A DNA stretch of 64,000 nucleotides from Caldicellulosiruptor danielii. GTDB taxonomy: Bacteria > Bacillota > Thermoanaerobacteria > Caldicellulosiruptorales > Caldicellulosiruptoraceae. The notes beneath the pieces are model-generated. The model saw only the letters and a program-made list of their open reading frames with translations, had not been told where the DNA came from and did no database searches. The stretch spans positions 953,001 to 1,017,000 of the forward strand of contig NZ_CP139957.1 in assembly GCF_034343125.1 (NCBI RefSeq). The letters are read 5' to 3'. Made by a program: the position numbers and the translations under genes. This document shows, piece after piece, positions 1-64,000 of the stretch (position 1 is its first letter; every line of letters begins with the position of its first letter).

Positions 1-455
1 TGATACAAGTTAGCAGTACATCATATGCTGCAAGGATTTGTGCAGAAGGAGAAGTAGATGCTGCAATTTGTTCACCTTTGGCAGCGCAGCAAAATAACCT
101 CAAAATCTTGACTGGACCAATAAACCATGACAACAATTATACCAGATTTTTTGTTATAACCAAGAACCCTAACTTTGAAAAAGGAGAAAAAAACAAGACA
201 TCAATAATCTTTTCAACCTATGACAAGCCAGGAAGTCTTTATAAGATTTTGGCTATTTTTAATCTTTACGATTTGAATTTGACAAAGATAGAGTCACGAC
301 CGGCAAAGACAAATCTTGGTGAGTATGTGTTTTTTGTTGATATAGATGGCTTTGTGGATGAAGAAGATGTAAGTGATGCGCTGAAAGTTGTTCAACGAAA
401 ATCAACATTTTTTAAGCTATTAGGTTCATATTCTGTTATTTGTCCAGATAAATGA
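1..455 (+). CDS. pheA: Prephenate dehydratase, C-terminal part (5' end outside window)
   Basis: This enzyme converts prephenate to phenylpyruvate in phenylalanine synthesis. The reading frame is already open at base 3, so the start lies upstream. The visible part holds the end of the catalytic domain, with the NNYTRF stretch that carries the family's catalytic Thr-Arg-Phe motif. An ACT domain follows, starting near KTSIIFSTYDKPGSL and containing ESRP, the motif that forms the allosteric phenylalanine site in this family. It ends with TGA 36 bp before the next gene. Identification is firm because both motifs sit in the expected order and spacing. Confidence 0.93.
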   Translation, partial: IQVSSTSYAARICAEGEVDAAICSPLAAQQNNLKILTGPINHDNNYTRFFVITKNPNFEKGEKNKTSIIFSTYDKPGSLYKILAIFNLYDLNLTKIESRPAKTNLGEYVFFVDIDGFVDEEDVSDALKVVQRKSTFFKLLGSYSVICPDK

Positions 456-490
456 GAGGATAATAAATTGAGGATGGATGTGAAAGATAG

Positions 491-1399
491 ATGAAAAATA
501 AACTTTTAAAAGAAGGGTCTATTTTAATTGCTTTTGGAGTTTTTCAAGTTGTTTTATTTTTATTTCAGTTTAATCCCATTTTGGCTGTGGTAGGTTTTCC
601 TCTTTATGTTGTAGCAGTAAAAGAGAATTTTGTAACAAGGATGGCTATATCATATGTTATTTCTGCTCTGGTTCTTATGATTATTGGGAAATCTCCAATT
701 AATTTGCTTTTTCTCTTGATTACATTTATCTTGCCCATATGCGCATTTTTTCTTTTGCGAATTTCAAAGACCACTGCTATGGATTTTGCAACGCTAACAG
801 CAGGATTTTTGCTCTACCAGGTGCTTGTTATAAAAGCTATAAAGGTTCTTTACAAGATAGATATAATTGCCCAAATTCTTTTTCTTTTAAAGGGGATGTT
901 TGAAAGTTCTTTAAGAATGGTTGGTGATGATAATCTCTCAGATAGGCTAATTGAATTTTTAAAACTAATGATGCCCGGATTTGTAATTGTTGAGGCAATC
1001 ACATTAGCACTTGTGGGATATTATATTACCAAATTTATAGCAAACAGAGTTAAAATTCAAAAGGAATTTTTGCCTTTTTCAAAACTATTTATGCCTAAGG
1101 AAGTGACATTTGGAGTTGTGGTATTCTTTATTCTTTCTCTATTTTTGACAAACATAAATGCACTTTATGTTGTTGTGAGCAACATGACAATAATTCTTTC
1201 GTGGCTTTTGTTTATTCAAGCGCTTTCTTTGATATATTCAGTAATAGCCGAGAAGATTTCATGGTCTTTTATTAGAGGCTGGCTTTTCGCAGTATTAATT
1301 ATATTCAGCATGCAATTTTTGTTTTTGATGATATTCATTGGTTTTCTGGACCTTGTATTTGATTTTAAAAAACGCAAATCAAAGAGGGTGGAATTGTGA
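491..1399 (+). CDS. YybS-family (DUF2232) integral membrane protein
   Basis: A 302-residue, very hydrophobic protein with about eight predicted membrane segments along its length and a short basic C-terminus (DFKKRKSKR). It lies directly before gdpP, as yybS does in Bacillus, and the two genes overlap by 4 bp (GTGA), so they are probably translationally coupled. The family is DUF2232/YybS; its biochemical role is not established. The start ATG follows a weak GAGGATGGATGTG stretch. No catalytic motif is visible. The assignment rests on the membrane profile and gene order. Confidence 0.8.
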   Translation: MKNKLLKEGSILIAFGVFQVVLFLFQFNPILAVVGFPLYVVAVKENFVTRMAISYVISALVLMIIGKSPINLLFLLITFILPICAFFLLRISKTTAMDFATLTAGFLLYQVLVIKAIKVLYKIDIIAQILFLLKGMFESSLRMVGDDNLSDRLIEFLKLMMPGFVIVEAITLALVGYYITKFIANRVKIQKEFLPFSKLFMPKEVTFGVVVFFILSLFLTNINALYVVVSNMTIILSWLLFIQALSLIYSVIAEKISWSFIRGWLFAVLIIFSMQFLFLMIFIGFLDLVFDFKKRKSKRVEL

Positions 1400-3399
1400 A
1401 AGATAAAAAGTCTCACTTTAGATTTGATTTTTCTGTTTCCCAGGCAGGTTTTGTACTTTCTTTGCTTTTTGATTTTATAATCCTGTATTTTAATATCAAG
1501 ATTGGCTTGATTTGTCTTTCACTGATTGTTCTGCTTGCCATCTACAATTTGAGGCTCAACAAAAAAAAGAACAAACAGCTTTTAGAATATATAGAAACTC
1601 TCACTCTTAACATAGACACAGCATCAAAAGATACACTCTTGAAGTTTCCATTTCCAATTCTTATTTCAGAGTACAACGGAGATATAATATGGTACAATCA
1701 CAAATTTCTAAATACAGTAAAGAATAAGAAATTGATAGGCAAAAATCTCAAGGATGAGCTTCCTGAGCTTTATTCAGCTGTTTTAGAGGGAAAAAGCAAA
1801 CTTGAAAAATTTGAGTATGAAGGTAATTTCTTTGATGTTTTGATAACTATTGTTGAGGTAGAGGAGGGGAAAAACGAAAAGAGGTTTTTGAACCTGTTTT
1901 ACTTTGTCGATGTTACTGCTTTTGTTCTTCTTCAAAAGAAATATGAAATACAAAATGTTGTTTTTGGTTATTTGACCATTGACAACTATGAAGATGTTCT
2001 AAATTCAGCTCCTGAGGTATCTAAATCTTCTATTGTTTCTGAGATAGAGAAACGTATTACTGATTGGTTTTACAATCAAATAAGGTCAGATGTGTTTTTA
2101 ATGAAGTATGAACGAGACAAATACTTTTTTATATGCAACAAAGAAGCCTTTTACAAGATGCAGGAAAGAAGATTTAATATTTTAGAACAGATTAAGGAAG
2201 TGAATCTATACAATAAGATAATTCCTACCATAAGCTGCGGTATTGGCATAAGGCAAGACTCTATATTCCAGGCACAAAAGGATGCAAGAACAGCTCTTGA
2301 CATGGCCCTGAGCCGTGGCGGTGACCAGTTTGTAATATTTCATGATGGCAAATTTGAATTTTTTGGAGGTAAAACGAAAGAACACGAAAAGCGTTCAAAA
2401 GTGCGCTCGCGTGTGATGGCACAAACAATAAAAGAGATTGTGAAACATTCTGATAAGATATTTATTATTGGTCATCAGTACTTTGACCTTGACTGTCTGG
2501 GTGCAGCTGTAGGTTTGAGCAAGTTGTGTCTAAATTTGGGTAAGGAAGTGTACATTGTAATTAATTCTTACAATCCTACAATTAAGAACTTTCTTCAGAT
2601 TCTACTTGATGACCCTCAATACCAGAACGTAATAATTGACCAGCAAAAAGCTTTGAAGATGAAAACAAGAACATCTCTTTTATTTGTGGTAGACACTCAA
2701 AGGACAAGTTACATCGATATGCCAAACATGATTTTGGAGTTTGAAAAGATAATTGTAATTGACCATCACAGAAGACCTGCCGACTGGGTAGAACAAGCTC
2801 TCATTTGCTATTCAGAGACATACGCTTCATCTGTGTGTGAACTTGTTGCAGAGCTTTTGAGCTATGAAGGGATAAAGCTGAAAAAATTTGAGGCAGAGAT
2901 ATTATTGGCAGGTATAATGATTGACACAAGAGGGTTTACAAAAAATGTTGGTGTGAGGACTTTTGAGGTTGCAACCTACCTCAGAGAGAATGATGCTGTG
3001 CCGGAAGCTATTAAAGAGTATTTAAAAGAAGACTTGGAAAGTTACATTTTAAAAAGTCAGCTCATTTCTAACCTTGAAATCATTTGTAACAATATTGCCC
3101 TTGTGGTTGATTATTCACAAGTGTGCCGGGATAATGTTATAATAGCAAAGGTGGCAGATGAGCTTTTGAATATAAAAGGAATTGACGCTTCTTTTGTTGT
3201 GTGCAAAATAGAAAACAGTGTGCTAATAAGTGGCCGGTCGAATGGAAAGATAAATGTTCAGGTTATATTAGAAAAAATTGGTGGTGGAGGTCACTTAGAA
3301 ACCGCAGGAGCAAGGCTTGAAAACAGAAGCATTGAAGAGACAAAAGAGGTTCTTTTGAAAGCCATTCAAGAATATATTGACGAAAACAGAAACTTATAA
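1396..3399 (+). CDS. gdpP: Cyclic-di-AMP phosphodiesterase GdpP (DHH family)
   Basis: A membrane-bound phosphodiesterase that hydrolyses cyclic di-AMP, a regulator of potassium, osmotic and wall homeostasis. At 667 residues it has the family's full length. Domains in order: two membrane helices (about 15-52), a PAS-like sensor (about 60-170), a degenerate GGDEF domain (about 185-310) and the DHH/DHHA1 catalytic module (about 345-665). Metal-binding signatures are visible: [23 protein letters not shown] and the C-terminal [11 protein letters not shown]. The start is GTG at 1396, overlapping the yybS stop, behind AGAGGGTGG. The gene order gdpP-rplI-dnaB is conserved in Firmicutes. Confidence 0.95.
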
Positions 3400-3428
3400 T
3401 TTTACAAAAAGGAGTGTGTACTTTAAAG

Positions 3429-3875
3429 ATGAAGGTTGTACTTTTGCAAGATGTAAAAGGACTTGGGAAGAAAGATTCAATAGTTGAAGTAAACGATGGG
3501 TATGCCAGAAACTATTTGATTCCAAGAAAGCTTGCTCTACCAGCAACAGAAGGATTGGAGAAACACATAAAAGAAAAGAAAGAGGCTGAACAGAAGAAAA
3601 AGGAAAAAGAATTTCAAGCTGCGAAGGAATTGGCAAGCAAGCTTGAAAAGAGTCAAATTATCATAAAAGCAAAATCAGGAGAAAATGGTAAACTTTTTGG
3701 TTCTATAACAAACAAAGAGGTTGCAGAAGAGATAAAAAAGCAGCTTGGGTTTGACATTGACAAGAAGAAGATAGAGCTTGACGACCCTATAAAGCTTATT
3801 GGAAGCTATGATGTTGTTATTAGACTATATCAGGGAGTTGTGGCAAAGCTTAAAGTTCATGTGACAGCAAGCTAA
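3429..3875 (+). CDS. rplI: 50S ribosomal protein L9
   Basis: A large-subunit protein with an N-terminal rRNA-binding domain, a long central helix and a C-terminal domain. It begins [15 protein letters not shown] and has the [13 protein letters not shown] signature, then the charged helix rich in Lys/Glu (about 42-80). I start it at ATG 3429, giving 148 residues, the normal L9 length with the canonical N-terminus. An in-frame GTG at 3414 lies inside the ribosome binding site AAAAAGGAG and is unlikely to be used. It sits between gdpP and dnaB, as in Bacillus. Confidence 0.96.
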
Positions 3876-3901
3876 GTAGCTTTGAGGAAGTGAGATGAAA
3901 A

Positions 3902-5248
3902 ATGGAACCAGATATTGTTCAAAATCAAGAAAGAATGCCTGAAAGCCGCGAAGCGGAAGAAGCGGTTGTAGGTGCAATGCTTTTAAGCCGCGAGGTAATT
4001 TCTGATGTTGCAGAGATCTTGACAGAAGAAGATTTTGCGACCCCACAGCTAAGAGAGATTTTTGCTGCTATTATGGATCTTTTTGAAGAGGGCAAGCCGG
4101 TAGATGTCATAACTGTAGCTGAAAGACTGAGAGAAAGAGGGATGTTTGATAGTGTTGGAGGAAGTGAGTATCTGACAAACCTTGTGATAAATACTCCGAC
4201 AACTGCAAATGCTACATATTATGCAAAGATTGTTGAAGAAAAATCTCTTTTGCGAAAGCTTATAAACTCTTCAATGAAGATTATTGAAAAGTGCAAGAGT
4301 CAAACAGAAAGGGTTGAAGACATTGTTGACTTTGCTGAAAAGACAATCTTTAATGTGATTTCTCACAAAAATTCAAAAGATTTTTCTCATTTAAAAGAGA
4401 TATTAATCGAGACGTACAACAAGATAGAAGAGCTGTATCTCAGAAAATCACATATCATAGGTGTGCCCACAGGATTTGCTGAGTTTGACAGAATGACAGC
4501 AGGTCTTCAGCCATCAGACCTGATTTTAATTGCTGCAAGGCCTGCAATGGGAAAGACAAGCTTTGCACTGAACATTGTCCAGCATGCAGCACTGAGAGCA
4601 GGTGTCCCCGTTGCAATATTTTCACTTGAGATGTCAAAAGAACAGCTTGTGACAAGAATGATTTGTTCAGAAGCAATGATAGACAGCCACAAACTTCGAA
4701 CTGGTAACCTGGAGGATGAGGAGTGGAAGAAGTTTGCAAAGGCGCTGGCACTTCTTTCTAATGCACCGATATATATTGACGACACACCTGCAATAACAGT
4801 TTCTGAGATGAGAGCAAAGTGCAGAAGGCTGAAGCTCAAAGAAAAGGGGCTTGGACTTGTCATGGTTGACTACCTGCAGCTTATGACTGCACGTGGCAGG
4901 TTTGAGAGCAAGCAGCAGGAGATTGCTGAGATTTCAAGGTCTTTAAAAGCCCTTGCAAGAGAGTTGAATGTTCCTGTACTTGCTCTTTCACAGCTGTCCC
5001 GTGCGCCTGAGACAAGAGCTGACCACAGACCGATACTTTCTGACCTTCGCGAAAGCGGTGCGATTGAGCAGGATGCTGACATTGTTGCATTTTTGTACAG
5101 AGATGAGTATTACAATCCGGATACAGACAAAAAACACATAGCAGAGCTTATAGTTGCAAAACACCGAAACGGTCCCACAGGTACAATTGAACTTTTGTTT
5201 CTGGATAAGCATACAAAGTTTATGGATCTGGAGAAAAATAGGATATAA
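3902..5248 (+). CDS. dnaB: Replicative DNA helicase DnaB
   Basis: The hexameric 5'-3' helicase of the replication fork (DnaC in Bacillus nomenclature). It has 448 residues and no intein. An N-terminal helical domain (about 1-155, starting near PESREAEEAVVGAML) is followed by a RecA-like ATPase. Walker A is ARPAMGKTSFAL near residue 212. Walker B is LVMVDYLQLM. The arginine-finger region is AKHRNGPTG. The gene follows rplI by 26 bp. Nothing unusual is seen. Confidence 0.96.
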   Translation: MEPDIVQNQERMPESREAEEAVVGAMLLSREVISDVAEILTEEDFATPQLREIFAAIMDLFEEGKPVDVITVAERLRERGMFDSVGGSEYLTNLVINTPTTANATYYAKIVEEKSLLRKLINSSMKIIEKCKSQTERVEDIVDFAEKTIFNVISHKNSKDFSHLKEILIETYNKIEELYLRKSHIIGVPTGFAEFDRMTAGLQPSDLILIAARPAMGKTSFALNIVQHAALRAGVPVAIFSLEMSKEQLVTRMICSEAMIDSHKLRTGNLEDEEWKKFAKALALLSNAPIYIDDTPAITVSEMRAKCRRLKLKEKGLGLVMVDYLQLMTARGRFESKQQEIAEISRSLKALARELNVPVLALSQLSRAPETRADHRPILSDLRESGAIEQDADIVAFLYRDEYYNPDTDKKHIAELIVAKHRNGPTGTIELLFLDKHTKFMDLEKNRI

Positions 5249-5279
5249 AAAATAGCCTGAAAAAGGGATGTGATGTGCT

Positions 5280-6524
5280 TTGTCAATCATAAAAGATTAC
5301 TCATTGTGGGAAGAAGGGCTCAGAAAGATTTTGTGGGCAAAGAGATTTATGCCGGTACTTGATCAGATAAGAAAGGATTATATTGACAAAAAGCCTCTGA
5401 GTGGTGTAAATGTTGCAATCTCGGTTCACCTTGAGGCAAAAACAGCAAATCTGGCACTGCTTTTGAAAGACCTTGGAGCAAATGTGTATGTGACAGGCTC
5501 AAACCCTTTATCAACACAGGATGATGTTGCAGCAGCGCTTGTTCATGAAGGGCTTGAAGTCTTTGCAATAAGAGGTGCAACTGAAGAAGAATATTTTTAC
5601 CATCTCAAAAAGACACTTGAAAATGATATTAACCTTATAATAGACGATGGTGGCGATTTGACATATCTTCTTCACACAGAGCTTGAAAATCTTTCTGACA
5701 GGATAATGGGCGGGTGTGAGGAGACAACAACAGGGATAATAAGACTGAAAGCATTAGAAAAAGAAGGAAAGCTGAAATTTCCTATGATTGCAGTCAATGA
5801 TGCGTATTGCAAGCACCTTTTTGACAACAGGTACGGTACAGGACAGTCAACATGGGATGGGATTATGAGAACAACCAACATAATGGTTGCAGGAAAGCAC
5901 GTTGTTGTTGCAGGGTATGGTTTTTGCGGCAAGGGCATTGCAAAAAGAGCTCAGGGACTTGGTGCCAAGGTAATAGTAACAGAGGTTGACCCTGTTAAAG
6001 CTTTGGAGGCGTATATGGACGGGTTTGATGTAATGAAGATGGAGGATGCAGCAAAGATAGGCGATATATTTATCACTGCAACAGGCTGCAGGGATGTGAT
6101 AAGATATGAACACATTTTGCAAATGAAAGATGGTGTGATTCTGGCAAATAGCGGGCATTTTAACGTTGAGATTGACATTGCAACACTTGAGAAAAAGGCG
6201 CTGAAAAAGTACGAGGCAAGAAAGAATATTCAGGGATATGTGCTTGAAAATGGCAGAGAGGTTTTTGTAATAGCAGAGGGAAGGCTTGTCAACCTTGCAG
6301 CTGCAGACGGACATCCGATTGAGATTATGGATATGTCATTTGCAATTCAGGCACTTTCAAGTATATATGTTGCGCAAAATCATGAAAAATTGGAGAGGAA
6401 AGTATATAATGTACCCGGGGAGATTGACAGGTTTGTTGCCGGGGTTAAATTAAAATCGCTGGGGATTGAGATAGATAGGCTTACATTTGATCAGGAAAAA
6501 TACCTTGAAAGCTGGGAAGTGTAG
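5280..6524 (+). CDS. ahcY: Adenosylhomocysteinase
   Basis: It cleaves S-adenosylhomocysteine to adenosine and homocysteine using bound NAD. The 414-residue length matches the short bacterial and archaeal type. Visible motifs are [15 protein letters not shown], the cysteine/Asn region [20 protein letters not shown], the Rossmann NAD loop [12 protein letters not shown] and [11 protein letters not shown]. The start is TTG at 5280 behind AAAAAGGGATG; no ATG fits this N-terminus. The mtaD gene starts 5 bp after its stop, so both SAH-handling enzymes are co-transcribed. Confidence 0.95.
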
Positions 6525-6529
6525 AAAAG

Positions 6530-7816
6530 ATGGATATATTAATCAAAAATGCAACCATTATTACCTGCAATGCTCAGAATGAGGTTTTAAAAGGTGATAT
6601 TCTTATAAAGAGTGGAAAGATTGCCAGGATAGCAGAAAATATAGAGCTACCTGTTTATGAAGCATCCAGTGTTAAAATCATTGAGGGCAAAAATTTGATA
6701 GCCTTGCCCGGGCTTATAAACGCACATACGCACTGCGGTCAAACGGTTTTGCGCTCTTTTGCGGATGATATGCCCCTTTACGAGTGGCTGTTTGAAAAGA
6801 TTTTCCCGGCAGAAGAAAAGCTCACAAAAGAGATAATTTATTTCTCTTCCCTTCTTGGTATTGCAGAGATGCTCAAAAGCGGCACAACAATGTTTTATGA
6901 TATGTATTTTCATGAAGATATGACAGCAAAGGCTGTGCAGGCAACCGGTATTAAGGCAGTGCTCTCTCGAGGTCTTCAGACAGATGAAAAAGAAAGCCTC
7001 AGGCTTGATGAAACCAGAGAGCTGATTTATAATTATTCAAGTGATAGAATCAAAGTATTTTTTGGACCGCACTCTATCTACACATGCTCATATGAGCTCT
7101 TGGAAAAGGTTGCACAGCTTGCACAAGAGTTTAAAACGGGTGTGATGATACATCTCAGCGAGTCAGAAAACGAAGTAAATACATGTTACGAAAGGTATGA
7201 CATGTCGCCTGTGAAGCTGTGCAATCAGGCAGGGCTTTTTGATACAGTTTGTATAGCAGCACACTGCGTGTATGTGGATGATGAAGATATTGAAATCATG
7301 GCAGAAAAAGATGTATCATGTGTTTACAATCCGACCAGCAATCTCAAGCTTGGCAATGGCTTTGCACCTGTTTACAGTATGATAAGCTCTGGTGTAAATG
7401 TTGCAGTAGGCACAGATTCGGCAGCAAGTAACAACAACCTGAATATGCTTGAAGAGATGCACATAGCATCTTTGCTTGAAAAAGGAGTTTACAGGCTGCC
7501 GGATATTTTAAATGCCCAGCAGATTCTGAAGATGGCAACAGCAAACGCAGCCATGGCAGCAGGTATAAATAACACCGGTGTTATTCAGGAAGGTTTTTGT
7601 GCTGATATAGTGCTTCTAAAAGCCGATGATATAAACATGCTGCCATGTTACAATCCTGTTTCCAATGTTGTTTACAGCGGCAATCCTTCCAATGTGTATG
7701 CTACAATAGTGGATGGGCAGATTCTTTACATGGATGGGAAGCTTTCTACTGTGGATGAAGAGGCTCTTGTAAAAGAGATAAAGAGCATAGAAAAGTATTT
7801 GAAGAAAGGTATTTAA
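6530..7816 (+). CDS. mtaD: 5-methylthioadenosine/S-adenosylhomocysteine deaminase (amidohydrolase)
   Basis: A metal-dependent amidohydrolase of 428 residues. Metal ligands are visible in order: NAHTHCGQ (HxH), IHLSES, AHCVYV and GTDSAASNN (catalytic Asp). The family deaminates methylthioadenosine, SAH and adenosine-type purines. Its position directly after ahcY favours a role in clearing SAH/adenosine. Related deaminases (guanine deaminase, TrzN-like) share these motifs, so the exact substrate is inferred from context. Confidence 0.88.
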   Translation: MDILIKNATIITCNAQNEVLKGDILIKSGKIARIAENIELPVYEASSVKIIEGKNLIALPGLINAHTHCGQTVLRSFADDMPLYEWLFEKIFPAEEKLTKEIIYFSSLLGIAEMLKSGTTMFYDMYFHEDMTAKAVQATGIKAVLSRGLQTDEKESLRLDETRELIYNYSSDRIKVFFGPHSIYTCSYELLEKVAQLAQEFKTGVMIHLSESENEVNTCYERYDMSPVKLCNQAGLFDTVCIAAHCVYVDDEDIEIMAEKDVSCVYNPTSNLKLGNGFAPVYSMISSGVNVAVGTDSAASNNNLNMLEEMHIASLLEKGVYRLPDILNAQQILKMATANAAMAAGINNTGVIQEGFCADIVLLKADDINMLPCYNPVSNVVYSGNPSNVYATIVDGQILYMDGKLSTVDEEALVKEIKSIEKYLKKGI

Positions 7817-7850
7817 AAATCTTTTCAAGCCATGAAAGGAAGGACAGAAA

Positions 7851-9407
7851 TTGCAGTATAAAAAGGCAACAAAAATAGCATTGCAGCTATTTGCAGTAAC
7901 AGTATTTACAAAACTGATAGGGTTCATAAGAGAGGTAGCCTTTGGTGCAAGGTTTGGCACAAGTGTCAAAGCAGACGCTTTCCCGCTTGCACTTCAGCTT
8001 CCAAACATACTTTTTGCCTCTATTTTTGCTGCTTTTTCAACCTCATTTATACCTTTTTACACAGATATACGTGAAAAAAAAGGTGAGGATGAGGGAGTTA
8101 AATTTACAAACAGTGTGATAAATACCCTGCTTCTTGCCTCAAGCGTTGTTGCAATGCTGGGTTTTATTTTTTCAAGACAGCTTATTCAACTTCAGGTACA
8201 CCACAGCAAAGAGCTTCAGATAATGTACGCATCAAGAGTGCTGAAGATCACAATCTTTATGATAATATTTACAAGCTCGGCAAATATACTTCAGGGTTTT
8301 TTGCAGGCAAACGGCAACTTTACAAAGCCGGTGCTATCAAGTATCCCGTTTAATCTGTGTATTTTTGCTGCCATATTTCTATCATACTTTGAGCCATTCA
8401 GGAAATTTGATATATATATAGTGGCGGTAGGATTCGTTGTTGGATATTTCTGGAGCCTTATTTATCAGCTTAATAATTCAAAAAAATATGGTTTCAAATT
8501 TTATCCTGTGCTGGGGCTGAGAGATGAGAACATAAAGAAGATGATAAAATTTTCTTTCCCGGTGTTTCTGAGCAGCAGCATGGCACAGCTTTATACATTC
8601 ATTGACAGATATCTTCTGACAGGGACATCAACCGGGGCTGTTGCGGCTGTTGCATATGCGGGGAAGCTGAACGATGTTGTGGTTGGAGTTTTTTCATCAT
8701 CAATTTCGGTTTTGGCATTTTCAACCCTTTCTAACTTGCAGGCAAAAGGGGATAAGGAGAATTTCAGAAAGTTCTTTGTCTCTGCTGTGAATTCAATTAT
8801 TCTGATGATGATGCCATTTGCAATAGGCGGGGTAATTTTATCAAAAGAGATAACGAGGCTCATTTACCAGCGAGGAAATTTCACAATTCAGTCAACCATG
8901 CTTACTGCATCTCCACTTATGTTTTACTGTTTGGGCTTTGTAGGGCTTGGAGTTAGAGATATACTGAACAGAACGCTGTATGTTTTGAAAGATTCAAAAA
9001 CAGCTGTGAAAAATGGTGTTATTGCTATTGTTTGCAATATTATACTTGATATAATATTTATTAATAAGTTCAAGCACACCGGTGCTGCTATGGCATTTGC
9101 GTCGGCAAACTACATTGCGGCTGTGTTGCTTTTTGTTTCTCTCAGGAAAAAACTTGGTTCAATCGGCTGGAGAAGAATTGCAAGCGTGTTTTTAAAAGCG
9201 CTTGTTGCAAGCCTGGTAATGGGCGTGGTTGTGTATGTATTCAAACAGAAATTTATATATCTAACAATGCCATTCAAACACTTTGCCCTCTACACCCTGT
9301 CAGGTGTTTTGCTTGGAATGGGGATATATGCAGGGCTTGTATACCTTTTGAGAGTAGAAGAGGTAGGGTTTATTGTCAAAATGGTGCGAGAAAAATTTGG
9401 AATATAA
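7851..9407 (+). CDS. murJ: Lipid II flippase MurJ (MviN family)
   Basis: A polytopic membrane protein of 518 residues, about 14 helices, of the MOP superfamily. It opens with the family hallmark near TKLIGFIREVAFGARFG and contains the internal GAVAAVAYAGKL and IYQRGNF segments typical of MurJ. The role is flipping lipid-linked peptidoglycan precursor to the outer face of the membrane. The start is TTG at 7851 behind GAAAGGAAGG. It follows mtaD by 34 bp and precedes tyrS by 29 bp. Confidence 0.92.
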   Translation: MQYKKATKIALQLFAVTVFTKLIGFIREVAFGARFGTSVKADAFPLALQLPNILFASIFAAFSTSFIPFYTDIREKKGEDEGVKFTNSVINTLLLASSVVAMLGFIFSRQLIQLQVHHSKELQIMYASRVLKITIFMIIFTSSANILQGFLQANGNFTKPVLSSIPFNLCIFAAIFLSYFEPFRKFDIYIVAVGFVVGYFWSLIYQLNNSKKYGFKFYPVLGLRDENIKKMIKFSFPVFLSSSMAQLYTFIDRYLLTGTSTGAVAAVAYAGKLNDVVVGVFSSSISVLAFSTLSNLQAKGDKENFRKFFVSAVNSIILMMMPFAIGGVILSKEITRLIYQRGNFTIQSTMLTASPLMFYCLGFVGLGVRDILNRTLYVLKDSKTAVKNGVIAIVCNIILDIIFINKFKHTGAAMAFASANYIAAVLLFVSLRKKLGSIGWRRIASVFLKALVASLVMGVVVYVFKQKFIYLTMPFKHFALYTLSGVLLGMGIYAGLVYLLRVEEVGFIVKMVREKFGI

Positions 9408-9436
9408 AATCAACAGAAAGGGGAAGAGGCTTTAAA

Positions 9437-10627
9437 ATGGACATCGAACATCAACTGAAGGTATTCAAAAAGGGTGCTGCTGAGATAATCACTGAAGAAG
9501 AGCTTGTTGAAAAACTAAAGCAGGACAGACCTTTGAATATAAAACTTGGGCTTGACCCGAACGTGCCGGATGTTCATCTTGGGCATGCGGTTGTTTTGAG
9601 AAAGCTCAAACAGCTTCAGGATTTGGGGCACAACATAATCCTTATTATCGGTGATTTTACCGCTATGATAGGTGACCCGACGGGTAAGTCTGAGACAAGA
9701 AAGCAGCTTACAAAGGAAGAGGTTCAGAAAAACGCTGAGCCGTTCAAGCAGCAGGTTTTGAAAATCCTTGACCCTCAGAAGACTACTATCCGCTACAACA
9801 GCGAATGGCTTGAGCCAATGAATTTTCTGGACGTTATAAACTTGGCATCAAAATACACTGTTGCAAGAATGCTTGAGAGAGAGACATTTCGCCAGCGAAT
9901 GGAAAAGAACCTGCCACTTTCGATACATGAGTTTTTCTACCCGCTTATGCAGGGCTATGACTCTGTTGTGATTGAAGCTGATGTTGAGCTTGGCGCAACA
10001 GAGCAGAAATTTAATATTTTGATGGGAAGAACCCTGCAGAGAGAGTATGGTTGCAGGACAATTCAGGTTGCACTTTTGATGCCAATTTTGGTTGGGACAG
10101 ATGGTGTCAACAAAATGAGCAAAAGCCTTGGCAATTACATTGGCATAAACGAGCCGCCAAATGTGATGTATGGAAAAGTTATGTCCATTCCCGATGAGGT
10201 TATGATTTCATACTATGAGCTTGCAACTGACGTTGAGCCCGAAGAGATTGAGGAGATAAAAAGAAAGCTTGAAGAGGGAACTTTGCATCCAAGAGATGCA
10301 AAGATGAGACTTGCACGAGAGATTGTAAAGCTTTACCATGGAGATGAGGCAGCAGCAAGAGCCGAAGAGGAGTTTATAAAGGTGTTCCAGAAAAAAGACA
10401 TACCAGATGATATACCGGAAGTTGAGCTAAAAGATTCAAAGGTGTATCTGCCAAGGTTTATGGTTGAAAACAGGCTCTGCTCATCAACAAGTGAGGGCAT
10501 GAGACTTATCAAAAGCGGTGCTGTGAAGCTAAACGGCGAAAAAGTAAATCAGCTTGACATTGAGCTTCAAAATGGCGATGTTTTGCAGGTGGGTAAACTC
10601 AAGTTTGTAAAGATAAAGCTTTTGTGA
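9437..10627 (+). CDS. tyrS: Tyrosyl-tRNA synthetase
   Basis: A class I synthetase of 396 residues that charges tRNA-Tyr. The HIGH-type motif is VHLGHA (about 44-49) and the KMSKS loop is NKMSKSLG. The tyrosine-binding region contains LMQGYDS. A C-terminal S4 RNA-binding domain starts near LCSSTSEGMRLIKSGAVKLN. The length and KMSKS type match the TyrZ-like subgroup. No T-box leader fits in the 29 bp upstream; the gene is read from the upstream operon and ends it, since a terminator overlaps its stop codon. Confidence 0.95.
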   Translation: MDIEHQLKVFKKGAAEIITEEELVEKLKQDRPLNIKLGLDPNVPDVHLGHAVVLRKLKQLQDLGHNIILIIGDFTAMIGDPTGKSETRKQLTKEEVQKNAEPFKQQVLKILDPQKTTIRYNSEWLEPMNFLDVINLASKYTVARMLERETFRQRMEKNLPLSIHEFFYPLMQGYDSVVIEADVELGATEQKFNILMGRTLQREYGCRTIQVALLMPILVGTDGVNKMSKSLGNYIGINEPPNVMYGKVMSIPDEVMISYYELATDVEPEEIEEIKRKLEEGTLHPRDAKMRLAREIVKLYHGDEAAARAEEEFIKVFQKKDIPDDIPEVELKDSKVYLPRFMVENRLCSSTSEGMRLIKSGAVKLNGEKVNQLDIELQNGDVLQVGKLKFVKIKLL

Positions 10628-10659
10628 GGGGAAAACCTTCGCAAAAGCTTTTTTGTTTT
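10616..10659 (+). terminator. Rho-independent terminator of the pheA-tyrS operon
   Basis: The arms AAGCTTTTGTGAGG (10616-10629) and CCTTCGCAAAAGCTT (10636-10650) pair with one small mismatch around a 6-nt loop and are followed by TTTTGTTTT. The 5' arm includes the tyrS stop codon. Confidence 0.88.
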
Positions 10660-10669
10660 GTGAATTAAA

Positions 10670-10713
10670 TTGACTGATAGTCATTGACTGTTGTTCATTT
10701 TATGTGTTAAAAT
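10670..10713 (+). promoter_or_regulatory. MMPL-gene promoter with tandem operator-like sequence
   Basis: A 14-bp sequence TTGACTGATAGTCA (10670-10683) is followed immediately by a second, diverged copy TTGACTGTTGTTCA (10684-10697). The first contains the perfect inverted repeat TGACT-GAT-AGTCA. The TTGACT of copy two serves as a good -35 box, 18 bp from TAAAAT (10708-10713). A repressor of TetR or MarR type bound here would block the promoter. That is inference from the layout; no regulator gene lies next to it. Confidence 0.6.
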
Positions 10714-10747
10714 AAGCTGTGTAAATATTGAATAAGAGGTGAGGTGT

Positions 10748-13700
10748 GTGAGGACAATTTTAAAAAGACCCTGGGTGAGCATTATTCTTTGGGCTTTTAT
10801 AGCTTTGTTCTTTGTAATCACTATGCCCGATATAAACAAATTGGTGCGTTTAAAAGGTGAACCCAGGATTGGCAGCACTTATCCATCTCAAGTTGCAGCA
10901 GCTCTGGAAAAAGAATATCAGGGTATTCCAAAAGATAAAAAGCTTTCAACCATAGCGATAGTATTTTATGACAGAAATGGTTTATCAGCAAAAGATTATT
11001 CGGTTGCAAGGCAGATAATTGATGAACTTGATACTAAAAAAGAGAAATACAGCGTGGAAAATGTTTCAACTCATTTTAAAAATTCAGAACTTAAAAGTTA
11101 CTATGTATCATCCAACAATAAGGTTGTGCTTGCAAGTATTCAGGTAAACAAGACAAAGAGAGAAATTATTGAAATAAGAGATGATATTTACAGATATATT
11201 GACTCTGTTGAAAAACCAAAAAGCCTGGAAATATATCTGACAGGTGGAGATTTAATAACCCAGGACTTTGTAAAGGCTTCTGAGGATGGTGTCAAAAAGA
11301 CTGATATAATCACAATTGTTTTTATAATTATTGTGCTGGTTCTTGTGTTCCGCTCACCTGTTACTCCGATTGTTTCACTTTTGACAGTAGGCGTTTCATT
11401 TTTGGTTTCTCTGAGCCTTGTGGGACATTTAACGGATAGGTTCAATTTTCCAATCAATACCTTTACAAGGACTTTTATAGTTGTTTCGCTCTTTGGTATA
11501 GGAACTGATTATAATCTCCTGATTATTTCAAGATTCAAAGAGGAGCTTGCAAACGGCAAAAACATAGATGAAGCTATTTTGACCACTTACAAAACAGCGG
11601 GAAGGACTGTTATATTCAGCTGTCTTACTGTATTTGCTGGCTTTTCGGCATTTGCGGCGGCATCTTTCAACTTCTTCAGGGCAATGGTAGCAATTGCAAT
11701 AAGTGTGCTTGTGCTTTTGCTTGTGCTTTTGACTCTGGTTCCGGCTGTGTTAAAAATTTTCGGTAAAAATCTTCTGTGGCCTTTTAACAAAGAGATAAAA
11801 CACACTCACAGCAAACTTTGGGAGAATGCTGCAAGACTGTCAACAAGGTACCCTTATGTGGTTCTTACTACTGTTGTAATACTTTGCATACCATTTTTGT
11901 TATCTGTGCGTGGTGATCTGTCATTTAACACTTTAAATGAGCTTTCAGAAAAGTACAAATCAGTAAGAGGATTTAATATTATTTCCAAAAACTTTAGCAT
12001 AGGCAAAACATTCCCTGTGACCATTTATTTAAAATCAGATCGCAGCCTGGCAACATCCGATGCTCTGGCAAGTGTTGAAAAAATATCTGAAATTTTGAGC
12101 AAACAAGAGGGGATAAAAGAGGTTTATTCAGTAACGAGACCGCAGGGTAAAGTTATAGATGAGTTCACTTTATCAAAACAGGCAGACACAGTTATTAAAG
12201 GTATTGACAGTATCAAGGATGGGCTTGTAAAAGTCAATTCTGCAATTGAAGAGATAAATAGAAATTTGAATATGTCCACAAAGGAATTTGATGTGCAAAA
12301 GTTAATTTCAGGAATCTCACAGCTTGAAAATGGTATTTATACTGTAAAAGTTTCACTTGAAAAGATAAATGATGGTTTTGAAAAGGGATTGGATGGCTCG
12401 CAAAAAGTGTATGCAGGTCTTGAGGAGCTATCTAAAGGCAGTGGCAGGCTGTCTTCTGGTTTTAAAGAATTCTATACTCAATACACCGCATCTATAAACT
12501 CTTTAAAGAATAAAATGCTTGGGTTTGATATCAGTCAAATTGAACTTCTTGTGTCAAGTATAAAATCTGCAGGTCAAAATTTAAAAGCACTATCAGCTAA
12601 ATATCCGGAGCTGGCAAAGGATATCAATTACCTGATGGCTTTGGAAATAATCAGCAGGATAGAAGACCAGAGCAATGTTCTGGTATCTAAGGTAAAAGAG
12701 TTTTCTTCTGAATATCAAAATATTTCTAATAAGATTTCCGAAGCCGACAGAGCGCTAAAGCTTATTTCTTCTTCAATAGATGCTATATCAGCTGCTTCCA
12801 AACAGCTTGCCACTGCCCAGGGACAGATTGTTGATGGGTATACCAGGATTTATAAAGGACAGAAAGAGGTTATTTCAGGCACTGAACTGATGTATTCAAA
12901 ACTGAAAGAGTTTGATACTCAAAAAGAACAGATACTAATGAAAGTAAATCAGCTTGAAACGGGGATTTCAAGCTTGAAGTCCGGACTTTTGCAAATTTCT
13001 GATGCACTTGAAAAAATGACAGATTCCATGCAAAAGTTCAAAGATTATTTTGAAGGATACAAAAACACAAATATATTCTATGTGCCCCCCGAGGCTCTTA
13101 AAAGCAGTAATTTTGAAAAAGCACTGGATTCATACATGGATAAGAGCAGAAAAATAACAAAGATTATCCTTATCCTTGACACCAATCCTTATACAAACAA
13201 GGCAATAGATATTGTTGACAATGTTGAAAAGGTTTTGAAAAACTCTTTGGAGTTTGTTGATACAAAATTTACTGAATTTGGTGTTGGCGGAATATCGTCA
13301 AGCAATCACGATTTGAGAAGCATCTATTTTAAAGATTTTAGAACTTTGAGGCTTATAATGATAATTAGCATTTTGCTTTTGATGTTCATTATTTCAAGGT
13401 CAATATTCAATGCGGCAGCGGTTGTGACAATAGTTTTTATTGATTACTACCTTGCCCTTTCTATAACAGAGATGATTTTTAAAGGAATATTTAAATATGA
13501 AGCACTCAACTGGGCAGTACCATTTTTCACCTTTGTTGTGTTCTTAGCGCTGGGGATAGACTACAGCGTATTTTTGCTGATAAGGTTTTATGAATACAGG
13601 AATTTGGAGCTATCAGAGGCGCTAAAGTTTACCTCAGCAAACATCGGTCATGTTGTAACATCGGCTGTAATAATTTTGGCAGGCACGTTTGCGGCAATGC

Positions 13701-13828
13701 TGCCATCCGGGATTTTAACGCTCATGCAGGTTTCAGTGTGTGTTGTGATAGGACTTGTTTTGCTTGCATTTTACCTGCTGCCACTTTTGTTCAATAGTTT
13801 GATGAGGATAAAAAGGGATATAGTATAA
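10748..13828 (+). CDS. MMPL/RND-superfamily transporter
   Basis: A large inner-membrane protein of 1026 residues in the MMPL family, related to Bacillus YdfJ. It has two RND halves: an N-terminal helix, a membrane block at about 180-350 with the GIGTDYNLLIISRF motif, and a second block at about 870-1026 with ALGIDYSVFLLIRF. Between them an extracytoplasmic region (about 480-750) is full of heptad-like coiled coil. The family exports lipids or drugs; the substrate here is unknown. I prefer GTG 10748 (MRTILKRPW) over the in-frame GTG 10739, which lies in the ribosome binding site. The last 70 bp are duplicated downstream at 18238, 22113 and, partly, 28505 and 34221. Confidence 0.88.
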   Translation: MRTILKRPWVSIILWAFIALFFVITMPDINKLVRLKGEPRIGSTYPSQVAAALEKEYQGIPKDKKLSTIAIVFYDRNGLSAKDYSVARQIIDELDTKKEKYSVENVSTHFKNSELKSYYVSSNNKVVLASIQVNKTKREIIEIRDDIYRYIDSVEKPKSLEIYLTGGDLITQDFVKASEDGVKKTDIITIVFIIIVLVLVFRSPVTPIVSLLTVGVSFLVSLSLVGHLTDRFNFPINTFTRTFIVVSLFGIGTDYNLLIISRFKEELANGKNIDEAILTTYKTAGRTVIFSCLTVFAGFSAFAAASFNFFRAMVAIAISVLVLLLVLLTLVPAVLKIFGKNLLWPFNKEIKHTHSKLWENAARLSTRYPYVVLTTVVILCIPFLLSVRGDLSFNTLNELSEKYKSVRGFNIISKNFSIGKTFPVTIYLKSDRSLATSDALASVEKISEILSKQEGIKEVYSVTRPQGKVIDEFTLSKQADTVIKGIDSIKDGLVKVNSAIEEINRNLNMSTKEFDVQKLISGISQLENGIYTVKVSLEKINDGFEKGLDGSQKVYAGLEELSKGSGRLSSGFKEFYTQYTASINSLKNKMLGFDISQIELLVSSIKSAGQNLKALSAKYPELAKDINYLMALEIISRIEDQSNVLVSKVKEFSSEYQNISNKISEADRALKLISSSIDAISAASKQLATAQGQIVDGYTRIYKGQKEVISGTELMYSKLKEFDTQKEQILMKVNQLETGISSLKSGLLQISDALEKMTDSMQKFKDYFEGYKNTNIFYVPPEALKSSNFEKALDSYMDKSRKITKIILILDTNPYTNKAIDIVDNVEKVLKNSLEFVDTKFTEFGVGGISSSNHDLRSIYFKDFRTLRLIMIISILLLMFIISRSIFNAAAVVTIVFIDYYLALSITEMIFKGIFKYEALNWAVPFFTFVVFLALGIDYSVFLLIRFYEYRNLELSEALKFTSANIGHVVTSAVIILAGTFAAMLPSGILTLMQVSVCVVIGLVLLAFYLLPLLFNSLMRIKRDIV

Positions 13829-13854
13829 AAATGCTCTTAAAAAGCAATTTAGAT

Positions 13855-13888
13855 AGCTGTCTCCAGAAAAGGGAGCAGCTTTTTGTTT
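13855..13888 (+). terminator. Terminator of the MMPL gene (R1)
   Basis: AGCTG-T-CTCC pairs with GGGAGCAGCT across an AGAAAA loop, followed by TTTTGTTTG. The same hairpin is kept in R2, R3 and R5 with changes in the arms that preserve pairing, for example AGCTGCCC/GGGCAGCT in R2. Confidence 0.85.
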
Positions 13889-13971
13889 GTATGAAAACAT
13901 AAGAAAATTAAAGAAATTTGGAGATATTTAAAGAAAGGGGGAGCTGATAGCAAAAAATTGCATAAAATTAA

Positions 13972-14010
<39 letters not shown>

Positions 14011-14014
14011 GAGC

Positions 14015-14044
14015 TTGACAGAATAAAAATTAACAAAGTAAAAT
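14015..14044 (+). promoter_or_regulatory. Cassette 1 module promoter
   Basis: TTGACA (14015-14020), 18-bp spacer, TAAAAT (14039-14044). The boxes and the 18-bp spacing are identical in all five module copies apart from TAGAAT in R4 and R5. The conservation against drifting surroundings supports function. Confidence 0.8.
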
Positions 14045-14218
14045 TGAGGTAATAATGTCAGGCAGAATTTTAGTAAATATGGCAATTTGAATATTGTCTT
14101 TTGTAAATAAGATATATTGTATGCAAACAGGATGGTATAACAGAGAATTCAAATAGAGAATATTAAAACATGTTTTATATATAATTATTGAGCTTTAAAT
14201 TTATCTTACAAAAATACT

Positions 14219-14272
14219 TTGACAGTCGTTCATTTAATTTATTACATAAAACGCTCATAATGAGCGTTTTAT
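14219..14272 (+). promoter_or_regulatory. Second promoter-like sequence with 27-bp perfect palindrome
   Basis: TTGACA at 14219-14224 lies 18 bp from TACATA (14243-14248), a weak -10 box. Starting inside it is a perfect inverted repeat, ATAAAACGCTCAT (14246-14258), one central A, and ATGAGCGTTTTAT (14260-14272). Its place over a -10/start region suits a repressor operator; it could also form an RNA hairpin. It occurs only in this cassette. No T-run follows the arms beyond the TTTT they contain. Confidence 0.55.
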
Positions 14273-14320
14273 AAATTAAATTACAAAATATTCTTACATG
14301 AAAGGAGGTGCTAATTAGCA

Positions 14321-14395
14321 ATGAAAAATTACTCTAAACCTGTTGTTAAAAGGATAGTTAGAGGTTTAGTAGTACTGGGCGGTCACAAAGTTTAA
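14321..14395 (+). CDS. 24-residue cationic peptide, probable precursor for radical SAM modification
   Basis: A short gene behind a perfect AAAGGAGGTG ribosome binding site (14301-14310, 10 nt spacing). The peptide starts MKNYSKPVVKR and ends LVVLGGHKV. It has four Lys, two Arg, one His and no acidic residue or cysteine. It precedes an exporter, a PqqD-like protein and two radical SAM/SPASM enzymes, the usual setting of a ribosomally made, modified peptide. Size and an early KP resemble PqqA, but it lacks Glu and has one Tyr, so it cannot give PQQ. Without Cys it is not a sactipeptide or ranthipeptide. The modification is unknown. Confidence 0.8.
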   Translation: MKNYSKPVVKRIVRGLVVLGGHKV

Positions 14396-14400
14396 ATCAT

Positions 14401-14433
14401 TAGTGGCAAGTCACTTTTAGTGACTTGCCACTA
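14401..14433 (+). promoter_or_regulatory. 14-bp perfect stem-loop between peptide gene and exporter gene
   Basis: TAGTGGCAAGTCAC (14401-14414), loop TTTTA, GTGACTTGCCACTA (14420-14433). There is no T-run after it, so it is more likely a partial terminator or an RNA-stability or processing element that keeps the peptide message more abundant than the downstream genes. Comparable hairpins sit after the first genes of cassettes 2 and 5. Confidence 0.75.
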
Positions 14434-14458
14434 CCAACAAGAAACGTGAGGGGATTTT

Positions 14459-15643
14459 ATGTTAGCTTATTATATAACAATTTTTCTAAAAGGTTCTGCA
14501 AAAGGGTTGTTTTTTCCCATTTGGATATTGCATATGTCAAACAACAAAATTTCTTTATTTTTTATTGGGATATTAGGTTCAGTTTTGGAGACAATTAGAT
14601 TTATTACAGAAATTCCTTTTGGGGCATTTGCAGATAAATATGGTAGAAAAGTTTCGATTTTTTTGTCAGCTTTTTTATATTCTATAGCTTTTTTCTTATT
14701 TTCGTTTGGAAATACAGTTTATATGCTTGTATTTTCAGTATTGATAATGGGATTAGCTGATTCTTTCGAATCTGGAGCATTAGAGGCATGGTTAGCTGAT
14801 CATTTGATTCAGAAAGGGGAAGCCGGTAAACTTGATAATGAGTTGAGAAAAATGTACATTATTTTGATTGCTGGAAGTATTATTGGCGCAATTTTTATAA
14901 CCTATTTATACAGAATAGATACTATTATGCCATTTTTAGTATCAGCAGTATTGTGTTTGATTGCAGCCATAATAACCTATATTTTTGTACCTGAATCGTT
15001 GCCAATGTCTCATCAATCGAATATTGATACGTCAATAATAAATAAAGTGAAATTATCTGTTTCTTATGTGTTATCAAGTAAAACTCTATTATTTTTGTCA
15101 TTAGCAATGTTTTTATTTGCAATAGGATTTGATGGTATAGAAAGATTTTATCAGACATATTTAAAATTTAAAAAATTCAACGTTTTTTGGATAAGCAATA
15201 TATATATAATTAGTGCTATTTTTAGCCTTGTGTTTATGTTTTTACAAAACATATTGATTAACAGTAAAAAGGACTATTTGCCAATAATAGGAACTATAAA
15301 AATTTCAATGTTTATAATACTAACTGTTGCTATCTTCATAAACATAAATATTGTATCATATTTATGTTTAGTCTCTTTTTTTGTATTAGAAGTTATTTTT
15401 AGACCTTATCTTCAAAGCTATTTAAATAAAATTATTGACTCTGAAATAAGGGCTACTACATTATCTTTTTTTCAATTTGCAGAAGCTAGTGGTGAAATTT
15501 TGGCAGGTATAGGAATTGGTTACTCTATAAAGTTTTTAGGTATTTCATATGGTTTATTTGTAAGTTCTGTATTTATTTTAATTTCGGGTTTAGTAGTTTT
15601 TGTTTTGTTGTTCTTTGAAAGAATATATTCAGATGCTAATTAA
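14459..15643 (+). CDS. MFS transporter, probable exporter of the cassette 1 product
   Basis: A 394-residue membrane protein with about 12 helices. The major facilitator motif A is visible between helices 2 and 3 as GAFADKYGRKVS. It starts at ATG 14459 behind GTGAGGGG, 26 bp after the stem-loop. PqqD-like and radical SAM genes follow at once, so it most likely exports the modified peptide or gives self-protection. Most peptide natural products use ABC exporters, so an MFS protein here is less usual. The substrate is inferred only from context. Confidence 0.85.
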   Translation: MLAYYITIFLKGSAKGLFFPIWILHMSNNKISLFFIGILGSVLETIRFITEIPFGAFADKYGRKVSIFLSAFLYSIAFFLFSFGNTVYMLVFSVLIMGLADSFESGALEAWLADHLIQKGEAGKLDNELRKMYIILIAGSIIGAIFITYLYRIDTIMPFLVSAVLCLIAAIITYIFVPESLPMSHQSNIDTSIINKVKLSVSYVLSSKTLLFLSLAMFLFAIGFDGIERFYQTYLKFKKFNVFWISNIYIISAIFSLVFMFLQNILINSKKDYLPIIGTIKISMFIILTVAIFININIVSYLCLVSFFVLEVIFRPYLQSYLNKIIDSEIRATTLSFFQFAEASGEILAGIGIGYSIKFLGISYGLFVSSVFILISGLVVFVLLFFERIYSDAN

Positions 15644-15660
15644 AATGGGGGGATGTCTAA

Positions 15661-15924
15661 ATGCCTTCATATAAGCGAGTAGAAGTGGATTATAGAATCT
15701 TTAAAAATGGATATTTATTTAGTAATGGAATTGCTTTAAACAAAACAGCTTTTGAAATATGGGAATGTTGTAGAGAACCTGTAGATGAGAATATAATTGT
15801 AAAAAAGTTTTTTGAAAAATATAGTCCTCAGTCTGATGAAGATAAAAATATGATTATTGAAGATATAAGAAATTGCTTGAATTTACTGATAGAAGGGAAT
15901 CTTATCGAAAGGATTGATGAATAA
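15661..15924 (+). CDS. PqqD-like peptide-recognition protein (RRE)
   Basis: An 87-residue protein with the PqqD fold signature: an N-terminal beta pair, LNKTAFEIWECC in the first helix and a C-terminal winged-helix end, NLLIEGNLIERI. PqqD-type proteins bind the leader of the precursor peptide and present it to the radical SAM enzyme. The stop codon directly abuts the ATG of the next gene, so the two are coupled. It is one of the best arguments that the 14321 peptide is a modified product. Confidence 0.85.
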   Translation: MPSYKRVEVDYRIFKNGYLFSNGIALNKTAFEIWECCREPVDENIIVKKFFEKYSPQSDEDKNMIIEDIRNCLNLLIEGNLIERIDE

Positions 15925-17031
15925 ATGGAATTAGTAGATACTTCTATTGGTATAAGGGAGATATTAGGTGATATACCAATACTTGCTGCTTCAATAAGAG
16001 TAACTAAAAGATGTAATGCGTTTTGCAAGCATTGCTATGGTAACTCAGGTGAGCCATTTAATAATGAGTTAACTACTCGAGAAATTAAGAAGCTAATAGA
16101 TGTTTATAGTGATGAATTTGGAGTAAAGAAAATCTTTTTTACAGGTGGTGAACCATTTGCAAGATGTGATATAGTAGAGATATTACAATATGCGTACTCT
16201 AAAAATATGGAAATATTAATAAGTACTAATGGTTCTCTACTCACAAAAGATATACTAAAAGAAATACAAAATATAAACTTTTCTATGTTTCAAATTAGTA
16301 TTGATGGACCTAAAGAAATTCATAACAGAATTAGAGGTGATGGATTTTTCGAAAAAGCAATAAATGCTTTAAAATTATTAAAAGAATTGAATTTTAAAAA
16401 TGTGACAGTAGCCACATGTCTCATGAAAGAAAATTATGATCAGATTAATAAAATAATTGATATTGTGGTTGAATATGAAGTTGATATATATTCTTTAGTT
16501 TTACTTTTAGTAGCTGGTAGAGCTAATAGAGAACTAGATGTAACTTCGCAAGAATTAAGAGTGGCTATTAATGATTTATTTGATGCTTATAGAAAATATA
16601 AAGGGAAATTCAAGTTTGCAGAAAATAGTATTATTCCGCCAGCTTTAGTACCTGCCGATTTACGAGAAGAAGGTCTGCATAAGCAATTTGAGGTATGTTG
16701 TGCATTTCCTAATATCATAGGTATTGAAGCAAATGGTAGTGTTGCTCCGTGTGATGGTTTTTTTACTTTTCCTGAATATATTGCAGGAAACATAAGAGAA
16801 TCTTCTATCTCGAATATATGGGAAAAGTCTAATGTATTTTCAAAATTATCCATACTAAATAGATTGGATATTAAAGGTGTTTGTAGTAAATGTATATTTC
16901 TAAGTACATGTGCAGGTAGTTGTCGTGCTTCAGCATACGCGTATTATAAAGATATAAATGCACCGTTTCCAACGTGCCAGAAATTATATGAAGACGGTCT
17001 TTTCCCGCCGGATTGTATAATGGGGGAGTGA
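15925..17031 (+). CDS. Radical SAM/SPASM peptide maturase A
   Basis: A 368-residue enzyme. The radical SAM cluster motif is C30-NAF-C34-KH-C37, followed by FFTGGEP for SAM binding. A C-terminal SPASM domain shows CAFPNIIGIEANGSVAPCDG, then CSKCIFLSTCAGSC and a last Cys near PTCQ, enough for two auxiliary iron-sulfur clusters. Enzymes of this class, such as PqqE, make carbon-carbon, thioether or other crosslinks in peptides. It is a paralogue of the next gene; both share IPIL.AS..VT, NIIGI..NG.VAPCDG and the C-terminal cluster. The reaction cannot be read from sequence. Confidence 0.9.
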   Translation: MELVDTSIGIREILGDIPILAASIRVTKRCNAFCKHCYGNSGEPFNNELTTREIKKLIDVYSDEFGVKKIFFTGGEPFARCDIVEILQYAYSKNMEILISTNGSLLTKDILKEIQNINFSMFQISIDGPKEIHNRIRGDGFFEKAINALKLLKELNFKNVTVATCLMKENYDQINKIIDIVVEYEVDIYSLVLLLVAGRANRELDVTSQELRVAINDLFDAYRKYKGKFKFAENSIIPPALVPADLREEGLHKQFEVCCAFPNIIGIEANGSVAPCDGFFTFPEYIAGNIRESSISNIWEKSNVFSKLSILNRLDIKGVCSKCIFLSTCAGSCRASAYAYYKDINAPFPTCQKLYEDGLFPPDCIMGE

Positions 17032-17040
17032 ATTTTAGAA

Positions 17041-18126
17041 ATGTTTATGAATGGTGAAGATATTTTTAGTAGCATACCAATATTATCTGCTTCGGTTAAA
17101 GTTACTCGCAAGTGTAATTTAGGTTGCAAACATTGTTATGTAGCAAGTAAAAATTTTGATTATCAAAGTGAACTATCTGTTAGTGAAGTTAAATTGATAA
17201 TTGAACAGTTATATGATGCAGGATGTATAGATTTGTATTTAAATGGTGGAGAACCTTTTCTAAATGAAAACATATTAGAAATTTGTGAATTTGCACATAA
17301 TAAAGGGTTGAGAATTTCGGTAAGTACTAATGGAATTACTATCAACGAAGAAATAATAAAAATATTATCAAAGTTTAATTTGAAGATTTTTCAAGTTAGT
17401 ATAGATGGATTGGAAGAAACACATGATAAAATAAGAAATAAGATAGGAGCTTTTAGAGAAGGAATAAAAGCATTAAATTTAGCAAAGAGATATTTTAAAA
17501 ATTCTGATACTACAGTGATAATGGCAACAACATTAATGGAAGATAACAAAAATCAAATTTTAAAGTTATATGATTTAGCCTGTGAATTAAACGTTGATAC
17601 ATATGCATTAATTCCATTATTTCCAACAGGAAGAGCTTGTCCTGCAGTAGATGTATCAGTTAAGGAAAAAATAGATATTTTTAATGACATTGCAAAATAT
17701 TATATAAACAAAAATGCTTCTACTGAGCTAAGTCTTATTTTACCACCTGGTTTAATACCAAAAGAACTATCAACAAGAAAGTATGGAAAAGGTTACTACT
17801 GCACATTCCCAAACATAATAGGAATTGATTCAAATGGGAATGTAGCACCATGTGATGGTCTATTAAATACAAATGAGTTGATTATTGGTAATATTAGAGA
17901 GAAAACTGTTGAAGAATGCTGGTATAGTTTTGTAATGAAGGAAATAAGAAATATCACACTGAATCAATTAAAAGGAGTCTGCTCAATATGTAAATTTCTT
18001 TCTACTTGTAGAGGTGGATGTAGAGCTTATGCATATATCAAAACAGGCAGTTTTTATGCTTCTGATCCATTATGTCAGGAAATTTACGAAGCTGGTTTAT
18101 TTCCTAAAGAATCTTTACAGACATAG
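17041..18126 (+). CDS. Radical SAM/SPASM peptide maturase B
   Basis: A 361-residue paralogue of the preceding enzyme. The cluster motif is C25-NLG-C29-KH-C32, then LYLNGGEPF. The SPASM domain has CTFPNIIGIDSNGNVAPCDG and CSICKFLSTCRGGC. It starts at ATG 17041 (or 17047), 9 bp after the previous stop. Two adjacent SPASM enzymes suggest either two successive modifications or a heterodimer. A decayed copy of its C-terminal 200 codons lies at 33628-34215. Confidence 0.9.
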   Translation: MFMNGEDIFSSIPILSASVKVTRKCNLGCKHCYVASKNFDYQSELSVSEVKLIIEQLYDAGCIDLYLNGGEPFLNENILEICEFAHNKGLRISVSTNGITINEEIIKILSKFNLKIFQVSIDGLEETHDKIRNKIGAFREGIKALNLAKRYFKNSDTTVIMATTLMEDNKNQILKLYDLACELNVDTYALIPLFPTGRACPAVDVSVKEKIDIFNDIAKYYINKNASTELSLILPPGLIPKELSTRKYGKGYYCTFPNIIGIDSNGNVAPCDGLLNTNELIIGNIREKTVEECWYSFVMKEIRNITLNQLKGVCSICKFLSTCRGGCRAYAYIKTGSFYASDPLCQEIYEAGLFPKESLQT

Positions 18127-18330
18127 TTTATATTTTTTGTTTTATTGGCAAACCAAATATTCCATAAACTGTACTTTAATCAAGAATTTTAGCTTTGATA
18201 GAATTTTATATTCTCATTGTAATAGAGCTATTTTTACTTTTGCATTTTTCCTGCTGCCGCTTTTGTTCAATAGTTTGATGAGGATAAAAAAGGATATAGT
18301 ATAGAAATGCTCTTAAAAAGCAATTTAGAT

Positions 18331-18365
18331 AGCTGCCCTAAGAAAAGTGGGCAGCTTTTTGTTTG
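18331..18365 (+). terminator. Terminator in R2
   Basis: AGCTGCCC (18331-18338) pairs perfectly with GGGCAGCT (18349-18356), followed by TTTTTGTTTG. It would end cassette 1 transcripts. Confidence 0.85.
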
Positions 18366-18451
18366 TATGAGAACATAAGAAAGTTAAAGATATTGGAAGA
18401 AAGAGAGAGATAATAGCTAAAAATTGCATAAAGTTAACTAATAAAAAAGGT

Positions 18452-18481
18452 TTGACAGGATAAAAAATAATAAAGTAAAAT
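18452..18481 (+). promoter_or_regulatory. Cassette 2 module promoter
   Basis: TTGACA (18452-18457), 18-bp spacer, TAAAAT (18476-18481), matching the other module copies. Confidence 0.78.
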
Positions 18482-18628
18482 TAAGGTAATAATGCCAGGC
18501 AGAATTTTAATAAATATGGCAATTTGAATATTGTTTTTTGTAAATAAAATATATTGTATGCAAACAAGATGACAAACCAGAGAATACAAAAATATTGAAA
18601 CCTGAATACAGTTGATAAAAAATTTTGA

Positions 18629-19018
18629 TTTACAGAGGCATCAACCTTTTTTATGTTAAATACTATTGTTGCTACTTTTGCTGGAACAACTTTAAAAACA
18701 GCACAAAATTCAGTACAATACTATTCGTGGTGCGGTGTTCCAGTATTTGGACTGGGTGTAAAAGGCCATTATTCTTCAGATGGCTCCAGAATTGTTGACT
18801 ATTTTACCACTTATAGCCTTCCATGGATAAATACTTTATCGCTCTGGCAATATAGTGATGCTCAATCTTCATGGATTGATACAACAAATCCCAAAAAGGG
18901 TATTTGTGAAGCAAAAGCTAAGTTTACTTTAGGTGTTGGTGTGCAAGCACAGTATATTTTTATAGGTCTTCCAGTACAAACAAGAGATGTCTTTGTTCAG
19001 GCTACAGCATTGCCTTAG
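18629..19018 (+). pseudogene. 5'-truncated gene joined to the module leader
   Basis: The frame is open from 18629 and has its first ATG at 18653, giving 121 residues. That ATG lies directly at the point where the leader repeat breaks off inside its hairpin. There is no ribosome binding site and no signal peptide, unlike the first genes of cassettes 3 and 4. The protein is not recognised. It is rich in aromatic residues (YYSWCG, SLPWINTLSLWQYSD) and ends in a beta-like stretch, AKFTLGVGVQAQYIFIGLP, as in small exported proteins. I read it as the C-terminal part of an exported product gene whose start was deleted; a working short gene cannot be excluded. Confidence 0.5.
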
Positions 19019-19031
19019 GGATTCAAAGCAG

Positions 19032-19062
19032 CCGGGGCAATTTTGCTGAGAAGTTGCCCCGG
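19032..19062 (+). promoter_or_regulatory. Stem-loop between first gene and ABC genes of cassette 2
   Basis: CCGGGGCAA (19032-19040) and TTGCCCCGG (19054-19062) form a perfect 9-bp GC-rich stem. No T-run follows. Position and form match the hairpins at 14401 and 29196. Confidence 0.7.
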
Positions 19063-19108
19063 TTGCCGAAGTTTATGAAAACTGGATATTTAAAGGAGTG
19101 CAATTAAA

Positions 19109-19999
19109 TTGACGATGGTATCTGTTGACAATCTTTTTAAGAGTTTTGGTAAAAAAGAAGTCTTAAAAGGGATAAATCTTGTTTTTGAAGAAAATAAAGT
19201 TTATGGTTTGTTTGGGAAAAATGGAGCAGGAAAGACCACATTGTTAAAAATTATATTGGGGCTTCTATTTCCTACGAAGGGGAGTGTTTCTGTTTTTGGT
19301 AAAAATCCATGGAATGGTGGGTTAAAGGAAGTTGGTTATCTTCCTGAAAATTTGGCAGGATATTTTGAACTGAGCGCATATGATAATATTGACATAATAG
19401 CCAGAATGCAGGGGATTAAGTTGCGAAGGAAAGAAATCTTTGAGATTCTTGAGGCTGTTAACTTAAAAGAAGTAGCAACGAAAAAAGTAAAAGATTTTTC
19501 GCTTGGTATGAAGAGGAGACTTCAACTTGCTTTTGCAATTTGCATAGGTGATAAAAAGTTGTTAATTTTAGACGAACCGACTAATGGGCTTGATATTGAG
19601 GGTGTGTTTTGGTTTAAAGAGAAGATTAAAGAAATGAAAGGGCAAAAAGATAAAACTATAATCATTTCAACACATGCTTTTGAGGAACTTGAAAGTATAA
19701 TAGATGAGTTTATAATAATTCACAAAGGAGAAATAAAGATAAAAAGCGATATTAGTGATTTGGAAATAAGGAACAAAAAAATTATAAAAATTAGCAAAGA
19801 AGATGCTGAAAAATTTATTGGATTAGCAAATTTATTAAAGTTAAATTACACCAGACTTTCTGATGTTGAATTTATAGTTGAGGAAAATGAAGAGATAAAC
19901 TTTCTTGAACAAATAATAAAAAACGGCATAGAATTACAGAAATTTGAAACATACAGACAGACAATAAAAAGTATATTTGGGGTAATGACAAAGGAGTAG
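19109..19999 (+). CDS. ABC transporter ATP-binding protein (ABC-2/bacteriocin-type)
   Basis: A 296-residue ATPase. Walker A is FGKNGAGKTTLL, the signature is SLGMKRRLQLA, Walker B is KLLILDEPTNGLD and the switch His is in IISTHAFEE. A C-terminal extension after about 215 follows the pattern of ABC-2 ATPases used for drug or bacteriocin export and immunity. The start is TTG 19109, 9 nt after AAAGGAG. The permease gene starts at its stop codon. Confidence 0.9.
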   Translation: MTMVSVDNLFKSFGKKEVLKGINLVFEENKVYGLFGKNGAGKTTLLKIILGLLFPTKGSVSVFGKNPWNGGLKEVGYLPENLAGYFELSAYDNIDIIARMQGIKLRRKEIFEILEAVNLKEVATKKVKDFSLGMKRRLQLAFAICIGDKKLLILDEPTNGLDIEGVFWFKEKIKEMKGQKDKTIIISTHAFEELESIIDEFIIIHKGEIKIKSDISDLEIRNKKIIKISKEDAEKFIGLANLLKLNYTRLSDVEFIVEENEEINFLEQIIKNGIELQKFETYRQTIKSIFGVMTKE

Positions 20000-20002
20000 G
20001 TG

Positions 20003-20812
20003 TTGAGAATGATTCTTAACTTTTTTGCCGGCGAATTAAAAAAAGTTTTAAAATCCAAATTATTTTTAATTTCAATGTTTATTTACATCTTTATTTTTGT
20101 GGTAGTTTTAATTAGCAGGTTTTTTAATAAAAATTCAGGGGTTTATTTATACAATATTGAATTGGAAAAGCTAATTTCACTTTCATTATTTTACTTTTAT
20201 ATTATGAATACTTTGTATTTAGGTGCTGTGCTTGGAGGTATTGTGGGAGGATATGAATTTCATAATAACACCTTCGGTTTTTCACAGATATTTCAAGGCA
20301 GAATAAGACAGCACATTTTAAAAATATTTACATTATTTATTTTGTTGATAGGAATTTTGTTAATTACATTTGCAATTACATATATGTTTTGTGTGTTTCG
20401 AATTTCTGATATTGACTTTAGCTTCAGTTTTAAAAAAATAATCAGACAGTCTTTGGTTACTCTATTGATTTCGATTGAATTGAGTCTTTTTTCATATATA
20501 TTGGCGATTGTTATAAAGAGAATGTATGTTGCAATTTCTCTTGCAATATTTCTTCCATATTTAATAAATGTTATATGTGGAATATCCCAGGTATTCCAAA
20601 ATTTGGATAAATATTGGTTTAGTACAATTAATTCTACACTGGTAATTAGAGTTTTTTCCGATTTAGCTTCCTCAGAAAGTTATGTAACAATAAAAACTGC
20701 TAACATAAATAATCTGGCCAATTTTAATGTATCATTATTAATTTCAACAAGTTACCTTATAGCTTTTTTGATAATTATATTATGGGTAGGTTATTTTGTA
20801 TCAGAAAATTGA
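20003..20812 (+). CDS. ABC-2 type permease
   Basis: About 269 residues with six predicted membrane helices: one near the N-terminus, then a GAVLGGIVGGYEFHNNTFG loop typical of ABC-2 permeases of drug and lantibiotic immunity systems. The start is unclear. GTG 20000, TTG 20003 and ATG 20009 are in frame behind AAGGAG (19991-19996); TTG has the best spacing. It would pair with the ATPase just upstream. Confidence 0.82.
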   Translation: MRMILNFFAGELKKVLKSKLFLISMFIYIFIFVVVLISRFFNKNSGVYLYNIELEKLISLSLFYFYIMNTLYLGAVLGGIVGGYEFHNNTFGFSQIFQGRIRQHILKIFTLFILLIGILLITFAITYMFCVFRISDIDFSFSFKKIIRQSLVTLLISIELSLFSYILAIVIKRMYVAISLAIFLPYLINVICGISQVFQNLDKYWFSTINSTLVIRVFSDLASSESYVTIKTANINNLANFNVSLLISTSYLIAFLIIILWVGYFVSEN

Positions 20813-20820
20813 ATATACGG

Positions 20821-21267
20821 GTGGTGTTAAATCAGGTGAAGACAAAATTTTTATTGAAGGTTATTTTAATTTGTTTTTTGTTTTTTGGTGTTTTGTTATT
20901 TATCAATTCAGGGAATTTTAATCAGTTCAAAAGTGATAAGGTAAGTTATAATACTTCTATTAAAAAAATTGGTACAAAAGAATACATCACAGATATAAAA
21001 TTTAACTACGTTGTTGAATATGGGAAGGAAGAAACTTTTGTAATTTATGTAGACAAAAGTTCATTGGTTCTTAATTGTCAGCATATGAAGTGCACTAACA
21101 AGATTACAATTAAAATAAAAGATAAGAGAGATAGGATAATTTACAAAGAAGATATTGGAGAGAAAAAAGATGAAAGATTTGAAGTAAATAACTTGAAGAA
21201 TGGTGAATATGAGCTAATTCTTTTTTTCAAGAAAGGTGTAGGAGAAGGATATATAAAAATAGAATAA
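20821..21267 (+). CDS. Membrane-anchored extracytoplasmic protein, function unknown
   Basis: About 148 residues: one N-terminal membrane anchor (LLKVILICFLFFGVLLFI), then a hydrophilic, beta-rich domain ending GYIKIE, which looks like a small beta-sandwich. GTG 20821 is the first start after the permease stop; GTG 20824 or 20836 are alternatives. Position between two permease genes suggests an immunity or transporter-accessory role. No family is recognised. Confidence 0.65.
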   Translation: MVLNQVKTKFLLKVILICFLFFGVLLFINSGNFNQFKSDKVSYNTSIKKIGTKEYITDIKFNYVVEYGKEETFVIYVDKSSLVLNCQHMKCTNKITIKIKDKRDRIIYKEDIGEKKDERFEVNNLKNGEYELILFFKKGVGEGYIKIE

Positions 21268-21282
21268 ATTATGTTTTGCTGA

Positions 21283-22071
21283 ATGGCAGGTGATATGGTG
21301 ATTAATTTAAAAATGACAGAATCTGAAATAAAGAAAGTTCTCAAATCTAATTTAATATTTGCAATATATTTTTTCTATATAATACTAATGATTTTGATAT
21401 ACAGAAACACAAGCAAAGATGGTAATTTAGGTACAGTTTTTTCACCTTATGCTTCAGGTTTATTATTGTATTGAAATTTACTGGGTGGTATAGCGATAGC
21501 AGTTTTCTCGGCTGTTATTTGCAACAAAGAGTATCAGGCAAATTTACTTTTTATTTATTCTACAAATTTGAAAAGAGACTACTTTCTTTTATTTAAACAG
21601 TTAATAATATTTTGTTTTTCATTGCTTTTAGGTTTAACATCTCTGCTGTTAGGAGTGATTTTTGACGCGATTATAAATGCTAATGCTTTACCATGGTACA
21701 AGCTAATTGTGCAATTAATTAGTATTGTCTTTTGTTTATTTTTAGTGGGAAATTTATCATTTACACTGCATCTGCTAACACGGAACTTCGTTTATTCATT
21801 GAGCATTCCCATATTTTTAATATTTTTTGAACCAGCAATTCATAGATTTTCAAATGGAATTTTTTTAATAAAAACTTTAATTGTATTTAATACATATAGT
21901 TTTTTAGATAACTTCTTTAGCAATTTAAAATATGGAAGCATAATAATAGTTCCTGAAAACCAAACATATAATTCGTTACTTGTATCTTTTTTTGTACTTT
22001 TTGGTTATTTAATTTTTATGTTTGGTGTTCAATTTGCATTTATCAAAAGTGAAAAATTTACATCTAAATGA
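21283..22071 (+). pseudogene. Second ABC-2 permease, interrupted by an in-frame TGA
   Basis: One continuous reading frame encodes a six-helix permease like the gene at 20003, but TGA at 21472-21474 splits it after 63 codons. The text on either side reads SGLLLY-stop-NLLGGIAIAVFSAVICNKEYQ, which aligns with YLGAVLGGIVGGYEFHN in the intact permease. A TGG-to-TGA change would explain it. The second half could restart at ATG 21568, but that would lose two helices. It is likely a pseudogene; a sequencing error is the alternative. Confidence 0.75.
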
Positions 22072-22213
22072 AGAAAATAATAAGTATTTTTAAAATTAAT
22101 TTCCGATTAGGTCTTGTTTTGCTTGCATTTTTCCTGCTGCCACTTTTGTTCAGTAGTTTGATGAGGATAAAAAGGGATATAGTATAGAAATGCTCTTGAA
22201 TAGCAATTGAGAT

Positions 22214-22246
22214 GGCTGCCCTAAGAAAAAGGGGCAGCTTTTTGTT
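22214..22246 (+). terminator. Terminator in R3
   Basis: GCTGCCC (22215-22221) pairs with GGGCAGC (22232-22238), followed by TTTTTGTTTG. Confidence 0.82.
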
Positions 22247-22345
22247 TGTAGAAAAAACAAAAGAAAATTAGAGAAATTTGGAGATATTAGAAGAAAGAAA
22301 AAGCTGATTGCTAAAAATTACATAAAATTAACTAAAAAAACGGGT

Positions 22346-22375
22346 TTGACAGCACAAAAGATAATAAAGTAAAAT
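22346..22375 (+). promoter_or_regulatory. Cassette 3 module promoter
   Basis: TTGACA (22346-22351), 18-bp spacer, TAAAAT (22370-22375). Confidence 0.78.
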
Positions 22376-22531
22376 TAAGATAACAATGCCTAGCAAAATT
22401 TTAATAAATATGGCAATTTTAATATTGTCTTTCGTAAATAAAATATATTGTATGCAAACAGGATGACAAATCATAGAATACAAAAATATTGAAACCTGCA
22501 TACAGTTGATTAAAGATTTTGATTTACAGAG

Positions 22532-22568
22532 GCATCAACCTTATCATGGGCGCTCATGAGAGGGATGC
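22532..22568 (+). ncRNA. Leader hairpin, copy in R3
   Basis: The stem CCTTATCATGGG / CTCATGAGAGGG has one mismatch and two G-U pairs, with outer GCATC (22532-22536) and GATGC (22564-22568) also complementary. It lies between promoter and ribosome binding site. The arms covary with the copies in R4 and R5. Confidence 0.6.
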
Positions 22569-22595
22569 AAAAATGAAATTTGGAGGTGTTTTGAA

Positions 22596-23375
22596 TTGTT
22601 TAGGAAAAAACAGAGTGGAATTAGAATTAATAAAATTGTTGCTTTTTGTGCGGTTTTGTTTTTGCTTTTGTGGAGTTGGAGTTTTTCAGCTACCACAGGC
22701 TTTAGTGATAGAGAATTTGATAAAAAACATATACCTTCGTACATGAAGCCAGGTACAGTTATTACATTTGATGAAAATGGAAAACTATTTATTTTGTCTG
22801 AGGGCAAAGATAATTTGATTTCTTTATCAAAAGAGGACAAAAAAATAGCAGAAAACTGTAAACCATTGCCTGAGGAAGATTTACCTGAAATAGAGCCTGG
22901 GATGATAGTTGTATATGATGCATTAGGTGCACCAGTGGTTATTCACCAGGGGCAAGAAGAACCTTTGAAGATAGATTTAAAAGAAGTAAAACTGGATTAA
23001 ATCAAAACTGGGGATAGTGAATTGGGGAAGATTGAAAATGAACTGAAAAATGTTGAAAGTATATATAGTGTTCAACAAAAGAATGTTTCAAAATTAAATA
23101 CACAAACAGGTTATGTTTCATGGTATTATTGTGAAGGAAAAATATGAGCTGCTGAAGTAGTGCTTGATAGTGAGAGTGCTGCACATAAATCCATTCAATT
23201 CCGAACAAAAGTTCGGGTAACCAGTCTGGAAAATGGTAAAAACACAATTGTAAAGATTTTAGACAGAGGTCCATATGTAAATGGTAGAATACTGGATATG
23301 GTAAAAACAGCATTTTCAAAAATTCATTCAACGAGCAAAGGAATTTTTAGGGGGAAAATAGAATGGCCCATATAG
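22596..23375 (+). pseudogene. RlpA-like double-psi beta-barrel protein with two in-frame stops
   Basis: A single frame of about 259 codons broken by TAA (22998-23000) and TGA (23145-23147). The first part (134 residues from TTG 22596, behind GGAGGTG) has a signal peptide and two related segments, PGTVITFDENGKLFIL and PGMIVVYDALGAPVVI. The part after the stops reads like RlpA: TGYVSWYY, AAHKSIQF, VRVTSLENGKN and DRGPYVNGRILDM. RlpA domains bind or cleave peptidoglycan glycan strands. The first part may still be made as a short exported protein. It overlaps the next gene by 13 bp. Confidence 0.75.
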
Positions 23376-24445
23376 AAGTTAAAATAAAGGGACTAAGGAT
23401 AGCGGTAATTTTGCTACTGCTATCCTTAGTTTTGGTATTTTATAATACTGTTAGATTCAAAAAAGAAGAGATAAGAGAGAAATTACTTGTATCAGTATAC
23501 GATAAAAATGGAAAAACTCATATGTGGGAAGTTATTCCAAAAAGCAACAGAGAAAATCTGATTCTTACAAACAGAGAAGTTATGATATTTGGAGATATTT
23601 CCAATGACGGGAAATGGCTTGCTTATGACGATGCTATTGGAAACAGTCCGTGGGAATTGTTTTTAAAGAATTTAAAAAATCAAAAAGTATTTCAACTAAC
23701 TAATGACAGAGAAGGGGAAATAGATATCAAATTTCTAAGTAGCAATCCTTTAAAAATATGTGTGTCAAGAGCTGGTTTGAACTCTCCCATACCAAGATTA
23801 TGGATTATAGATGTTGATAAGAAAAAAGCTCAAATGATAAATCCTTTAAATTCTGATATGGCTTTTGAACATTTTGCAGTAATTGATGACAATCATATTG
23901 TGGCTGTGTCTTATTCTAATAAAGCGGATGAGGAAAGAATGCAGAAAGCTAATTCATCTCTTGGTGTTATAAAATATAGTTTCTATGTAATTGATTTAAA
24001 AAGACAAAGTTATAAAAAGGTTGTTGAAGTAGAAGCGGGAGATGTTGAATCATTAGCATTAGTACCAGGAAGTGATATTGTTACTTTTGGTGCAAGTGAT
24101 ATTTGTTTGGGTTCTAACAATGAAAAAAGGGATACAGGGATTTATAAATTAAACATAAAAACAAGGAAAATAACACCAATACTTACTGAAAATATATTAA
24201 AGAAGTTGAATTATACGCCGGTTAGATGGTTTGCTTATCCGGTATCAGGTTATTTAAGTTATGATGGGAAAAAGCTTTGGTTTGGTGGTATTTCTAAAGA
24301 GGCGAGAAAAATGATGTTTGGTGAAGGGATTGAAGCTTATCCAAGTGCTGTTTTTGAATATGATTTAAAAGAAAAAAAGATAAGAAAAATATTTGAAAAA
24401 AAGGATACTTTTATTACGAATATAAATGTTTCATACGGGAAATAA
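23363..24445 (+). CDS. Membrane-anchored beta-propeller-like protein
   Basis: A 360-residue protein with one N-terminal membrane helix (about 11-28) and an extracytoplasmic region built of repeated beta segments of TolB/WD40 style, for example SNDGKWLAYDD, NPLKICVSRAG and SYDGKKLWFGG. Start ATG 23363 is behind AGGGGGAA. Similar architecture occurs at 26985 and in the remnant at 28190, so these belong to one exported family. Function unknown; such propellers usually bind proteins or glycans. Confidence 0.75.
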   Translation: MAHIEVKIKGLRIAVILLLLSLVLVFYNTVRFKKEEIREKLLVSVYDKNGKTHMWEVIPKSNRENLILTNREVMIFGDISNDGKWLAYDDAIGNSPWELFLKNLKNQKVFQLTNDREGEIDIKFLSSNPLKICVSRAGLNSPIPRLWIIDVDKKKAQMINPLNSDMAFEHFAVIDDNHIVAVSYSNKADEERMQKANSSLGVIKYSFYVIDLKRQSYKKVVEVEAGDVESLALVPGSDIVTFGASDICLGSNNEKRDTGIYKLNIKTRKITPILTENILKKLNYTPVRWFAYPVSGYLSYDGKKLWFGGISKEARKMMFGEGIEAYPSAVFEYDLKEKKIRKIFEKKDTFITNINVSYGK

Positions 24446-24549
24446 TAAATACTAAAATATGAGACAACATTAAACTGTAGCTATGGGAAAGCCATATTCT
24501 TGAGATAAAATTTAAAGATAAAAAACTAAAAAATAGGTGGTATCTTATT

Positions 24550-25299
24550 ATGAAGTTTATCAAAAAAGTTGTCATTGTATTTATAATTATGTTTTTAATT
24601 TTGCCTGATAAACATGTTTTGAGCAATAACAAAATTGCAAAAGGATATTATGATTATAGTGGTAAAAAAGGGAGCAATAATATAATAATGAGCATATACC
24701 TTAATAACTCAAAAGTTGCAGGACTATATGCTTACAAGGGGACAAGAAAGTATATAAAGTTAGAAGGAATAATTAAGGATGAAAAAATTACATTGAATGA
24801 ACTTGATCAAAAAGGTAAAATAGTTGGAACATTTATAGGGGATATAAAAATGGTAGATAAAATTAATGGAACTTGGAGTAATGGCAAAACAAAAAAGAAA
24901 TTTGAACTCAAACTTGTTGGAATAATCTACGCTGATTATTGCAAAAGATTCAACTTGGCTGGTTTTTCAGATGAAGAAGTAGAAAATTTTGCTATCAGCA
25001 TTCAAAACTATTTGGCAAAAAACAACACAAGAGCACTTGCAAAACTGATAGCATATCCTGTTGATGTTAAAATTGATGGTAAGATAAGAACCATAAAAAA
25101 TGAAAAAGAGTTTATCAATAATTTTAGTAAAATATTCAATGCCAATCTGAAAAAAGCAATTATGAATGCTGAGCCTTTGTTTATGTTTACAAATCAATAT
25201 GGAGCTATGTTGGGAGACAGCGGGTATAATATTTGGTTTGCAGCAGTAGAAAAAAGGGATAGAAATTATCACCTATTAATTCATACCATTAACAACTGA
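24550..25299 (+). CDS. Secreted protein of unknown function
   Basis: A 249-residue protein with a signal peptide (MKFIKKVVIVFIIMFLILP). A beta-barrel-like region of about 30-120 follows (GYYDYSGKKG, VAGLYAYKGTRKYIKLEG, INGTWSNGKTKKKFEL). The C-terminal region of about 140-249 resembles small NTF2-like folds. No family is assigned. Start ATG 24550 follows AGGTGGT. It closes cassette 3. Confidence 0.7.
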   Translation: MKFIKKVVIVFIIMFLILPDKHVLSNNKIAKGYYDYSGKKGSNNIIMSIYLNNSKVAGLYAYKGTRKYIKLEGIIKDEKITLNELDQKGKIVGTFIGDIKMVDKINGTWSNGKTKKKFELKLVGIIYADYCKRFNLAGFSDEEVENFAISIQNYLAKNNTRALAKLIAYPVDVKIDGKIRTIKNEKEFINNFSKIFNANLKKAIMNAEPLFMFTNQYGAMLGDSGYNIWFAAVEKRDRNYHLLIHTINN

Positions 25300-25561
25300 T
25301 CATCCCTGAAATCAAAAGAAATGCTTTGGTTTTTATTAGATTATGTAGTAAGTGGGTGGGCAGAGTACATCCTTAATACGGGTGAAAAAAGAACATTCGA
25401 GCATAACAAATGTCCATGCCTCCACGCCACGGTAGATGGGACGAGGGAATTGATGGAAAATAATGAGACTCTTAGAGACATGAGAGATAAACACCATGGT
25501 TTTAGTGGATAGAAACAAAATAAGTTTTTTTGAAAAAATCAAAAATACATTGAGGAGAAGT
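25300..25561. other. Stretch without a convincing gene before R4
   Basis: Only a 63-codon frame (25321-25512) is open here. It has no ribosome binding site and no recognisable domain. Its base composition is less AT-rich at 25400-25450 (CCTCCACGCCACGG) than its surroundings, suggesting debris from another element. I see no terminator hairpin. Confidence 0.4.
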
Positions 25562-25671
25562 TTGCTTTTTGTTTGTAGAAATATAAGAAAATTTAAGAAA
25601 TTTAGAGATATTTAAAGTAAGAAAGAGCCAATGGCTGAAAATCGCAAAAAATTAAGTTAAAAAAAACGAGT

Positions 25672-25701
25672 TTGACAAAGTAAAAGTTAATAAAGTAGAA
25701 T
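25672..25701 (+). promoter_or_regulatory. Cassette 4 module promoter
   Basis: TTGACA (25672-25677), 18-bp spacer, TAGAAT (25696-25701). Confidence 0.76.
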
Positions 25702-25862
25702 TGAGGTAGAAATTACAAGGAGAATATTAGTAAATATATCAGCTTTCTTATTACCCTTCTCAAATAAGATAGATTGCTTGTAAATAGGGTAATATACCTG
25801 AGAATATAAAAAAGAAAATATTTAATTTAATTTCAAAAAATTTTGACTTGAATTGGCATTAA

Positions 25863-25886
25863 CCTTTTATGGGTGCCCATGAAAGG
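25863..25886 (+). ncRNA. Leader hairpin, copy in R4
   Basis: CCTTTTATGGG (25863-25873), TG, CCCATGAAAGG (25876-25886): an 11-bp stem with one G-U pair. At the pair where R5 has A-U this copy has G-C, a compensatory double change. Confidence 0.62.
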
Positions 25887-25916
25887 CTATAAAACAAAAT
25901 TAAGGGGGAATAGAGT

Positions 25917-26918
25917 ATGAAAAACATCAAAAGGACTTTGGCGCTTTTAATGATATTTATTTTAGTGGTTGTGAGTGCCTTTTCTGTTTTGTCTCAAAAA
26001 ACCACAGCTTCCATCATTTCAGACAGCAAAAGCAGTGACTTTCCAAATTTTAAGACTGTATTGAAGATTCCTGTATCTGAAGAAGGTATTGAATATACAG
26101 GAATGGTAGGTTATGGTTCTCACGAGGGACCAAATGCTTTTGATGTAAAAGGGGATAACATTTACATTCTTGATAATGTTCATCATAGAGTGCTTGTGTA
26201 CAGCAAGATAAAAGGCAATTTGATTGAAAAGATTAGCATACCGGAGGAGCAATGGATTCATGGTATGGCAGTTGATAAAAACGGAAAAATATATTTATAC
26301 AATGCTGGTACAAATACTTTGATTACAATAAATAATAAAGTGGTTGACATAGCGAAAAATCAAGAACTGAGATTAGAACCATTTTACAAATTTGATTTGA
26401 ATGATAAAGGTCCATTTGTTGTGCTGTCTGGAGAAGAAAAAATGACCACATGTTTTTTGGCAAAGAATGCAAATACAAATAAGTTGTTTGTTGTAGAAAA
26501 AAGAGATGGAGTATTTTCTGCTGATGGAAGTGTAAGTGAAGTAAAGGCTTCTGCTTGTAAAGCGAGTGTAGATGGAAGTGAAACTTTTGAGTTTCCGGGA
26601 TGGCTTGTGGATAAATACAGTGCGTATGATTATATTGGTAAGAGGGGCTTTATTCAATTCTGGAAGATAACTAACGACTATGGTGAGTGGATAGTTAAAT
26701 TAAATTCAAAAACAAGAAATATTGAAGGACTTGTTAAGATTCCGGATTGTAAATATTCTTTTCCGGTGCGTGATGTTGTACTTGAAGGAAATGATGTTTT
26801 TGTATTGCTGCCATGTGAAAAGGATGTTTATGTATTAAAAGTAGATTCATGGATGACAGATGAGCAGTATGCAAAATATATACAATCAGAGGGAATGGAA
26901 GATAACAAAAATGATTAA
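25917..26918 (+). CDS. Secreted NHL/propeller-like protein
   Basis: A 333-residue protein with a signal peptide (RTLALLMIFILVVVSAFSVL). Blade-like repeats follow, such as DVKGDNIYILDNVHHRVLVYS, MAVDKNGKIYLYNAG and NDVFVLLPCEKDVYVLKV, as in NHL beta-propellers. Start ATG 25917 is behind AAGGGGGAA. It is the first gene after the R4 leader. Four to five cysteines in the second half may form disulfides outside the cell. Its binding partner is unknown. Confidence 0.75.
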   Translation: MKNIKRTLALLMIFILVVVSAFSVLSQKTTASIISDSKSSDFPNFKTVLKIPVSEEGIEYTGMVGYGSHEGPNAFDVKGDNIYILDNVHHRVLVYSKIKGNLIEKISIPEEQWIHGMAVDKNGKIYLYNAGTNTLITINNKVVDIAKNQELRLEPFYKFDLNDKGPFVVLSGEEKMTTCFLAKNANTNKLFVVEKRDGVFSADGSVSEVKASACKASVDGSETFEFPGWLVDKYSAYDYIGKRGFIQFWKITNDYGEWIVKLNSKTRNIEGLVKIPDCKYSFPVRDVVLEGNDVFVLLPCEKDVYVLKVDSWMTDEQYAKYIQSEGMEDNKND

Positions 26919-26984
26919 CAAAAATTGTTATATAGCTTATTAAAAAAACTCAGAGCAGTAATAATAAAAAAAGGATGTGGATAA

Positions 26985-28184
26985 ATGAGGTCAACCAGTA
27001 AGTTTGCAACAAAAAAATTTCTTTTTGCTGGAATTATAGTATTTGTGATAATATTGACAGGGTGTTTATACGCATACTTAATTCAATCGGGTAAAGAAAA
27101 AATAGGTTATGTAAGAGTATTGAATAACAAAAATCGAAATATGTTATACGGAACCACCTTTGAGGGAAGAATTGCTGACAGCAAAGGGAATGATAAATTA
27201 TTGTTTAAATTTAAAACATCCAGTGCAGAGATTAACCAGGAATTAACCTTTTTCCCGCGCAGATTTTTTTCGTGGGGGAAAGATTATGTTGCTTATACGC
27301 AGGATCTTAAAGAAGTGATTCTTGTTGATTATAAAACCGGAAAAGAAGTGTATAGACAAAGACTGAACGAGAGAGTTGAGTTTATCAATGCAAACAAGAC
27401 TAAAGAAGAATTTGTAATAGCCACTGAAAAAGCGCTGTATATACTTAAATATCAGAAAAAACATAAGAATGATAAAGAGTCTGCGTTCATGTTAGAGCGT
27501 GTAGCGGAAGGTAAATTTTGGTTTCCAACAATTTCAAGTGATTCAAGGTATATAGTGTGTGGCGAAATAGAAAGTAATAATGTTTTGGCTACATCGCTTG
27601 TTTTGTTTGATTTGTTGAATAATACTAAGAAAAAGCTTATCTCTGAAAAACTGGGTAATTTACCTTTAACACAAGATTATAGATTAATATATTCTACTGC
27701 CATAAGCAGCGATAATAAGTGGGTTGTAATTAGCACTTCTTCATCGGGAACTCCACCTTACATATATCTAACTGCTTTAAATTTAAAAAGCGGATTAGTA
27801 AAAGAATTTGGTTCAAATACAGGGTTGTGCAACTCTCCAGGATGCTTTGTTTCAAGTGATAAATATATGTTTACACAGGGTGAACCAGGATATCAAGAAT
27901 TTGGGGGTTATTCTTCTATTATTGACCCGTTTAGATCAAAACCAGTTATTCTTGACCTTAATACTGGAAAGTTGGAGATTGTTAACGATGTGCCCAAAGA
28001 CATTAATGCCTATTGGCCAATATATGGAAATAATAAAGCAATTTATTTTATTGACAGAAACTATCAGTCATTTGTACCTAATAAAATTTTTGGCACCAAT
28101 ATTTATAGACTAAAAAATAAAAAGGTTGAGCTATTATTTCAAATAAAAGGCGGTATTGTAAGTTATGATGTGATTTCAAAGTGA
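26985..28184 (+). CDS. Membrane-anchored or lipoprotein propeller-like protein
   Basis: A 399-residue protein. The N-terminal hydrophobic segment (about 12-33) contains ILTGC, which could be a lipobox cleaved before Cys; otherwise it is a plain membrane anchor. The rest has TolB-like segments such as SWGKDYVAYTQDLKEVILVD, SSDSRYIVCGE and SSDNKWVVIS. It shares design with the protein at 23363. The start follows AAAAGGATGTGG. Function unknown. Confidence 0.75.
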   Translation: MRSTSKFATKKFLFAGIIVFVIILTGCLYAYLIQSGKEKIGYVRVLNNKNRNMLYGTTFEGRIADSKGNDKLLFKFKTSSAEINQELTFFPRRFFSWGKDYVAYTQDLKEVILVDYKTGKEVYRQRLNERVEFINANKTKEEFVIATEKALYILKYQKKHKNDKESAFMLERVAEGKFWFPTISSDSRYIVCGEIESNNVLATSLVLFDLLNNTKKKLISEKLGNLPLTQDYRLIYSTAISSDNKWVVISTSSSGTPPYIYLTALNLKSGLVKEFGSNTGLCNSPGCFVSSDKYMFTQGEPGYQEFGGYSSIIDPFRSKPVILDLNTGKLEIVNDVPKDINAYWPIYGNNKAIYFIDRNYQSFVPNKIFGTNIYRLKNKKVELLFQIKGGIVSYDVISK

Positions 28185-28189
28185 AACTT

Positions 28190-28491
28190 TTCTGAAAGGC
28201 AGAAAAAAGATTTATAAAAATGACCAAGTCATTTCTGAAACGTCTGATAGTGAGAGTATCTTCAAAGGTCCTTATATTTCAGAAGATAATGATATTGCAT
28301 TCTACACGAAAGATATAAATTGCTGGAGACGAAATGAAGCTTAACATAGGCAAAGTTAAAGATGAAAAGATTGTAATAGATAAAAGAGTGAAATGGGACA
28401 AAGGAACTGGCGATATTAAGTTTTCTGGTAATTCCATTTAGTTTAAAAGTAACAGTGGGATAATAGAGTATAAAATTGATGATATAAAATA
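28190..28491 (+). pseudogene. Remnant of a third propeller-like gene
   Basis: Three pieces read as one protein C-terminus after frameshift and stop repairs: a stretch with GPYISEDNDIAFYTKD, a second frame starting MKLNIGKVKDEKIVIDKRV, and, after TAG, GIIEYKIDDIK. The blade-like ISEDNDIAFYT resembles the propeller proteins of cassettes 3 and 4. No start or ribosome binding site is present. This is a decayed gene end. Confidence 0.6.
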
Positions 28492-28563
28492 ACAAATTTT
28501 GTATAATAATTTGATGAGAATAAAAAAGGACAGAGTCTTAAGAATTTTTTAAAGAGGATTAGA

Positions 28564-28600
28564 AAGCTGCTTCCAAGGGGTGGGGGCAGCTTTTTGTTTG
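28564..28600 (+). terminator. Terminator in R5
   Basis: AAGCTGC (28564-28570) pairs with GCAGCTT (28586-28592), extended by CC/GG pairs, and is followed by TTTGTTTG. Confidence 0.8.
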
Positions 28601-28699
28601 CGAAAAAACATGAGAAAATTTAAGAAATTTAGAGATATTTAAAGAAAGAGAGAGCTGATAGCTAAAAATTGCATAAAATCAACTAAAAAAAAAACGAGT

Positions 28700-28729
28700 T
28701 TGACAGAATGGAAATTAATAAAGTAGAAT
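28700..28729 (+). promoter_or_regulatory. Cassette 5 module promoter
   Basis: TTGACA (28700-28705), 18-bp spacer, TAGAAT (28724-28729). The predicted leader to the first start codon is about 250 nt. Confidence 0.78.
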
Positions 28730-28921
28730 TGAGGTGAAAATTCCAAGGAGAATATTAATAAATATAGCAATTTACATATTGCTTCTCGCAAATGAGATAG
28801 TTTATATGCAAATAGGATAGTATGCCAGGAAATATAAAAAGAATATATTGCAACATGTTTATGTTTGTTACCATTATTTGTCTATTTGTTTATTATACTT
28901 AAAAGATTACAAGTTACAATG

Positions 28922-28956
28922 GCATCAACCTTTCATGAGTGCTCATGAAGGGATGC
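28922..28956 (+). ncRNA. Leader hairpin, copy in R5
   Basis: CCTTTCATGAG (28929-28939), TG, CTCATGAAGGG (28942-28952), with one G-U pair, framed by GCATC (28922-28926) and GATGC (28952-28956). It ends 14 nt before the GGGAGGTGA ribosome binding site. Confidence 0.62.
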
Positions 28957-28984
28957 AAAATAAAAAAGCAGGGAGGTGAATACA

Positions 28985-29134
28985 ATGTGTTATATTTATA
29001 TGCCTGATTATCCAGGTTACCTAAGAAGCAGTAAAGGTTGTGCAGCATGTTCACTTTGCGCTATTTGTTTGTCTGATGGTCCAATACCTGACTTTGAGGG
29101 TTTTGCTATAGCTGGTATAGCAGGACTTTTCTAA
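28985..29134 (+). CDS. Subtilosin-A-like sactipeptide precursor
   Basis: A 49-residue peptide behind GGGAGGTGA. After a leader of about 16 residues it reads KGCAACSLCAICLSDGPIPD, then FEGFAIAGIAGLF. Subtilosin A has KGCATCSIGAACLVDGPIPD, then FEIAGATGLFGLWG. In subtilosin, Cys4, Cys7 and Cys13 link by thioethers to Phe31, Thr28 and Phe22. Here those cysteines are kept and an extra Cys sits at core position 10. Three residues (GFA) are inserted after FE, adding a Phe. The Thr acceptor is replaced by Ala or Ile and the GLWG tail is missing. The AlbA-like gene downstream supports the assignment. Confidence 0.9.
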   Translation: MCYIYMPDYPGYLRSSKGCAACSLCAICLSDGPIPDFEGFAIAGIAGLF

Positions 29135-29195
29135 TATCTTTTCTGAAATGTATAGTGCTATTGATTAAAAAGAGAAGGTTTATTTAAGTAGTTGT

Positions 29196-29220
29196 ATTAA
29201 AAGGGGCGCCCCCTTTTAAT
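29196..29220 (+). promoter_or_regulatory. Stem-loop between sactipeptide gene and maturase gene
   Basis: ATTAAAAGGGG (29196-29206), loop CGC, CCCCTTTTAAT (29210-29220): a perfect 11-bp stem with only a weak TATTATT tail. It is probably a partial terminator or stabiliser that favours precursor over enzyme. Confidence 0.75.
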
Positions 29221-29245
29221 TATTATTAAAAGAGAGGAGATCTAA

Positions 29246-30598
29246 ATGAATGATTTAGAAAGTTTATATATTTCTATTAGTGATGACTTTGAATTATTAA
29301 AATTTCCAAGTTATGGAATTTTAAGGAGAAAAGTGAATTCTAACATAAATCAAAATAACAGGATGGAATTGGGAAAAAACAGTACGGAAGGAACTGTTGA
29401 ATTAATAAATAAAGAAGCTGTAAAAGTATTAGAATTTTGTGATGGAAAAAGAAAGTTGAAAGAAATTGTTGAAATGTTTTCGTATGGAGATCATGTACGG
29501 AGAGAAAAAATAAAGCAGTTTTTGATTCAAGCGGTGAATAAAGGGCATTTGGTTTTAAAAGAAAAAAAGCGAATTATATCAGTATCTAATGTTAAAGGTA
29601 AAGATGACTATTATTTGCCAGCTCATCTTGTTATTGAGCTTACAGATGACTGTAATTTAAAATGCGTACATTGCTATCGAACTAACTCAAGGGGTAAATA
29701 CATAGACTATGACTCGTTGAAATCTTTACTACATATTCTTTCTACCGAAACAGTTTGTAGTGTGGAATTTACAGGTGGAGAACCAACGTTACATCCAAAT
29801 TTCCTGGAAATAATGGAATTTGCAGTCCAACGGTTTTGGTTGGTGGGAATACTTACCAACGCGGTTGAGCTTACAGATGAAGTTTTGGAGAAATTATCAG
29901 CTTACAGAGATCGAGTTTTTTGGAGTATAAGTCTAGATAGTCATGATGAAAATTATCATGATAGATTTCGTGGAAGAAAAGGAGCATGGATACAGACTGT
30001 AAATAACATTAAAAAAATAGTATCACAAGGGTATTTTGTAAGAATTTCAATGTGCGTAACGCATGAGAACATTCCTCATATTAAGAGCGTTGCGGAATTG
30101 TGCTCAAAAATGGGAGTGAAAGCATTTTCATATAGTCCGATACTTCCGTTCGGGAAGTCATATGACTATATTTGGCAATATAATGATATACTAAAACTTT
30201 CTGAAGAAGACAAATATGTTAGACAAAAATATGGAAATATTATTCCATATATTCAATTAAAAGAATTTAATAAGGAGCATATTAATGAAAATTGTGGAGC
30301 AGGATGGTAATCAATTGTTATAGACCCTCAGTTTTATGTACGACCATGTGTGATGGCTGATCCTAACAAAGATGTTATTGGTAAGATAGAACCATTTGCT
30401 CCTCTTTCATTTTTTGAATCACGAAAAGAAATAATAAATAAGTGGGCAAATCTTAAAAGTCCTCAAAGTGAAATTTGTGGTGAGTGCAACTTTTTAAACT
30501 TTTGCGTACCATGTCCGTTACGTGTAAGAAGACTTTTTGAGGGAGGGTTTATAGATAGAAAGAAATGTATTTGGTATAATACTGTTGATATATTTTAG
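29246..30598 (+). pseudogene. AlbA-like sactisynthase, interrupted by in-frame TAA
   Basis: Read through, this is a 450-codon frame, matching AlbA (448 residues), the enzyme that forms the subtilosin thioethers. Features in order: an N-terminal RRE-like domain (about 50-110), the radical SAM motif C136-NLK-C140-VH-C143, FTGGEP, LTNAVEL, SISLDS..E..HDRFRGRKG, and a SPASM domain with NCGAGW, VRPC, CGECNFLNFCVPC and KKC. TAA at 30308-30310 replaces the Lys codon of GAGWKSIVI, a one-base change from AAA. The C-terminal half could not supply a full SPASM domain alone, so the product is probably inactive unless the stop is read through or is an error. Confidence 0.85.
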
Positions 30599-30635
30599 CC
30601 ACAAATGGAAACGGTGATGAAAAAGGAGGATATGA

Positions 30636-31088
30636 ATGGAATATTATATATGGATGTGCTTTGGATTGGGCTTTTACGGTTATTTTAAGTTTGCTTATAC
30701 AATTTGGAAAGGAAAGAATATTATAAAAAATGTTGGTCGTAATGTTGATTCGAGCATAGATAAACTAAGATTAATTGATATTATAACGGGTATAATGGCT
30801 CTTTTAGTATCTTTTATTTATAAAGTCCAAAATTTTAATGACTCTTTATTTGTGATAATTACTCTATATGGAGTGGTTTTGATCATAAAGGGACTAAAGG
30901 GATTTTCAAAAGGATTGCAGAAGAATATTGTCTGTAGAAAAGTTTATAACTATATTGCAAATTCTTATATAATATTTTCTATCTGGTTGTTATCTAGTGT
31001 AATTGAAGCAAAAGGAATAGAAGGAGGTACAATAGCAATATTAGCACTGTACTTTGCTACCTATTATATCATTTGGAAGATAGTATAA
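30636..31088 (+). CDS. Small membrane protein of the sactipeptide cassette
   Basis: A 150-residue protein with four or five predicted membrane helices and a basic loop after the first (KFAYTIWKGKNIIKN). It lies between the maturase and the ABC ATPase, where alb clusters carry small membrane proteins (AlbB, AlbD) linked to immunity or export. No clear sequence match to them is visible. Start ATG 30636 follows AAAAAGGAGGATATGA. Confidence 0.65.
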   Translation: MEYYIWMCFGLGFYGYFKFAYTIWKGKNIIKNVGRNVDSSIDKLRLIDIITGIMALLVSFIYKVQNFNDSLFVIITLYGVVLIIKGLKGFSKGLQKNIVCRKVYNYIANSYIIFSIWLLSSVIEAKGIEGGTIAILALYFATYYIIWKIV

Positions 31089-31210
31089 CTGTAATAATTC
31101 AATTGACAGGAACTAAGTGACTATTAGTATCGAATAAAAAGCAAAAAAGAATATTGAATGTTTTAGACGGGAAGTTTTGTTTACGTAAAAAATGGGGGTT
31201 GTACTTGAGA

Positions 31211-32026
31211 ATGAAGATAATAGAAGTAAAAAATTTAAGAAAGAGCATGAATAACAAGCAAATTCTCAGAGATGTAAGTTTAAATATTTATGAAGGGGAA
31301 ATTTATAGTTTATTGGGGCCAAATGGAGCTGGTAAAACTACTACAATTTATACTTTGTTAGGGCTACTTAAAAAGGATGATGGAGAGGTAAAAATTTTTG
31401 GTGAAGAACTTTCGAAAAAACATTTCAAACAAATAGGGGTTATGTTTGAAATAGAAACTTATAATTTAGAGTGGTCTGTTATAGATAATTTGAAGCATAT
31501 GTGTTATTTGTTTGGAGTAGATGAACATAAAATATATGATTATGTTGAAATGTTAGACTTAAGAAAGGAAGACTTTTGTAAAAAATTCAAGCAACTTTCA
31601 AAAGGAACAAAGAGAAAAATTTCATTAATTGGTGCTTTAATACATGATCCTAAAATACTTATTCTGGATGAACCTACATCTGGGTTAGATCCAGAAATTC
31701 AAGTAGTTTTTAAGAAGCTGTTGCTTGATTTAAAAAAGAAAGGTAAAACTGTACTTCTTGTTTCTCACAATTTATATGAGGTACAGGAAATTAGTGATAG
31801 AATCGGATTTATAAAAAGCGGTGAAACAATTTTCGAAATACCTGTTTCAGAAAAGTTTTATTTGGTAGAAGGAGATTATCCTGAATTTCAAACCTATCGA
31901 GTGAAAAACAGCAAATTATATGTTTTTGATGAGAAAATGTTTCTAAAGATTAAACCAAAGAATTATCAGGTGACAGAAAAATTAGAAGATTTATACATTA
32001 AATTTATAGAAAAGAGGGTTGGTTAA
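31211..32026 (+). CDS. ABC transporter ATP-binding protein (AlbC position)
   Basis: About 271 residues. Walker A is LLGPNGAGKTTTI, the signature LSKGTKRKISLIG, Walker B ILILDEPTSGLD, switch LLVSHN. It belongs to the ABC-2 export/immunity group, like AlbC of the subtilosin cluster. I start it at ATG 31211; TTG 31205 fits the GGGGGTTG site equally well, and an in-frame ATG at 31154 lacks support. The permease gene follows directly. Confidence 0.87.
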   Translation: MKIIEVKNLRKSMNNKQILRDVSLNIYEGEIYSLLGPNGAGKTTTIYTLLGLLKKDDGEVKIFGEELSKKHFKQIGVMFEIETYNLEWSVIDNLKHMCYLFGVDEHKIYDYVEMLDLRKEDFCKKFKQLSKGTKRKISLIGALIHDPKILILDEPTSGLDPEIQVVFKKLLLDLKKKGKTVLLVSHNLYEVQEISDRIGFIKSGETIFEIPVSEKFYLVEGDYPEFQTYRVKNSKLYVFDEKMFLKIKPKNYQVTEKLEDLYIKFIEKRVG

Positions 32027-32683
32027 ATGTTTTTTAAAATGATAAAGTTAGAAGTCAAAAATTACATTAAAAACGCAGTTATATTATTACTAATTTTAAA
32101 CATTGCGATTTGGTATGTACTAAAAAATTTTGAACAATTTCTTAATTATTTAGAAGACAAACCTTCGATAAGCTTATTTTATACATTGTGTGTTGTAATA
32201 ACTATTTCATATTCAATTGTATTTATAACAACCATTAATTTCGATAAAGACAAGAATAGTTACGTTTATCATAGATATTTTACATCGCCTTTAAGTAATA
32301 CATTGATAATTTTATCAAAGGTTATTCCGGTTTTAATTATAAACTCAATAACCGTTTTCATATGGGTTACCTTTATTTTGTTAAAAAGTCATTTGAATAA
32401 CATTTATTTATTTCTTTTTGTTATCCTTACCGTTTTTGTGTTTTCGTTAGGATGTATATTCATAATTTATTCGGTAAGCCTCACTACGAAAAACAGTGTA
32501 TTGGTAAGTGGAATAAAATTTTCACTTGTTTTCTTATTTTCGTATATTCCTAAATTGGTATCTTCGAATAATATATCAATTCAAGTTTTAAAAACTGGAC
32601 TTGTATTGTTATGTTGGGGAGTATTTATTGTTGGTTTAGTGATACTTAAAAGGATAAATGTAGAAAAGATAATAACAAGTTAA
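32027..32683 (+). CDS. ABC-2-like permease of the sactipeptide cassette
   Basis: A 218-residue protein with six predicted helices. It begins at the ATG directly after the ATPase stop and so is coupled to it. It is short for an ABC-2 permease but has the usual layout of one N-terminal helix, a loop and five clustered helices. It is the likely partner of the 31211 ATPase for export of, or immunity to, the peptide. Confidence 0.75.
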   Translation: MFFKMIKLEVKNYIKNAVILLLILNIAIWYVLKNFEQFLNYLEDKPSISLFYTLCVVITISYSIVFITTINFDKDKNSYVYHRYFTSPLSNTLIILSKVIPVLIINSITVFIWVTFILLKSHLNNIYLFLFVILTVFVFSLGCIFIIYSVSLTTKNSVLVSGIKFSLVFLFSYIPKLVSSNNISIQVLKTGLVLLCWGVFIVGLVILKRINVEKIITS

Positions 32684-32758
32684 TTCAAACATTTGAAGAA
32701 ACTAATAAATCCGATAATAGCAAGTATCTGCTTCCAAAAAGAAGGAGGATTTTTTATT

Positions 32759-32930
32759 GTGAGAAAGCAAAAAATTGAAGAATTTAAAGATATTTGGAGT
32801 AAAAGTGTTAATGATAAAATAAAATCGTCAGAAATGACACAAAAAATTTTTCACCTGGCAATTCCAAAAATGCCTTCTGTAGTGCAGAATATGGTATGTA
32901 AAAACTACAAAAGGAGAAAACGAGGGGTTG
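32759..32930 (+). pseudogene. 5' fragment of an unidentified gene, cut by IS21 debris
   Basis: A good AAGGAGGA site precedes GTG 32759, and about 50 codons follow (KQKIEEFKDIWSKSVNDKIK...). The frame then runs into insertion-sequence sequence. The peptide has no recognisable domain. Alb clusters carry peptidase genes (AlbE, AlbF) at this place, but no zinc motif is visible in the fragment, so it stays unassigned. Confidence 0.5.
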
Positions 32931-33610
32931 CTGACAATAGCAATGTATATTACAATTCATACATTATACGAACGGTGATGCAAAAAAGCCAAATATAGCC
33001 AGAATGTTGGACATTGATAGAAAAACTGTGAGGAAAGTAATCAAAGATATTGAACAGAAGAGAATGTCAGCATCAATGGGACTGCCGGGAACAGGAAAGA
33101 CTTATCTTGCAATAGCGTTGGAATTAAAAGCTGTGTCATTGGGCTATGGGATTCTGGTTACAACAGTAAATAGGATGCTTAAAGATTTATACATTTCAAG
33201 AGCAGGTAATTCATATCAGCAGAAACTAAAAAAAATACGTCAATGTGGACTTGTTGATTTTAGATGAATTGTGACTGAGGAAACTGAATCAAAGTAGTGT
33301 AGATGATTTTTATAAGATAGTTGCGAAAAGATATGAGAAAGATTCAACTAAATAATAACAACGAATAAGGTATTTGAAGGAATGGCCGAGGATATTTTAT
33401 GATCCGGTACTGGCGACAGCAATACTTGATAGGTTTGTACATCACTGTCATTTTGTAGTTATCAAAGGAGAAAGCTATATGATGAAACAAAGAGAAGACG
33501 TGATAAAGACTATTAGTGAGGAGACCAAAAATCCATTAAATGATAGTAATCAATTTTTTACCTTCAGGCGGGGAGGAAGAATATTGTCAAAAGTGGAGAA
33601 AAAGTATTGA
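32931..33610 (+). mobile_element. IS21-family remnant (istA/istB fragments)
   Basis: An IstA N-terminus reads MYITIHTLYER, then after a frameshift GDAKKPNIARMLDIDRKTVR, the helix-turn-helix of IS21 transposases. An internal deletion joins it in frame to the IstB ATPase Walker A, GLPGTGKTYLAIALELKA. After more breaks, the IstB C-terminus appears: EWPRIFYDPVLATAILDRFV and VVIKGESYMMKQRE. None of the pieces is complete, so the element is dead. It separates cassette 5 from the decayed maturase copy. Confidence 0.82.
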
Positions 33611-33627
33611 CAATAACAAATAATAGC

Positions 33628-34215
33628 AACAACATTAATGGAAGATAACAAAAATTAAATTTTCAAGTTATATGATTTAGCTTGTGAATTAAACGTTGAT
33701 ACATATGCATTAATTCCATTACTTCCAACTGTAAGAGCTTATCCTGTAATAGATCTCCCGGTAAAAGAAAAATAGATATTTTTAGTGATATAGTTAAAAA
33801 TTTACAAATAAAAATACTTCTGCTAAACCAAGTATTATTTTACTACATGGTTTAATACCAAAAGTATTATCAACGAGAAAGTATAGGAAAGGTTATTACT
33901 GTACATTTCCAAACATAATAGGAATTGATTCTAATGGAAATGTAGCACTTTGTGATGGTTTATTAAATATAAACGTAAATATAAATGAATTAATTATTGG
34001 AAAGATTAGAGAAAAAACATAGAAGAATACTGGTACAGGAAATAAGAAATATCACTATGAATCAATTAAAAGGAGTCTGTTCAATGTGTAAATTTCTCTC
34101 TACTTGTAGAGGTGGCTATAGAGCTTATGCATATATCAAAACAGGTAGTTTTTATGTTTCAGATCCATTATGTCAAGAAATTAAAAAGCTGGTTTATTTC
34201 CTAAAGAATCTTTAA
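33628..34215 (+). pseudogene. Decayed copy of radical SAM maturase B, C-terminal part
   Basis: Nucleotide similarity to 17524-18126 begins at GCAACAACATTAATGGAAGA and continues nearly to the end of the gene, including the YCTFPNIIGIDSNGNVA and CKFLSTCRGG segments. It is broken by an AAT-TAA nonsense change, frameshifts near 33770 and 34020, and substitutions such as GGC-TAT that remove SPASM cysteines. The radical SAM half is missing. It shows that a cassette-1-like unit once lay at the right end of the array. Confidence 0.88.
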
Positions 34216-34220
34216 AAATA

Positions 34221-34240
34221 TTTTGATGAGGATAAAGCAG
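34221..34240 (+). repeat. Terminal module remnant R6
   Basis: TTTTGATGAGGATAAAGCAG matches the end of the MMPL tail (TTTGATGAGGATAAAAAGGG). It follows the decayed maturase copy just as R2 follows intact maturase B, which supports an ancient duplicate of cassette 1 plus module. Confidence 0.6.
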
Positions 34241-34263
34241 AATATTAATCTGAGTAGTGAGTA

Positions 34264-34306
34264 AAAAAAAGAATTAAGAGCTGGGTGCCATATGCGCCCC
34301 AGCTCT
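34264..34306 (-). terminator. Terminator of azoR
   Basis: AGAGCTGGG-TGC pairs with GCG-CCCCAGCTCT around CATAT. Read on the minus strand it is followed by TTAATTCTTTTTTTTT. The plus strand has ATTTTATT after it, so it may act both ways. Confidence 0.82.
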
Positions 34307-34332
34307 ATTTTATTAACGTTTGGAAAATCTAT

Positions 34333-34938
34333 CTAAAATCTTTTTGCTATCTCCTCAGCCTCTTTCAACGCATTTGAGATAATCTTTTCTACATTTTCAC
34401 CTACGATGTCAAGCCGCTGAGCTGTAATTAGCTGAAAATCCTCAACTCCCATAAATCCCAAGATTGTTTTAAGGTATCTGTGTGCCATTTCAAAGTCTGA
34501 AAATGGAGGTGTTCTGTAGTCGCCGCCTGTTGCCATGATATGAACAGCTTTTTTGCCACGAAGAAGCCCCACAGCCCCCTGTTCTGTGTATTTAAAGGTT
34601 ATTCCAGAGACTGTGATATAGTCTATATATGCCTTGAGGATTGCAGGAATGCCCAAATTCCACATAGGTGCTGCAAACACATACTTGTCAGCCTCAAGAA
34701 ACTGATAGGCATACTTTAAAATAGGATGATGCTTTGATGCCTCAGTCTTTGGAGCGAAGATATCGTTGATGTCCTCTTGAGAAAGAAAATGAATTCCTTC
34801 TTTGTAAAGGTCTAAAGTGATAATTTGGTCATTTGGATAAAATTCTTTGTAAACCTTTATAAAATGTTCCGAGATTATAAATGTTCTTGAACTTTGGTCG
34901 CTCTTTGGATTAGCCTTTATATACAGTAGCTTTGCCAT
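34333..34938 (-). CDS. azoR: FMN-dependent NADH-azoreductase / quinone reductase
   Basis: A 201-residue flavodoxin-fold enzyme of the AzoR group. It begins MAKLLYIKANPKSDQSSRT, with the FMN phosphate loop, has the flavin-binding FAAPMWNLGIPAILKAYIDYI segment in two adjoining parts, and MATGGDY. These enzymes reduce quinones and azo compounds by two-electron transfer and mainly protect against electrophiles. It has its own likely promoter 40 bp upstream and its own terminator. Confidence 0.9.
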   Translation of the reverse strand: MAKLLYIKANPKSDQSSRTFIISEHFIKVYKEFYPNDQIITLDLYKEGIHFLSQEDINDIFAPKTEASKHHPILKYAYQFLEADKYVFAAPMWNLGIPAILKAYIDYITVSGITFKYTEQGAVGLLRGKKAVHIMATGGDYRTPPFSDFEMAHRYLKTILGFMGVEDFQLITAQRLDIVGENVEKIISNALKEAEEIAKRF

Positions 34939-34976
34939 TCGAACATCTCCTTTACCAGAATAATTTCCTTGATTAT

Positions 34977-35004
34977 ATTATACCCCTGTAAATCGATTGT
35001 ATAA
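34977..35004 (-). promoter_or_regulatory. azoR promoter
   Basis: On the minus strand, TTATAC is 16 bp from TATAAT. The -10 box ends about 38 bp before the ATG, and AAAGGAGATG is the ribosome binding site. Confidence 0.5.
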
Positions 35005-35022
35005 CTATGAATTTATTTTTGA

Positions 35023-36117
35023 CTACTCAACCGAAGATTTCAAAATATCTATCATTTCATCAAGCGAGATTGTATTTCTTAAGTTTGCTATATTTTTAGA
35101 CTCAAGTGCTCTTTTTGCATAATATTCTATCCTATCACCTGGTAATTTTGGAATAGACTCTTTAACAAAAAATCTTACAAACTCAGAAAATTCATCTATG
35201 CTTTCGAAGCCCATGTTGTTTAAAACAAAGCTTACTTCTTCTTTTAAATATTTGCTTTCAAGTTTCAAAAAGCTTGAAAGTAAGATTGCATTTGCTCTTC
35301 CATGAGGGATGTCATGGTAATAAGTAAGGTTGTACCCTAAAGGATGAACAATTAAAGTACCTGTCTGTGCAATAATTATTCCCCCAATCAATGATATCCA
35401 TGCAAACTTTTCAAGGTCAGCTTCTTTTAAAGCGTTCTCTTTTAGATTACCTTTTGAACTTGCAAACAGGCTCAAGGCTTTTTTAGCGTAAGCTTCAATT
35501 ATGTGGTCTGAGGATTTTGAAAGGTAGCCTTCTATTACATGAGAAAGAGCATCAAAGAGGGTGTTTACAATAACGTTGTGGGGGAGAGTTGTGAGATATT
35601 TATAGTCGACTATAGCGATTTTAGGGAATATTAATTCTGATGCAAAACTCTTTTTATTTTCAATTGTTTTCAAGGTCAGAATAGAATATGGAGTAACCTC
35701 GCTTCCTGTACCACATGTTGTTGGAATTGCAACTATAGGTAAGCACTTTTCAAATTTTGAGTCAAAAAGGTCCTGAGCCTTTAAATTTTTTTCAGCACAC
35801 AGCACTGCCACTGCCTTTGATGAGTCAAGAGGAGACCCACCACCAATTCCAATTATAAAGTCTGGGGAAAACTCTCTTGCCAATTTTGATACTTCATCTA
35901 TTTGTTCAACAGTTGGGTTTTGAGCAATTTTGCTGTACATTGAATATTCAATTGAAAGTTCCTTTAATACAGTTGTTACATCTTCTAATGAGCCGTTCAT
36001 CAAAGAAGATGGAGATGTAACAATGAAGGCTTTCTTGCCAAGCCTGAAAAGGTCTTTGTTTTTCAAAACCCCATCTTTTTCAAATATTACCTTTGTTGGT
36101 AAGAAAAATTTGCTCAT
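35023..36117 (-). CDS. Iron-containing alcohol dehydrogenase
   Basis: A 364-residue group III, NAD(P)-dependent dehydrogenase. The nucleotide-binding loop is GIGGGSPLDSSKA, followed by PTTCGTGSEVTPYS. Metal-binding residues lie in FDALSHVIEGYL and HPLGYNLTYYHDIPHGRANA (two His). It probably interconverts an aldehyde and an alcohol to balance NADH in fermentation. The substrate cannot be told from sequence. A TATAAT box on the minus strand at 36166-36171 may belong to its promoter. Confidence 0.88.
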   Translation of the reverse strand: MSKFFLPTKVIFEKDGVLKNKDLFRLGKKAFIVTSPSSLMNGSLEDVTTVLKELSIEYSMYSKIAQNPTVEQIDEVSKLAREFSPDFIIGIGGGSPLDSSKAVAVLCAEKNLKAQDLFDSKFEKCLPIVAIPTTCGTGSEVTPYSILTLKTIENKKSFASELIFPKIAIVDYKYLTTLPHNVIVNTLFDALSHVIEGYLSKSSDHIIEAYAKKALSLFASSKGNLKENALKEADLEKFAWISLIGGIIIAQTGTLIVHPLGYNLTYYHDIPHGRANAILLSSFLKLESKYLKEEVSFVLNNMGFESIDEFSEFVRFFVKESIPKLPGDRIEYYAKRALESKNIANLRNTISLDEMIDILKSSVE

Positions 36118-36268
36118 TCTTTGAAGCCTCCTTGATAAAGTTATTGATTGTACTACTTAGAATAAATTATAGCACATAATTTCTACAGAAGATGTATAAA
36201 AACTCACCTTTGCAGGAAAGTTAATTATAGAAGAAGCTATTTGTAAAACAACAAGAGGTGATTAAGAT

Positions 36269-36439
36269 ATGTCAAGCAAAGAACAGCAAAGAGCAGTCGC
36301 AAAGCTCTGTCCAGAGTTTAACGATGGTGGTTACTCTCACAAAGGTGATATAAGCTGTGATGTCTGTATTCACTGGGACGGAAAAAGGTGCGATATAAAC
36401 TATTTTGATAATGTCCTGACCAGCATGGACCAGACATAG
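36269..36439 (+). CDS. 56-residue cysteine-containing small protein
   Basis: A short gene behind AGAGGTGATT. The peptide starts MSSKEQQRAVAKLCPEF and has four cysteines: C14, C30, C33 (a CDVC pair) and C41, in HKGDISCDVCIHWDGKRCD. The pattern CxxC plus nearby Cys suggests a small metal-binding or iron-sulfur-like site. It stands alone between the alcohol dehydrogenase and the glp operon. No function is known to me. Confidence 0.6.
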   Translation: MSSKEQQRAVAKLCPEFNDGGYSHKGDISCDVCIHWDGKRCDINYFDNVLTSMDQT

Positions 36440-36468
36440 AGTTTGTAATGGGTCTTTAAAAATTTCTG

Positions 36469-36497
36469 TTGATTTTTTAATTAAACTGTCTTAAAAT
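36469..36497 (+). promoter_or_regulatory. Promoter of the glycerol-3-phosphate dehydrogenase operon
   Basis: TTGATT (36469-36474), 17-bp spacer, TAAAAT (36492-36497). It places the start of transcription near 36504, about 95 nt before the first start codon. Confidence 0.65.
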
Positions 36498-36520
36498 AAA
36501 ACTTGGCAAGAGATGTGGAG

Positions 36521-36570
36521 AAGCCTGCAAATAGCTTCATTTAAAAAGGGGCTATTTGCAGGCTTTTTAT
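36521..36570 (+). promoter_or_regulatory. Leader terminator, likely GlpP-controlled attenuator
   Basis: AAGCCTGCAAATAGC (36521-36535) pairs perfectly with GCTATTTGCAGGCTT (36551-36565) and is followed by TTTATTT. It lies between promoter and start codon of the dehydrogenase gene, so it would stop transcription unless antiterminated. A glpP gene lies at the end of the operon; in Bacillus GlpP with glycerol-3-phosphate antiterminates such a leader. Confidence 0.78.
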
Positions 36571-36597
36571 TTACCATATTTTGAAAAGGGTGATAAT

Positions 36598-38037
36598 ATG
36601 AGCAGAATTTATGATGTTGCTGTAATAGGAGCAGGAGTTGTCGGCATGTCAATTTTAAGAGAGCTAACACGTTACAGATTGAAAGTATGCTGCCTCGAAA
36701 GAATGGAAGATGTTGCAGAAGGTGCGTCCAAAGCAAACTCTGGAATAGTGCACGCAGGTTATGACCCAATTGAGGGAACCAAAAAGGCAAGATTCAATGT
36801 TGAGGGCAACAATATATTTGCAGATGTTTGCAATGAACTTGATGTTGAATATAAAATGATTGGTTCGCTTGTGGTTGCATTTGATGACCATGAGATAAAT
36901 GTGTTGGAAGAACTTTTACAAAGAGGGAAGAGAAATGGCGTTAAAGGACTTGAGATAAAAGGTCAAGAGTGGGTTTTTGCAAACGAGCCGAACTTGAGCA
37001 GAAACATAAAAGCAGCTCTTTTTGCTCCATACTCTGGAATTACAAATCCGTATAAATTAACAATTGCACTTTTTGAAAATGCTATTCAAAATGGAGCAGA
37101 TGTAATATTTGACTTTGAAGTTTGCAAGATAGAAAAAGATGGAAACTATTTTGTGGTTCATTCAGCCGACGGTCGCTTTGTAAAAAGCAGGCTTTTAATA
37201 AACTGTGCAGGAGTACATGCAGATGAAATAAGTAAAATGGCAGGTTCAAAGCTCTTTAAAATATATCCGAGGCGGGGACAGTACTACATCTTAGATAAAC
37301 CAGAGAAAATGCCGGTTGCCAGAGTCATTTTTCAGGTACCCACAGAAAAAGGGAAAGGAATTTTAGTAACCCCGACTGTAGATGGAAATGTACTTGTTGG
37401 GCCAAACTCTGAGTATATTGACAGCAAGGATGACACAGCAACAACCCAAGAAGGGCTTGATGAGGTGTTTGAAAAGGCAAGAAGAGTTATGCCAAGCCTG
37501 AGTAAGAGAGATGTAATAACAATTTTTTCGGGAATCAGAGCAACACCGGATACTCATGACTTTATCATTGAAGAAGACGAAAATATCAAAAACTTCATAA
37601 ACGTTGCGGGGATTGAATCACCTGGTCTTACCTCATCAGTGGCAATAGGAAGGTATATTGCTGAACTGGTTAGCGATAAGCTAAATGCAAAGATAAATCT
37701 TAATTTTAATCCTTATAGAGAAGATATAAAAAGGTTTTCAGAGCTTTCTGATGGAGAAAGAGAAAAAATGATAAAGCTTTACCCGAGCTTTGGAAACATT
37801 GTGTGCAGGTGTGAGCTTGTGTCTGAATATGAGATAGTTGAGGCAATAAGAAGAGGTGCAAGGACCATAGATAGCGTCAAAAGAAGAACAAGAGCTGGGA
37901 TGGGAAGGTGCCAGGGTGGTTTTTGCCTACCTCGTGTGATGGATATACTTTCAAGGGAGCTAAAAATTGACAAAACTCATATAACAAAGTTTGGGAAAAA
38001 CTCTTATATTCTGACCGAGAAAAGGTGGGAAGATTGA
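36598..38037 (+). CDS. FAD-dependent glycerol-3-phosphate dehydrogenase, GlpA-like
   Basis: A 479-residue flavoprotein of the DAO/GlpA type. It starts with the FAD-binding Rossmann motif VAVIGAGVVGMSILRE, has SKANSGIVHAGYD and the GIRATPDTHDFII segment, and ends in a BFD-like [2Fe-2S] domain with IVCRCE and RCQGGFC. It oxidises glycerol-3-phosphate to dihydroxyacetone phosphate. Start ATG 36598 is behind AAAAGGGTGAT; the frame extends further upstream, but through the terminator. Three co-directional genes form the complex typical of anaerobes. Confidence 0.9.
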   Translation: MSRIYDVAVIGAGVVGMSILRELTRYRLKVCCLERMEDVAEGASKANSGIVHAGYDPIEGTKKARFNVEGNNIFADVCNELDVEYKMIGSLVVAFDDHEINVLEELLQRGKRNGVKGLEIKGQEWVFANEPNLSRNIKAALFAPYSGITNPYKLTIALFENAIQNGADVIFDFEVCKIEKDGNYFVVHSADGRFVKSRLLINCAGVHADEISKMAGSKLFKIYPRRGQYYILDKPEKMPVARVIFQVPTEKGKGILVTPTVDGNVLVGPNSEYIDSKDDTATTQEGLDEVFEKARRVMPSLSKRDVITIFSGIRATPDTHDFIIEEDENIKNFINVAGIESPGLTSSVAIGRYIAELVSDKLNAKINLNFNPYREDIKRFSELSDGEREKMIKLYPSFGNIVCRCELVSEYEIVEAIRRGARTIDSVKRRTRAGMGRCQGGFCLPRVMDILSRELKIDKTHITKFGKNSYILTEKRWED

Positions 38038-38038
38038 G

Positions 38039-39301
38039 ATGGAAAAATATAAAGTAGTTGTCATAGGTAGTGGGCCAGCCGGACTTGCGGCTGCTTTAGA
38101 AAGTTTTAAGAACCTGGATGATAAAAAAGTGCTAATAATAGAGAGAGACAAGTTTTTAGGAGGGATTTTAAACCAGTGTATTCATCCTGGCTTTGGACTT
38201 CACTACTTCAAGGAAGAACTAACAGGGCCTGAGTATGCCCACAGGTTTATTGAACAAGTGATTGAAAGCCAAATTGAATATCTTACCGAAACTCATGTGA
38301 TAGACATAACTCCAGAAAAGGAGATAGTAGCTGTCAATAAAAAAGGGCTTAAGAGGATAAAAGCAGATTCAATTGTGCTCGCAATGGGATGTAGAGAGAG
38401 AACAAGAGGTGCTATAATAACACCTGGAACAAGACCTGCGGGGATTTTCACAGCAGGTCAGGCTCAGAGGTTTATAAACATTGAAGGGTACAGGATTGGC
38501 AAAAAAGCGATAATTGTTGGGTCTGGGGATATAGGTCTTATCATGGCAAGACGTCTTACTTTAGAAGGGATAGAGGTAAAGGCAGTGGTGGAGATAATGC
38601 CTTACTCTACAGGGCTTAGAAGAAACATTGTTCAATGCTTAGATGACTTTGGGATACCTCTTCTTTTGTCTCATAAGCTTGTCAAAATTCATGGAAGGTA
38701 TAGAGTTGAAGGTGTTACAATTGCAAAGGTGGACTTTAAGCTAAAAGAAATCCCGTCCACAGAAAGATTTATCGAATGCGACACCGTGCTATTTTCTGTT
38801 GGGCTGATACCTGAAAATGAACTGAGTAAAAAAGCTGGAATTGTTCTTGATATGAGAACAGGAGGTCCAGTTGTCGACAATACATTTTCAACCTCGCAAA
38901 AAGGTATATTTGCCTGTGGAAATGTTCTTCATGTTCATGACCTTGTTGACAATGTTACATTAGAAGCACAGACAGCAGGAAGGTATGCTGCCATGTATTC
39001 TCAGTACCCTGAGCTTTTTGAAAATAACATTTATATCAACATAGTAGCAAAAGAAGGTATAAAATATGTTGTGCCACAAAAATTAAACAAAACCTTTGTT
39101 CAGCCATTTGTTCTCAGGTTTAGGGTAGATAATTTTTATAAAGATGCTGTTGTGACTATTTCCAATGCAGGCAAAGTTCTTATAAAAATCAAAAAAAGCA
39201 TTCTAACACCTGGTGAGATGGAGAGTATAGAAATTTCACAAAAGATTCTCTCTCAGCTGGATTTTTCTAATGATATTGTGGTAAGCTTGCAAAACATTTA
39301 A
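38039..39301 (+). CDS. FAD/NAD(P)-dependent oxidoreductase subunit of the G3P dehydrogenase
   Basis: A 420-residue two-dinucleotide-binding flavoprotein. The FAD motif is VVVIGSGPAGLAAALE, the second Rossmann motif is AIIVGSGDIGLIMARR, and the C-terminal FAD motif is GIFACGNVLHVHD. The cysteine in NQCIHPGFG may be redox-active. It starts one base after the GlpA-like stop and is followed by the DUF1667 gene. This trio is a recurrent operon in Firmicutes and Thermotogae; this subunit probably passes electrons onward to or from NAD. Confidence 0.88.
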   Translation: MEKYKVVVIGSGPAGLAAALESFKNLDDKKVLIIERDKFLGGILNQCIHPGFGLHYFKEELTGPEYAHRFIEQVIESQIEYLTETHVIDITPEKEIVAVNKKGLKRIKADSIVLAMGCRERTRGAIITPGTRPAGIFTAGQAQRFINIEGYRIGKKAIIVGSGDIGLIMARRLTLEGIEVKAVVEIMPYSTGLRRNIVQCLDDFGIPLLLSHKLVKIHGRYRVEGVTIAKVDFKLKEIPSTERFIECDTVLFSVGLIPENELSKKAGIVLDMRTGGPVVDNTFSTSQKGIFACGNVLHVHDLVDNVTLEAQTAGRYAAMYSQYPELFENNIYINIVAKEGIKYVVPQKLNKTFVQPFVLRFRVDNFYKDAVVTISNAGKVLIKIKKSILTPGEMESIEISQKILSQLDFSNDIVVSLQNI

Positions 39302-39328
39302 AGACTAAAAAGGAGAGTATAAGCCAAG

Positions 39329-39706
39329 ATGCAGAAAAATAAAGTCACATGCATTCTTTGCCCGAGAGGCTGCACCATTGAAAAAAAGACGCAAGGTGAC
39401 ACTTTTGAGTTTTCTGGATTTGGGTGCAAAAGAGGGCTTGAGTGGGCAAAAGAAGAGTTTACAAACCCTAAAAGAATTCTTACAACCACAGTCCATGTTA
39501 AAAGTGGTGAGATAGAGTTTGTGCCTGTTCGAACGAACGTACCTATTCCTAAGGAGAAGATTTTTGAAGCTATCTCAATCTTAAAAGGCATAGAGGTTTT
39601 AGCACCAGTTGAGATAGGAAGTGTGATTGTGAAAAATATTCTTGATACTGGTGCTGATGTTGTTGCAACAAGAAGGGTTGGCAAAAAAGACTCATCAGAT
39701 GATTGA
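39329..39706 (+). CDS. DUF1667 protein of the G3P dehydrogenase operon
   Basis: A 125-residue protein with four conserved cysteines: CILCPRGC near the N-terminus and FGCKRG about 25 residues later, consistent with an iron-sulfur or zinc site. DUF1667 proteins accompany the two flavoproteins upstream. It ends PKKD-like in KKDSSDD, and its last 12 bases overlap the 3' end of the convergent glpP gene. Confidence 0.88.
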   Translation: MQKNKVTCILCPRGCTIEKKTQGDTFEFSGFGCKRGLEWAKEEFTNPKRILTTTVHVKSGEIEFVPVRTNVPIPKEKIFEAISILKGIEVLAPVEIGSVIVKNILDTGADVVATRRVGKKDSSDD

Positions 39707-40261
39707 AAAAAGGGTAGGTTTGCTTGTTGAGATTGCTACAGCACCGGAAGAGAGAGCCTGGATTATCTCTTCTTTTGTCTCAATCATTCCTCCTGCAATG
39801 ATAGGGACTGTGGTTGAAATAGCCAGCCTTTGTATTGCTTTTGGTATTACACCAGGCAACACTTCAATTAGTGTTGGCTTAGAATTTTCTATTATCTTAA
39901 GACCGGAGGTTATGGACTGCGAGTCTATCAAAAATATTCTTTGAACACAAGGTATAGAAAGAGAAGCAGCATAGTTGATTAAGTTTTGCCTTGTTGATAT
40001 AATACCATCAGCACCGCAGTATATCAAAAACTCAATCCCTTTTTCGTCTTTTCCCACACCTTCGATTAGGTCTATGTGGACGAAAACTAATTTTTTGTTC
40101 TGTTTTATCATATTAATTTCATCTTTTATGGTTAAAATAGAAGAGTGAAGAAGAAAAATGATTTTGCATTCAGAATTTATTGCATATTCAAGTATTGCTT
40201 TGTCTCTTATAGCTGGTATAATAGGATTTTGAATAAGTTTATCTATCAAGTTTTCCATCAT
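39695..40261 (-). CDS. glpP: Glycerol-3-phosphate-responsive antiterminator
   Basis: A 188-residue TIM-barrel-like RNA-binding protein. Recognisable family segments are NPIIPAIRD, FVHIDLIEGVGKDEKGIEFL, ADGIISTRQNLI, PTLIEVLPGVIPK and PIIAGGMIETKEEI. It binds leader RNA when glycerol-3-phosphate is present. I start it at the ATG 9 nt after AAAGGAG (plus-strand 40261) instead of the longer frame. It faces the operon it probably controls, whose leader has a strong terminator at 36521. Confidence 0.92.
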   Translation of the reverse strand: MMENLIDKLIQNPIIPAIRDKAILEYAINSECKIIFLLHSSILTIKDEINMIKQNKKLVFVHIDLIEGVGKDEKGIEFLIYCGADGIISTRQNLINYAASLSIPCVQRIFLIDSQSITSGLKIIENSKPTLIEVLPGVIPKAIQRLAISTTVPIIAGGMIETKEEIIQALSSGAVAISTSKPTLFSII

Positions 40262-40340
40262 AGCAATTAGCTCCTTTGAAGAGTTTTTAATATAATTATA
40301 CACCCAGAAGAAAAATTATAAAAACGGAGGCAGATAGAAT

Positions 40341-42668
40341 TTGAGCAGCACAGCATCTACAAGGACAATACCAGTGATTCCTCTGCGTGGGCTTGTGGTT
40401 TTTCCATACATGATGCTTCACTTTGATGTTGGAAGACAGATTTCTCTTAAAGCATTAGAACAAGCAATGGAAAACGACCAGCTTGTTTTGCTTCTTTCCC
40501 AAAAAGACCCAAAACAAGAAGAACCTACACCAAATGATATGTATCAGTTTGGTACAGTTGCAAAGGTAAAGCAGATGTTAAAACTGCCAAGCGAGACTTC
40601 GAGGATACTTGTTGAAGGTCTCTACAGAGCACGGGTAATAAGATATTTGTCAACAGACCCATATTTTTTGGTTGAGGTGGAAGAGTATAAGGAAAATGAA
40701 ATTAAATTAGAAGATGACCCTGAATTAGAGGCGCTTATAAGAAATGTGATTGGAGCATTTGAAGAGTTTGCAAGACTTACAAACAAAATTCCACCTGATG
40801 CTATTTTGTCTGTCACTACAATTCAAAGCCCTGACCAGCTTGCAGATGTTATAGCCGCAAATGTTGTTGTGAAGCTTGAAGATAAACAGCTTTTACTTGA
40901 GAAGATTGACCTGAAAGAAAGACTTTCAAAGCTATATGAGCTGATACTGAGGGAAAAAGAGATAATTGAGATTGAGAGAAAGATTGCTATAAAGGTTAAA
41001 AAACAGATTGATAAAACACAAAAAGAGTATTATCTAAGAGAACAACTAAAAGCAATCCAGAGCGAACTTGGTGAAAAAGATAGTCTTTTTTCTGAGGCAG
41101 AGGAATATAGAGAGCAGGTCAAAAAACTTGGACTGAGCCAGGAAAGTCTTCAAAAGGTGTTCAAAGAAATAGACAGGCTTGAGAAATTGCCTCCAAACTC
41201 GCCCGAGGTTGGGGTTATAAGAACATACCTTGACTGGATTGTGGACCTTCCATGGAATGTGAGAAGCGATGAGAAGATTGATATAAATGTTGTCAAAAAG
41301 GTACTTGATGAAGACCACTATGGACTTACGAAAGTAAAAGAAAGGATACTTGAGTATATTGCTGTAAGGAAACTAAAAAACAATATGAAAGGTCCTATTC
41401 TGTGTTTGATGGGACCACCTGGTGTTGGGAAGACATCAATTGCAAAGTCGATAGCACGTGCACTTAACAGAAATTATGTAAGAATTTCGCTTGGTGGTCT
41501 TCGGGATGAAGCAGAGATACGAGGACACAGGAAAACCTATGTTGGTGCAATGCCAGGAAGAATTATATATGCTCTTCGTCAGGCAAAGACAAAAAACCCT
41601 CTTATACTTTTAGATGAGATTGACAAGATGTCGCACGATTTTAGAGGTGACCCTGCCTCTGCGCTTTTAGAGGTCTTGGACAGTGAACAGAACTTTGCAT
41701 TCCGTGACCATTATATTGAAATTCCGTTTGATTTGTCTGAGATAATGTTCATCGCAACAGCAAACACACTTGAGACAATCCCAAGACCTTTACTTGACAG
41801 GCTTGAAGTGATTGAGATTACAGGGTATACTGAAGAAGAGAAGCTTGAGATTGCAAAAAGGTATCTTTTGCCCAAGCAGATGGAACAAAACGGACTTAAA
41901 AAATCTCAACTAAGATGTGATATAGATGCTATCAAGGATATAATATCATTCTACACGCGCGAGTCTGGTGTCAGAAACTTAGAAAGAGAAATTGCAAGGC
42001 TTTGCCGACGTGCTGCAAAAGAAATTTTAGAAGAAAATAAGAAGATGGTAAGAATCACTCAAAAGAATTTAGAAAAGTATTTGGGCACGCGAAAGTACAG
42101 AAGAGATGAGCTTATTGAGCAAGACAGGGTTGGAATTGTAACCGGCCTTGCATGGACACCTTTTGGCGGTGAGACACTCTATGTCGAAGCGCTCGTGATG
42201 CCAGGAAGTGGCAAATTGGAGCTAACAGGCCAGCTTGGAGATGTTATGAAAGAATCGGCAAAGGCTGCTGTGAGCATTATAAGGTCGAGGGCAAAGGAAC
42301 TCGGGATTGACGAAAACTTTTATAAAGAGTGTGATATTCACATTCATGTTCCAGAAGGTGCTATTCCAAAAGATGGGCCATCTGCCGGAGTGACAATGGC
42401 AACTGCAATGGTTTCGGCACTGTCACAAAGAAAAGTAAGGTTTGATGTTGCTATGACAGGTGAAATTACTCTAAGTGGCAGAGTACTTCCAATTGGTGGT
42501 GTAAAAGAAAAGGTTTTGGCGGCAAAAAGAGTGGGTATTAAGAATGTTATCCTGCCTTTCGAAAATAAAAAAGATGTGGATGAACTTGAGGACTATGTAA
42601 GAAAAGATATGAACTTTATATTTGTAAAGACAATTGATGAGGTATTTGATATTGCAATTGTAAAGTAA
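40341..42668 (+). CDS. lon: ATP-dependent protease Lon
   Basis: A 775-residue LonA protease that degrades damaged and regulatory proteins. An N-terminal substrate domain begins [15 protein letters not shown]. Walker A is [13 protein letters not shown] (about 357), Walker B is [10 protein letters not shown]. The proteolytic dyad is Ser near 679 in PKDGPSAG and Lys near 721 in [12 protein letters not shown]. The start is TTG 40341 behind ACGGAGG. A TATAAT at 40291-40296 in the divergent spacer with glpP may be its -10 box. Confidence 0.96.
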
Positions 42669-42673
42669 GGGGG

Positions 42674-43300
42674 GTGAAAGCTAATTTGAAAATCAATCTT
42701 TCCAATGCAAGGCTTGAAAAGGTTGCTGTAAAAAAAGAAGACTATCCGCCGATTAAAATGCCGGAGATGTGCATATGCGGAAGGTCAAACGTGGGCAAAT
42801 CTTCTTTTATAAACGCGGTTTTCAAAGACAAGCTTGCAAAGGTTGGGTCAACACCGGGTAAGACCAGAACAATCAATTTTTTTAATATAGACAACAAATT
42901 TAGGGTTGTTGATCTTCCGGGTTATGGTTATGCTGAAGTTTCAAAAGAAGAAAAGCGAAGATGGAGAACTATGATTGAGGAGTACCTGCTTGAAAGACAG
43001 GAACTGAAACTTTCTGTTTTGCTTTTAGACTCGAGACATCTTCCCACAGAAGATGATAAAATAATGCTAAGCTTTTTTGACAAAAAAGAAATTCCTATCA
43101 TGATTGTACTGACAAAGTGTGACAAACTTTCAAATAACGAACTTGCAAAAAATACAGAGCTTATTTCAAAAGAACTGGGGATTGAAAAGGAACTGCTTTA
43201 CCAATTTTCTGCTAAGTCTGGCATGGGAGTAAAACAGGTCCAGTATGCCATAATCAAGTTTATGGAAGAGGCAATATTGCAGGAGAAGGGGAAAAAATGA
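42674..43300 (+). CDS. engB: Ribosome biogenesis GTPase EngB/YsxC
   Basis: A 208-residue TRAFAC GTPase needed for large-subunit assembly. G1 is GRSNVGKSSFIN, G3 is VDLPGYGYAEV, G4 is TKCDKL and G5 is FSAKSG. The start is GTG 42674 behind AAGGGGGG. It lies directly after lon, as in Bacillus. The next gene overlaps its stop by 4 bp. Confidence 0.94.
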   Translation: MKANLKINLSNARLEKVAVKKEDYPPIKMPEMCICGRSNVGKSSFINAVFKDKLAKVGSTPGKTRTINFFNIDNKFRVVDLPGYGYAEVSKEEKRRWRTMIEEYLLERQELKLSVLLLDSRHLPTEDDKIMLSFFDKKEIPIMIVLTKCDKLSNNELAKNTELISKELGIEKELLYQFSAKSGMGVKQVQYAIIKFMEEAILQEKGKK

Positions 43301-43713
43301 GGTATGCACTTATTAGTAGTTGCCTTATAGGTCTTAACACAAAATATGATGGGGAAAACAATTTGAGAGAAGAAGTTGTTGAAAGATTGAAAAATGAGTA
43401 CATTCTTATTCCCATCTGTCCTGAACAGCTTGGTGGACTTCCAACACCACGAAATCCCTGTGAGATAAAAAATGGCAGGGTTATAGATATAGAAGGCAGG
43501 GATTTTACCGATAATTTTTATAAAGGTGCGTATGAAGCTTTAAAGCTTGCAAAGTTTTTCGATGTACAGATTGCTTTTTTAAAATCTAAAAGTCCTTCTT
43601 GTGGCTGTGGCAAAATCTATGATGGAAGCTTTTCGGGAAAACTTGTTGAAGGAAATGGCATCACAACGGTTGTTTTCATGCAAAATGGTATAAAAGTGGT
43701 CTGTATTGATTAA
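43297..43713 (+). CDS. DUF523 family protein
   Basis: A 138-residue protein with the DUF523 pattern: an N-terminal SSCLIGLNTKYDG, PICPEQLGGLPTPR in the middle, and KSKSPSCGCGKIYDGSF near the C-terminus. The conserved cysteines suggest metal or cluster binding. Function is not established. ATGA overlap with engB indicates coupling. Confidence 0.85.
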   Translation: MRYALISSCLIGLNTKYDGENNLREEVVERLKNEYILIPICPEQLGGLPTPRNPCEIKNGRVIDIEGRDFTDNFYKGAYEALKLAKFFDVQIAFLKSKSPSCGCGKIYDGSFSGKLVEGNGITTVVFMQNGIKVVCID

Positions 43714-43737
43714 GATTATAAAGGGTGTAAAGAGGAT

Positions 43738-44613
43738 ATGGATTTTAAAGAGATTATCAAGTATGACGATTTAATTTCGGTTTTGGACAACTTTTCTTAC
43801 ATCACAGGGATCTCAGCAAACTTTTTGACAGCTGACAACAAATGGGTTGAGAATAAGAAGAAAGGCACATGCGAGTTCTGCACCATCATGAAAAACTATT
43901 ACAAAAATGGTGAAGCGTGCAGAGAATCTGATTTGAACGGGGCACAGACTGCTCAAAAGAAAAAGGGCATACATGTTTACAGATGTCACATGGGGCTTAT
44001 TGAGGCTGTCATTCCTCTGTTTTTTAACACAAGCTATATTGGTTCACTTTTTATAGGTCAGATTCTTTTAGAGCCGCCATCAGAAAAGATGTGGGAACAA
44101 ATTGCAAAAAAATTAGACGGTCAGCCAGTTGATATACAAAAAGTAAAGGAGAGCTTTTTCAAGCTTACTTTCATTGACCAAGAAAAACTGAAAAGTGTAC
44201 TTGATATGATGCATATAGTGGCAAAATACATTATAGACTCAGAGATGATAAGAATTTCTTCTCTTTCGTCAATTGAAAGAATAATTGAATATATTAAGAA
44301 TCATTATATGGAAGAGATAACACTTGACGATTTGGCTAAAATGGTGTACTTGTCACCGACTTATTTGAGTTATCTTTTTAAAAAGCAACTTGGTGTGACA
44401 TTCAAGGAGTATCTCATCAATATAAGGCTCAAAAAATCAAAAGAGCTCATAGAAACAACAGATCTTCCGATTGGAGAAATCTCAAAGATGGTAGGAATAG
44501 AAGACCAGAACTATTTTAGCAGACTGTTTAAAAGGAAGTATGGTGTGTCTCCAATGAATTACAAGAAGGATAAATATATTTACGATACATCTAAAAAAAA
44601 TGCTAATACATAA
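43738..44613 (+). CDS. AraC-family regulator with PocR sensor domain
   Basis: A 291-residue regulator. The N-terminal PocR-type domain (about 5-165) has CEFCTIMKN and CRESDLNGAQTA, then YRCHMGLIEAVIPLF and GSLFIGQIL. These domains bind small ligands and often carry cysteines, as here. The C-terminal AraC DNA-binding domain (about 185-285) shows two helix-turn-helix units, ending IGEISKMVGIEDQNYFSRLFKR in adjoining parts. It sits before the gal operon and ends in a terminator, so control of gal genes is possible but unproven. Confidence 0.88.
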   Translation: MDFKEIIKYDDLISVLDNFSYITGISANFLTADNKWVENKKKGTCEFCTIMKNYYKNGEACRESDLNGAQTAQKKKGIHVYRCHMGLIEAVIPLFFNTSYIGSLFIGQILLEPPSEKMWEQIAKKLDGQPVDIQKVKESFFKLTFIDQEKLKSVLDMMHIVAKYIIDSEMIRISSLSSIERIIEYIKNHYMEEITLDDLAKMVYLSPTYLSYLFKKQLGVTFKEYLINIRLKKSKELIETTDLPIGEISKMVGIEDQNYFSRLFKRKYGVSPMNYKKDKYIYDTSKKNANT

Positions 44614-44649
44614 AAAAGAAGTGCATTTAATTTGCACTTCTTTTTTTTT
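44612..44649 (+). terminator. Terminator after the AraC-family gene
   Basis: GAAGTGCA (44618-44625) pairs with TGCACTTC (44633-44640), extended by an A-run pairing with nine T that follow. The A-run on the left overlaps the stop codon. Confidence 0.85.
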
Positions 44650-44706
44650 AGAATGAAAATTAGGAAGAAAGGAGAAAAAATTTTATTTTGATGTGGGGGA
44701 GAAAAA

Positions 44707-45699
44707 ATGGCAGAACTCAGATGGAATCCTCTTTTGCGTGACTGGGTAATGATTGCATCACACAGACAGGAAAGACCTCAGATGCCCAAGGACTGGTGCC
44801 CGTTTTGTCCTGGCTCTGGCAGAGTTCCTGACAATTATGATGTTTTAGAGTATGACAATGACTTTCCAGCCCTTATGCAAAATCCGCCAGTTCCAGATGA
44901 TGTTGCAACATCTTTTTACAAGGTTGCACCAGCCTATGGCAAGTGTGAGGTGATTTTGTACTCTCCAAATCACACGATAACACTGCCCGAGCTTGAGGTC
45001 TCTCATATAAGAAAACTTGTAGATCTGTGGGTTGAAAGATTTGAAACCTTAAAGAAAGATAAAAACATAAAGTTTATATTCATCTTTGAAAACAGAGGCG
45101 AGGTTGTGGGTGTCACAATGCCGCATCCACATGGTCAGATATATGGATATTCATGGATACCACTGAAAATCTTGCGTGAACTTGAAAGTGCTAAGATGCA
45201 CTATGAGCAGCATGGTGAGTGTTTAATCTGCAGGATTGACAGGGAAGAGATAGAGTTTAAAAAGAGAATAATCATAGAAAACGACCATTTTATAACATAC
45301 CTGCCTTTCTTTACCGAGTATCCTTATGGTGTATTTATATCTCCAAAGCGACATGTGAGAGTTATTTCTGACCTTACAGAAGAAGAAAAGGACAGCTTTG
45401 CAAAGATATTAAAAGAGACAACAGGAACGCTGGACAGTCTTTTTGACTATCAGTTCCCATACATGATGTGCATGCATCAGCTACCTGTCAATGTTGATGA
45501 GGACTATTCTAAATTTTACCATTTTCATGTAGAGTTTTACCCGCCCATGCGGTCAAAAGACAAGCAAAAGTTCAATGCATCAAGTGAAACAGGAGCGTGG
45601 GCACCGTGTAACACAACTTCACCAGAGGAGAAGGCAGAAGAGTTAAGACAAGCTTATAAAAGATTTATGCAAAAGATGCAAGGAGGAATCAGCAAATGA
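44707..45699 (+). CDS. galT: Galactose-1-phosphate uridylyltransferase
   Basis: A 330-residue HIT-superfamily transferase of the Leloir pathway that exchanges UDP between glucose and galactose phosphates. It starts ELRWNPLLRDWVMIASHRQ RP-type, has the zinc pair CPFCPGS, and the active-site PHPHGQIYGY with the nucleotide-accepting His. FEN and the second HxH (FYHFHVEFYPP) are present. ATG 44707 is behind GTGGGGGAG. It overlaps galK by 4 bp. Confidence 0.95.
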   Translation: MAELRWNPLLRDWVMIASHRQERPQMPKDWCPFCPGSGRVPDNYDVLEYDNDFPALMQNPPVPDDVATSFYKVAPAYGKCEVILYSPNHTITLPELEVSHIRKLVDLWVERFETLKKDKNIKFIFIFENRGEVVGVTMPHPHGQIYGYSWIPLKILRELESAKMHYEQHGECLICRIDREEIEFKKRIIIENDHFITYLPFFTEYPYGVFISPKRHVRVISDLTEEEKDSFAKILKETTGTLDSLFDYQFPYMMCMHQLPVNVDEDYSKFYHFHVEFYPPMRSKDKQKFNASSETGAWAPCNTTSPEEKAEELRQAYKRFMQKMQGGISK

Positions 45700-46865
45700 A
45701 GATTGAAGAACTTTTGAAGATGTTTAAAGATGTGTATGGCGAAAATAAAGAGCCTATCAGGTGCTTTTTCTCAAGTGGAAGAGTAAACCTTATCGGTGAG
45801 CACACAGACTATAACGGCGGGTATGTTTTTCCTGCAGCGCTCAATGTTGGTACCACCGTTCTTGCTCGAAAAAGAAAGGACAAAAAAATTTGCTTATATG
45901 CCACAGACTTGAAAGAACTTGTTGAAGCAGACATCGACAAGATTGACGAGTACAAAAATATCAGGTGGGGGAACTATCAGCTTGGGGTTATAAAAGAGCT
46001 AAAAGAGGCAGAATATGAAGTTGGTGGAGTTGATTTGCTCTTTCACGACACTGTACCGCACGGAGCAGGGCTTTCATCATCTGCTGCGATTGAGTGTGCA
46101 ACAGGAATTGCTGTTTATTCACTATTCAATAGTAAACCAATTGACAGGCTCAAGCTTAGCTTTATATGTCAGAGGGCTGAGAACAGGTTTGTTGGAGTAA
46201 ACTGTGGTATTATGGATCAGTTTGCTTCAAGTCTTGGGAAAAAAGACCATGCCATTTTTCTCAACACACGCACTATGGAGTACAGGTATGTACCTTTAAA
46301 ACTTGGTGATTACAAAATTGTTATCAGCAACACTAACAAGAAAAGAAGTCTTGCAGAATCAAAATACAATGAGAGAAGGTCTCAGTGTGAAAAAGGGTTG
46401 GAACTTTTGAAAAGAGAACTTAATATTTCGTGCCTTGGCGAGCTTGATGTTGAGACGTTTGAAAAATATAAAAATTTGATTGATGATGAAATAATTCTAA
46501 AAAGAGTAAGACATGTTGTGTACGAAGATGACAGAGTTATAAAATCTATTGATGTTTTGCAGAAGGGAGACCTTGAAGGATTTGGCAAGCTTATGATACA
46601 ATCTCATATATCGCTAAGAGACGACTATGAGGTAACAGGACTTGAGCTTGATACACTTTTTAATGAAGCTCTAAAAGTAGAAGGTGTAATTGGTACACGA
46701 ATGACAGGTGCTGGTTTTGGTGGCTGCACAGTTTCAATTGTTCATAAGGATGCTATAGAAGAGTTTGTAAGAAAAGTAGGGGAAAACTATTGTGCAAAGA
46801 CAGGTCTCAAAGCAGATTTTTACACATTTGAGATTGACGATGGCGCAAGGGAGATAGAAATTTAA
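45696..46865 (+). CDS. galK: Galactokinase
   Basis: A 389-residue GHMP kinase that phosphorylates galactose at C1. The galactokinase signature GRVNLIGEHTDYNGGYV is complete, the GHMP ATP loop is PHGAGLSSSAAIE, and the C-terminal motif is GTRMTGAGFGGCTVS. It is the middle gene of galT-galK-galE, coupled to galT by an ATGA overlap. Confidence 0.96.
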   Translation: MKIEELLKMFKDVYGENKEPIRCFFSSGRVNLIGEHTDYNGGYVFPAALNVGTTVLARKRKDKKICLYATDLKELVEADIDKIDEYKNIRWGNYQLGVIKELKEAEYEVGGVDLLFHDTVPHGAGLSSSAAIECATGIAVYSLFNSKPIDRLKLSFICQRAENRFVGVNCGIMDQFASSLGKKDHAIFLNTRTMEYRYVPLKLGDYKIVISNTNKKRSLAESKYNERRSQCEKGLELLKRELNISCLGELDVETFEKYKNLIDDEIILKRVRHVVYEDDRVIKSIDVLQKGDLEGFGKLMIQSHISLRDDYEVTGLELDTLFNEALKVEGVIGTRMTGAGFGGCTVSIVHKDAIEEFVRKVGENYCAKTGLKADFYTFEIDDGAREIEI

Positions 46866-46898
46866 AAATTCTTTTAAAAAGAAAGGATTGATACAAAG

Positions 46899-47882
46899 AT
46901 GATTTTGGTTACAGGTGGAGCAGGGTATATTGGAAGCCATATGGTTTGGCTTTTGCTTGAAAAGGGATATGATGTTGTCGTTATTGACAATCTTGAAAAA
47001 GGTCACAAGAAAGCTGTTTTGGGCGGAAAGTTTTATTGTGGTAACCTCAAAGACAAAGAATTTTTGGAAAAAGTATTTGCTGAAAATGACATCTCGGCAG
47101 TTATTCATTTTGCTGCGTCTTCTTTGGTGGGAGAGAGCGTTCAGAATCCTATAAAGTATTACTACAACAACGTTTATGGTACTCTCAACCTTGTTGACAC
47201 AATGATAAAACACAATGTAAAAAAACTTGTGTTTTCTTCAACAGCTGCCGTCTATGGAGAACCAGAAAACATCCCTATACTTGAAGAGGACAAAACCCAG
47301 CCTACAAATCCTTACGGTGAGACAAAACTTGCAATTGAAAAGATGCTAAAATGGATGGATATTGCCTATGGACTAAAATTTGTCTCACTAAGGTATTTCA
47401 ACGTTGCAGGTAGCCACCCCGACGGGATTATTGGAGAAGACCACAATCCTGAGACACACCTTATTCCGATAGTGTTGCAGGTAGCGCTTGGTGTTCGTGA
47501 AAAGGTTATTGTATATGGCAATGATTATAATACAAAAGATGGTACTTGTATAAGAGACTACATCCACGTTGTTGACCTTTGCGATGCGCATCTCAAAGCT
47601 ATGGAGTATTTGGATAAGAACGACAAAAGTGAAATATTTAATCTGGGAAATGGGATGGGATTTTCTGTAATGGAAGTAATCGAAAAGGCGAGCGAGGTTG
47701 TTGGCAAGAAAATCCCATATGAGATTGGACCAAGACGAGCAGGTGACCCTTCAATCTTGGTTGCATCATCACAGAAGGCACAAAAGCTTCTTGGATGGCA
47801 GCAGAAATATAATAGTTTGGAGACAATAATATCTACAGCGTGGAAATGGCATTCAACTCATCCCCATGGATATGAAGAATAA
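46899..47882 (+). CDS. galE: UDP-glucose 4-epimerase
   Basis: A 327-residue SDR epimerase that interconverts UDP-galactose and UDP-glucose. The NAD motif is VTGGAGYIGSHMV, the catalytic Ser/Thr lie in FSSTAAVYGEP and the YxxxK motif is YGETK. LRYFNVAGSHPDG and RDYIHVVDL are typical of GalE. It ends the gal operon at a strong terminator. Confidence 0.96.
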   Translation: MILVTGGAGYIGSHMVWLLLEKGYDVVVIDNLEKGHKKAVLGGKFYCGNLKDKEFLEKVFAENDISAVIHFAASSLVGESVQNPIKYYYNNVYGTLNLVDTMIKHNVKKLVFSSTAAVYGEPENIPILEEDKTQPTNPYGETKLAIEKMLKWMDIAYGLKFVSLRYFNVAGSHPDGIIGEDHNPETHLIPIVLQVALGVREKVIVYGNDYNTKDGTCIRDYIHVVDLCDAHLKAMEYLDKNDKSEIFNLGNGMGFSVMEVIEKASEVVGKKIPYEIGPRRAGDPSILVASSQKAQKLLGWQQKYNSLETIISTAWKWHSTHPHGYEE

Positions 47883-47888
47883 ACATAG

Positions 47889-47938
47889 AAAAAAGGGTTG
47901 GAAGAAGTTGTGCATTTTTCCTTCCAACCCTTTTTGTA
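47889..47938 (+). terminator. Bidirectional terminator between galE and gltX
   Basis: AAAAAGGGTTGGAAG (47891-47905) and CTTCCAACCCTTTTT (47922-47936) pair perfectly over 15 bp, giving a T-run in both directions. It serves the convergent galE and gltX genes. Confidence 0.9.
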
Positions 47939-47939
47939 T

Positions 47940-49382
47940 TTACGCAAATATTTTAAGAGTTTTTTCTATTCTATTTATTACTTCTTCTTTACCAAATACT
48001 TCCATCATCTCGAAAAGACCAGGTGTTACAGTTCTTCCACTTATGCACATTCTTATTGTGTGAATCAAATTTGCGGCTTTTATGTTCAGTTCTTCAGCTT
48101 TTTTTCTTACAACTTTTTCAATTTCATCTGCTGAGAAAGGATTTATATTTTTCAGGTTCTCCAAAAGAAGTTGAAGATTTTTAAGGTTTTCAGAAGTTAA
48201 GTATTTTTCCACACCCTTTTGTTCGTATTCATAATTTGAGTCAAAAAAGTAAGTACTTGCACCAACTACCTCAACAAGTGTTTTAACCTTTTCGCGCACA
48301 AGCTTTAAAACAGATTTTACATACTCTTTGCCAAACGAAGTTATGTCAATTCCTTTTTTAGAATAAAAATATTTCATCCTCTCATATAAATCATCAAGAT
48401 CTATTTCTTTAAGGTAATACCCATTTAACCAGGTAAGCTTGTTTATATCATAAATAGCTGCATTTTTTGAAACCTTTTCAAGGTCAAACTTCTGTATAGC
48501 TTCCTCAAGGGAGATAATGGTTCTGTCTTCGCCAGGTGACCAGCCAAGGAGCAAAAGGTAGTTGACAATTGCTTCTTTTAAGTATCCATTTTCAAAAAAT
48601 TCTTCAACAGATGTTGCGCCGTGTCTTTTGCTCAATTTGCTTCTATCCGGTGCTAAAATCATTGGAACATGTGCAAACTGTGGCGGCTGAATATTTAAAG
48701 CTTCGTATATTATTAACTGCTTTGGTGTATTCGAAAGATGCTCTTCAGCTCTTATAACATGTGATATTTTCATAAGATAATCATCAATTACACAAACAAA
48801 GTTGTATGTTGGATTTCCGTCAGACTTTAGGATTATAAAGTCATCTAACTGGTTATTTGAAAATTCAACATCACCGCGTATGATATCATGCACAACTGTT
48901 GTTCCTTCCACTGGTGCTTTTATTCTAACAACTGCCTTTTCACCATTTTTGATTTTCTTTTTTGCTTCTTCTAAACTGATATTTCTGCACTTTTTGCTGT
49001 ACTTATACGGGATCTTTTGCTGCCTTGCAATTTCCCTTTCTCTTTCTATCTCTTCCTGTGTACAAAAACAGTAATATGCCTTTCCTTCTTCTAAAAGCTT
49101 TTTAATGTATTCAAGATAGATTTCCTTTCTCTGAGATTGAAAGTACGGTCCAAAATCACCGCCAACATCAGGACCTTCATCCCATTCAATTCCAAGCCAT
49201 CTCAAGCTTCTCATAATACCTTCTGCCCACTCATCTCTTGACCTCTCTAAATCGGTGTCTTCTATACGCAAAATAAATTTTCCATTGTGTTTTTTGGCAA
49301 ATAGATAGTTAAAAAGTGCTGTCCTTGCACCGCCTATGTGAAGCTGACCAGTCGGACTTGGTGCAAATCTAACTCTTACCAT
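47940..49382 (-). CDS. gltX: Glutamyl-tRNA synthetase
   Basis: A 480-residue class I synthetase. The N-terminus is VRVRFAPSPTGQLHIGGARTA split over the HIGH motif, followed by LRIEDTD. The KMSKS loop reads KLSKRHGATS. Length and start match the bacterial discriminating or non-discriminating enzyme; which one cannot be said. A minus-strand TATAAT near 49445 lies about 60 bp upstream. No T-box is visible. Confidence 0.94.
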   Translation of the reverse strand: MVRVRFAPSPTGQLHIGGARTALFNYLFAKKHNGKFILRIEDTDLERSRDEWAEGIMRSLRWLGIEWDEGPDVGGDFGPYFQSQRKEIYLEYIKKLLEEGKAYYCFCTQEEIEREREIARQQKIPYKYSKKCRNISLEEAKKKIKNGEKAVVRIKAPVEGTTVVHDIIRGDVEFSNNQLDDFIILKSDGNPTYNFVCVIDDYLMKISHVIRAEEHLSNTPKQLIIYEALNIQPPQFAHVPMILAPDRSKLSKRHGATSVEEFFENGYLKEAIVNYLLLLGWSPGEDRTIISLEEAIQKFDLEKVSKNAAIYDINKLTWLNGYYLKEIDLDDLYERMKYFYSKKGIDITSFGKEYVKSVLKLVREKVKTLVEVVGASTYFFDSNYEYEQKGVEKYLTSENLKNLQLLLENLKNINPFSADEIEKVVRKKAEELNIKAANLIHTIRMCISGRTVTPGLFEMMEVFGKEEVINRIEKTLKIFA

Positions 49383-49963
49383 CTTTTTACTCCTTTCGTT
49401 TAAAGCTTTGTTTTGGTTCAGTGTTAGTTTTGTGACAGATTGTATTATAACATAAAAATGTTAATGAAAGAGTATCTTATCTTTTTATCTACCTTATAAT
49501 TCATGATAGAGCAAAAATATATTACATTTGCAAAAAACTGTTTAGGATTTGTAAATAAAAAATTAATTTTAATTTATGAAAATTTCCAATTATAACATAA
49601 AAAATTTATCTAATTTGCCCATTGCATTATGTTTTTTTTTGATATAACTATTTACAGTTACTTTATCCAATGAAAGGTGTTGATGATTGTTTGTATATAT
49701 GACACCTTTTAAATACTTCAAAACTATTTCCCGTCAAAAAGGACTCAAAGTTGATTAATTAACATTAAAAATTTATTATTCTAACAAGGTTTATTTTGAC
49801 AATTCTGATATTAATAACTATTAGTAATAACTGTTACCTTGTTCTTCTTAAATTGCTTTAATGGAATATAGACAAAGGAAAACTTTTAGAAAGTTCTTAT
49901 AATAACACTCATATTGAGTTTTTACTGTAAAAAATTTAACAAAAGCAAGGGGGCTAAGTAGAA
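49383..49963. other. 581-bp AT-rich intergenic region
   Basis: It contains the gltX promoter (minus-strand TATAAT near 49445) and, at about 49674-49711, AAAGGTGT paired with ACACCTTT over a long loop. A TTGACA at 49796 has TATTAG 17 bp further on, a weak candidate promoter for the 49964 gene. No open frame with a ribosome binding site and no RNA family is recognised. Confidence 0.4.
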
Positions 49964-50809
49964 TTGATAAAAAATAAATTTTTTATTTCTCTTGCTTTAA
50001 TTATAATACTGATATTTAACTTTTGTGTAGCTTATTCGCCAAATTTAAAAGGTATTTACCTTGGCGTTAGCACTTACAGTAGTCCAAATGGCTCATGCAC
50101 ATATGGCGATAGAGCAGGTGCTCATTATGTTTATAATTTAGCTGATAGTTTATGGAGAAATGCATGGGTAACTGCTTATCTTATAAAACTCAATAGTGAA
50201 GCGAATGAATCCTATTTGAAGGATACTTCACTTACGTCACAGGCTGATTTGTTAGTTTATTCTGGACATGGACTGTGTCTTTCTAAAGAGAATGCTGCTC
50301 ACTTTTTTGCAAGAAGTACAGGTGAAACTTGGCATAACAGTTCGATGGAATATAATGATGAGGTGAATGCAAGAACAAACGAAGTTCGATTTGGGCGCAG
50401 TAATCTAAAATGGATTATAATGTATACATGTAACTGGCTTACCAACAACGGGGATCAAGAAAAATTAGAGAATATTTATAAAACATTTGAGGGCGCAACA
50501 CTTGTTATGGGTTTTGCATCTACCATGTATTTAGACAGTCGTGAAGCAATTAAATTTGTGCAGTTTTTGGTAGCGGATAAATTAAGTTTTAAAGATGCAT
50601 TTGTAAAAGCTGCAAGAATTTATCAGCCACAAAGGCAAGATGGTCAAAGCAGTATTGTTCGTATAATGGGATATAAATTAGCAGCGAATGATTCGCTTTA
50701 TAGTTTTTATGGCTGTCGACCTGAAAAAGAATGGTATAGAAATTACAAGCAAGGATATAGTATAATAGCAGATGTAAAAATACCTGCAACTGGGGTAGTT
50801 ATTAGGTAA
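49964..50809 (+). CDS. Secreted caspase-fold (DUF6345-like) predicted cysteine protease
   Basis: A 281-residue protein with a signal peptide (FFISLALIIILIFNFCVAYS). The mature part has two motifs spaced as in the caspase/gingipain clan: a beta strand into His-Gly (ADLLVYSGHG, His102) and a later strand into Cys (KWIIMYTCNWL, Cys156). This His-Cys pair is the catalytic dyad in that clan. GATLVMGFAST further on fits the next strand. I take it as DUF6345-like by memory of the pattern; activity is inferred. The start (TTG 49964 behind AAGGGGG) is well supported. The next gene follows by 19 bp. Confidence 0.72.
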   Translation: MIKNKFFISLALIIILIFNFCVAYSPNLKGIYLGVSTYSSPNGSCTYGDRAGAHYVYNLADSLWRNAWVTAYLIKLNSEANESYLKDTSLTSQADLLVYSGHGLCLSKENAAHFFARSTGETWHNSSMEYNDEVNARTNEVRFGRSNLKWIIMYTCNWLTNNGDQEKLENIYKTFEGATLVMGFASTMYLDSREAIKFVQFLVADKLSFKDAFVKAARIYQPQRQDGQSSIVRIMGYKLAANDSLYSFYGCRPEKEWYRNYKQGYSIIADVKIPATGVVIR

Positions 50810-50828
50810 ATGAGAGGGGTTGAGCTAA

Positions 50829-51767
50829 ATGAAAATAAAAAATGCTAAAATGCAAAGTATATTAAAAATTTCTTTTATAGTGCTAATAATTGCTTTTATA
50901 GCGGGTTATTTTTTGTATATTAAAGCAAACAGGATACCGCCGCTTAATATTCCTATGCCAGGAAATGAAATACCTGACATAGACTATAAAGTGACAGCCA
51001 AATTTGACAATTTGCCTGTTGAAGCTATGGTATACAAATTTAAAAAGCCAAAAAACATAGATACAGAGATTAAATCTTTAGCTAAAATATTTGGACTAAA
51101 AGGTGAAGTGGAATATCAACCTATATGGAGAGCTTATTCGATAAAGGAGAAAATAGATGAAAAGTATTATCGTGAAATTGAATATGAAATTGATACAGGG
51201 AGATGGCATTATGTAGATAGAAAAGAACTTAATAATGATGATCCACAAAATCTACCTTCTGATGAAGAAGCAAAAAAAATTGCACTTGACTTTTTGAAAA
51301 AGAATGGTATTTATGATAAAAGATTTATTTATTGTGCAGTTACAGACGATTCCTCTGGCGATAAAATTACAAATGATTATAAGGTTCATCACAAGAGTGT
51401 ATATTTTTATCCCGTGGTAGAAGGAAAGCCTGTGTATGGTGTTTCGAGGATAATAGTGGTTGTAGGTGATAATGGTAAGATAGTAGAAGTTTATAAATGG
51501 TATAAGGAGTTTGAAGAATACAATAAGGTAAAGATAGTGCCTGCAGAGAAAGCTTTTGAAAAAGTTAAAAATAGAGAAGCATCGAATAATATCAATCCTA
51601 TGGCAAAGTCTGCAACAATCAAAGAAGTTGTTCTTGCTTACTGGGAAGATGCAGGTACAATTGAAGAGCAGCCATATTTGCAACCTGTTTGGGTATTTGC
51701 CGGTGAGGCAGTGACTGAAGATGGGAAAGTAGAAAAATTTGATGCTGTTGTTCCGGCTATAGAGTAA
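50829..51767 (+). CDS. Membrane-anchored protein, PepSY/YycI-like
   Basis: A 312-residue protein with one N-terminal membrane helix (about 11-31) and an extracytoplasmic region. LPSDEEAKKIALDFLKKNGIYD and VPAEKAFEKVKNREA look like PepSY-type helices, each followed by beta strands (YPVVEGKPVYGVSRIIVVVG; LQPVWVFAGEAVTEDGK). Such modules inhibit proteases or sense the wall. Following a predicted secreted protease, it could be an inhibitor or partner. This is inference. Confidence 0.65.
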   Translation: MKIKNAKMQSILKISFIVLIIAFIAGYFLYIKANRIPPLNIPMPGNEIPDIDYKVTAKFDNLPVEAMVYKFKKPKNIDTEIKSLAKIFGLKGEVEYQPIWRAYSIKEKIDEKYYREIEYEIDTGRWHYVDRKELNNDDPQNLPSDEEAKKIALDFLKKNGIYDKRFIYCAVTDDSSGDKITNDYKVHHKSVYFYPVVEGKPVYGVSRIIVVVGDNGKIVEVYKWYKEFEEYNKVKIVPAEKAFEKVKNREASNNINPMAKSATIKEVVLAYWEDAGTIEEQPYLQPVWVFAGEAVTEDGKVEKFDAVVPAIE

Positions 51768-51909
51768 AAGTTCGGACTGGTTGTTTATGCAGGAATGTTT
51801 CAGACAATAATTTTTGATGATAATTAATGAACGGTAAGAAACATAAGAAATAAGAGAAGGACCAGTTAATAAGCGAAATACAAAACAGTACACCTGTGTT
51901 TTTAAGGCT

Positions 51910-51948
51910 AACAAAAGGGTGGGAAATTTTAACTTCCACCCTTTTGTT
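51910..51948. terminator. Bidirectional terminator between convergent genes
   Basis: ACAAAAGGGTGGGAA (51911-51925) pairs with TTCCACCCTTTTGTT (51934-51948) with one bulged base; T-rich sequence follows on the plus strand. Confidence 0.82.
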
Positions 51949-51951
51949 ATT

Positions 51952-52692
51952 TTATTTTTCTAAAGAGCTTTTGATTTGCGATTCAGATTCTGCTTCGTAA
52001 TACTTTTCCAGTACCTCTTTTGGAATATCATCATACATAGGAACATTTTCAAGTTTATCTATCCTTTTGAACTCTTCTGATAACTGATCTAAGGTTATAT
52101 TAAAATATTTTTTCTTATATTTTTCATCATACCACCAACAAGCAGGATATACGGTATTGTTGCTGTTCACTTTGAATACAAACCTATTGGGACAATTTAC
52201 ATACCATGTATTAGGTCTTGTGTTTTTTCCTTTTGTCAAAACAAATACGAATTTTTCACCAGGATTCATTGCAAAAAGATCAGAGTGATTTTTTGGATCA
52301 AAGACTACAAAACCCACATCAATTTGTTTTTCATCTAATTTGCCTTTGAGAACCTTTTCAACTTCAGCTGTAACATAAAGTCTTGGCAAAGTCTTAACAA
52401 AAGGTATGCCTGCTGCTTTCGCAACTCCATATTCATTTGTACCAGGTTGTGCAGTTATTGTTTCTTCTACTTGTTCTTTTTTAATAACTTTTCCAACGAT
52501 AATAAGCTCTGAATATTTTACGCAAAATTCAAAATTAAGAAATCTTGCAGAAAACATAGGATCAATATAAATTTTAGGTTTTTCATATTGAATTGTTTTG
52601 TGTGTATTTTTAAATCTGATAAGCATGTAAGGTAGTAATAACAACAAAAAAATACAAAGAATTAAAATGCCTATTTTAATTCTTTTCTTCAT
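51952..52692 (-). CDS. Membrane-anchored protein of unknown function
   Basis: A 246-residue protein with an N-terminal membrane helix or signal (KIGILILCIFLLLLLPYML). The extracytoplasmic part has a beta-rich middle (LIIVGKVIKKEQ; LYVTAEVEKVLKGKL; EKFVFVLTKGKN), which resembles the OB-like fold of small exported Firmicute proteins that start with SELIVVGKV. No catalytic motif is visible. The IS200/IS605 element lies directly upstream of its start and may have separated it from a promoter. Confidence 0.65.
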   Translation of the reverse strand: MKKRIKIGILILCIFLLLLLPYMLIRFKNTHKTIQYEKPKIYIDPMFSARFLNFEFCVKYSELIIVGKVIKKEQVEETITAQPGTNEYGVAKAAGIPFVKTLPRLYVTAEVEKVLKGKLDEKQIDVGFVVFDPKNHSDLFAMNPGEKFVFVLTKGKNTRPNTWYVNCPNRFVFKVNSNNTVYPACWWYDEKYKKKYFNITLDQLSEEFKRIDKLENVPMYDDIPKEVLEKYYEAESESQIKSSLEK

Positions 52693-52818
52693 AACTATTA
52701 CAAAAAATTTTCGCAGAAAGCCTCGTCCTTTTAGGGCGGGGATGAATGCGTTCTTGAAGATGAATCCTAAATCTGATATAATTAAGTTAAACTTTTAAAT
52801 CCCAAGGAATAGACTATA

Positions 52819-53229
52819 ATGAATACCTACAAATCAACAAGACATGCCAAATTTCTAATCAACTACCACTTTGTTTGGATACCGAAATACCGCAAAGATT
52901 TTTTGAAGGACCCTGAGGTGAAAAGGACAGTTGAAGAAACAATAAAAGAACTATCCAAAGCATATAAATTTGACATTTTAGCACTTGAGATAATGCCTGA
53001 TCATATTTATTTGCTTATTTCAGCACTTCCAAGGTATTCACCAAGCAAACTTATCAATGTGATAAAAGGTGCTACTGGACGTAAAATAGGACAAAAGTTT
53101 CCTCAGTACAAGCAGAAGGATTCAGTATGGACAAGGGCATATTTTGTTGCAACAGCAGGCAATGTGTCTTCAGATACAATAAAAAAGTATATAGAAGCAG
53201 AATGGAAGAAGGAAGAAAAAGATGAATAA
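52819..53229 (+). CDS. tnpA: IS200/IS605 transposase TnpA (Y1 HUH), altered HUH motif
   Basis: A 136-residue Y1 single-strand transposase. It has the family start YKSTRHAKFLINYHFVWIPK, the region MPDHIYLLISALPRYSPS and the catalytic Tyr124 in TIKKYIEAEW. In the metal-binding HUH motif the second His is replaced: His62-Ile-Tyr64 instead of His-x-His. This may reduce or abolish activity, or be a natural variant. The rest is intact and of normal length. Confidence 0.88.
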   Translation: MNTYKSTRHAKFLINYHFVWIPKYRKDFLKDPEVKRTVEETIKELSKAYKFDILALEIMPDHIYLLISALPRYSPSKLINVIKGATGRKIGQKFPQYKQKDSVWTRAYFVATAGNVSSDTIKKYIEAEWKKEEKDE

Positions 53230-54445
53230 GACATATATTCTGCCGATTCCAGGTGAATATCAGGATTTAGCAAAAGAACTTTCAAAGCAGTCAGGGAAAA
53301 TCTACTCTAAAGCTGTAAGTTTTCTTAAGAAGATGAACAAGAAAGGGCTTAGGATAAAGCAAAAGACGTTCTATAAGTACATGGAGTGGTGGATACACCA
53401 AAAGGATTTTATTTTGCACAGTCAAAGCAAGCAGGCGGCATACCAGCAGGCATGGGTAAACTACACTGCCACTTTAAGAAAAATCAAAAAGACAAGAAAG
53501 AAGAATAAAAACACTTCAAAGATAAGACTGCCATACAGGAATAAGAAATACAACAAGGTGTGTTTTAAGGAATCAGCAATAAAGCTGGAAGGAAATAGTT
53601 TGATATTTTCGAATATGAAAGGTGCAGAGAAAATAGTTATAGATGATGTAAAACTTGGCATAAAACCAAAATATGCAGAACTACTTTATCATGCAGATAA
53701 AGGGAAATACTACGTTCATGTAGTTGTTGAAATTGCAAAAGAACAGGAAGAAAAAAAGAAGGGTGGCAAAACAATTGCAATAGACCTTGGAGTAATACAC
53801 CCGATGGTATGTTTTGATGGAGAGAATGTACTTCTGTACAATGGCGGAGTGCTAAACTCCATTTTGCGATACAGGAACAAGAAACTTTCTGAGCTACAAA
53901 GCAAGATTTCAGGATGTCAGAAAGGCTCAAAAAGGTGGAAGAAACTACAAAGGGCAAAGATAAAACTTTTGAGAAGACTCAGAAACCAAGTAAGAGATGT
54001 GTTGGGAAAATACACATCTCATTTGATTGGGTACTGTGTGGAAAATGGTATCACGACAATAGTTATGGGTGATGTAAAAGGCATAAGGCATAGCAAGAAA
54101 AAGAGCAATAAAGTGGCAAGTCAGAAAGTAAATCAATGGTTGTTCAGGAAGATAAGCAAAATGATAGAACAAAAAGCGGAATTTGCAGGCATAAAGGTTG
54201 TGTATGTGAAGGAGAACATGACATCGCAAACTTGTCCTGTATGCGGCAGTAAGAACAAACCGCAAGACAGGAACTATGAATGCAAAAGTTGCGGTTTCAA
54301 GTATCACAGGGATGGAGTAGGAGCGATAAACATCTACGGAAAGTATACAGGCGAGAGCCTGGTAGTAGGGCGATTGGCCTGCCCCGTGGGTGTGAGGTAT
54401 AAAGCACACCTGCGTTGCCCGGCAGTATGGAACACCCATCCATGA
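53222..54445 (+). CDS. tnpB: TnpB RNA-guided nuclease of the IS605-type element
   Basis: A 407-residue RuvC nuclease that uses an omega RNA from the element's right end to cut DNA. RuvC-I Asp188 is in TIAIDLGVIHP, RuvC-II Glu331 in YVKENMTSQTCP, the zinc finger is C338-C341-C354-C357, and RuvC-III Asp364 is in YHRDGVGAIN. All catalytic residues are kept. The C-terminal tail after about 372 overlaps the presumed omega RNA region and is probably shaped by it. It overlaps tnpA by 8 bp. Confidence 0.92.
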   Translation: MNKTYILPIPGEYQDLAKELSKQSGKIYSKAVSFLKKMNKKGLRIKQKTFYKYMEWWIHQKDFILHSQSKQAAYQQAWVNYTATLRKIKKTRKKNKNTSKIRLPYRNKKYNKVCFKESAIKLEGNSLIFSNMKGAEKIVIDDVKLGIKPKYAELLYHADKGKYYVHVVVEIAKEQEEKKKGGKTIAIDLGVIHPMVCFDGENVLLYNGGVLNSILRYRNKKLSELQSKISGCQKGSKRWKKLQRAKIKLLRRLRNQVRDVLGKYTSHLIGYCVENGITTIVMGDVKGIRHSKKKSNKVASQKVNQWLFRKISKMIEQKAEFAGIKVVYVKENMTSQTCPVCGSKNKPQDRNYECKSCGFKYHRDGVGAINIYGKYTGESLVVGRLACPVGVRYKAHLRCPAVWNTHP

Positions 54446-54529
54446 GGAAAAGACCATTCTACTGGGAAGGTAGCCTAAACTGAGCTGCCAAGAGAATCCT
54501 CTCCTCTGTGAGGCGGGGAGAAGGTCAAC
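54340..54529 (+). ncRNA. Probable omega RNA (right-end guide RNA scaffold)
   Basis: The 3' end of tnpB and the following 85 bp are GC-rich and full of complementary segments, in contrast to the AT-rich surroundings. They contain CTACTGGGAAGGTAGCC, GAGCTGCCAAGAG and the terminal hairpin with GGCGGGGAG, the conserved pattern at the right end of such elements. The guide would be the bases just outside the element, from about 54530 (TCCTAAATTATT...). Boundaries are estimates. Confidence 0.65.
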
Positions 54530-54660
54530 TCCTAAATTATTTAAGTAAATTTTTAATAGCGGCAATTAAAATTATACATTGTCTCTATTCATATACATCT
54601 ATTTCTGTCTACGCTTGAAACTGTAGAAGAGTCAACTTTAGTTCTGTAGATATTATAATT

Positions 54661-55110
54661 TTATGTAAGATCTAAAAACTCATATTGTTCGTAACTATAA
54701 TTAAATAATTGTTTCCACCATTCTTTTGAAGCTGAGCAAAAGAATTGATTTGCATTTGAGTATGTTGTGTTAATACATTTTATATGAGAAACTAAGTGAA
54801 TATTATAACTTGCATTAGCACTCAATGCATTATTCCAGTTACTCAAAGAAAATGTATATGTCTCTAAGAATGGTTGATCTAAATAATCCTTATTAGCTTT
54901 TAAGTAAAGTTTTGTTTTGCCATCTTCTGTAATTTTAGTGTACCATCTAATGGGGTAAGAATATATTTCGTGTGAATAAGTATAAATTGGTAAGTAAGCA
55001 TATATAATAATTAAAACTGTTGCAAAAAGAACTTTGATTTGATTAACACAATTTTTGTAAACAGTTTTAATCATTAGTCTTTTCCTACTTAACGCAAATA
55101 TTTCAATCAA
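54661..55110 (-). CDS. Small exported protein, unknown
   Basis: A 149-residue frame; the likely start is the internal ATG at residue 13 (MIKTVYKNCVNQIK), giving 137 residues. A hydrophobic segment (VLFATVLIIIYAYLPIY) can serve as signal or anchor. The mature part is aromatic-rich, with WYTKITEDGKTKLYLKAN and three cysteines. No family is recognised. It lies between the IS element and ylxM. It may be a remnant of a longer exported protein. Confidence 0.5.
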   Translation of the reverse strand: MIEIFALSRKRLMIKTVYKNCVNQIKVLFATVLIIIYAYLPIYTYSHEIYSYPIRWYTKITEDGKTKLYLKANKDYLDQPFLETYTFSLSNWNNALSANASYNIHLVSHIKCINTTYSNANQFFCSASKEWWKQLFNYSYEQYEFLDLT

Positions 55111-55383
55111 TTTACTGAAAATAATGTTATTGGTTCAAAAACTCAATTATTATCATAATAAAGTAATTTCTAATACATGTCAATCACACTTCTTTTATAA
55201 ATAGAAATTTTTGCATAAACTGTGAATTAAAAATAACATAAAAAGTTAGACGTTTTTTTATTAATAGCATTGTATTTATAATTCTGCAAACTCTTGACAT
55301 TATCTGCTTACAAAAAATTTTTGACAAAAGAGCAGAAGTTTATTATCATATAATAGTGTCAAGTTTTTAAGCTTTACAGAGAG
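55111..55383. other. Intergenic region before the SRP operon
   Basis: A 273-bp AT-rich stretch. It has TTGACA at 55321 and TATAAT at 55349-55354; the 22-bp gap is too long for a standard promoter, though the TATAAT is likely the -10 box of the ylxM-ffh operon. No gene or structured RNA is seen. Confidence 0.45.
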
Positions 55384-55746
55384 ATGAAATTAAAAATGCA
55401 GCAAGAAAATAAAATATATTTGAGCCTTCTTTATGACTTTTATAAAGACTTTTTAACCGAGAGACAGCAAAAAATTGTTGAACTGTATGTAAATGAAGAT
55501 TTGACACTGGGAGAGATATCTCAGGAGCTTGGTATATCGCGTCAGGGAGTTTTTGATTCGTTCAGAAAGGCAGAGATTACGTTAAAAAATTTCGAAGAAA
55601 AACTAAAATTGGCTGATAAGTATTACAAAAGTAAAAATATAACAGAAGAAATTATTAAAAGACTGAAGAGAGTTTATGAAAAATACGGTGATGAAGAAAT
55701 TATGAATATAATAAATAGTATTCAGGAGTGGCAAGAAAATGTTTAA
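55384..55746 (+). CDS. ylxM: YlxM-family SRP-associated helix-turn-helix protein
   Basis: A 120-residue protein with a sigma-70 region 4-like helix-turn-helix, QQKIVELYVNEDLTLGEIS and QELGISRQGVFDSFRKAE. YlxM is encoded before ffh in many Firmicutes and is thought to assist the signal recognition particle. Its stop overlaps the ffh start by 8 bp. ATG 55384 or 55396 may be the start; the former follows AGAGAG. Confidence 0.9.
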   Translation: MKLKMQQENKIYLSLLYDFYKDFLTERQQKIVELYVNEDLTLGEISQELGISRQGVFDSFRKAEITLKNFEEKLKLADKYYKSKNITEEIIKRLKRVYEKYGDEEIMNIINSIQEWQENV

Positions 55747-57070
55747 TAGTCTTTCTGAAAAACTGCAGGATGTATTCAAAAGACTGAGAGGTAAGGGCAA
55801 GCTCACAGAAAAGGATATCAAAGACGCTATGAAGGAAGTGAAACTTGCCCTTTTAGAGGCTGATGTAAACTACAAAGTGGTAAAAGATTTTATCAACACT
55901 GTAACACAAAAGGCTGTGGGAGAAGAAGTTTTAGAGAGTCTCACGCCTGCCCAGCAGGTAATAAAAATTGTATATGATGAAATGGTAAACCTTCTTGGTG
56001 GAAGTGATACAAAGCTTACATTTTCACCAAACGGGTTTTCCATTTATATGATGGTGGGACTTCAAGGTTCTGGTAAAACCACCACAGCTGGGAAGCTTGC
56101 CGGGCTTTTAAAAAAGCAGGGTAAAAACCCTTTGCTTGTTGCCTGTGATATATACAGACCCGCTGCAATAAAGCAATTAGAAGTTGTAGCACAAAAAGCA
56201 GGTGTAAAATGTTTTGCAGACTACAACAGCAAAGATGCTGTTAAGATAGCAAAGGAAGGCATTGAGTTTGCAAAGGCTAATAGATGTGATGTTGCCATTG
56301 TTGACACTGCAGGAAGACTTCATATAAATGAAGAGCTTATGAACGAGCTTGTTGCAATTAAAAGTGCCATCAAACCAACAGAGATTTTGCTTGTATTAGA
56401 TGCTATGACAGGCCAGGATGCCGTAAACGTTGCTGAGGCATTCAATAATCAGCTTGGTATTGATGGTATAATTATGACAAAGCTTGACGGCGATACAAGG
56501 GGTGGAGCTGCTCTTTCTGTCAAGGCTATAACAGGAAAGCCCATTAAGTTTGCAGGAATGGGCGAAAAGATGGAAGACTTAGAGGTATTTTATCCTGACA
56601 GAATGGCATCAAGAATACTGGGAATGGGAGATATTCTGACATTAATTGAAAAGGCACAAGAAGCTATTGACCAAAAAAAGGCTGAGGAGCTTGAAAAAAA
56701 GCTCAGAAGTATGCAGTTTACTCTTGAAGATTTTTTAGACCAGCTAAAGCAGATAAAGAAGATGGGACCTTTATCTCAGATTATTTCCATGATACCTGGC
56801 ATTAAATTAAAGGGTGATGTAGATTTTGATGCTGGTGAGAAGGAACTTAAGAAGATAGAAGCAATTATAAATTCAATGACAAAAGAAGAACGCCAGGACC
56901 CAAGTATTATTAATTCCAGCAGAAAAAGACGAATTGCTATGGGGTCAGGCACCACTGTTCAAGATGTAAACAGGCTTTTGAAACAGTTTGAAGACATGAA
57001 AAGAATGATGAAGCAATTTTCAAATTCCAGCTTTGCTAAGAAAGGAAAATTTAAATTTCCTTTCATGTAA
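55739..57070 (+). CDS. ffh: Signal recognition particle protein Ffh
   Basis: A 443-residue SRP54 GTPase that targets membrane proteins. An N domain is followed by G1 [35 protein letters not shown] and the methionine-rich M domain ([12 protein letters not shown] near the end) that binds 4.5S RNA and signal sequences. Normal length. Confidence 0.96.
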
Positions 57071-57105
57071 TACATCAAAACATTTAAAAGAGGAGGTGAT
57101 TGTGA

Positions 57106-57351
57106 GTGGCAGTAAGAATAAGACTCAAGAGGATGGGTGCAAAAAACAATCCTTTTTATAGAATTGTTGTTGCAGATTCACGCACACCGAGAGATGGAAA
57201 AACAATTGACGAAATTGGCTATTACAATCCTTTGAAGAATCCTGCTGACATCAAAGTTGATGTTGAAAAGGCAAAAAAATGGTTATCATACGGTGCTCAG
57301 CCAACAGATACAGTTAAAATTTTACTTAAAAAAGCTGGCGTAATTGAATAA
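57106..57351 (+). CDS. rpsP: 30S ribosomal protein S16
   Basis: An 81-residue small-subunit protein starting [20 protein letters not shown], with DSRTPRDGK, typical of S16. The start is GTG 57106 behind GAGGAGGTGATT. It follows ffh by 35 bp. Confidence 0.96.
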
Positions 57352-57380
57352 AACATTTGTACAAGGAGGGGTAGTTTGTC

Positions 57381-57614
57381 ATGCTAAAAGATTTAGTTGA
57401 GGTCATAGCAAAATCTCTTGTTGACAATCCAGACCAGGTAAAGGTTAGCGAAATCCACGGTGAGCAGTCAGTAATTATTGAGCTTAAAGTTGCTCCTGAA
57501 GATATGGGAAAGGTTATTGGCAAGCAGGGAAGAATAGCAAGAGCTATAAGGACAGTTGTCAGAGCTGCAGCAAACAAAGACAACAAGAGAGTTATAGTTG
57601 AGATTTTGCAATAA
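57381..57614 (+). CDS. khpA: KH-domain RNA-binding protein KhpA
   Basis: A 77-residue single KH domain with [20 protein letters not shown], the GxxG loop being GKQG. KhpA (YlqC) works with KhpB in RNA binding and cell-size control in Gram-positives. It lies between rpsP and rimM as usual, and a terminator follows at once. Confidence 0.93.
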
Positions 57615-57617
57615 AGG

Positions 57618-57648
57618 AGTTAGGCGTATCTTGCCTAACTCTTTTTTA
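57618..57648 (+). terminator. Intra-operon terminator between khpA and rimM
   Basis: GAGTTAGGC (57618-57626) and GCCTAACTC (57634-57642) form a perfect stem followed by TTTTTT. As no clear promoter is seen before rimM, it probably attenuates the downstream genes. Confidence 0.85.
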
Positions 57649-57666
57649 AAAAGAGGAGGTAAAACC

Positions 57667-58176
57667 ATGTATAAATACCTCCAAGTTGGAAAAATTGTAA
57701 ACACATTTGGGCTCAAAGGTGAAGTTAAGGTAATACCTCTTACAGATGAGGTTGACAGGTTTTCTGAGATTGAATATGTTCTTTTGGAAGACAACCTTTC
57801 AACAAAGCTAACAATTGAAAGGTATAGAGTAAAAGATAATATTGTGATAATCAAGTTCAAAGAAATTTCCAGCATAGATGAAGCACAAAAATTGAAAAAC
57901 AGGTATATAGTAATAGAAAGAGAAAGAGCTAAAAAGCTGCCAGAAGATACTTATTTTATATGTGATATAATTGGGCTTGAGGTGTATGATTTAGATGGCA
58001 AAAAACTGGGTAGAATAAAGGATGTTTTAAAAACTGGCAGCAACGATGTGTACATTTGCGACAGCTATATAGGAAAGAAAGACATACTAATTCCTGCTTT
58101 AAAAGACATTGTAAAAGAGGTCAATATTGAAGAGGGATATATGAAAATAAAGGTTGTTGAAGGGTTGTTAGATTAA
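57667..58176 (+). CDS. rimM: 16S rRNA processing protein RimM
   Basis: A 169-residue assembly factor for the 30S head that binds S19. It starts [19 protein letters not shown], and the PRC-barrel part has [13 protein letters not shown] and [15 protein letters not shown] 57667 behind AGAGGAGG is chosen; the longer frame from 57598 runs through the terminator. It precedes trmD by 2 bp. Confidence 0.94.
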
Positions 58177-58178
58177 AG

Positions 58179-58916
58179 ATGATATTTAAAGTTCTAACTT
58201 TATTTCCAGAAGTGATTTTGTCTGCAACAAACTACAGCATCTTAAAAAGAGCTCAGCAAAAAGGCCTGATAAAAATAGAGGCAATTAATATACGAGAATT
58301 TACACTTGACAAGCACAAGAGGGCAGATGACTATCCATACGGCGGCGGTTATGGAATGGTTATGACTGCCCAGCCGATAATTGATGCATATGAGAGTATA
58401 AAACCAGGAAGAACTCACAGAGTTATTTATCTCACGCCGCAGGGAAAAAGGTATAATCAACAGTATGCAGAGCAATTGTCAAAAGAAGAAGAAATTGTAA
58501 TAATATGTGGGCACTATGAGGGTATTGACCAGAGAGTAATTGATATGATTGTAACAGATGAAGTTTCAATAGGGGATTATGTTTTAAGTGGTGGAGAGTA
58601 TGCTGCGCTTGTGCTGATTGACTCCATTTCACGGCTTGTGAAAGGAGTTATTGAAGAGAAGTCAACTCAAGAAGAAAGTTTTTCAACAGGTCTTTTAGAA
58701 TATCCACAGTATACAAGACCATTTGAGTTCAGAGGCAAAAAAGTGCCTGAGATACTTTTGTGTGGAGATCATGAGAAGATAAGAAAGTGGCGAAGGTATC
58801 AGAGTTTATTGAAAACAATAAAAAACAGACCTGATTTGCTTGAAAACTTTGAGCTGACTGATGAAGACAGAGAATTTTTGATAAAATATTGTGAGATACA
58901 AAAATTTATGTTATAA
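58179..58916 (+). CDS. trmD: tRNA (guanine-37-N1) methyltransferase
   Basis: A 245-residue SPOUT methyltransferase that modifies G37 next to the anticodon. Knot motifs are visible: YGGGYGMVM, IYLTPQGKRYNQ, CGHYEGIDQRV and DEVSIGDYVLSGGE. The stop codon overlaps the promoter of rplS. Confidence 0.96.
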   Translation: MIFKVLTLFPEVILSATNYSILKRAQQKGLIKIEAINIREFTLDKHKRADDYPYGGGYGMVMTAQPIIDAYESIKPGRTHRVIYLTPQGKRYNQQYAEQLSKEEEIVIICGHYEGIDQRVIDMIVTDEVSIGDYVLSGGEYAALVLIDSISRLVKGVIEEKSTQEESFSTGLLEYPQYTRPFEFRGKKVPEILLCGDHEKIRKWRRYQSLLKTIKNRPDLLENFELTDEDREFLIKYCEIQKFML

Positions 58917-58917
58917 T
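58889..58917 (+). promoter_or_regulatory. rplS promoter inside the end of trmD
   Basis: TTGTGA (58889-58894), 17-bp spacer, TATAAT (58912-58917). The -10 box overlaps the trmD stop codon and gives rplS a leader of about 95 nt. Confidence 0.65.
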
Positions 58918-58923
58918 TACACA

Positions 58924-59019
58924 TGTTCATTTTGAGCTTTTTTGTAAATAAAGTACGTAGTCCTCTGCAAACATGGTTTGCAAGAACATCCTTATTGCTG
59001 GAAGGAGGGAAAGTAGGAG
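58924..59019 (+). ncRNA. Possible L19 leader RNA
   Basis: The untranslated region before rplS has a compact hairpin, TGCAAAC-ATG-GTTTGCA (58966-58982), and ends in GGAAGGAGGG. Autoregulatory L19 leaders are known at this place in Firmicutes. I cannot confirm a match to that family by eye. Confidence 0.4.
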
Positions 59020-59412
59020 ATGGATATAATCAGAGAGATTGAAAGTGAAATGCTAAGAAAGGATATTCCTGATTTTAAGCCAGGTGATACAGTGAGAGTT
59101 TACTTTAAGGTTATTGAAGGCGGAAGGGAAAGAGTGCAAGCTTTCGAAGGGCTTGTTATAAAAAGAAGAGGAAAAGGGCTTTCGGAAACTTTCACAGTTA
59201 GAAGAATTTCATATGGTATTGGTGTTGAAAGAGTATTCCCTCTTCACTCACCAAGGCTTGAGAAGATTGAAGTTATAAGAAGAGGTAAAGTAAGAAGAGC
59301 AAAACTTTACTATATCAGAGAAAAGATAGGTAAGTCTGCAAAGATTAAAGAACTTATTCAGCAGCCAGCCAATAAAGAAAATGATAATAATACCGAAGAG
59401 ACTAATGCTTAA
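59020..59412 (+). CDS. rplS: 50S ribosomal protein L19
   Basis: A 130-residue large-subunit protein with [23 protein letters not shown], split here over its two halves, and [29 protein letters not shown]. The C-terminal tail ([11 protein letters not shown]) is acidic and longer than the core family. It ends in a terminator overlapping its stop. Confidence 0.95.
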
Positions 59413-59432
59413 AAAAGCTTAGTCTCTTTTTT
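59398..59432 (+). terminator. Terminator after rplS
   Basis: GAGACTAATGCTT and AAGCTTAGTCTC pair with one bulged T, followed by a T-run (TTTTTT). It includes the rplS stop codon. Confidence 0.85.
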
Positions 59433-59464
59433 ATATTTACAACAAAAAGAGGAGGATTTTTACT

Positions 59465-60313
59465 TTGATTGTTCAATGGTATCCAGGACATATGCATAAA
59501 ACAAAGAGAGAAATTTTGGAGCTGAACAAATATATTGATTTGTATCTGATTTTGCTTGATGCGAGAGTACCTTTGAGTTCCAGAAATGAACAGTTAGAAA
59601 GCTTGATAAAAGACAAACCAAAAATCTATATTTTGAACAAATCAGATTTAGCTGATGAAACAAAAAACCAAGAATTTGTAAAATATTTTCAGGCGAACGA
59701 CCAGGTTGCTGTGTGCATTGATTCTTTGAGAGGTACAAATGTAAAGAATATATTGAAAATAGCCGAAAATTTATTAAAAGACAAGATTGAAGAGGCAAAA
59801 CAAAAAGGAAGAAAGAAGATTATAAGATTTGGTGTGCTTGGCATACCAAATGTCGGAAAGTCAACTCTGATAAACAAGATAACAAACTCAGCCAAAGCAA
59901 GAACAGGTGACAAACCTGGTGTTACAAGGGCAAAGCAGTGGATAAAAATCAACGACTATTTTGAGATACTTGACACACCAGGAATACTTGTGCCAAAGCT
60001 TGAAGATGATACTGTTGCTATAAAGCTTTGTGCAATAGGCAGCATTAAAGAGGAGTTGTTTGACAAAGAACTTGTTGCAAAGAAAACAATTGAGATGATA
60101 AAAGAAAGGTATTCTAACCTCTTGAATGCCAAGTATTCAATCGATTTTTCCACCCTTTCAGAGGAAGAATATTTAGCAGAAATTGGAAAGAAGAGAGGAT
60201 GTATACTCAAAGAGGGCAGGATTGATACTCTTAAGGCAGCAACTGTATTTTTGGATGATTTGAGAAAAGGAAAGATTGGGAGGATAACACTTGATGAGGT
60301 TGTCAGAAGATGA
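59465..60313 (+). CDS. rbgA: Ribosome biogenesis GTPase RbgA (YlqF)
   Basis: A 282-residue circularly permuted GTPase for 50S maturation. It starts IVQWYPGHMHKTKREI. The order of motifs is permuted: G4 NKSDL first, then G1 GIPNVGKSTLINKI and G3 DTPGI. The start is TTG 59465 behind AGAGGAGG. It overlaps rnhB by about 20 bp. Confidence 0.95.
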   Translation: MIVQWYPGHMHKTKREILELNKYIDLYLILLDARVPLSSRNEQLESLIKDKPKIYILNKSDLADETKNQEFVKYFQANDQVAVCIDSLRGTNVKNILKIAENLLKDKIEEAKQKGRKKIIRFGVLGIPNVGKSTLINKITNSAKARTGDKPGVTRAKQWIKINDYFEILDTPGILVPKLEDDTVAIKLCAIGSIKEELFDKELVAKKTIEMIKERYSNLLNAKYSIDFSTLSEEEYLAEIGKKRGCILKEGRIDTLKAATVFLDDLRKGKIGRITLDEVVRR

Positions 60314-60914
60314 AAACTATTTCGAAATAGAAGAAAAACTTTTAAATGAAGGTTACAGATTTATTTGCGGAGTTGATGAGGCTGGAAGAGGCCCTTTAGC
60401 TGGACCTGTTTTTGCCGCGGCAGTTGTAATGGACAGAAAAAGGATAATTGAAGGTGTGAGAGACTCAAAAAAGCTGACTCCTAAAAAGAGAGAAAAGCTT
60501 TTTGATGAAATAATAAAAGAGAGCATAGCCTATTCCGTTGCTATGGTGGATAGCAAAATTATAGATGAGATAAATATAAACAACGCAACCTTTTTAGCCA
60601 TGAAAAATGCTATTGAAAACTTAAAAATTGAGCCGGACATAGTGTTAGTGGATGGTTATGAAATTCCGAACCTAAGTTTTAATCAATGGGCTATCATAAA
60701 AGGTGACAGAAAGTCCTACTCTATTGCTTGTGCGTCCATCTTAGCAAAGGTTTCAAGGGATAGATATATAGTAGAGATTTCTTCAAAATACCCACTCTAT
60801 AAATTTGAAAAACACAAAGGATATGGCACAAAGGAACACATAGAGATTTTGCAAAAATATGGTCCATGCGAAATTCACAGGATTTCGTTTTTAAAAAATA
60901 TTCTATTCTTTTAA
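60294..60914 (+). CDS. rnhB: Ribonuclease HII
   Basis: A 206-residue nuclease that removes ribonucleotides from DNA. Catalytic residues are in GVDEAGRGPLAGPV (Asp, Glu), VRDSKKLTPKKR, VLVDGYEIP (Asp) and AKVSRDRYI. ATG 60294 is preferred over the in-frame TTG 60291. The gene starts inside the end of rbgA. Confidence 0.95.
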   Translation: MRLSEDENYFEIEEKLLNEGYRFICGVDEAGRGPLAGPVFAAAVVMDRKRIIEGVRDSKKLTPKKREKLFDEIIKESIAYSVAMVDSKIIDEININNATFLAMKNAIENLKIEPDIVLVDGYEIPNLSFNQWAIIKGDRKSYSIACASILAKVSRDRYIVEISSKYPLYKFEKHKGYGTKEHIEILQKYGPCEIHRISFLKNILFF

Positions 60915-60924
60915 GGTGAAAAAT

Positions 60925-62337
60925 ATGAATCAAGTAAATAATCTTGTATCTTTCTTAAAACAAAATAGCATAAAAGAGATATTGGACCTTTTTGGCAATC
61001 GAGAAAAAGAATTTAATGCTCACGTTGCCGGGGTGGAAGGAGATAGACTTATTCTGAATGTGGGTTCAAAGACAATTTTAGCTCAAAATAACTCCTCCTT
61101 TTCTTTCAATCCAGGTGACATGGTGCTTCTTGCAAATCCTGTTTGGGAAGATGGCAAGCTCACATTCAAGATAGTGGATGTTATTTCAAAACAAGAAAAT
61201 TTTAATAGTATAACTTACTTTGAGGGTAAACTACAAGAAGAGACTTTATTTAAAACCCTCGATGCTGTGGAGTTAAATAGCGTATTTGACATTGCGAAAA
61301 GAGCAAAAGAAGGGACTTTTACTATTCCTGAAGATAAGTTTTCAGCTGAATTTTTGGAGTTTGCAGAGAAAGAAAAGGTGTTTGCCGCTACTTTGGAAAT
61401 TGAAAAAGGTGAAAACGTCTTTTTGAAGTTGTCTGATAAAACCTTTGAATTCAAAAAAGAGGTTTTTTTGGGAAGTCAAAATGTAAATAGCATATTGGAA
61501 AATCTAAAATTTTCTAACTCCAAAAGTGAGAGTTTTATAGTAGTATTCGAAAAAGGGAAAGGATTGATTTTTGTCCCTCAGAAGAATTTCATAAAGGATT
61601 TCTTTAAAAGTATAATAGAAAATCATATGGGAAATTATGATGTTAAGATAGATAATGAAAATGACTTGTTTGCCTTTTTGGGCTTGATTTTTTCTAAAAA
61701 ACCTTTGTCAAAAGAGGAATTTATAAGAGAAAAAAGCGAATTTATAAGATTTGTGGATAAGATTAACAAGATTTTGGAAAAATTTGGGAATAAAGAAGCA
61801 GATAAAATTCAATATATTGCATTGAATAAAAAAGAGGAGTTTTTGCTTTTCAAGATAGCTGACTCTCACAAAGAGTTTTCAGAACAAAAGGTGTTACAGC
61901 TGCTGGAGAAAATAAACCCAAATCAAAGCCAGCAAACCACACTTGATTTTGAAACCTTTTATATGAATATTTTTAATCTCAAGTATGAGCTTAATAATCA
62001 CCAATATGAGATTTCAGTTTTTGTTAACAAAAAGAAAGAAATTTCAAACTTCAAAGCAAATTCCATTATGCTAAAATTGACAACGCAAAACATTGGGACA
62101 ATAGGCATTTATGTTAAAAAGGTTTCCCAAGGCAATTTCAAATCAATCATAGTTTGTGAAAGGCTGTCAACTTTGAATTTGATAAGAGAAAACCAGCAGA
62201 AGCTCTTAGAGTTTTTAAAAGAAAATGGGTATAAACTTGATATTGAGTACAGAATTAATAACACTTCTATTTCTTCTCTTGCAGTTGACTATTTAATATT
62301 TGATAATACTTTAAGCAGGCTTGATTTGAAGGTGTGA
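60925..62337 (+). CDS. YlqG-position protein of unknown function
   Basis: A 470-residue, lysine- and phenylalanine-rich protein. An early beta-barrel-like part (FNAHVAGVEGDRLILNVGSKTILAQ, split; FNPGDMVLLANPVWEDGKL) is followed by helical stretches. Its place between rnhB and the FlhB-like gene matches Bacillus ylqG. The pairing of a large protein with an FlhB C-domain recalls FliK-FlhB hook-length control, but I see no sequence proof. ATG 60925 is preferred to GTG 60916, which lies in the AAGGTG site. Confidence 0.7.
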   Translation: MNQVNNLVSFLKQNSIKEILDLFGNREKEFNAHVAGVEGDRLILNVGSKTILAQNNSSFSFNPGDMVLLANPVWEDGKLTFKIVDVISKQENFNSITYFEGKLQEETLFKTLDAVELNSVFDIAKRAKEGTFTIPEDKFSAEFLEFAEKEKVFAATLEIEKGENVFLKLSDKTFEFKKEVFLGSQNVNSILENLKFSNSKSESFIVVFEKGKGLIFVPQKNFIKDFFKSIIENHMGNYDVKIDNENDLFAFLGLIFSKKPLSKEEFIREKSEFIRFVDKINKILEKFGNKEADKIQYIALNKKEEFLLFKIADSHKEFSEQKVLQLLEKINPNQSQQTTLDFETFYMNIFNLKYELNNHQYEISVFVNKKKEISNFKANSIMLKLTTQNIGTIGIYVKKVSQGNFKSIIVCERLSTLNLIRENQQKLLEFLKENGYKLDIEYRINNTSISSLAVDYLIFDNTLSRLDLKV

Positions 62338-62341
62338 GATA

Positions 62342-62620
62342 ATGAATAAGAAAAAGGTAAAAAAAGCTGTGGCAATAAAGTATGATCTTGAAGACATAGC
62401 ACCGAAAGTTGTTGCGAAAGGAAAAGGTTATGTTGCAGAAAAGATTATTGAAAAGGCAAAATATGAAGATATTCCTGTATATGAAGACCAAAGCGTGGCA
62501 GAAAAGCTATTTAGTTTGGAACTTCAAGAGTATATTCCAGAGGATTTGTATGAAGTTGTCGCACAGATATTAGTTTTTATTGGATATCTTGATAAAATTA
62601 ATGGGAATGGAGAAAAATAA
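62342..62620 (+). CDS. FlhB C-terminal-domain homologue (YlqH)
   Basis: A 92-residue protein that matches only the cytoplasmic C-terminal domain of FlhB: AVAIKYDLEDIAPKVVAKGKG, split, IPVYEDQSVAEKLFSLEL and IPEDLYEVVAQILVFI. The NPTH autocleavage motif of FlhB is replaced by KKAV, so it starts about where cleaved FlhB would. These stand-alone domains occur in Firmicutes at this locus; role unknown. Confidence 0.88.
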   Translation: MNKKKVKKAVAIKYDLEDIAPKVVAKGKGYVAEKIIEKAKYEDIPVYEDQSVAEKLFSLELQEYIPEDLYEVVAQILVFIGYLDKINGNGEK

Positions 62621-62622
62621 AA

Positions 62623-62983
62623 ATGAATTTAAAACAGGTGGGAAGATTTGGTGAGGATTTGGGCGGTTGATTTTCTAAAAAAACAGGGCTACGAGATTTT
62701 GAGAACCAACTTTCGATGCAGGCTTGGCGAAATTGACATAATAGCAAAAGATGGCATGACAATTGTATTTGTTGAGGTAAAAACAAGGAGAAGTTTAAAA
62801 TTTGGCATGCCTTCAGAATCTGTCAACTTCAAAAAACAACTTTACATAAAAAGGGTTGCTGAGTATTTCATTACATACCATCTTTCGCAAGATAAGTATT
62901 TGTACAGATTTGATGTTGTGGAGATATTTATAGATGGTCAAAATAATGTATCTAAAATAAATCTTATCAAAGATGCATTTTAA
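62623..62983 (+). pseudogene. YraN (UPF0102) nuclease-like gene with a frameshift
   Basis: The family's N-terminus MNLKQVGRFGEDL starts at ATG 62623, but the frame then hits TGA. The rest, AVDFLKKQGYEILRTNF and LGEIDIIAKDGMTIVFVEVK with the nuclease-like E-I-D...VEVK residues, is in the next frame. One extra G in GGG at 62661-62663 accounts for the shift. If a base were removed the protein would have normal length, about 119 residues. A shorter product could start at GTG 62651 region (VRIWAVDF). Either a mutation or a sequencing error. Confidence 0.8.
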
Positions 62984-63250
62984 AAAGCATTGAAAAGTTA
63001 TCTGCTATAAGTTAAAATGGGTGATTTTGTATCCAATGTTGCAAGGCTGTTAGATGAGACAAAGACAAAAGAGTTCAATATGGAAATTCAGCAAGGGCTT
63101 TGATATTTTATTACTCGATTACATTTAATTTTATAGCAAACAAAGTATAAAAAGCCACCAAAAGTGGCTTATATTTTTTGTCCAAGCACCTTTTTTAAGC
63201 TCAAAACATAGACTATATTAGCTTTGCAGCAAGAACAAAAAAGAGGGGTA
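62984..63250 (+). other. Spacer with a terminator before dpaA
   Basis: It holds a terminator at 63150-63180, AAGCCAC (63152-63158) with GTGGCTT (63164-63170) and ATATTTTTT after it. A 28-codon frame from ATG 63017 has no convincing ribosome binding site and may be debris. Confidence 0.6.
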
Positions 63251-64000
63251 ATGATGGAAAAACATATAGGTGTTATTGGTGGTGACCAGAGGATTTTGAT
63301 TTTAGCTGAAACTCTATCTGAAAATGGATTCGATGTTTTGCTCTGGGCAACAGATAAAAGCAAAGCATTTAATAGTCCAAATATAACCTTTGCAAAAAGT
63401 TTAGATGAAATTATTGAAAAATCAAAGGTATTAGTAGGACCAATTCCCTTCACACAGGATGGAAAGTATATATTTACACCTCTTTCTCAGCAGTTGGTAG
63501 AGATACAAAGTTTAATAGAAAAACTGTCTGGCAAAAATATTGTGCTCGTTGCAAGTGTAATTCCTGAAAGTGTAAAAAATTTTTGCAAAGAAAAGGATGT
63601 AAATTTTTTTGACCTTTATGAAAAAGAAGAACTTGCAATACTGAACGCAATTCCAACTGTTGAAGGGTGTTTGATGATTGCAATTGAGAAGATGCCAGTT
63701 ACCCTTCACTCTTCAAATATTTTAATACTTGGATATGGAAGAATAGGTAAACTACTTGCTAAAACATTGAAGGGATTTGAAGCAAATATATATGTGGCTT
63801 CAAGGAAAAGCTCAGACTTGACATGGTGCAAAGCATTAGGTTTTCTGCCAGTCCACCTGTGTGATATAGCAAAGTATATAAATAAAATGGATTTGATTGT
63901 CAATACTATTCCTGCCATGGTTGTGACAAAGGAAATGATAGATAAGATAAGAGATGATACTCTAATAATTGACCTTGCCTCAAAACCGGGCGGAGTGGAT
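63251..64000 (+). CDS. dpaA: Dipicolinate synthase subunit A, 5' part (runs off window)
   Basis: 250 codons open to the right edge, from ATG 63251 behind AAGAGGGG. It starts HIGVIGGDQRILILAETL, has VLVGPIPFTQDGKYIF and a second Rossmann motif, ILILGYGRIGKLLAKTL, then DLIVNTIPAMVV and IIDLASKPGGVD. These match DpaA (SpoVFA), which makes dipicolinic acid for the spore core with DpaB. The remaining part and dpaB are outside. Confidence 0.9.
   Translation, partial: MMEKHIGVIGGDQRILILAETLSENGFDVLLWATDKSKAFNSPNITFAKSLDEIIEKSKVLVGPIPFTQDGKYIFTPLSQQLVEIQSLIEKLSGKNIVLVASVIPESVKNFCKEKDVNFFDLYEKEELAILNAIPTVEGCLMIAIEKMPVTLHSSNILILGYGRIGKLLAKTLKGFEANIYVASRKSSDLTWCKALGFLPVHLCDIAKYINKMDLIVNTIPAMVVTKEMIDKIRDDTLIIDLASKPGGVD

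Follow-up and report, generated by a model that had tools for sequence, protein, structure and literature searches.

A short operon in the window (the whole 64,000-nucleotide stretch of DNA analyzed here) probably encodes a complete RRE-guided mini-RiPP pathway, with a 24-mer precursor and two SPASM enzymes acting on its C-terminal core; we put the probability of this reading at roughly 70%. It is supported by a conserved peptide frame, a leader motif, an RRE fold, intact enzymes under selection, the operon arrangement, and a sister family of cassettes. Within-genus comparisons draw on 12 genomes, and the genome that holds the window is G000, a single 2.82-Mb contig.

Results

Layout of the operon

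The operon is encoded on the forward strand. It begins with the precursor peptide gene, MKNYSKPVVKRIVRGLVVLGGHKV (14321-14395), a conserved frame with a strong Shine-Dalgarno site and an RRE-binding motif. An MFS transporter gene follows (14459-15643; Pfam MFS_1, E = 7e-23; dN/dS ~0.3), whose product is presumed to act as an exporter and/or in self-protection, and then a gene for a PqqD-like RiPP recognition element, a predicted leader-binding chaperone (15661-15924; Pfam PqqD, AF2, and Foldseek). Two radical SAM/SPASM enzymes, enzyme 1 (15925-17031) and enzyme 2 (17041-18126), complete the series. The successive gaps are 63, 17, 0, and 9 nt, and we therefore regard these genes as one operon. 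An earlier note on this DNA had given the same sequence, coordinates, and gene order, with the MFS gene between the peptide and the PqqD-like gene, and all of these were recovered. It was also right that no dedicated protease lies beside the cassette; no quorum regulator adjoins it either.

Two structured elements accompany the precursor gene. Upstream lies a near-perfect 23-bp palindrome, AAAACGCTCATAATGAGCGTTTT (14248-14270; no strand assigned), that folds at -14.1 kcal/mol (z = -5.3). It occurs once in the window, where 0 copies are expected by chance, and is kept in G001, G004, and G007; it may be an RNA hairpin or an operator of some regulator. A 15-bp hairpin (14401-14433, forward strand; -24.8 kcal/mol, z = -7.5) separates the precursor gene from the rest of the operon. 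This hairpin lacks a T-run, and in G007 its loop is changed from TTTT to AAAA with the stem retained. An Rfam search returned no match.

The 24-mer as the precursor

The operon very probably has the 24-mer as its precursor. Its Shine-Dalgarno site, AAAGGAGGTG (14301-14310, forward strand), was read directly and places GGAGG 12 nt ahead of the start codon. The earlier note had called this site perfect; the motif itself is near-perfect, but the 12-nt spacing is long relative to the 7-8 nt seen in the 18-mer cassettes described below. The whole 24-codon frame is kept at homologous loci in a further three genomes from the genus (G001, G004, and G007), with 22 of 24 residues identical and I12V and L19M as the changes. 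Across these genomes the ORF is 97% identical at the DNA level, versus ~83% for the promoter region. A degraded lineage (G005, G008, and a second site in G004) has transposase-like remnants, which we read as IS21-type, in place of the 5' half of the gene. The last 13 codons are still in frame there; counting the stop codon, three changes are synonymous and one is a replacement. The GGHKV C terminus is invariant in all copies, those of the degraded lineage included. There are just four close copies of the 24-mer, too few for conservation to rank its core residues.

We also scanned intergenic frames of 14-80 codons between 13850 and 18150, outside the four large genes. Only the 24-mer combined a Shine-Dalgarno site with an intact frame in G001, G004, and G007; the other small ORFs in this interval were rejected as precursors for want of the site and of conservation. 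No longer precursor was found near the enzymes. The earlier note had named two findings that would refute it, loss of the frame at homologous loci or a longer precursor near the enzymes in relatives; both were checked, and neither was seen.

A PqqD-like protein and a matching leader motif

The PqqD-like protein scores 25.5 bits against Pfam PqqD (cut-off 23.4). A confident AlphaFold2 model (pLDDT 90.5) predicts an RRE fold closest to lasso TbiB1 and PqqD: the top Foldseek matches were TbiB1 with a lasso leader, PqqD, and another lasso B1, at probabilities of 0.98-1.00 and with modest E-values (best 0.008). Discrete lasso RREs have a published binding motif, [Y/W]xxPx[L/V/I/F/A] (PMC13381572), and the 24-mer fits it as Y4-S-K-P7-V-V9. 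Among the 949 window ORFs of 15-60 aa, five have this motif near the N terminus and five have a GGAGG site; the 24-mer alone has both (1/949). The operon thus has what RiPPs with a discrete RRE generally have, namely, a PqqD-fold protein and a precursor with an RRE-binding motif.

Because of the RRE fold and the Y4-x-x-P7-x-V9 motif, we assign residues ~1-15 as the likely leader and LVVLGGHKV (~16-24) as the putative core. Tyr4 is then probably a leader contact and not a modification target. The earlier note had counted Tyr4 and the lysines among possible targets; both Tyr4 and Lys6 fall within the YxxPxV motif, where a role in recognition is the better reading.

Sister cassettes with an 18-mer

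A sister family of cassettes, in which an 18-mer gene and a hairpin accompany a single SPASM enzyme, an MFS exporter, and a PqqD-like protein, was seen in this genus and in a second one (G000, G001, G008, G015, G020, and G032). The 18-mers share the pattern MKK.[P/L]II..M..GCD..H. Every cassette gene is intact in G008 (18-mer MKKQPIIVEMFAGCDSIH). G032 has the 18-mer MKKSPIIRQMVVGCDNVH, the hairpin, one SPASM gene, the MFS exporter, and a PqqD-like protein that at 21.9 bits falls slightly below the Pfam cut-off. The layout is the same in G015 and G020, with broken SPASM genes, and in G001 an 18-mer remains next to a ruined enzyme. The window's own genome has a copy elsewhere (MKKQPIIVEMFAGCDSRH; L216 4134-6800, equivalent to C1:1768633-1771299); its SPASM gene has a frameshift within an A-run, owing to either real loss or a sequencing error. 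Such frequent decay would fit a competition trait under turnover.

The 18-mer cassettes and the window operon have in common a tiny precursor, the leader spacing, a hairpin, SPASM and PqqD-like proteins, and an MFS transporter. In both, a strong hairpin lies 3' of the peptide gene, and the spacing P-[IV]-[IV]-x-x-[MI]-x-x-G is common to the 24-mer and the 18-mers except in G015, where P is L. The 18-mer cassettes differ in having a single enzyme, the gene order rSAM-PqqD-MFS, and a Cys-containing core, GCD..H; their SPASM enzymes are ~35% identical to those of the window, and the MFS and PqqD-like proteins are only distantly alike. The amino acids of the 18-mers are conserved across genera despite diverged DNA. 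This conservation, together with recurrence in two genera, is the best argument that the 18-mer and 24-mer sets are peptide-maturation systems. Beside distant SPASM genes, tiny ORFs with Y/F/W-x-K/R-P or P-x7-G were chance matches only, the 18-mer cassettes excepted.

In the second genus (L140 3565-8005, L217, and L244), an HTH-TPR (RRNPP-like) regulator and a hydrophobic ORF of 44 aa flank the 18-mer cassette and by sequence resemble a peptide quorum-sensing pair. An integrase-like gene lies near the G032 copy. The second-genus cassette is possibly a quorum-controlled mobile RiPP.

Two intact SPASM enzymes

Enzymes 1 and 2 are paralogous, as the earlier note had proposed: they are 41% identical, both match Pfam Radical_SAM and SPASM, and both carry CxxxCxxC and seven SPASM cysteines. 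Both are under purifying selection (dN/dS 0.15-0.17; 0.15-0.16 for enzyme 1 and 0.17 for enzyme 2) and are intact in G000, G001, and G007. The structure model of enzyme 1 is poor (pLDDT 61).

One SPASM enzyme suffices in the sister cassettes, enzyme 2 is disrupted in G004, and the window contains a decayed enzyme 2 copy at 33518-34217. It could thus be argued that one enzyme is the working maturase and the other a regulatory protein or a duplicate being lost, leaving a single modification on the peptide. We consider this unlikely, given that in G000, G001, and G007 neither enzyme is disrupted and purifying selection acts equally on the two, and that both keep all of their cluster cysteines.

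NCBIfam profiles (TIGR04053, heme enzymes, WgkB, MftC, and ScmF) matched both enzymes below threshold only, and neither enzyme reached any curated peptide-maturase cut-off. Orthologs of the pair are confined to this genus among the 398 genomes of the phylum searched. Searches of plasmids, phages, viral contigs, and genome contigs found no relative of the cassette and only generic SPASM enzymes at ~25-34% identity. Matches of ~200 bits in the phylum were rejected as relatives; they lie in heme loci, as adjacent pairs with hemB-like tails upstream, and those tested fall on a separate branch.

Two features of the system fit a quite different reading, in which the enzymes have a heme-type or other small molecule as their substrate, and the 24-codon frame, together with its hairpin, would serve as a translated leader or an attenuator. 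The profile scores also resemble NirJ/AhbC/AhbD, many relatives of which are adjacent pairs in heme loci, and a strong hairpin directly follows the 24-codon ORF. We give this reading a low probability. First, the operon includes a PqqD-like RRE, and the peptide carries an RRE motif. Second, in a midpoint-rooted tree of 24 sequences both enzymes group with MftC and the 18-mer-cassette enzymes and split from NirJ and the NirJ/AhbD-like group (support 99/98), and there are no heme genes near the operon. Third, the absence of a T-run from the hairpin and the retention of 18-mer amino acids across genera, though the DNA has diverged, also count against it.

The surrounding region

The cassette is flanked by two forward-strand copies (13764-14175 and 18240-18648) of an ~400-bp repeat that comprises an MMPL gene end and a promoter-like TTGACA-18-TAAAAT. 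Further copies lie at 22123-22542, 25564-25868, and 28497-28860, giving five in the window of ~300-430 bp; two of the five have the promoter-like sequence, and a different operon follows each. Every one of the 12 genomes in the genus has the repeat, its copies clustering for the most part in a single region of the chromosome, which looks like a cassette-swapping hotspot.

A 121-aa ORF (18653-19018) that matches nothing in Pfam or NCBIfam lies directly downstream of the second flanking copy, with ABC transporter genes after it. A second RiPP cluster occupies 28985-34217. Its precursor, of 49 aa, is subtilosin A-like (Pfam PF11420, E = 4.8e-13). The cluster also includes an AlbA-like SPASM gene frameshifted near 30307 and ABC transporter genes (31154-32683), and it ends in transposase-like remnants and then the decayed enzyme 2 copy.

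Discussion

Proposed pathway

We suggest that the N-terminal half of the 24-mer, from Y4-x-x-P7-x-V9 to G15, docks onto the PqqD-like protein, which would hand the peptide to two SPASM enzymes working in sequence on LVVLGGHKV. Housekeeping proteases might then free the modified tail, and the MFS protein would export it as a product of ~5-9 residues with a role in competition or signaling. Binding, the order of the reactions, the cleavage site, export, and the activity of the product are what we infer from this arrangement. The most likely chemistry, at the level of a guess, would be the formation of C-C, C-N, or aliphatic ring links in which His22, Lys23, or the valines take part. What counts against the mini-RiPP reading is that no curated maturase cut-off is reached, that the cassette has no dedicated protease or quorum regulator, that close copies of the 24-mer number just four, that the Shine-Dalgarno spacing is long, and that the enzyme 1 model is poor.

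GGH is a classical copper/nickel-binding terminus, and cleavage after L19 would free the invariant GGHKV as a metal-binding peptide, but this is very improbable: the operon is without metal genes, two radical enzymes would be superfluous for such a peptide, and the cousin 18-mers end in GCD..H instead.

If the RiPP reading holds, this ranks among the smaller radical-SAM peptide systems that are self-contained, with a 24-aa substrate, an RRE, and two enzymes in a thermophile that also has a one-enzyme cousin. It would offer a test bed for thioether-free chemistry and for the division of labor between paired SPASM enzymes on one short core, and it bears on RaS-RiPP-like systems outside streptococci. 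The earlier note had raised the possibility of a new class of modified peptide. A modified peptide is very probable; a new class is possible but unproven, and its parts have precedents. We offer only tentatively the stronger proposal of an undescribed Cys-free mini-RiPP class of thermophilic anaerobes, in which the paralogous SPASM pair installs a new linkage on a His/Lys/Val/Gly core and a sister one-enzyme GCD..H class shares the same genomes.

Comparison with known systems

Several known pathways were weighed and set aside. The Pro-to-Gly spacing of the 24-mer is, we presume, comparable to that of PqqA (P-x7-G, a lead only), and PQQ loci likewise pair a short KP-containing precursor with PqqD and PqqE. 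Neither Pfam nor NCBIfam indicated PqqA homology of the 24-mer, however, and PQQ biosynthesis was rejected for want of a Glu/Tyr pair and of pqqB/C and for PqqE scores of 94.8 and 97.4 bits versus a cut-off of 381. Composition alone (0 Cys, 0 Glu, 0 Trp, 1 Tyr) bears out the earlier note in excluding both a literal PQQ product, with no Glu and one Tyr, and a thioether; with no core Cys as thioether donor, the 24-mer is not a sactipeptide or ranthipeptide. Profile scores argue against mycofactocin (MftC, 145.4 and 103.7 bits versus 265), SynChlorMet (ScmE/ScmF, <=147 bits versus 400, with no ScmD match for the PqqD-like protein), and the heme enzymes NirJ/AhbC/AhbD (<=169 bits versus 500-650, besides the separate branch and the lack of nearby heme genes). 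Lasso TbiB1/TbiA has the same RRE fold, as the best structural match, and the same YxxPx[hydrophobic] leader motif; the window has SPASM enzymes instead, and a lasso peptide was rejected since the B2 transglutaminase-like protease and the C cyclase are missing from the operon. TvgB converts the Val of TVGG repeats to cyclopropylglycine (PMC9062424). There, as in the 24-mer, Val stands beside GG, and the enzyme that modifies it is a radical SAM protein from the same broad subfamily; the TVGG precursor is repetitive, and the likeness is an analogy limited to Val-x-Gly-Gly. The His and Lys of the 24-mer call crosslinking enzymes to mind, again as an analogy.

By architecture, the nearest characterized system is the WGK RaS-RiPP (tryglysin) of Streptococcus, composed of wgkA (21 aa), wgkB (SPASM), wgkC (RRE), and wgkD (transporter) (PMC8092268). 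The two share a very short precursor, a SPASM enzyme, a discrete PqqD-type RRE, a transporter, and the lack of an operon protease. Tryglysin is a 7-mer from the precursor C terminus that inhibits streptococci (PMC8092268), and we place the window product at the C terminus too. The WgkB profile is among the better scores for both enzymes (145.8 and 145.9 bits versus a cut-off of 650). Membership in the WGK family was nonetheless rejected: the maturases fall far below 650 bits, and the 24-mer has no Trp/WGK motif. No adjacent Rgg/SHP was found in the window cassette; an HTH-TPR regulator and a small hydrophobic ORF do lie beside the 18-mer cassette of the second genus. A WGK-type Lys-Trp link is impossible because the 24-mer lacks Trp, and the window operon differs further in its two SPASM enzymes. 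The earlier note had considered this combination of parts unusual, which does not hold for streptococci: RaS-RiPPs there join precursors, the shortest of just 21 aa, to an RRE protein, a transporter, and a SPASM enzyme (PMC8092268), and two RaS enzymes occur in some operons (PMC13361665). RaS-RiPP products of 8-14 residues, some of them Cys-free, have been detected in S. thermophilus, for example bicyclostreptin SWSKSHGH (PMC12445099); with its HGH, this product is, like the proposed window core, Cys-free, short, and rich in His, Lys, and Gly, although sequence and host differ. Judged by these analogies, the window system most likely works like a RaS-RiPP of the tryglysin type, yet belongs to no described family.
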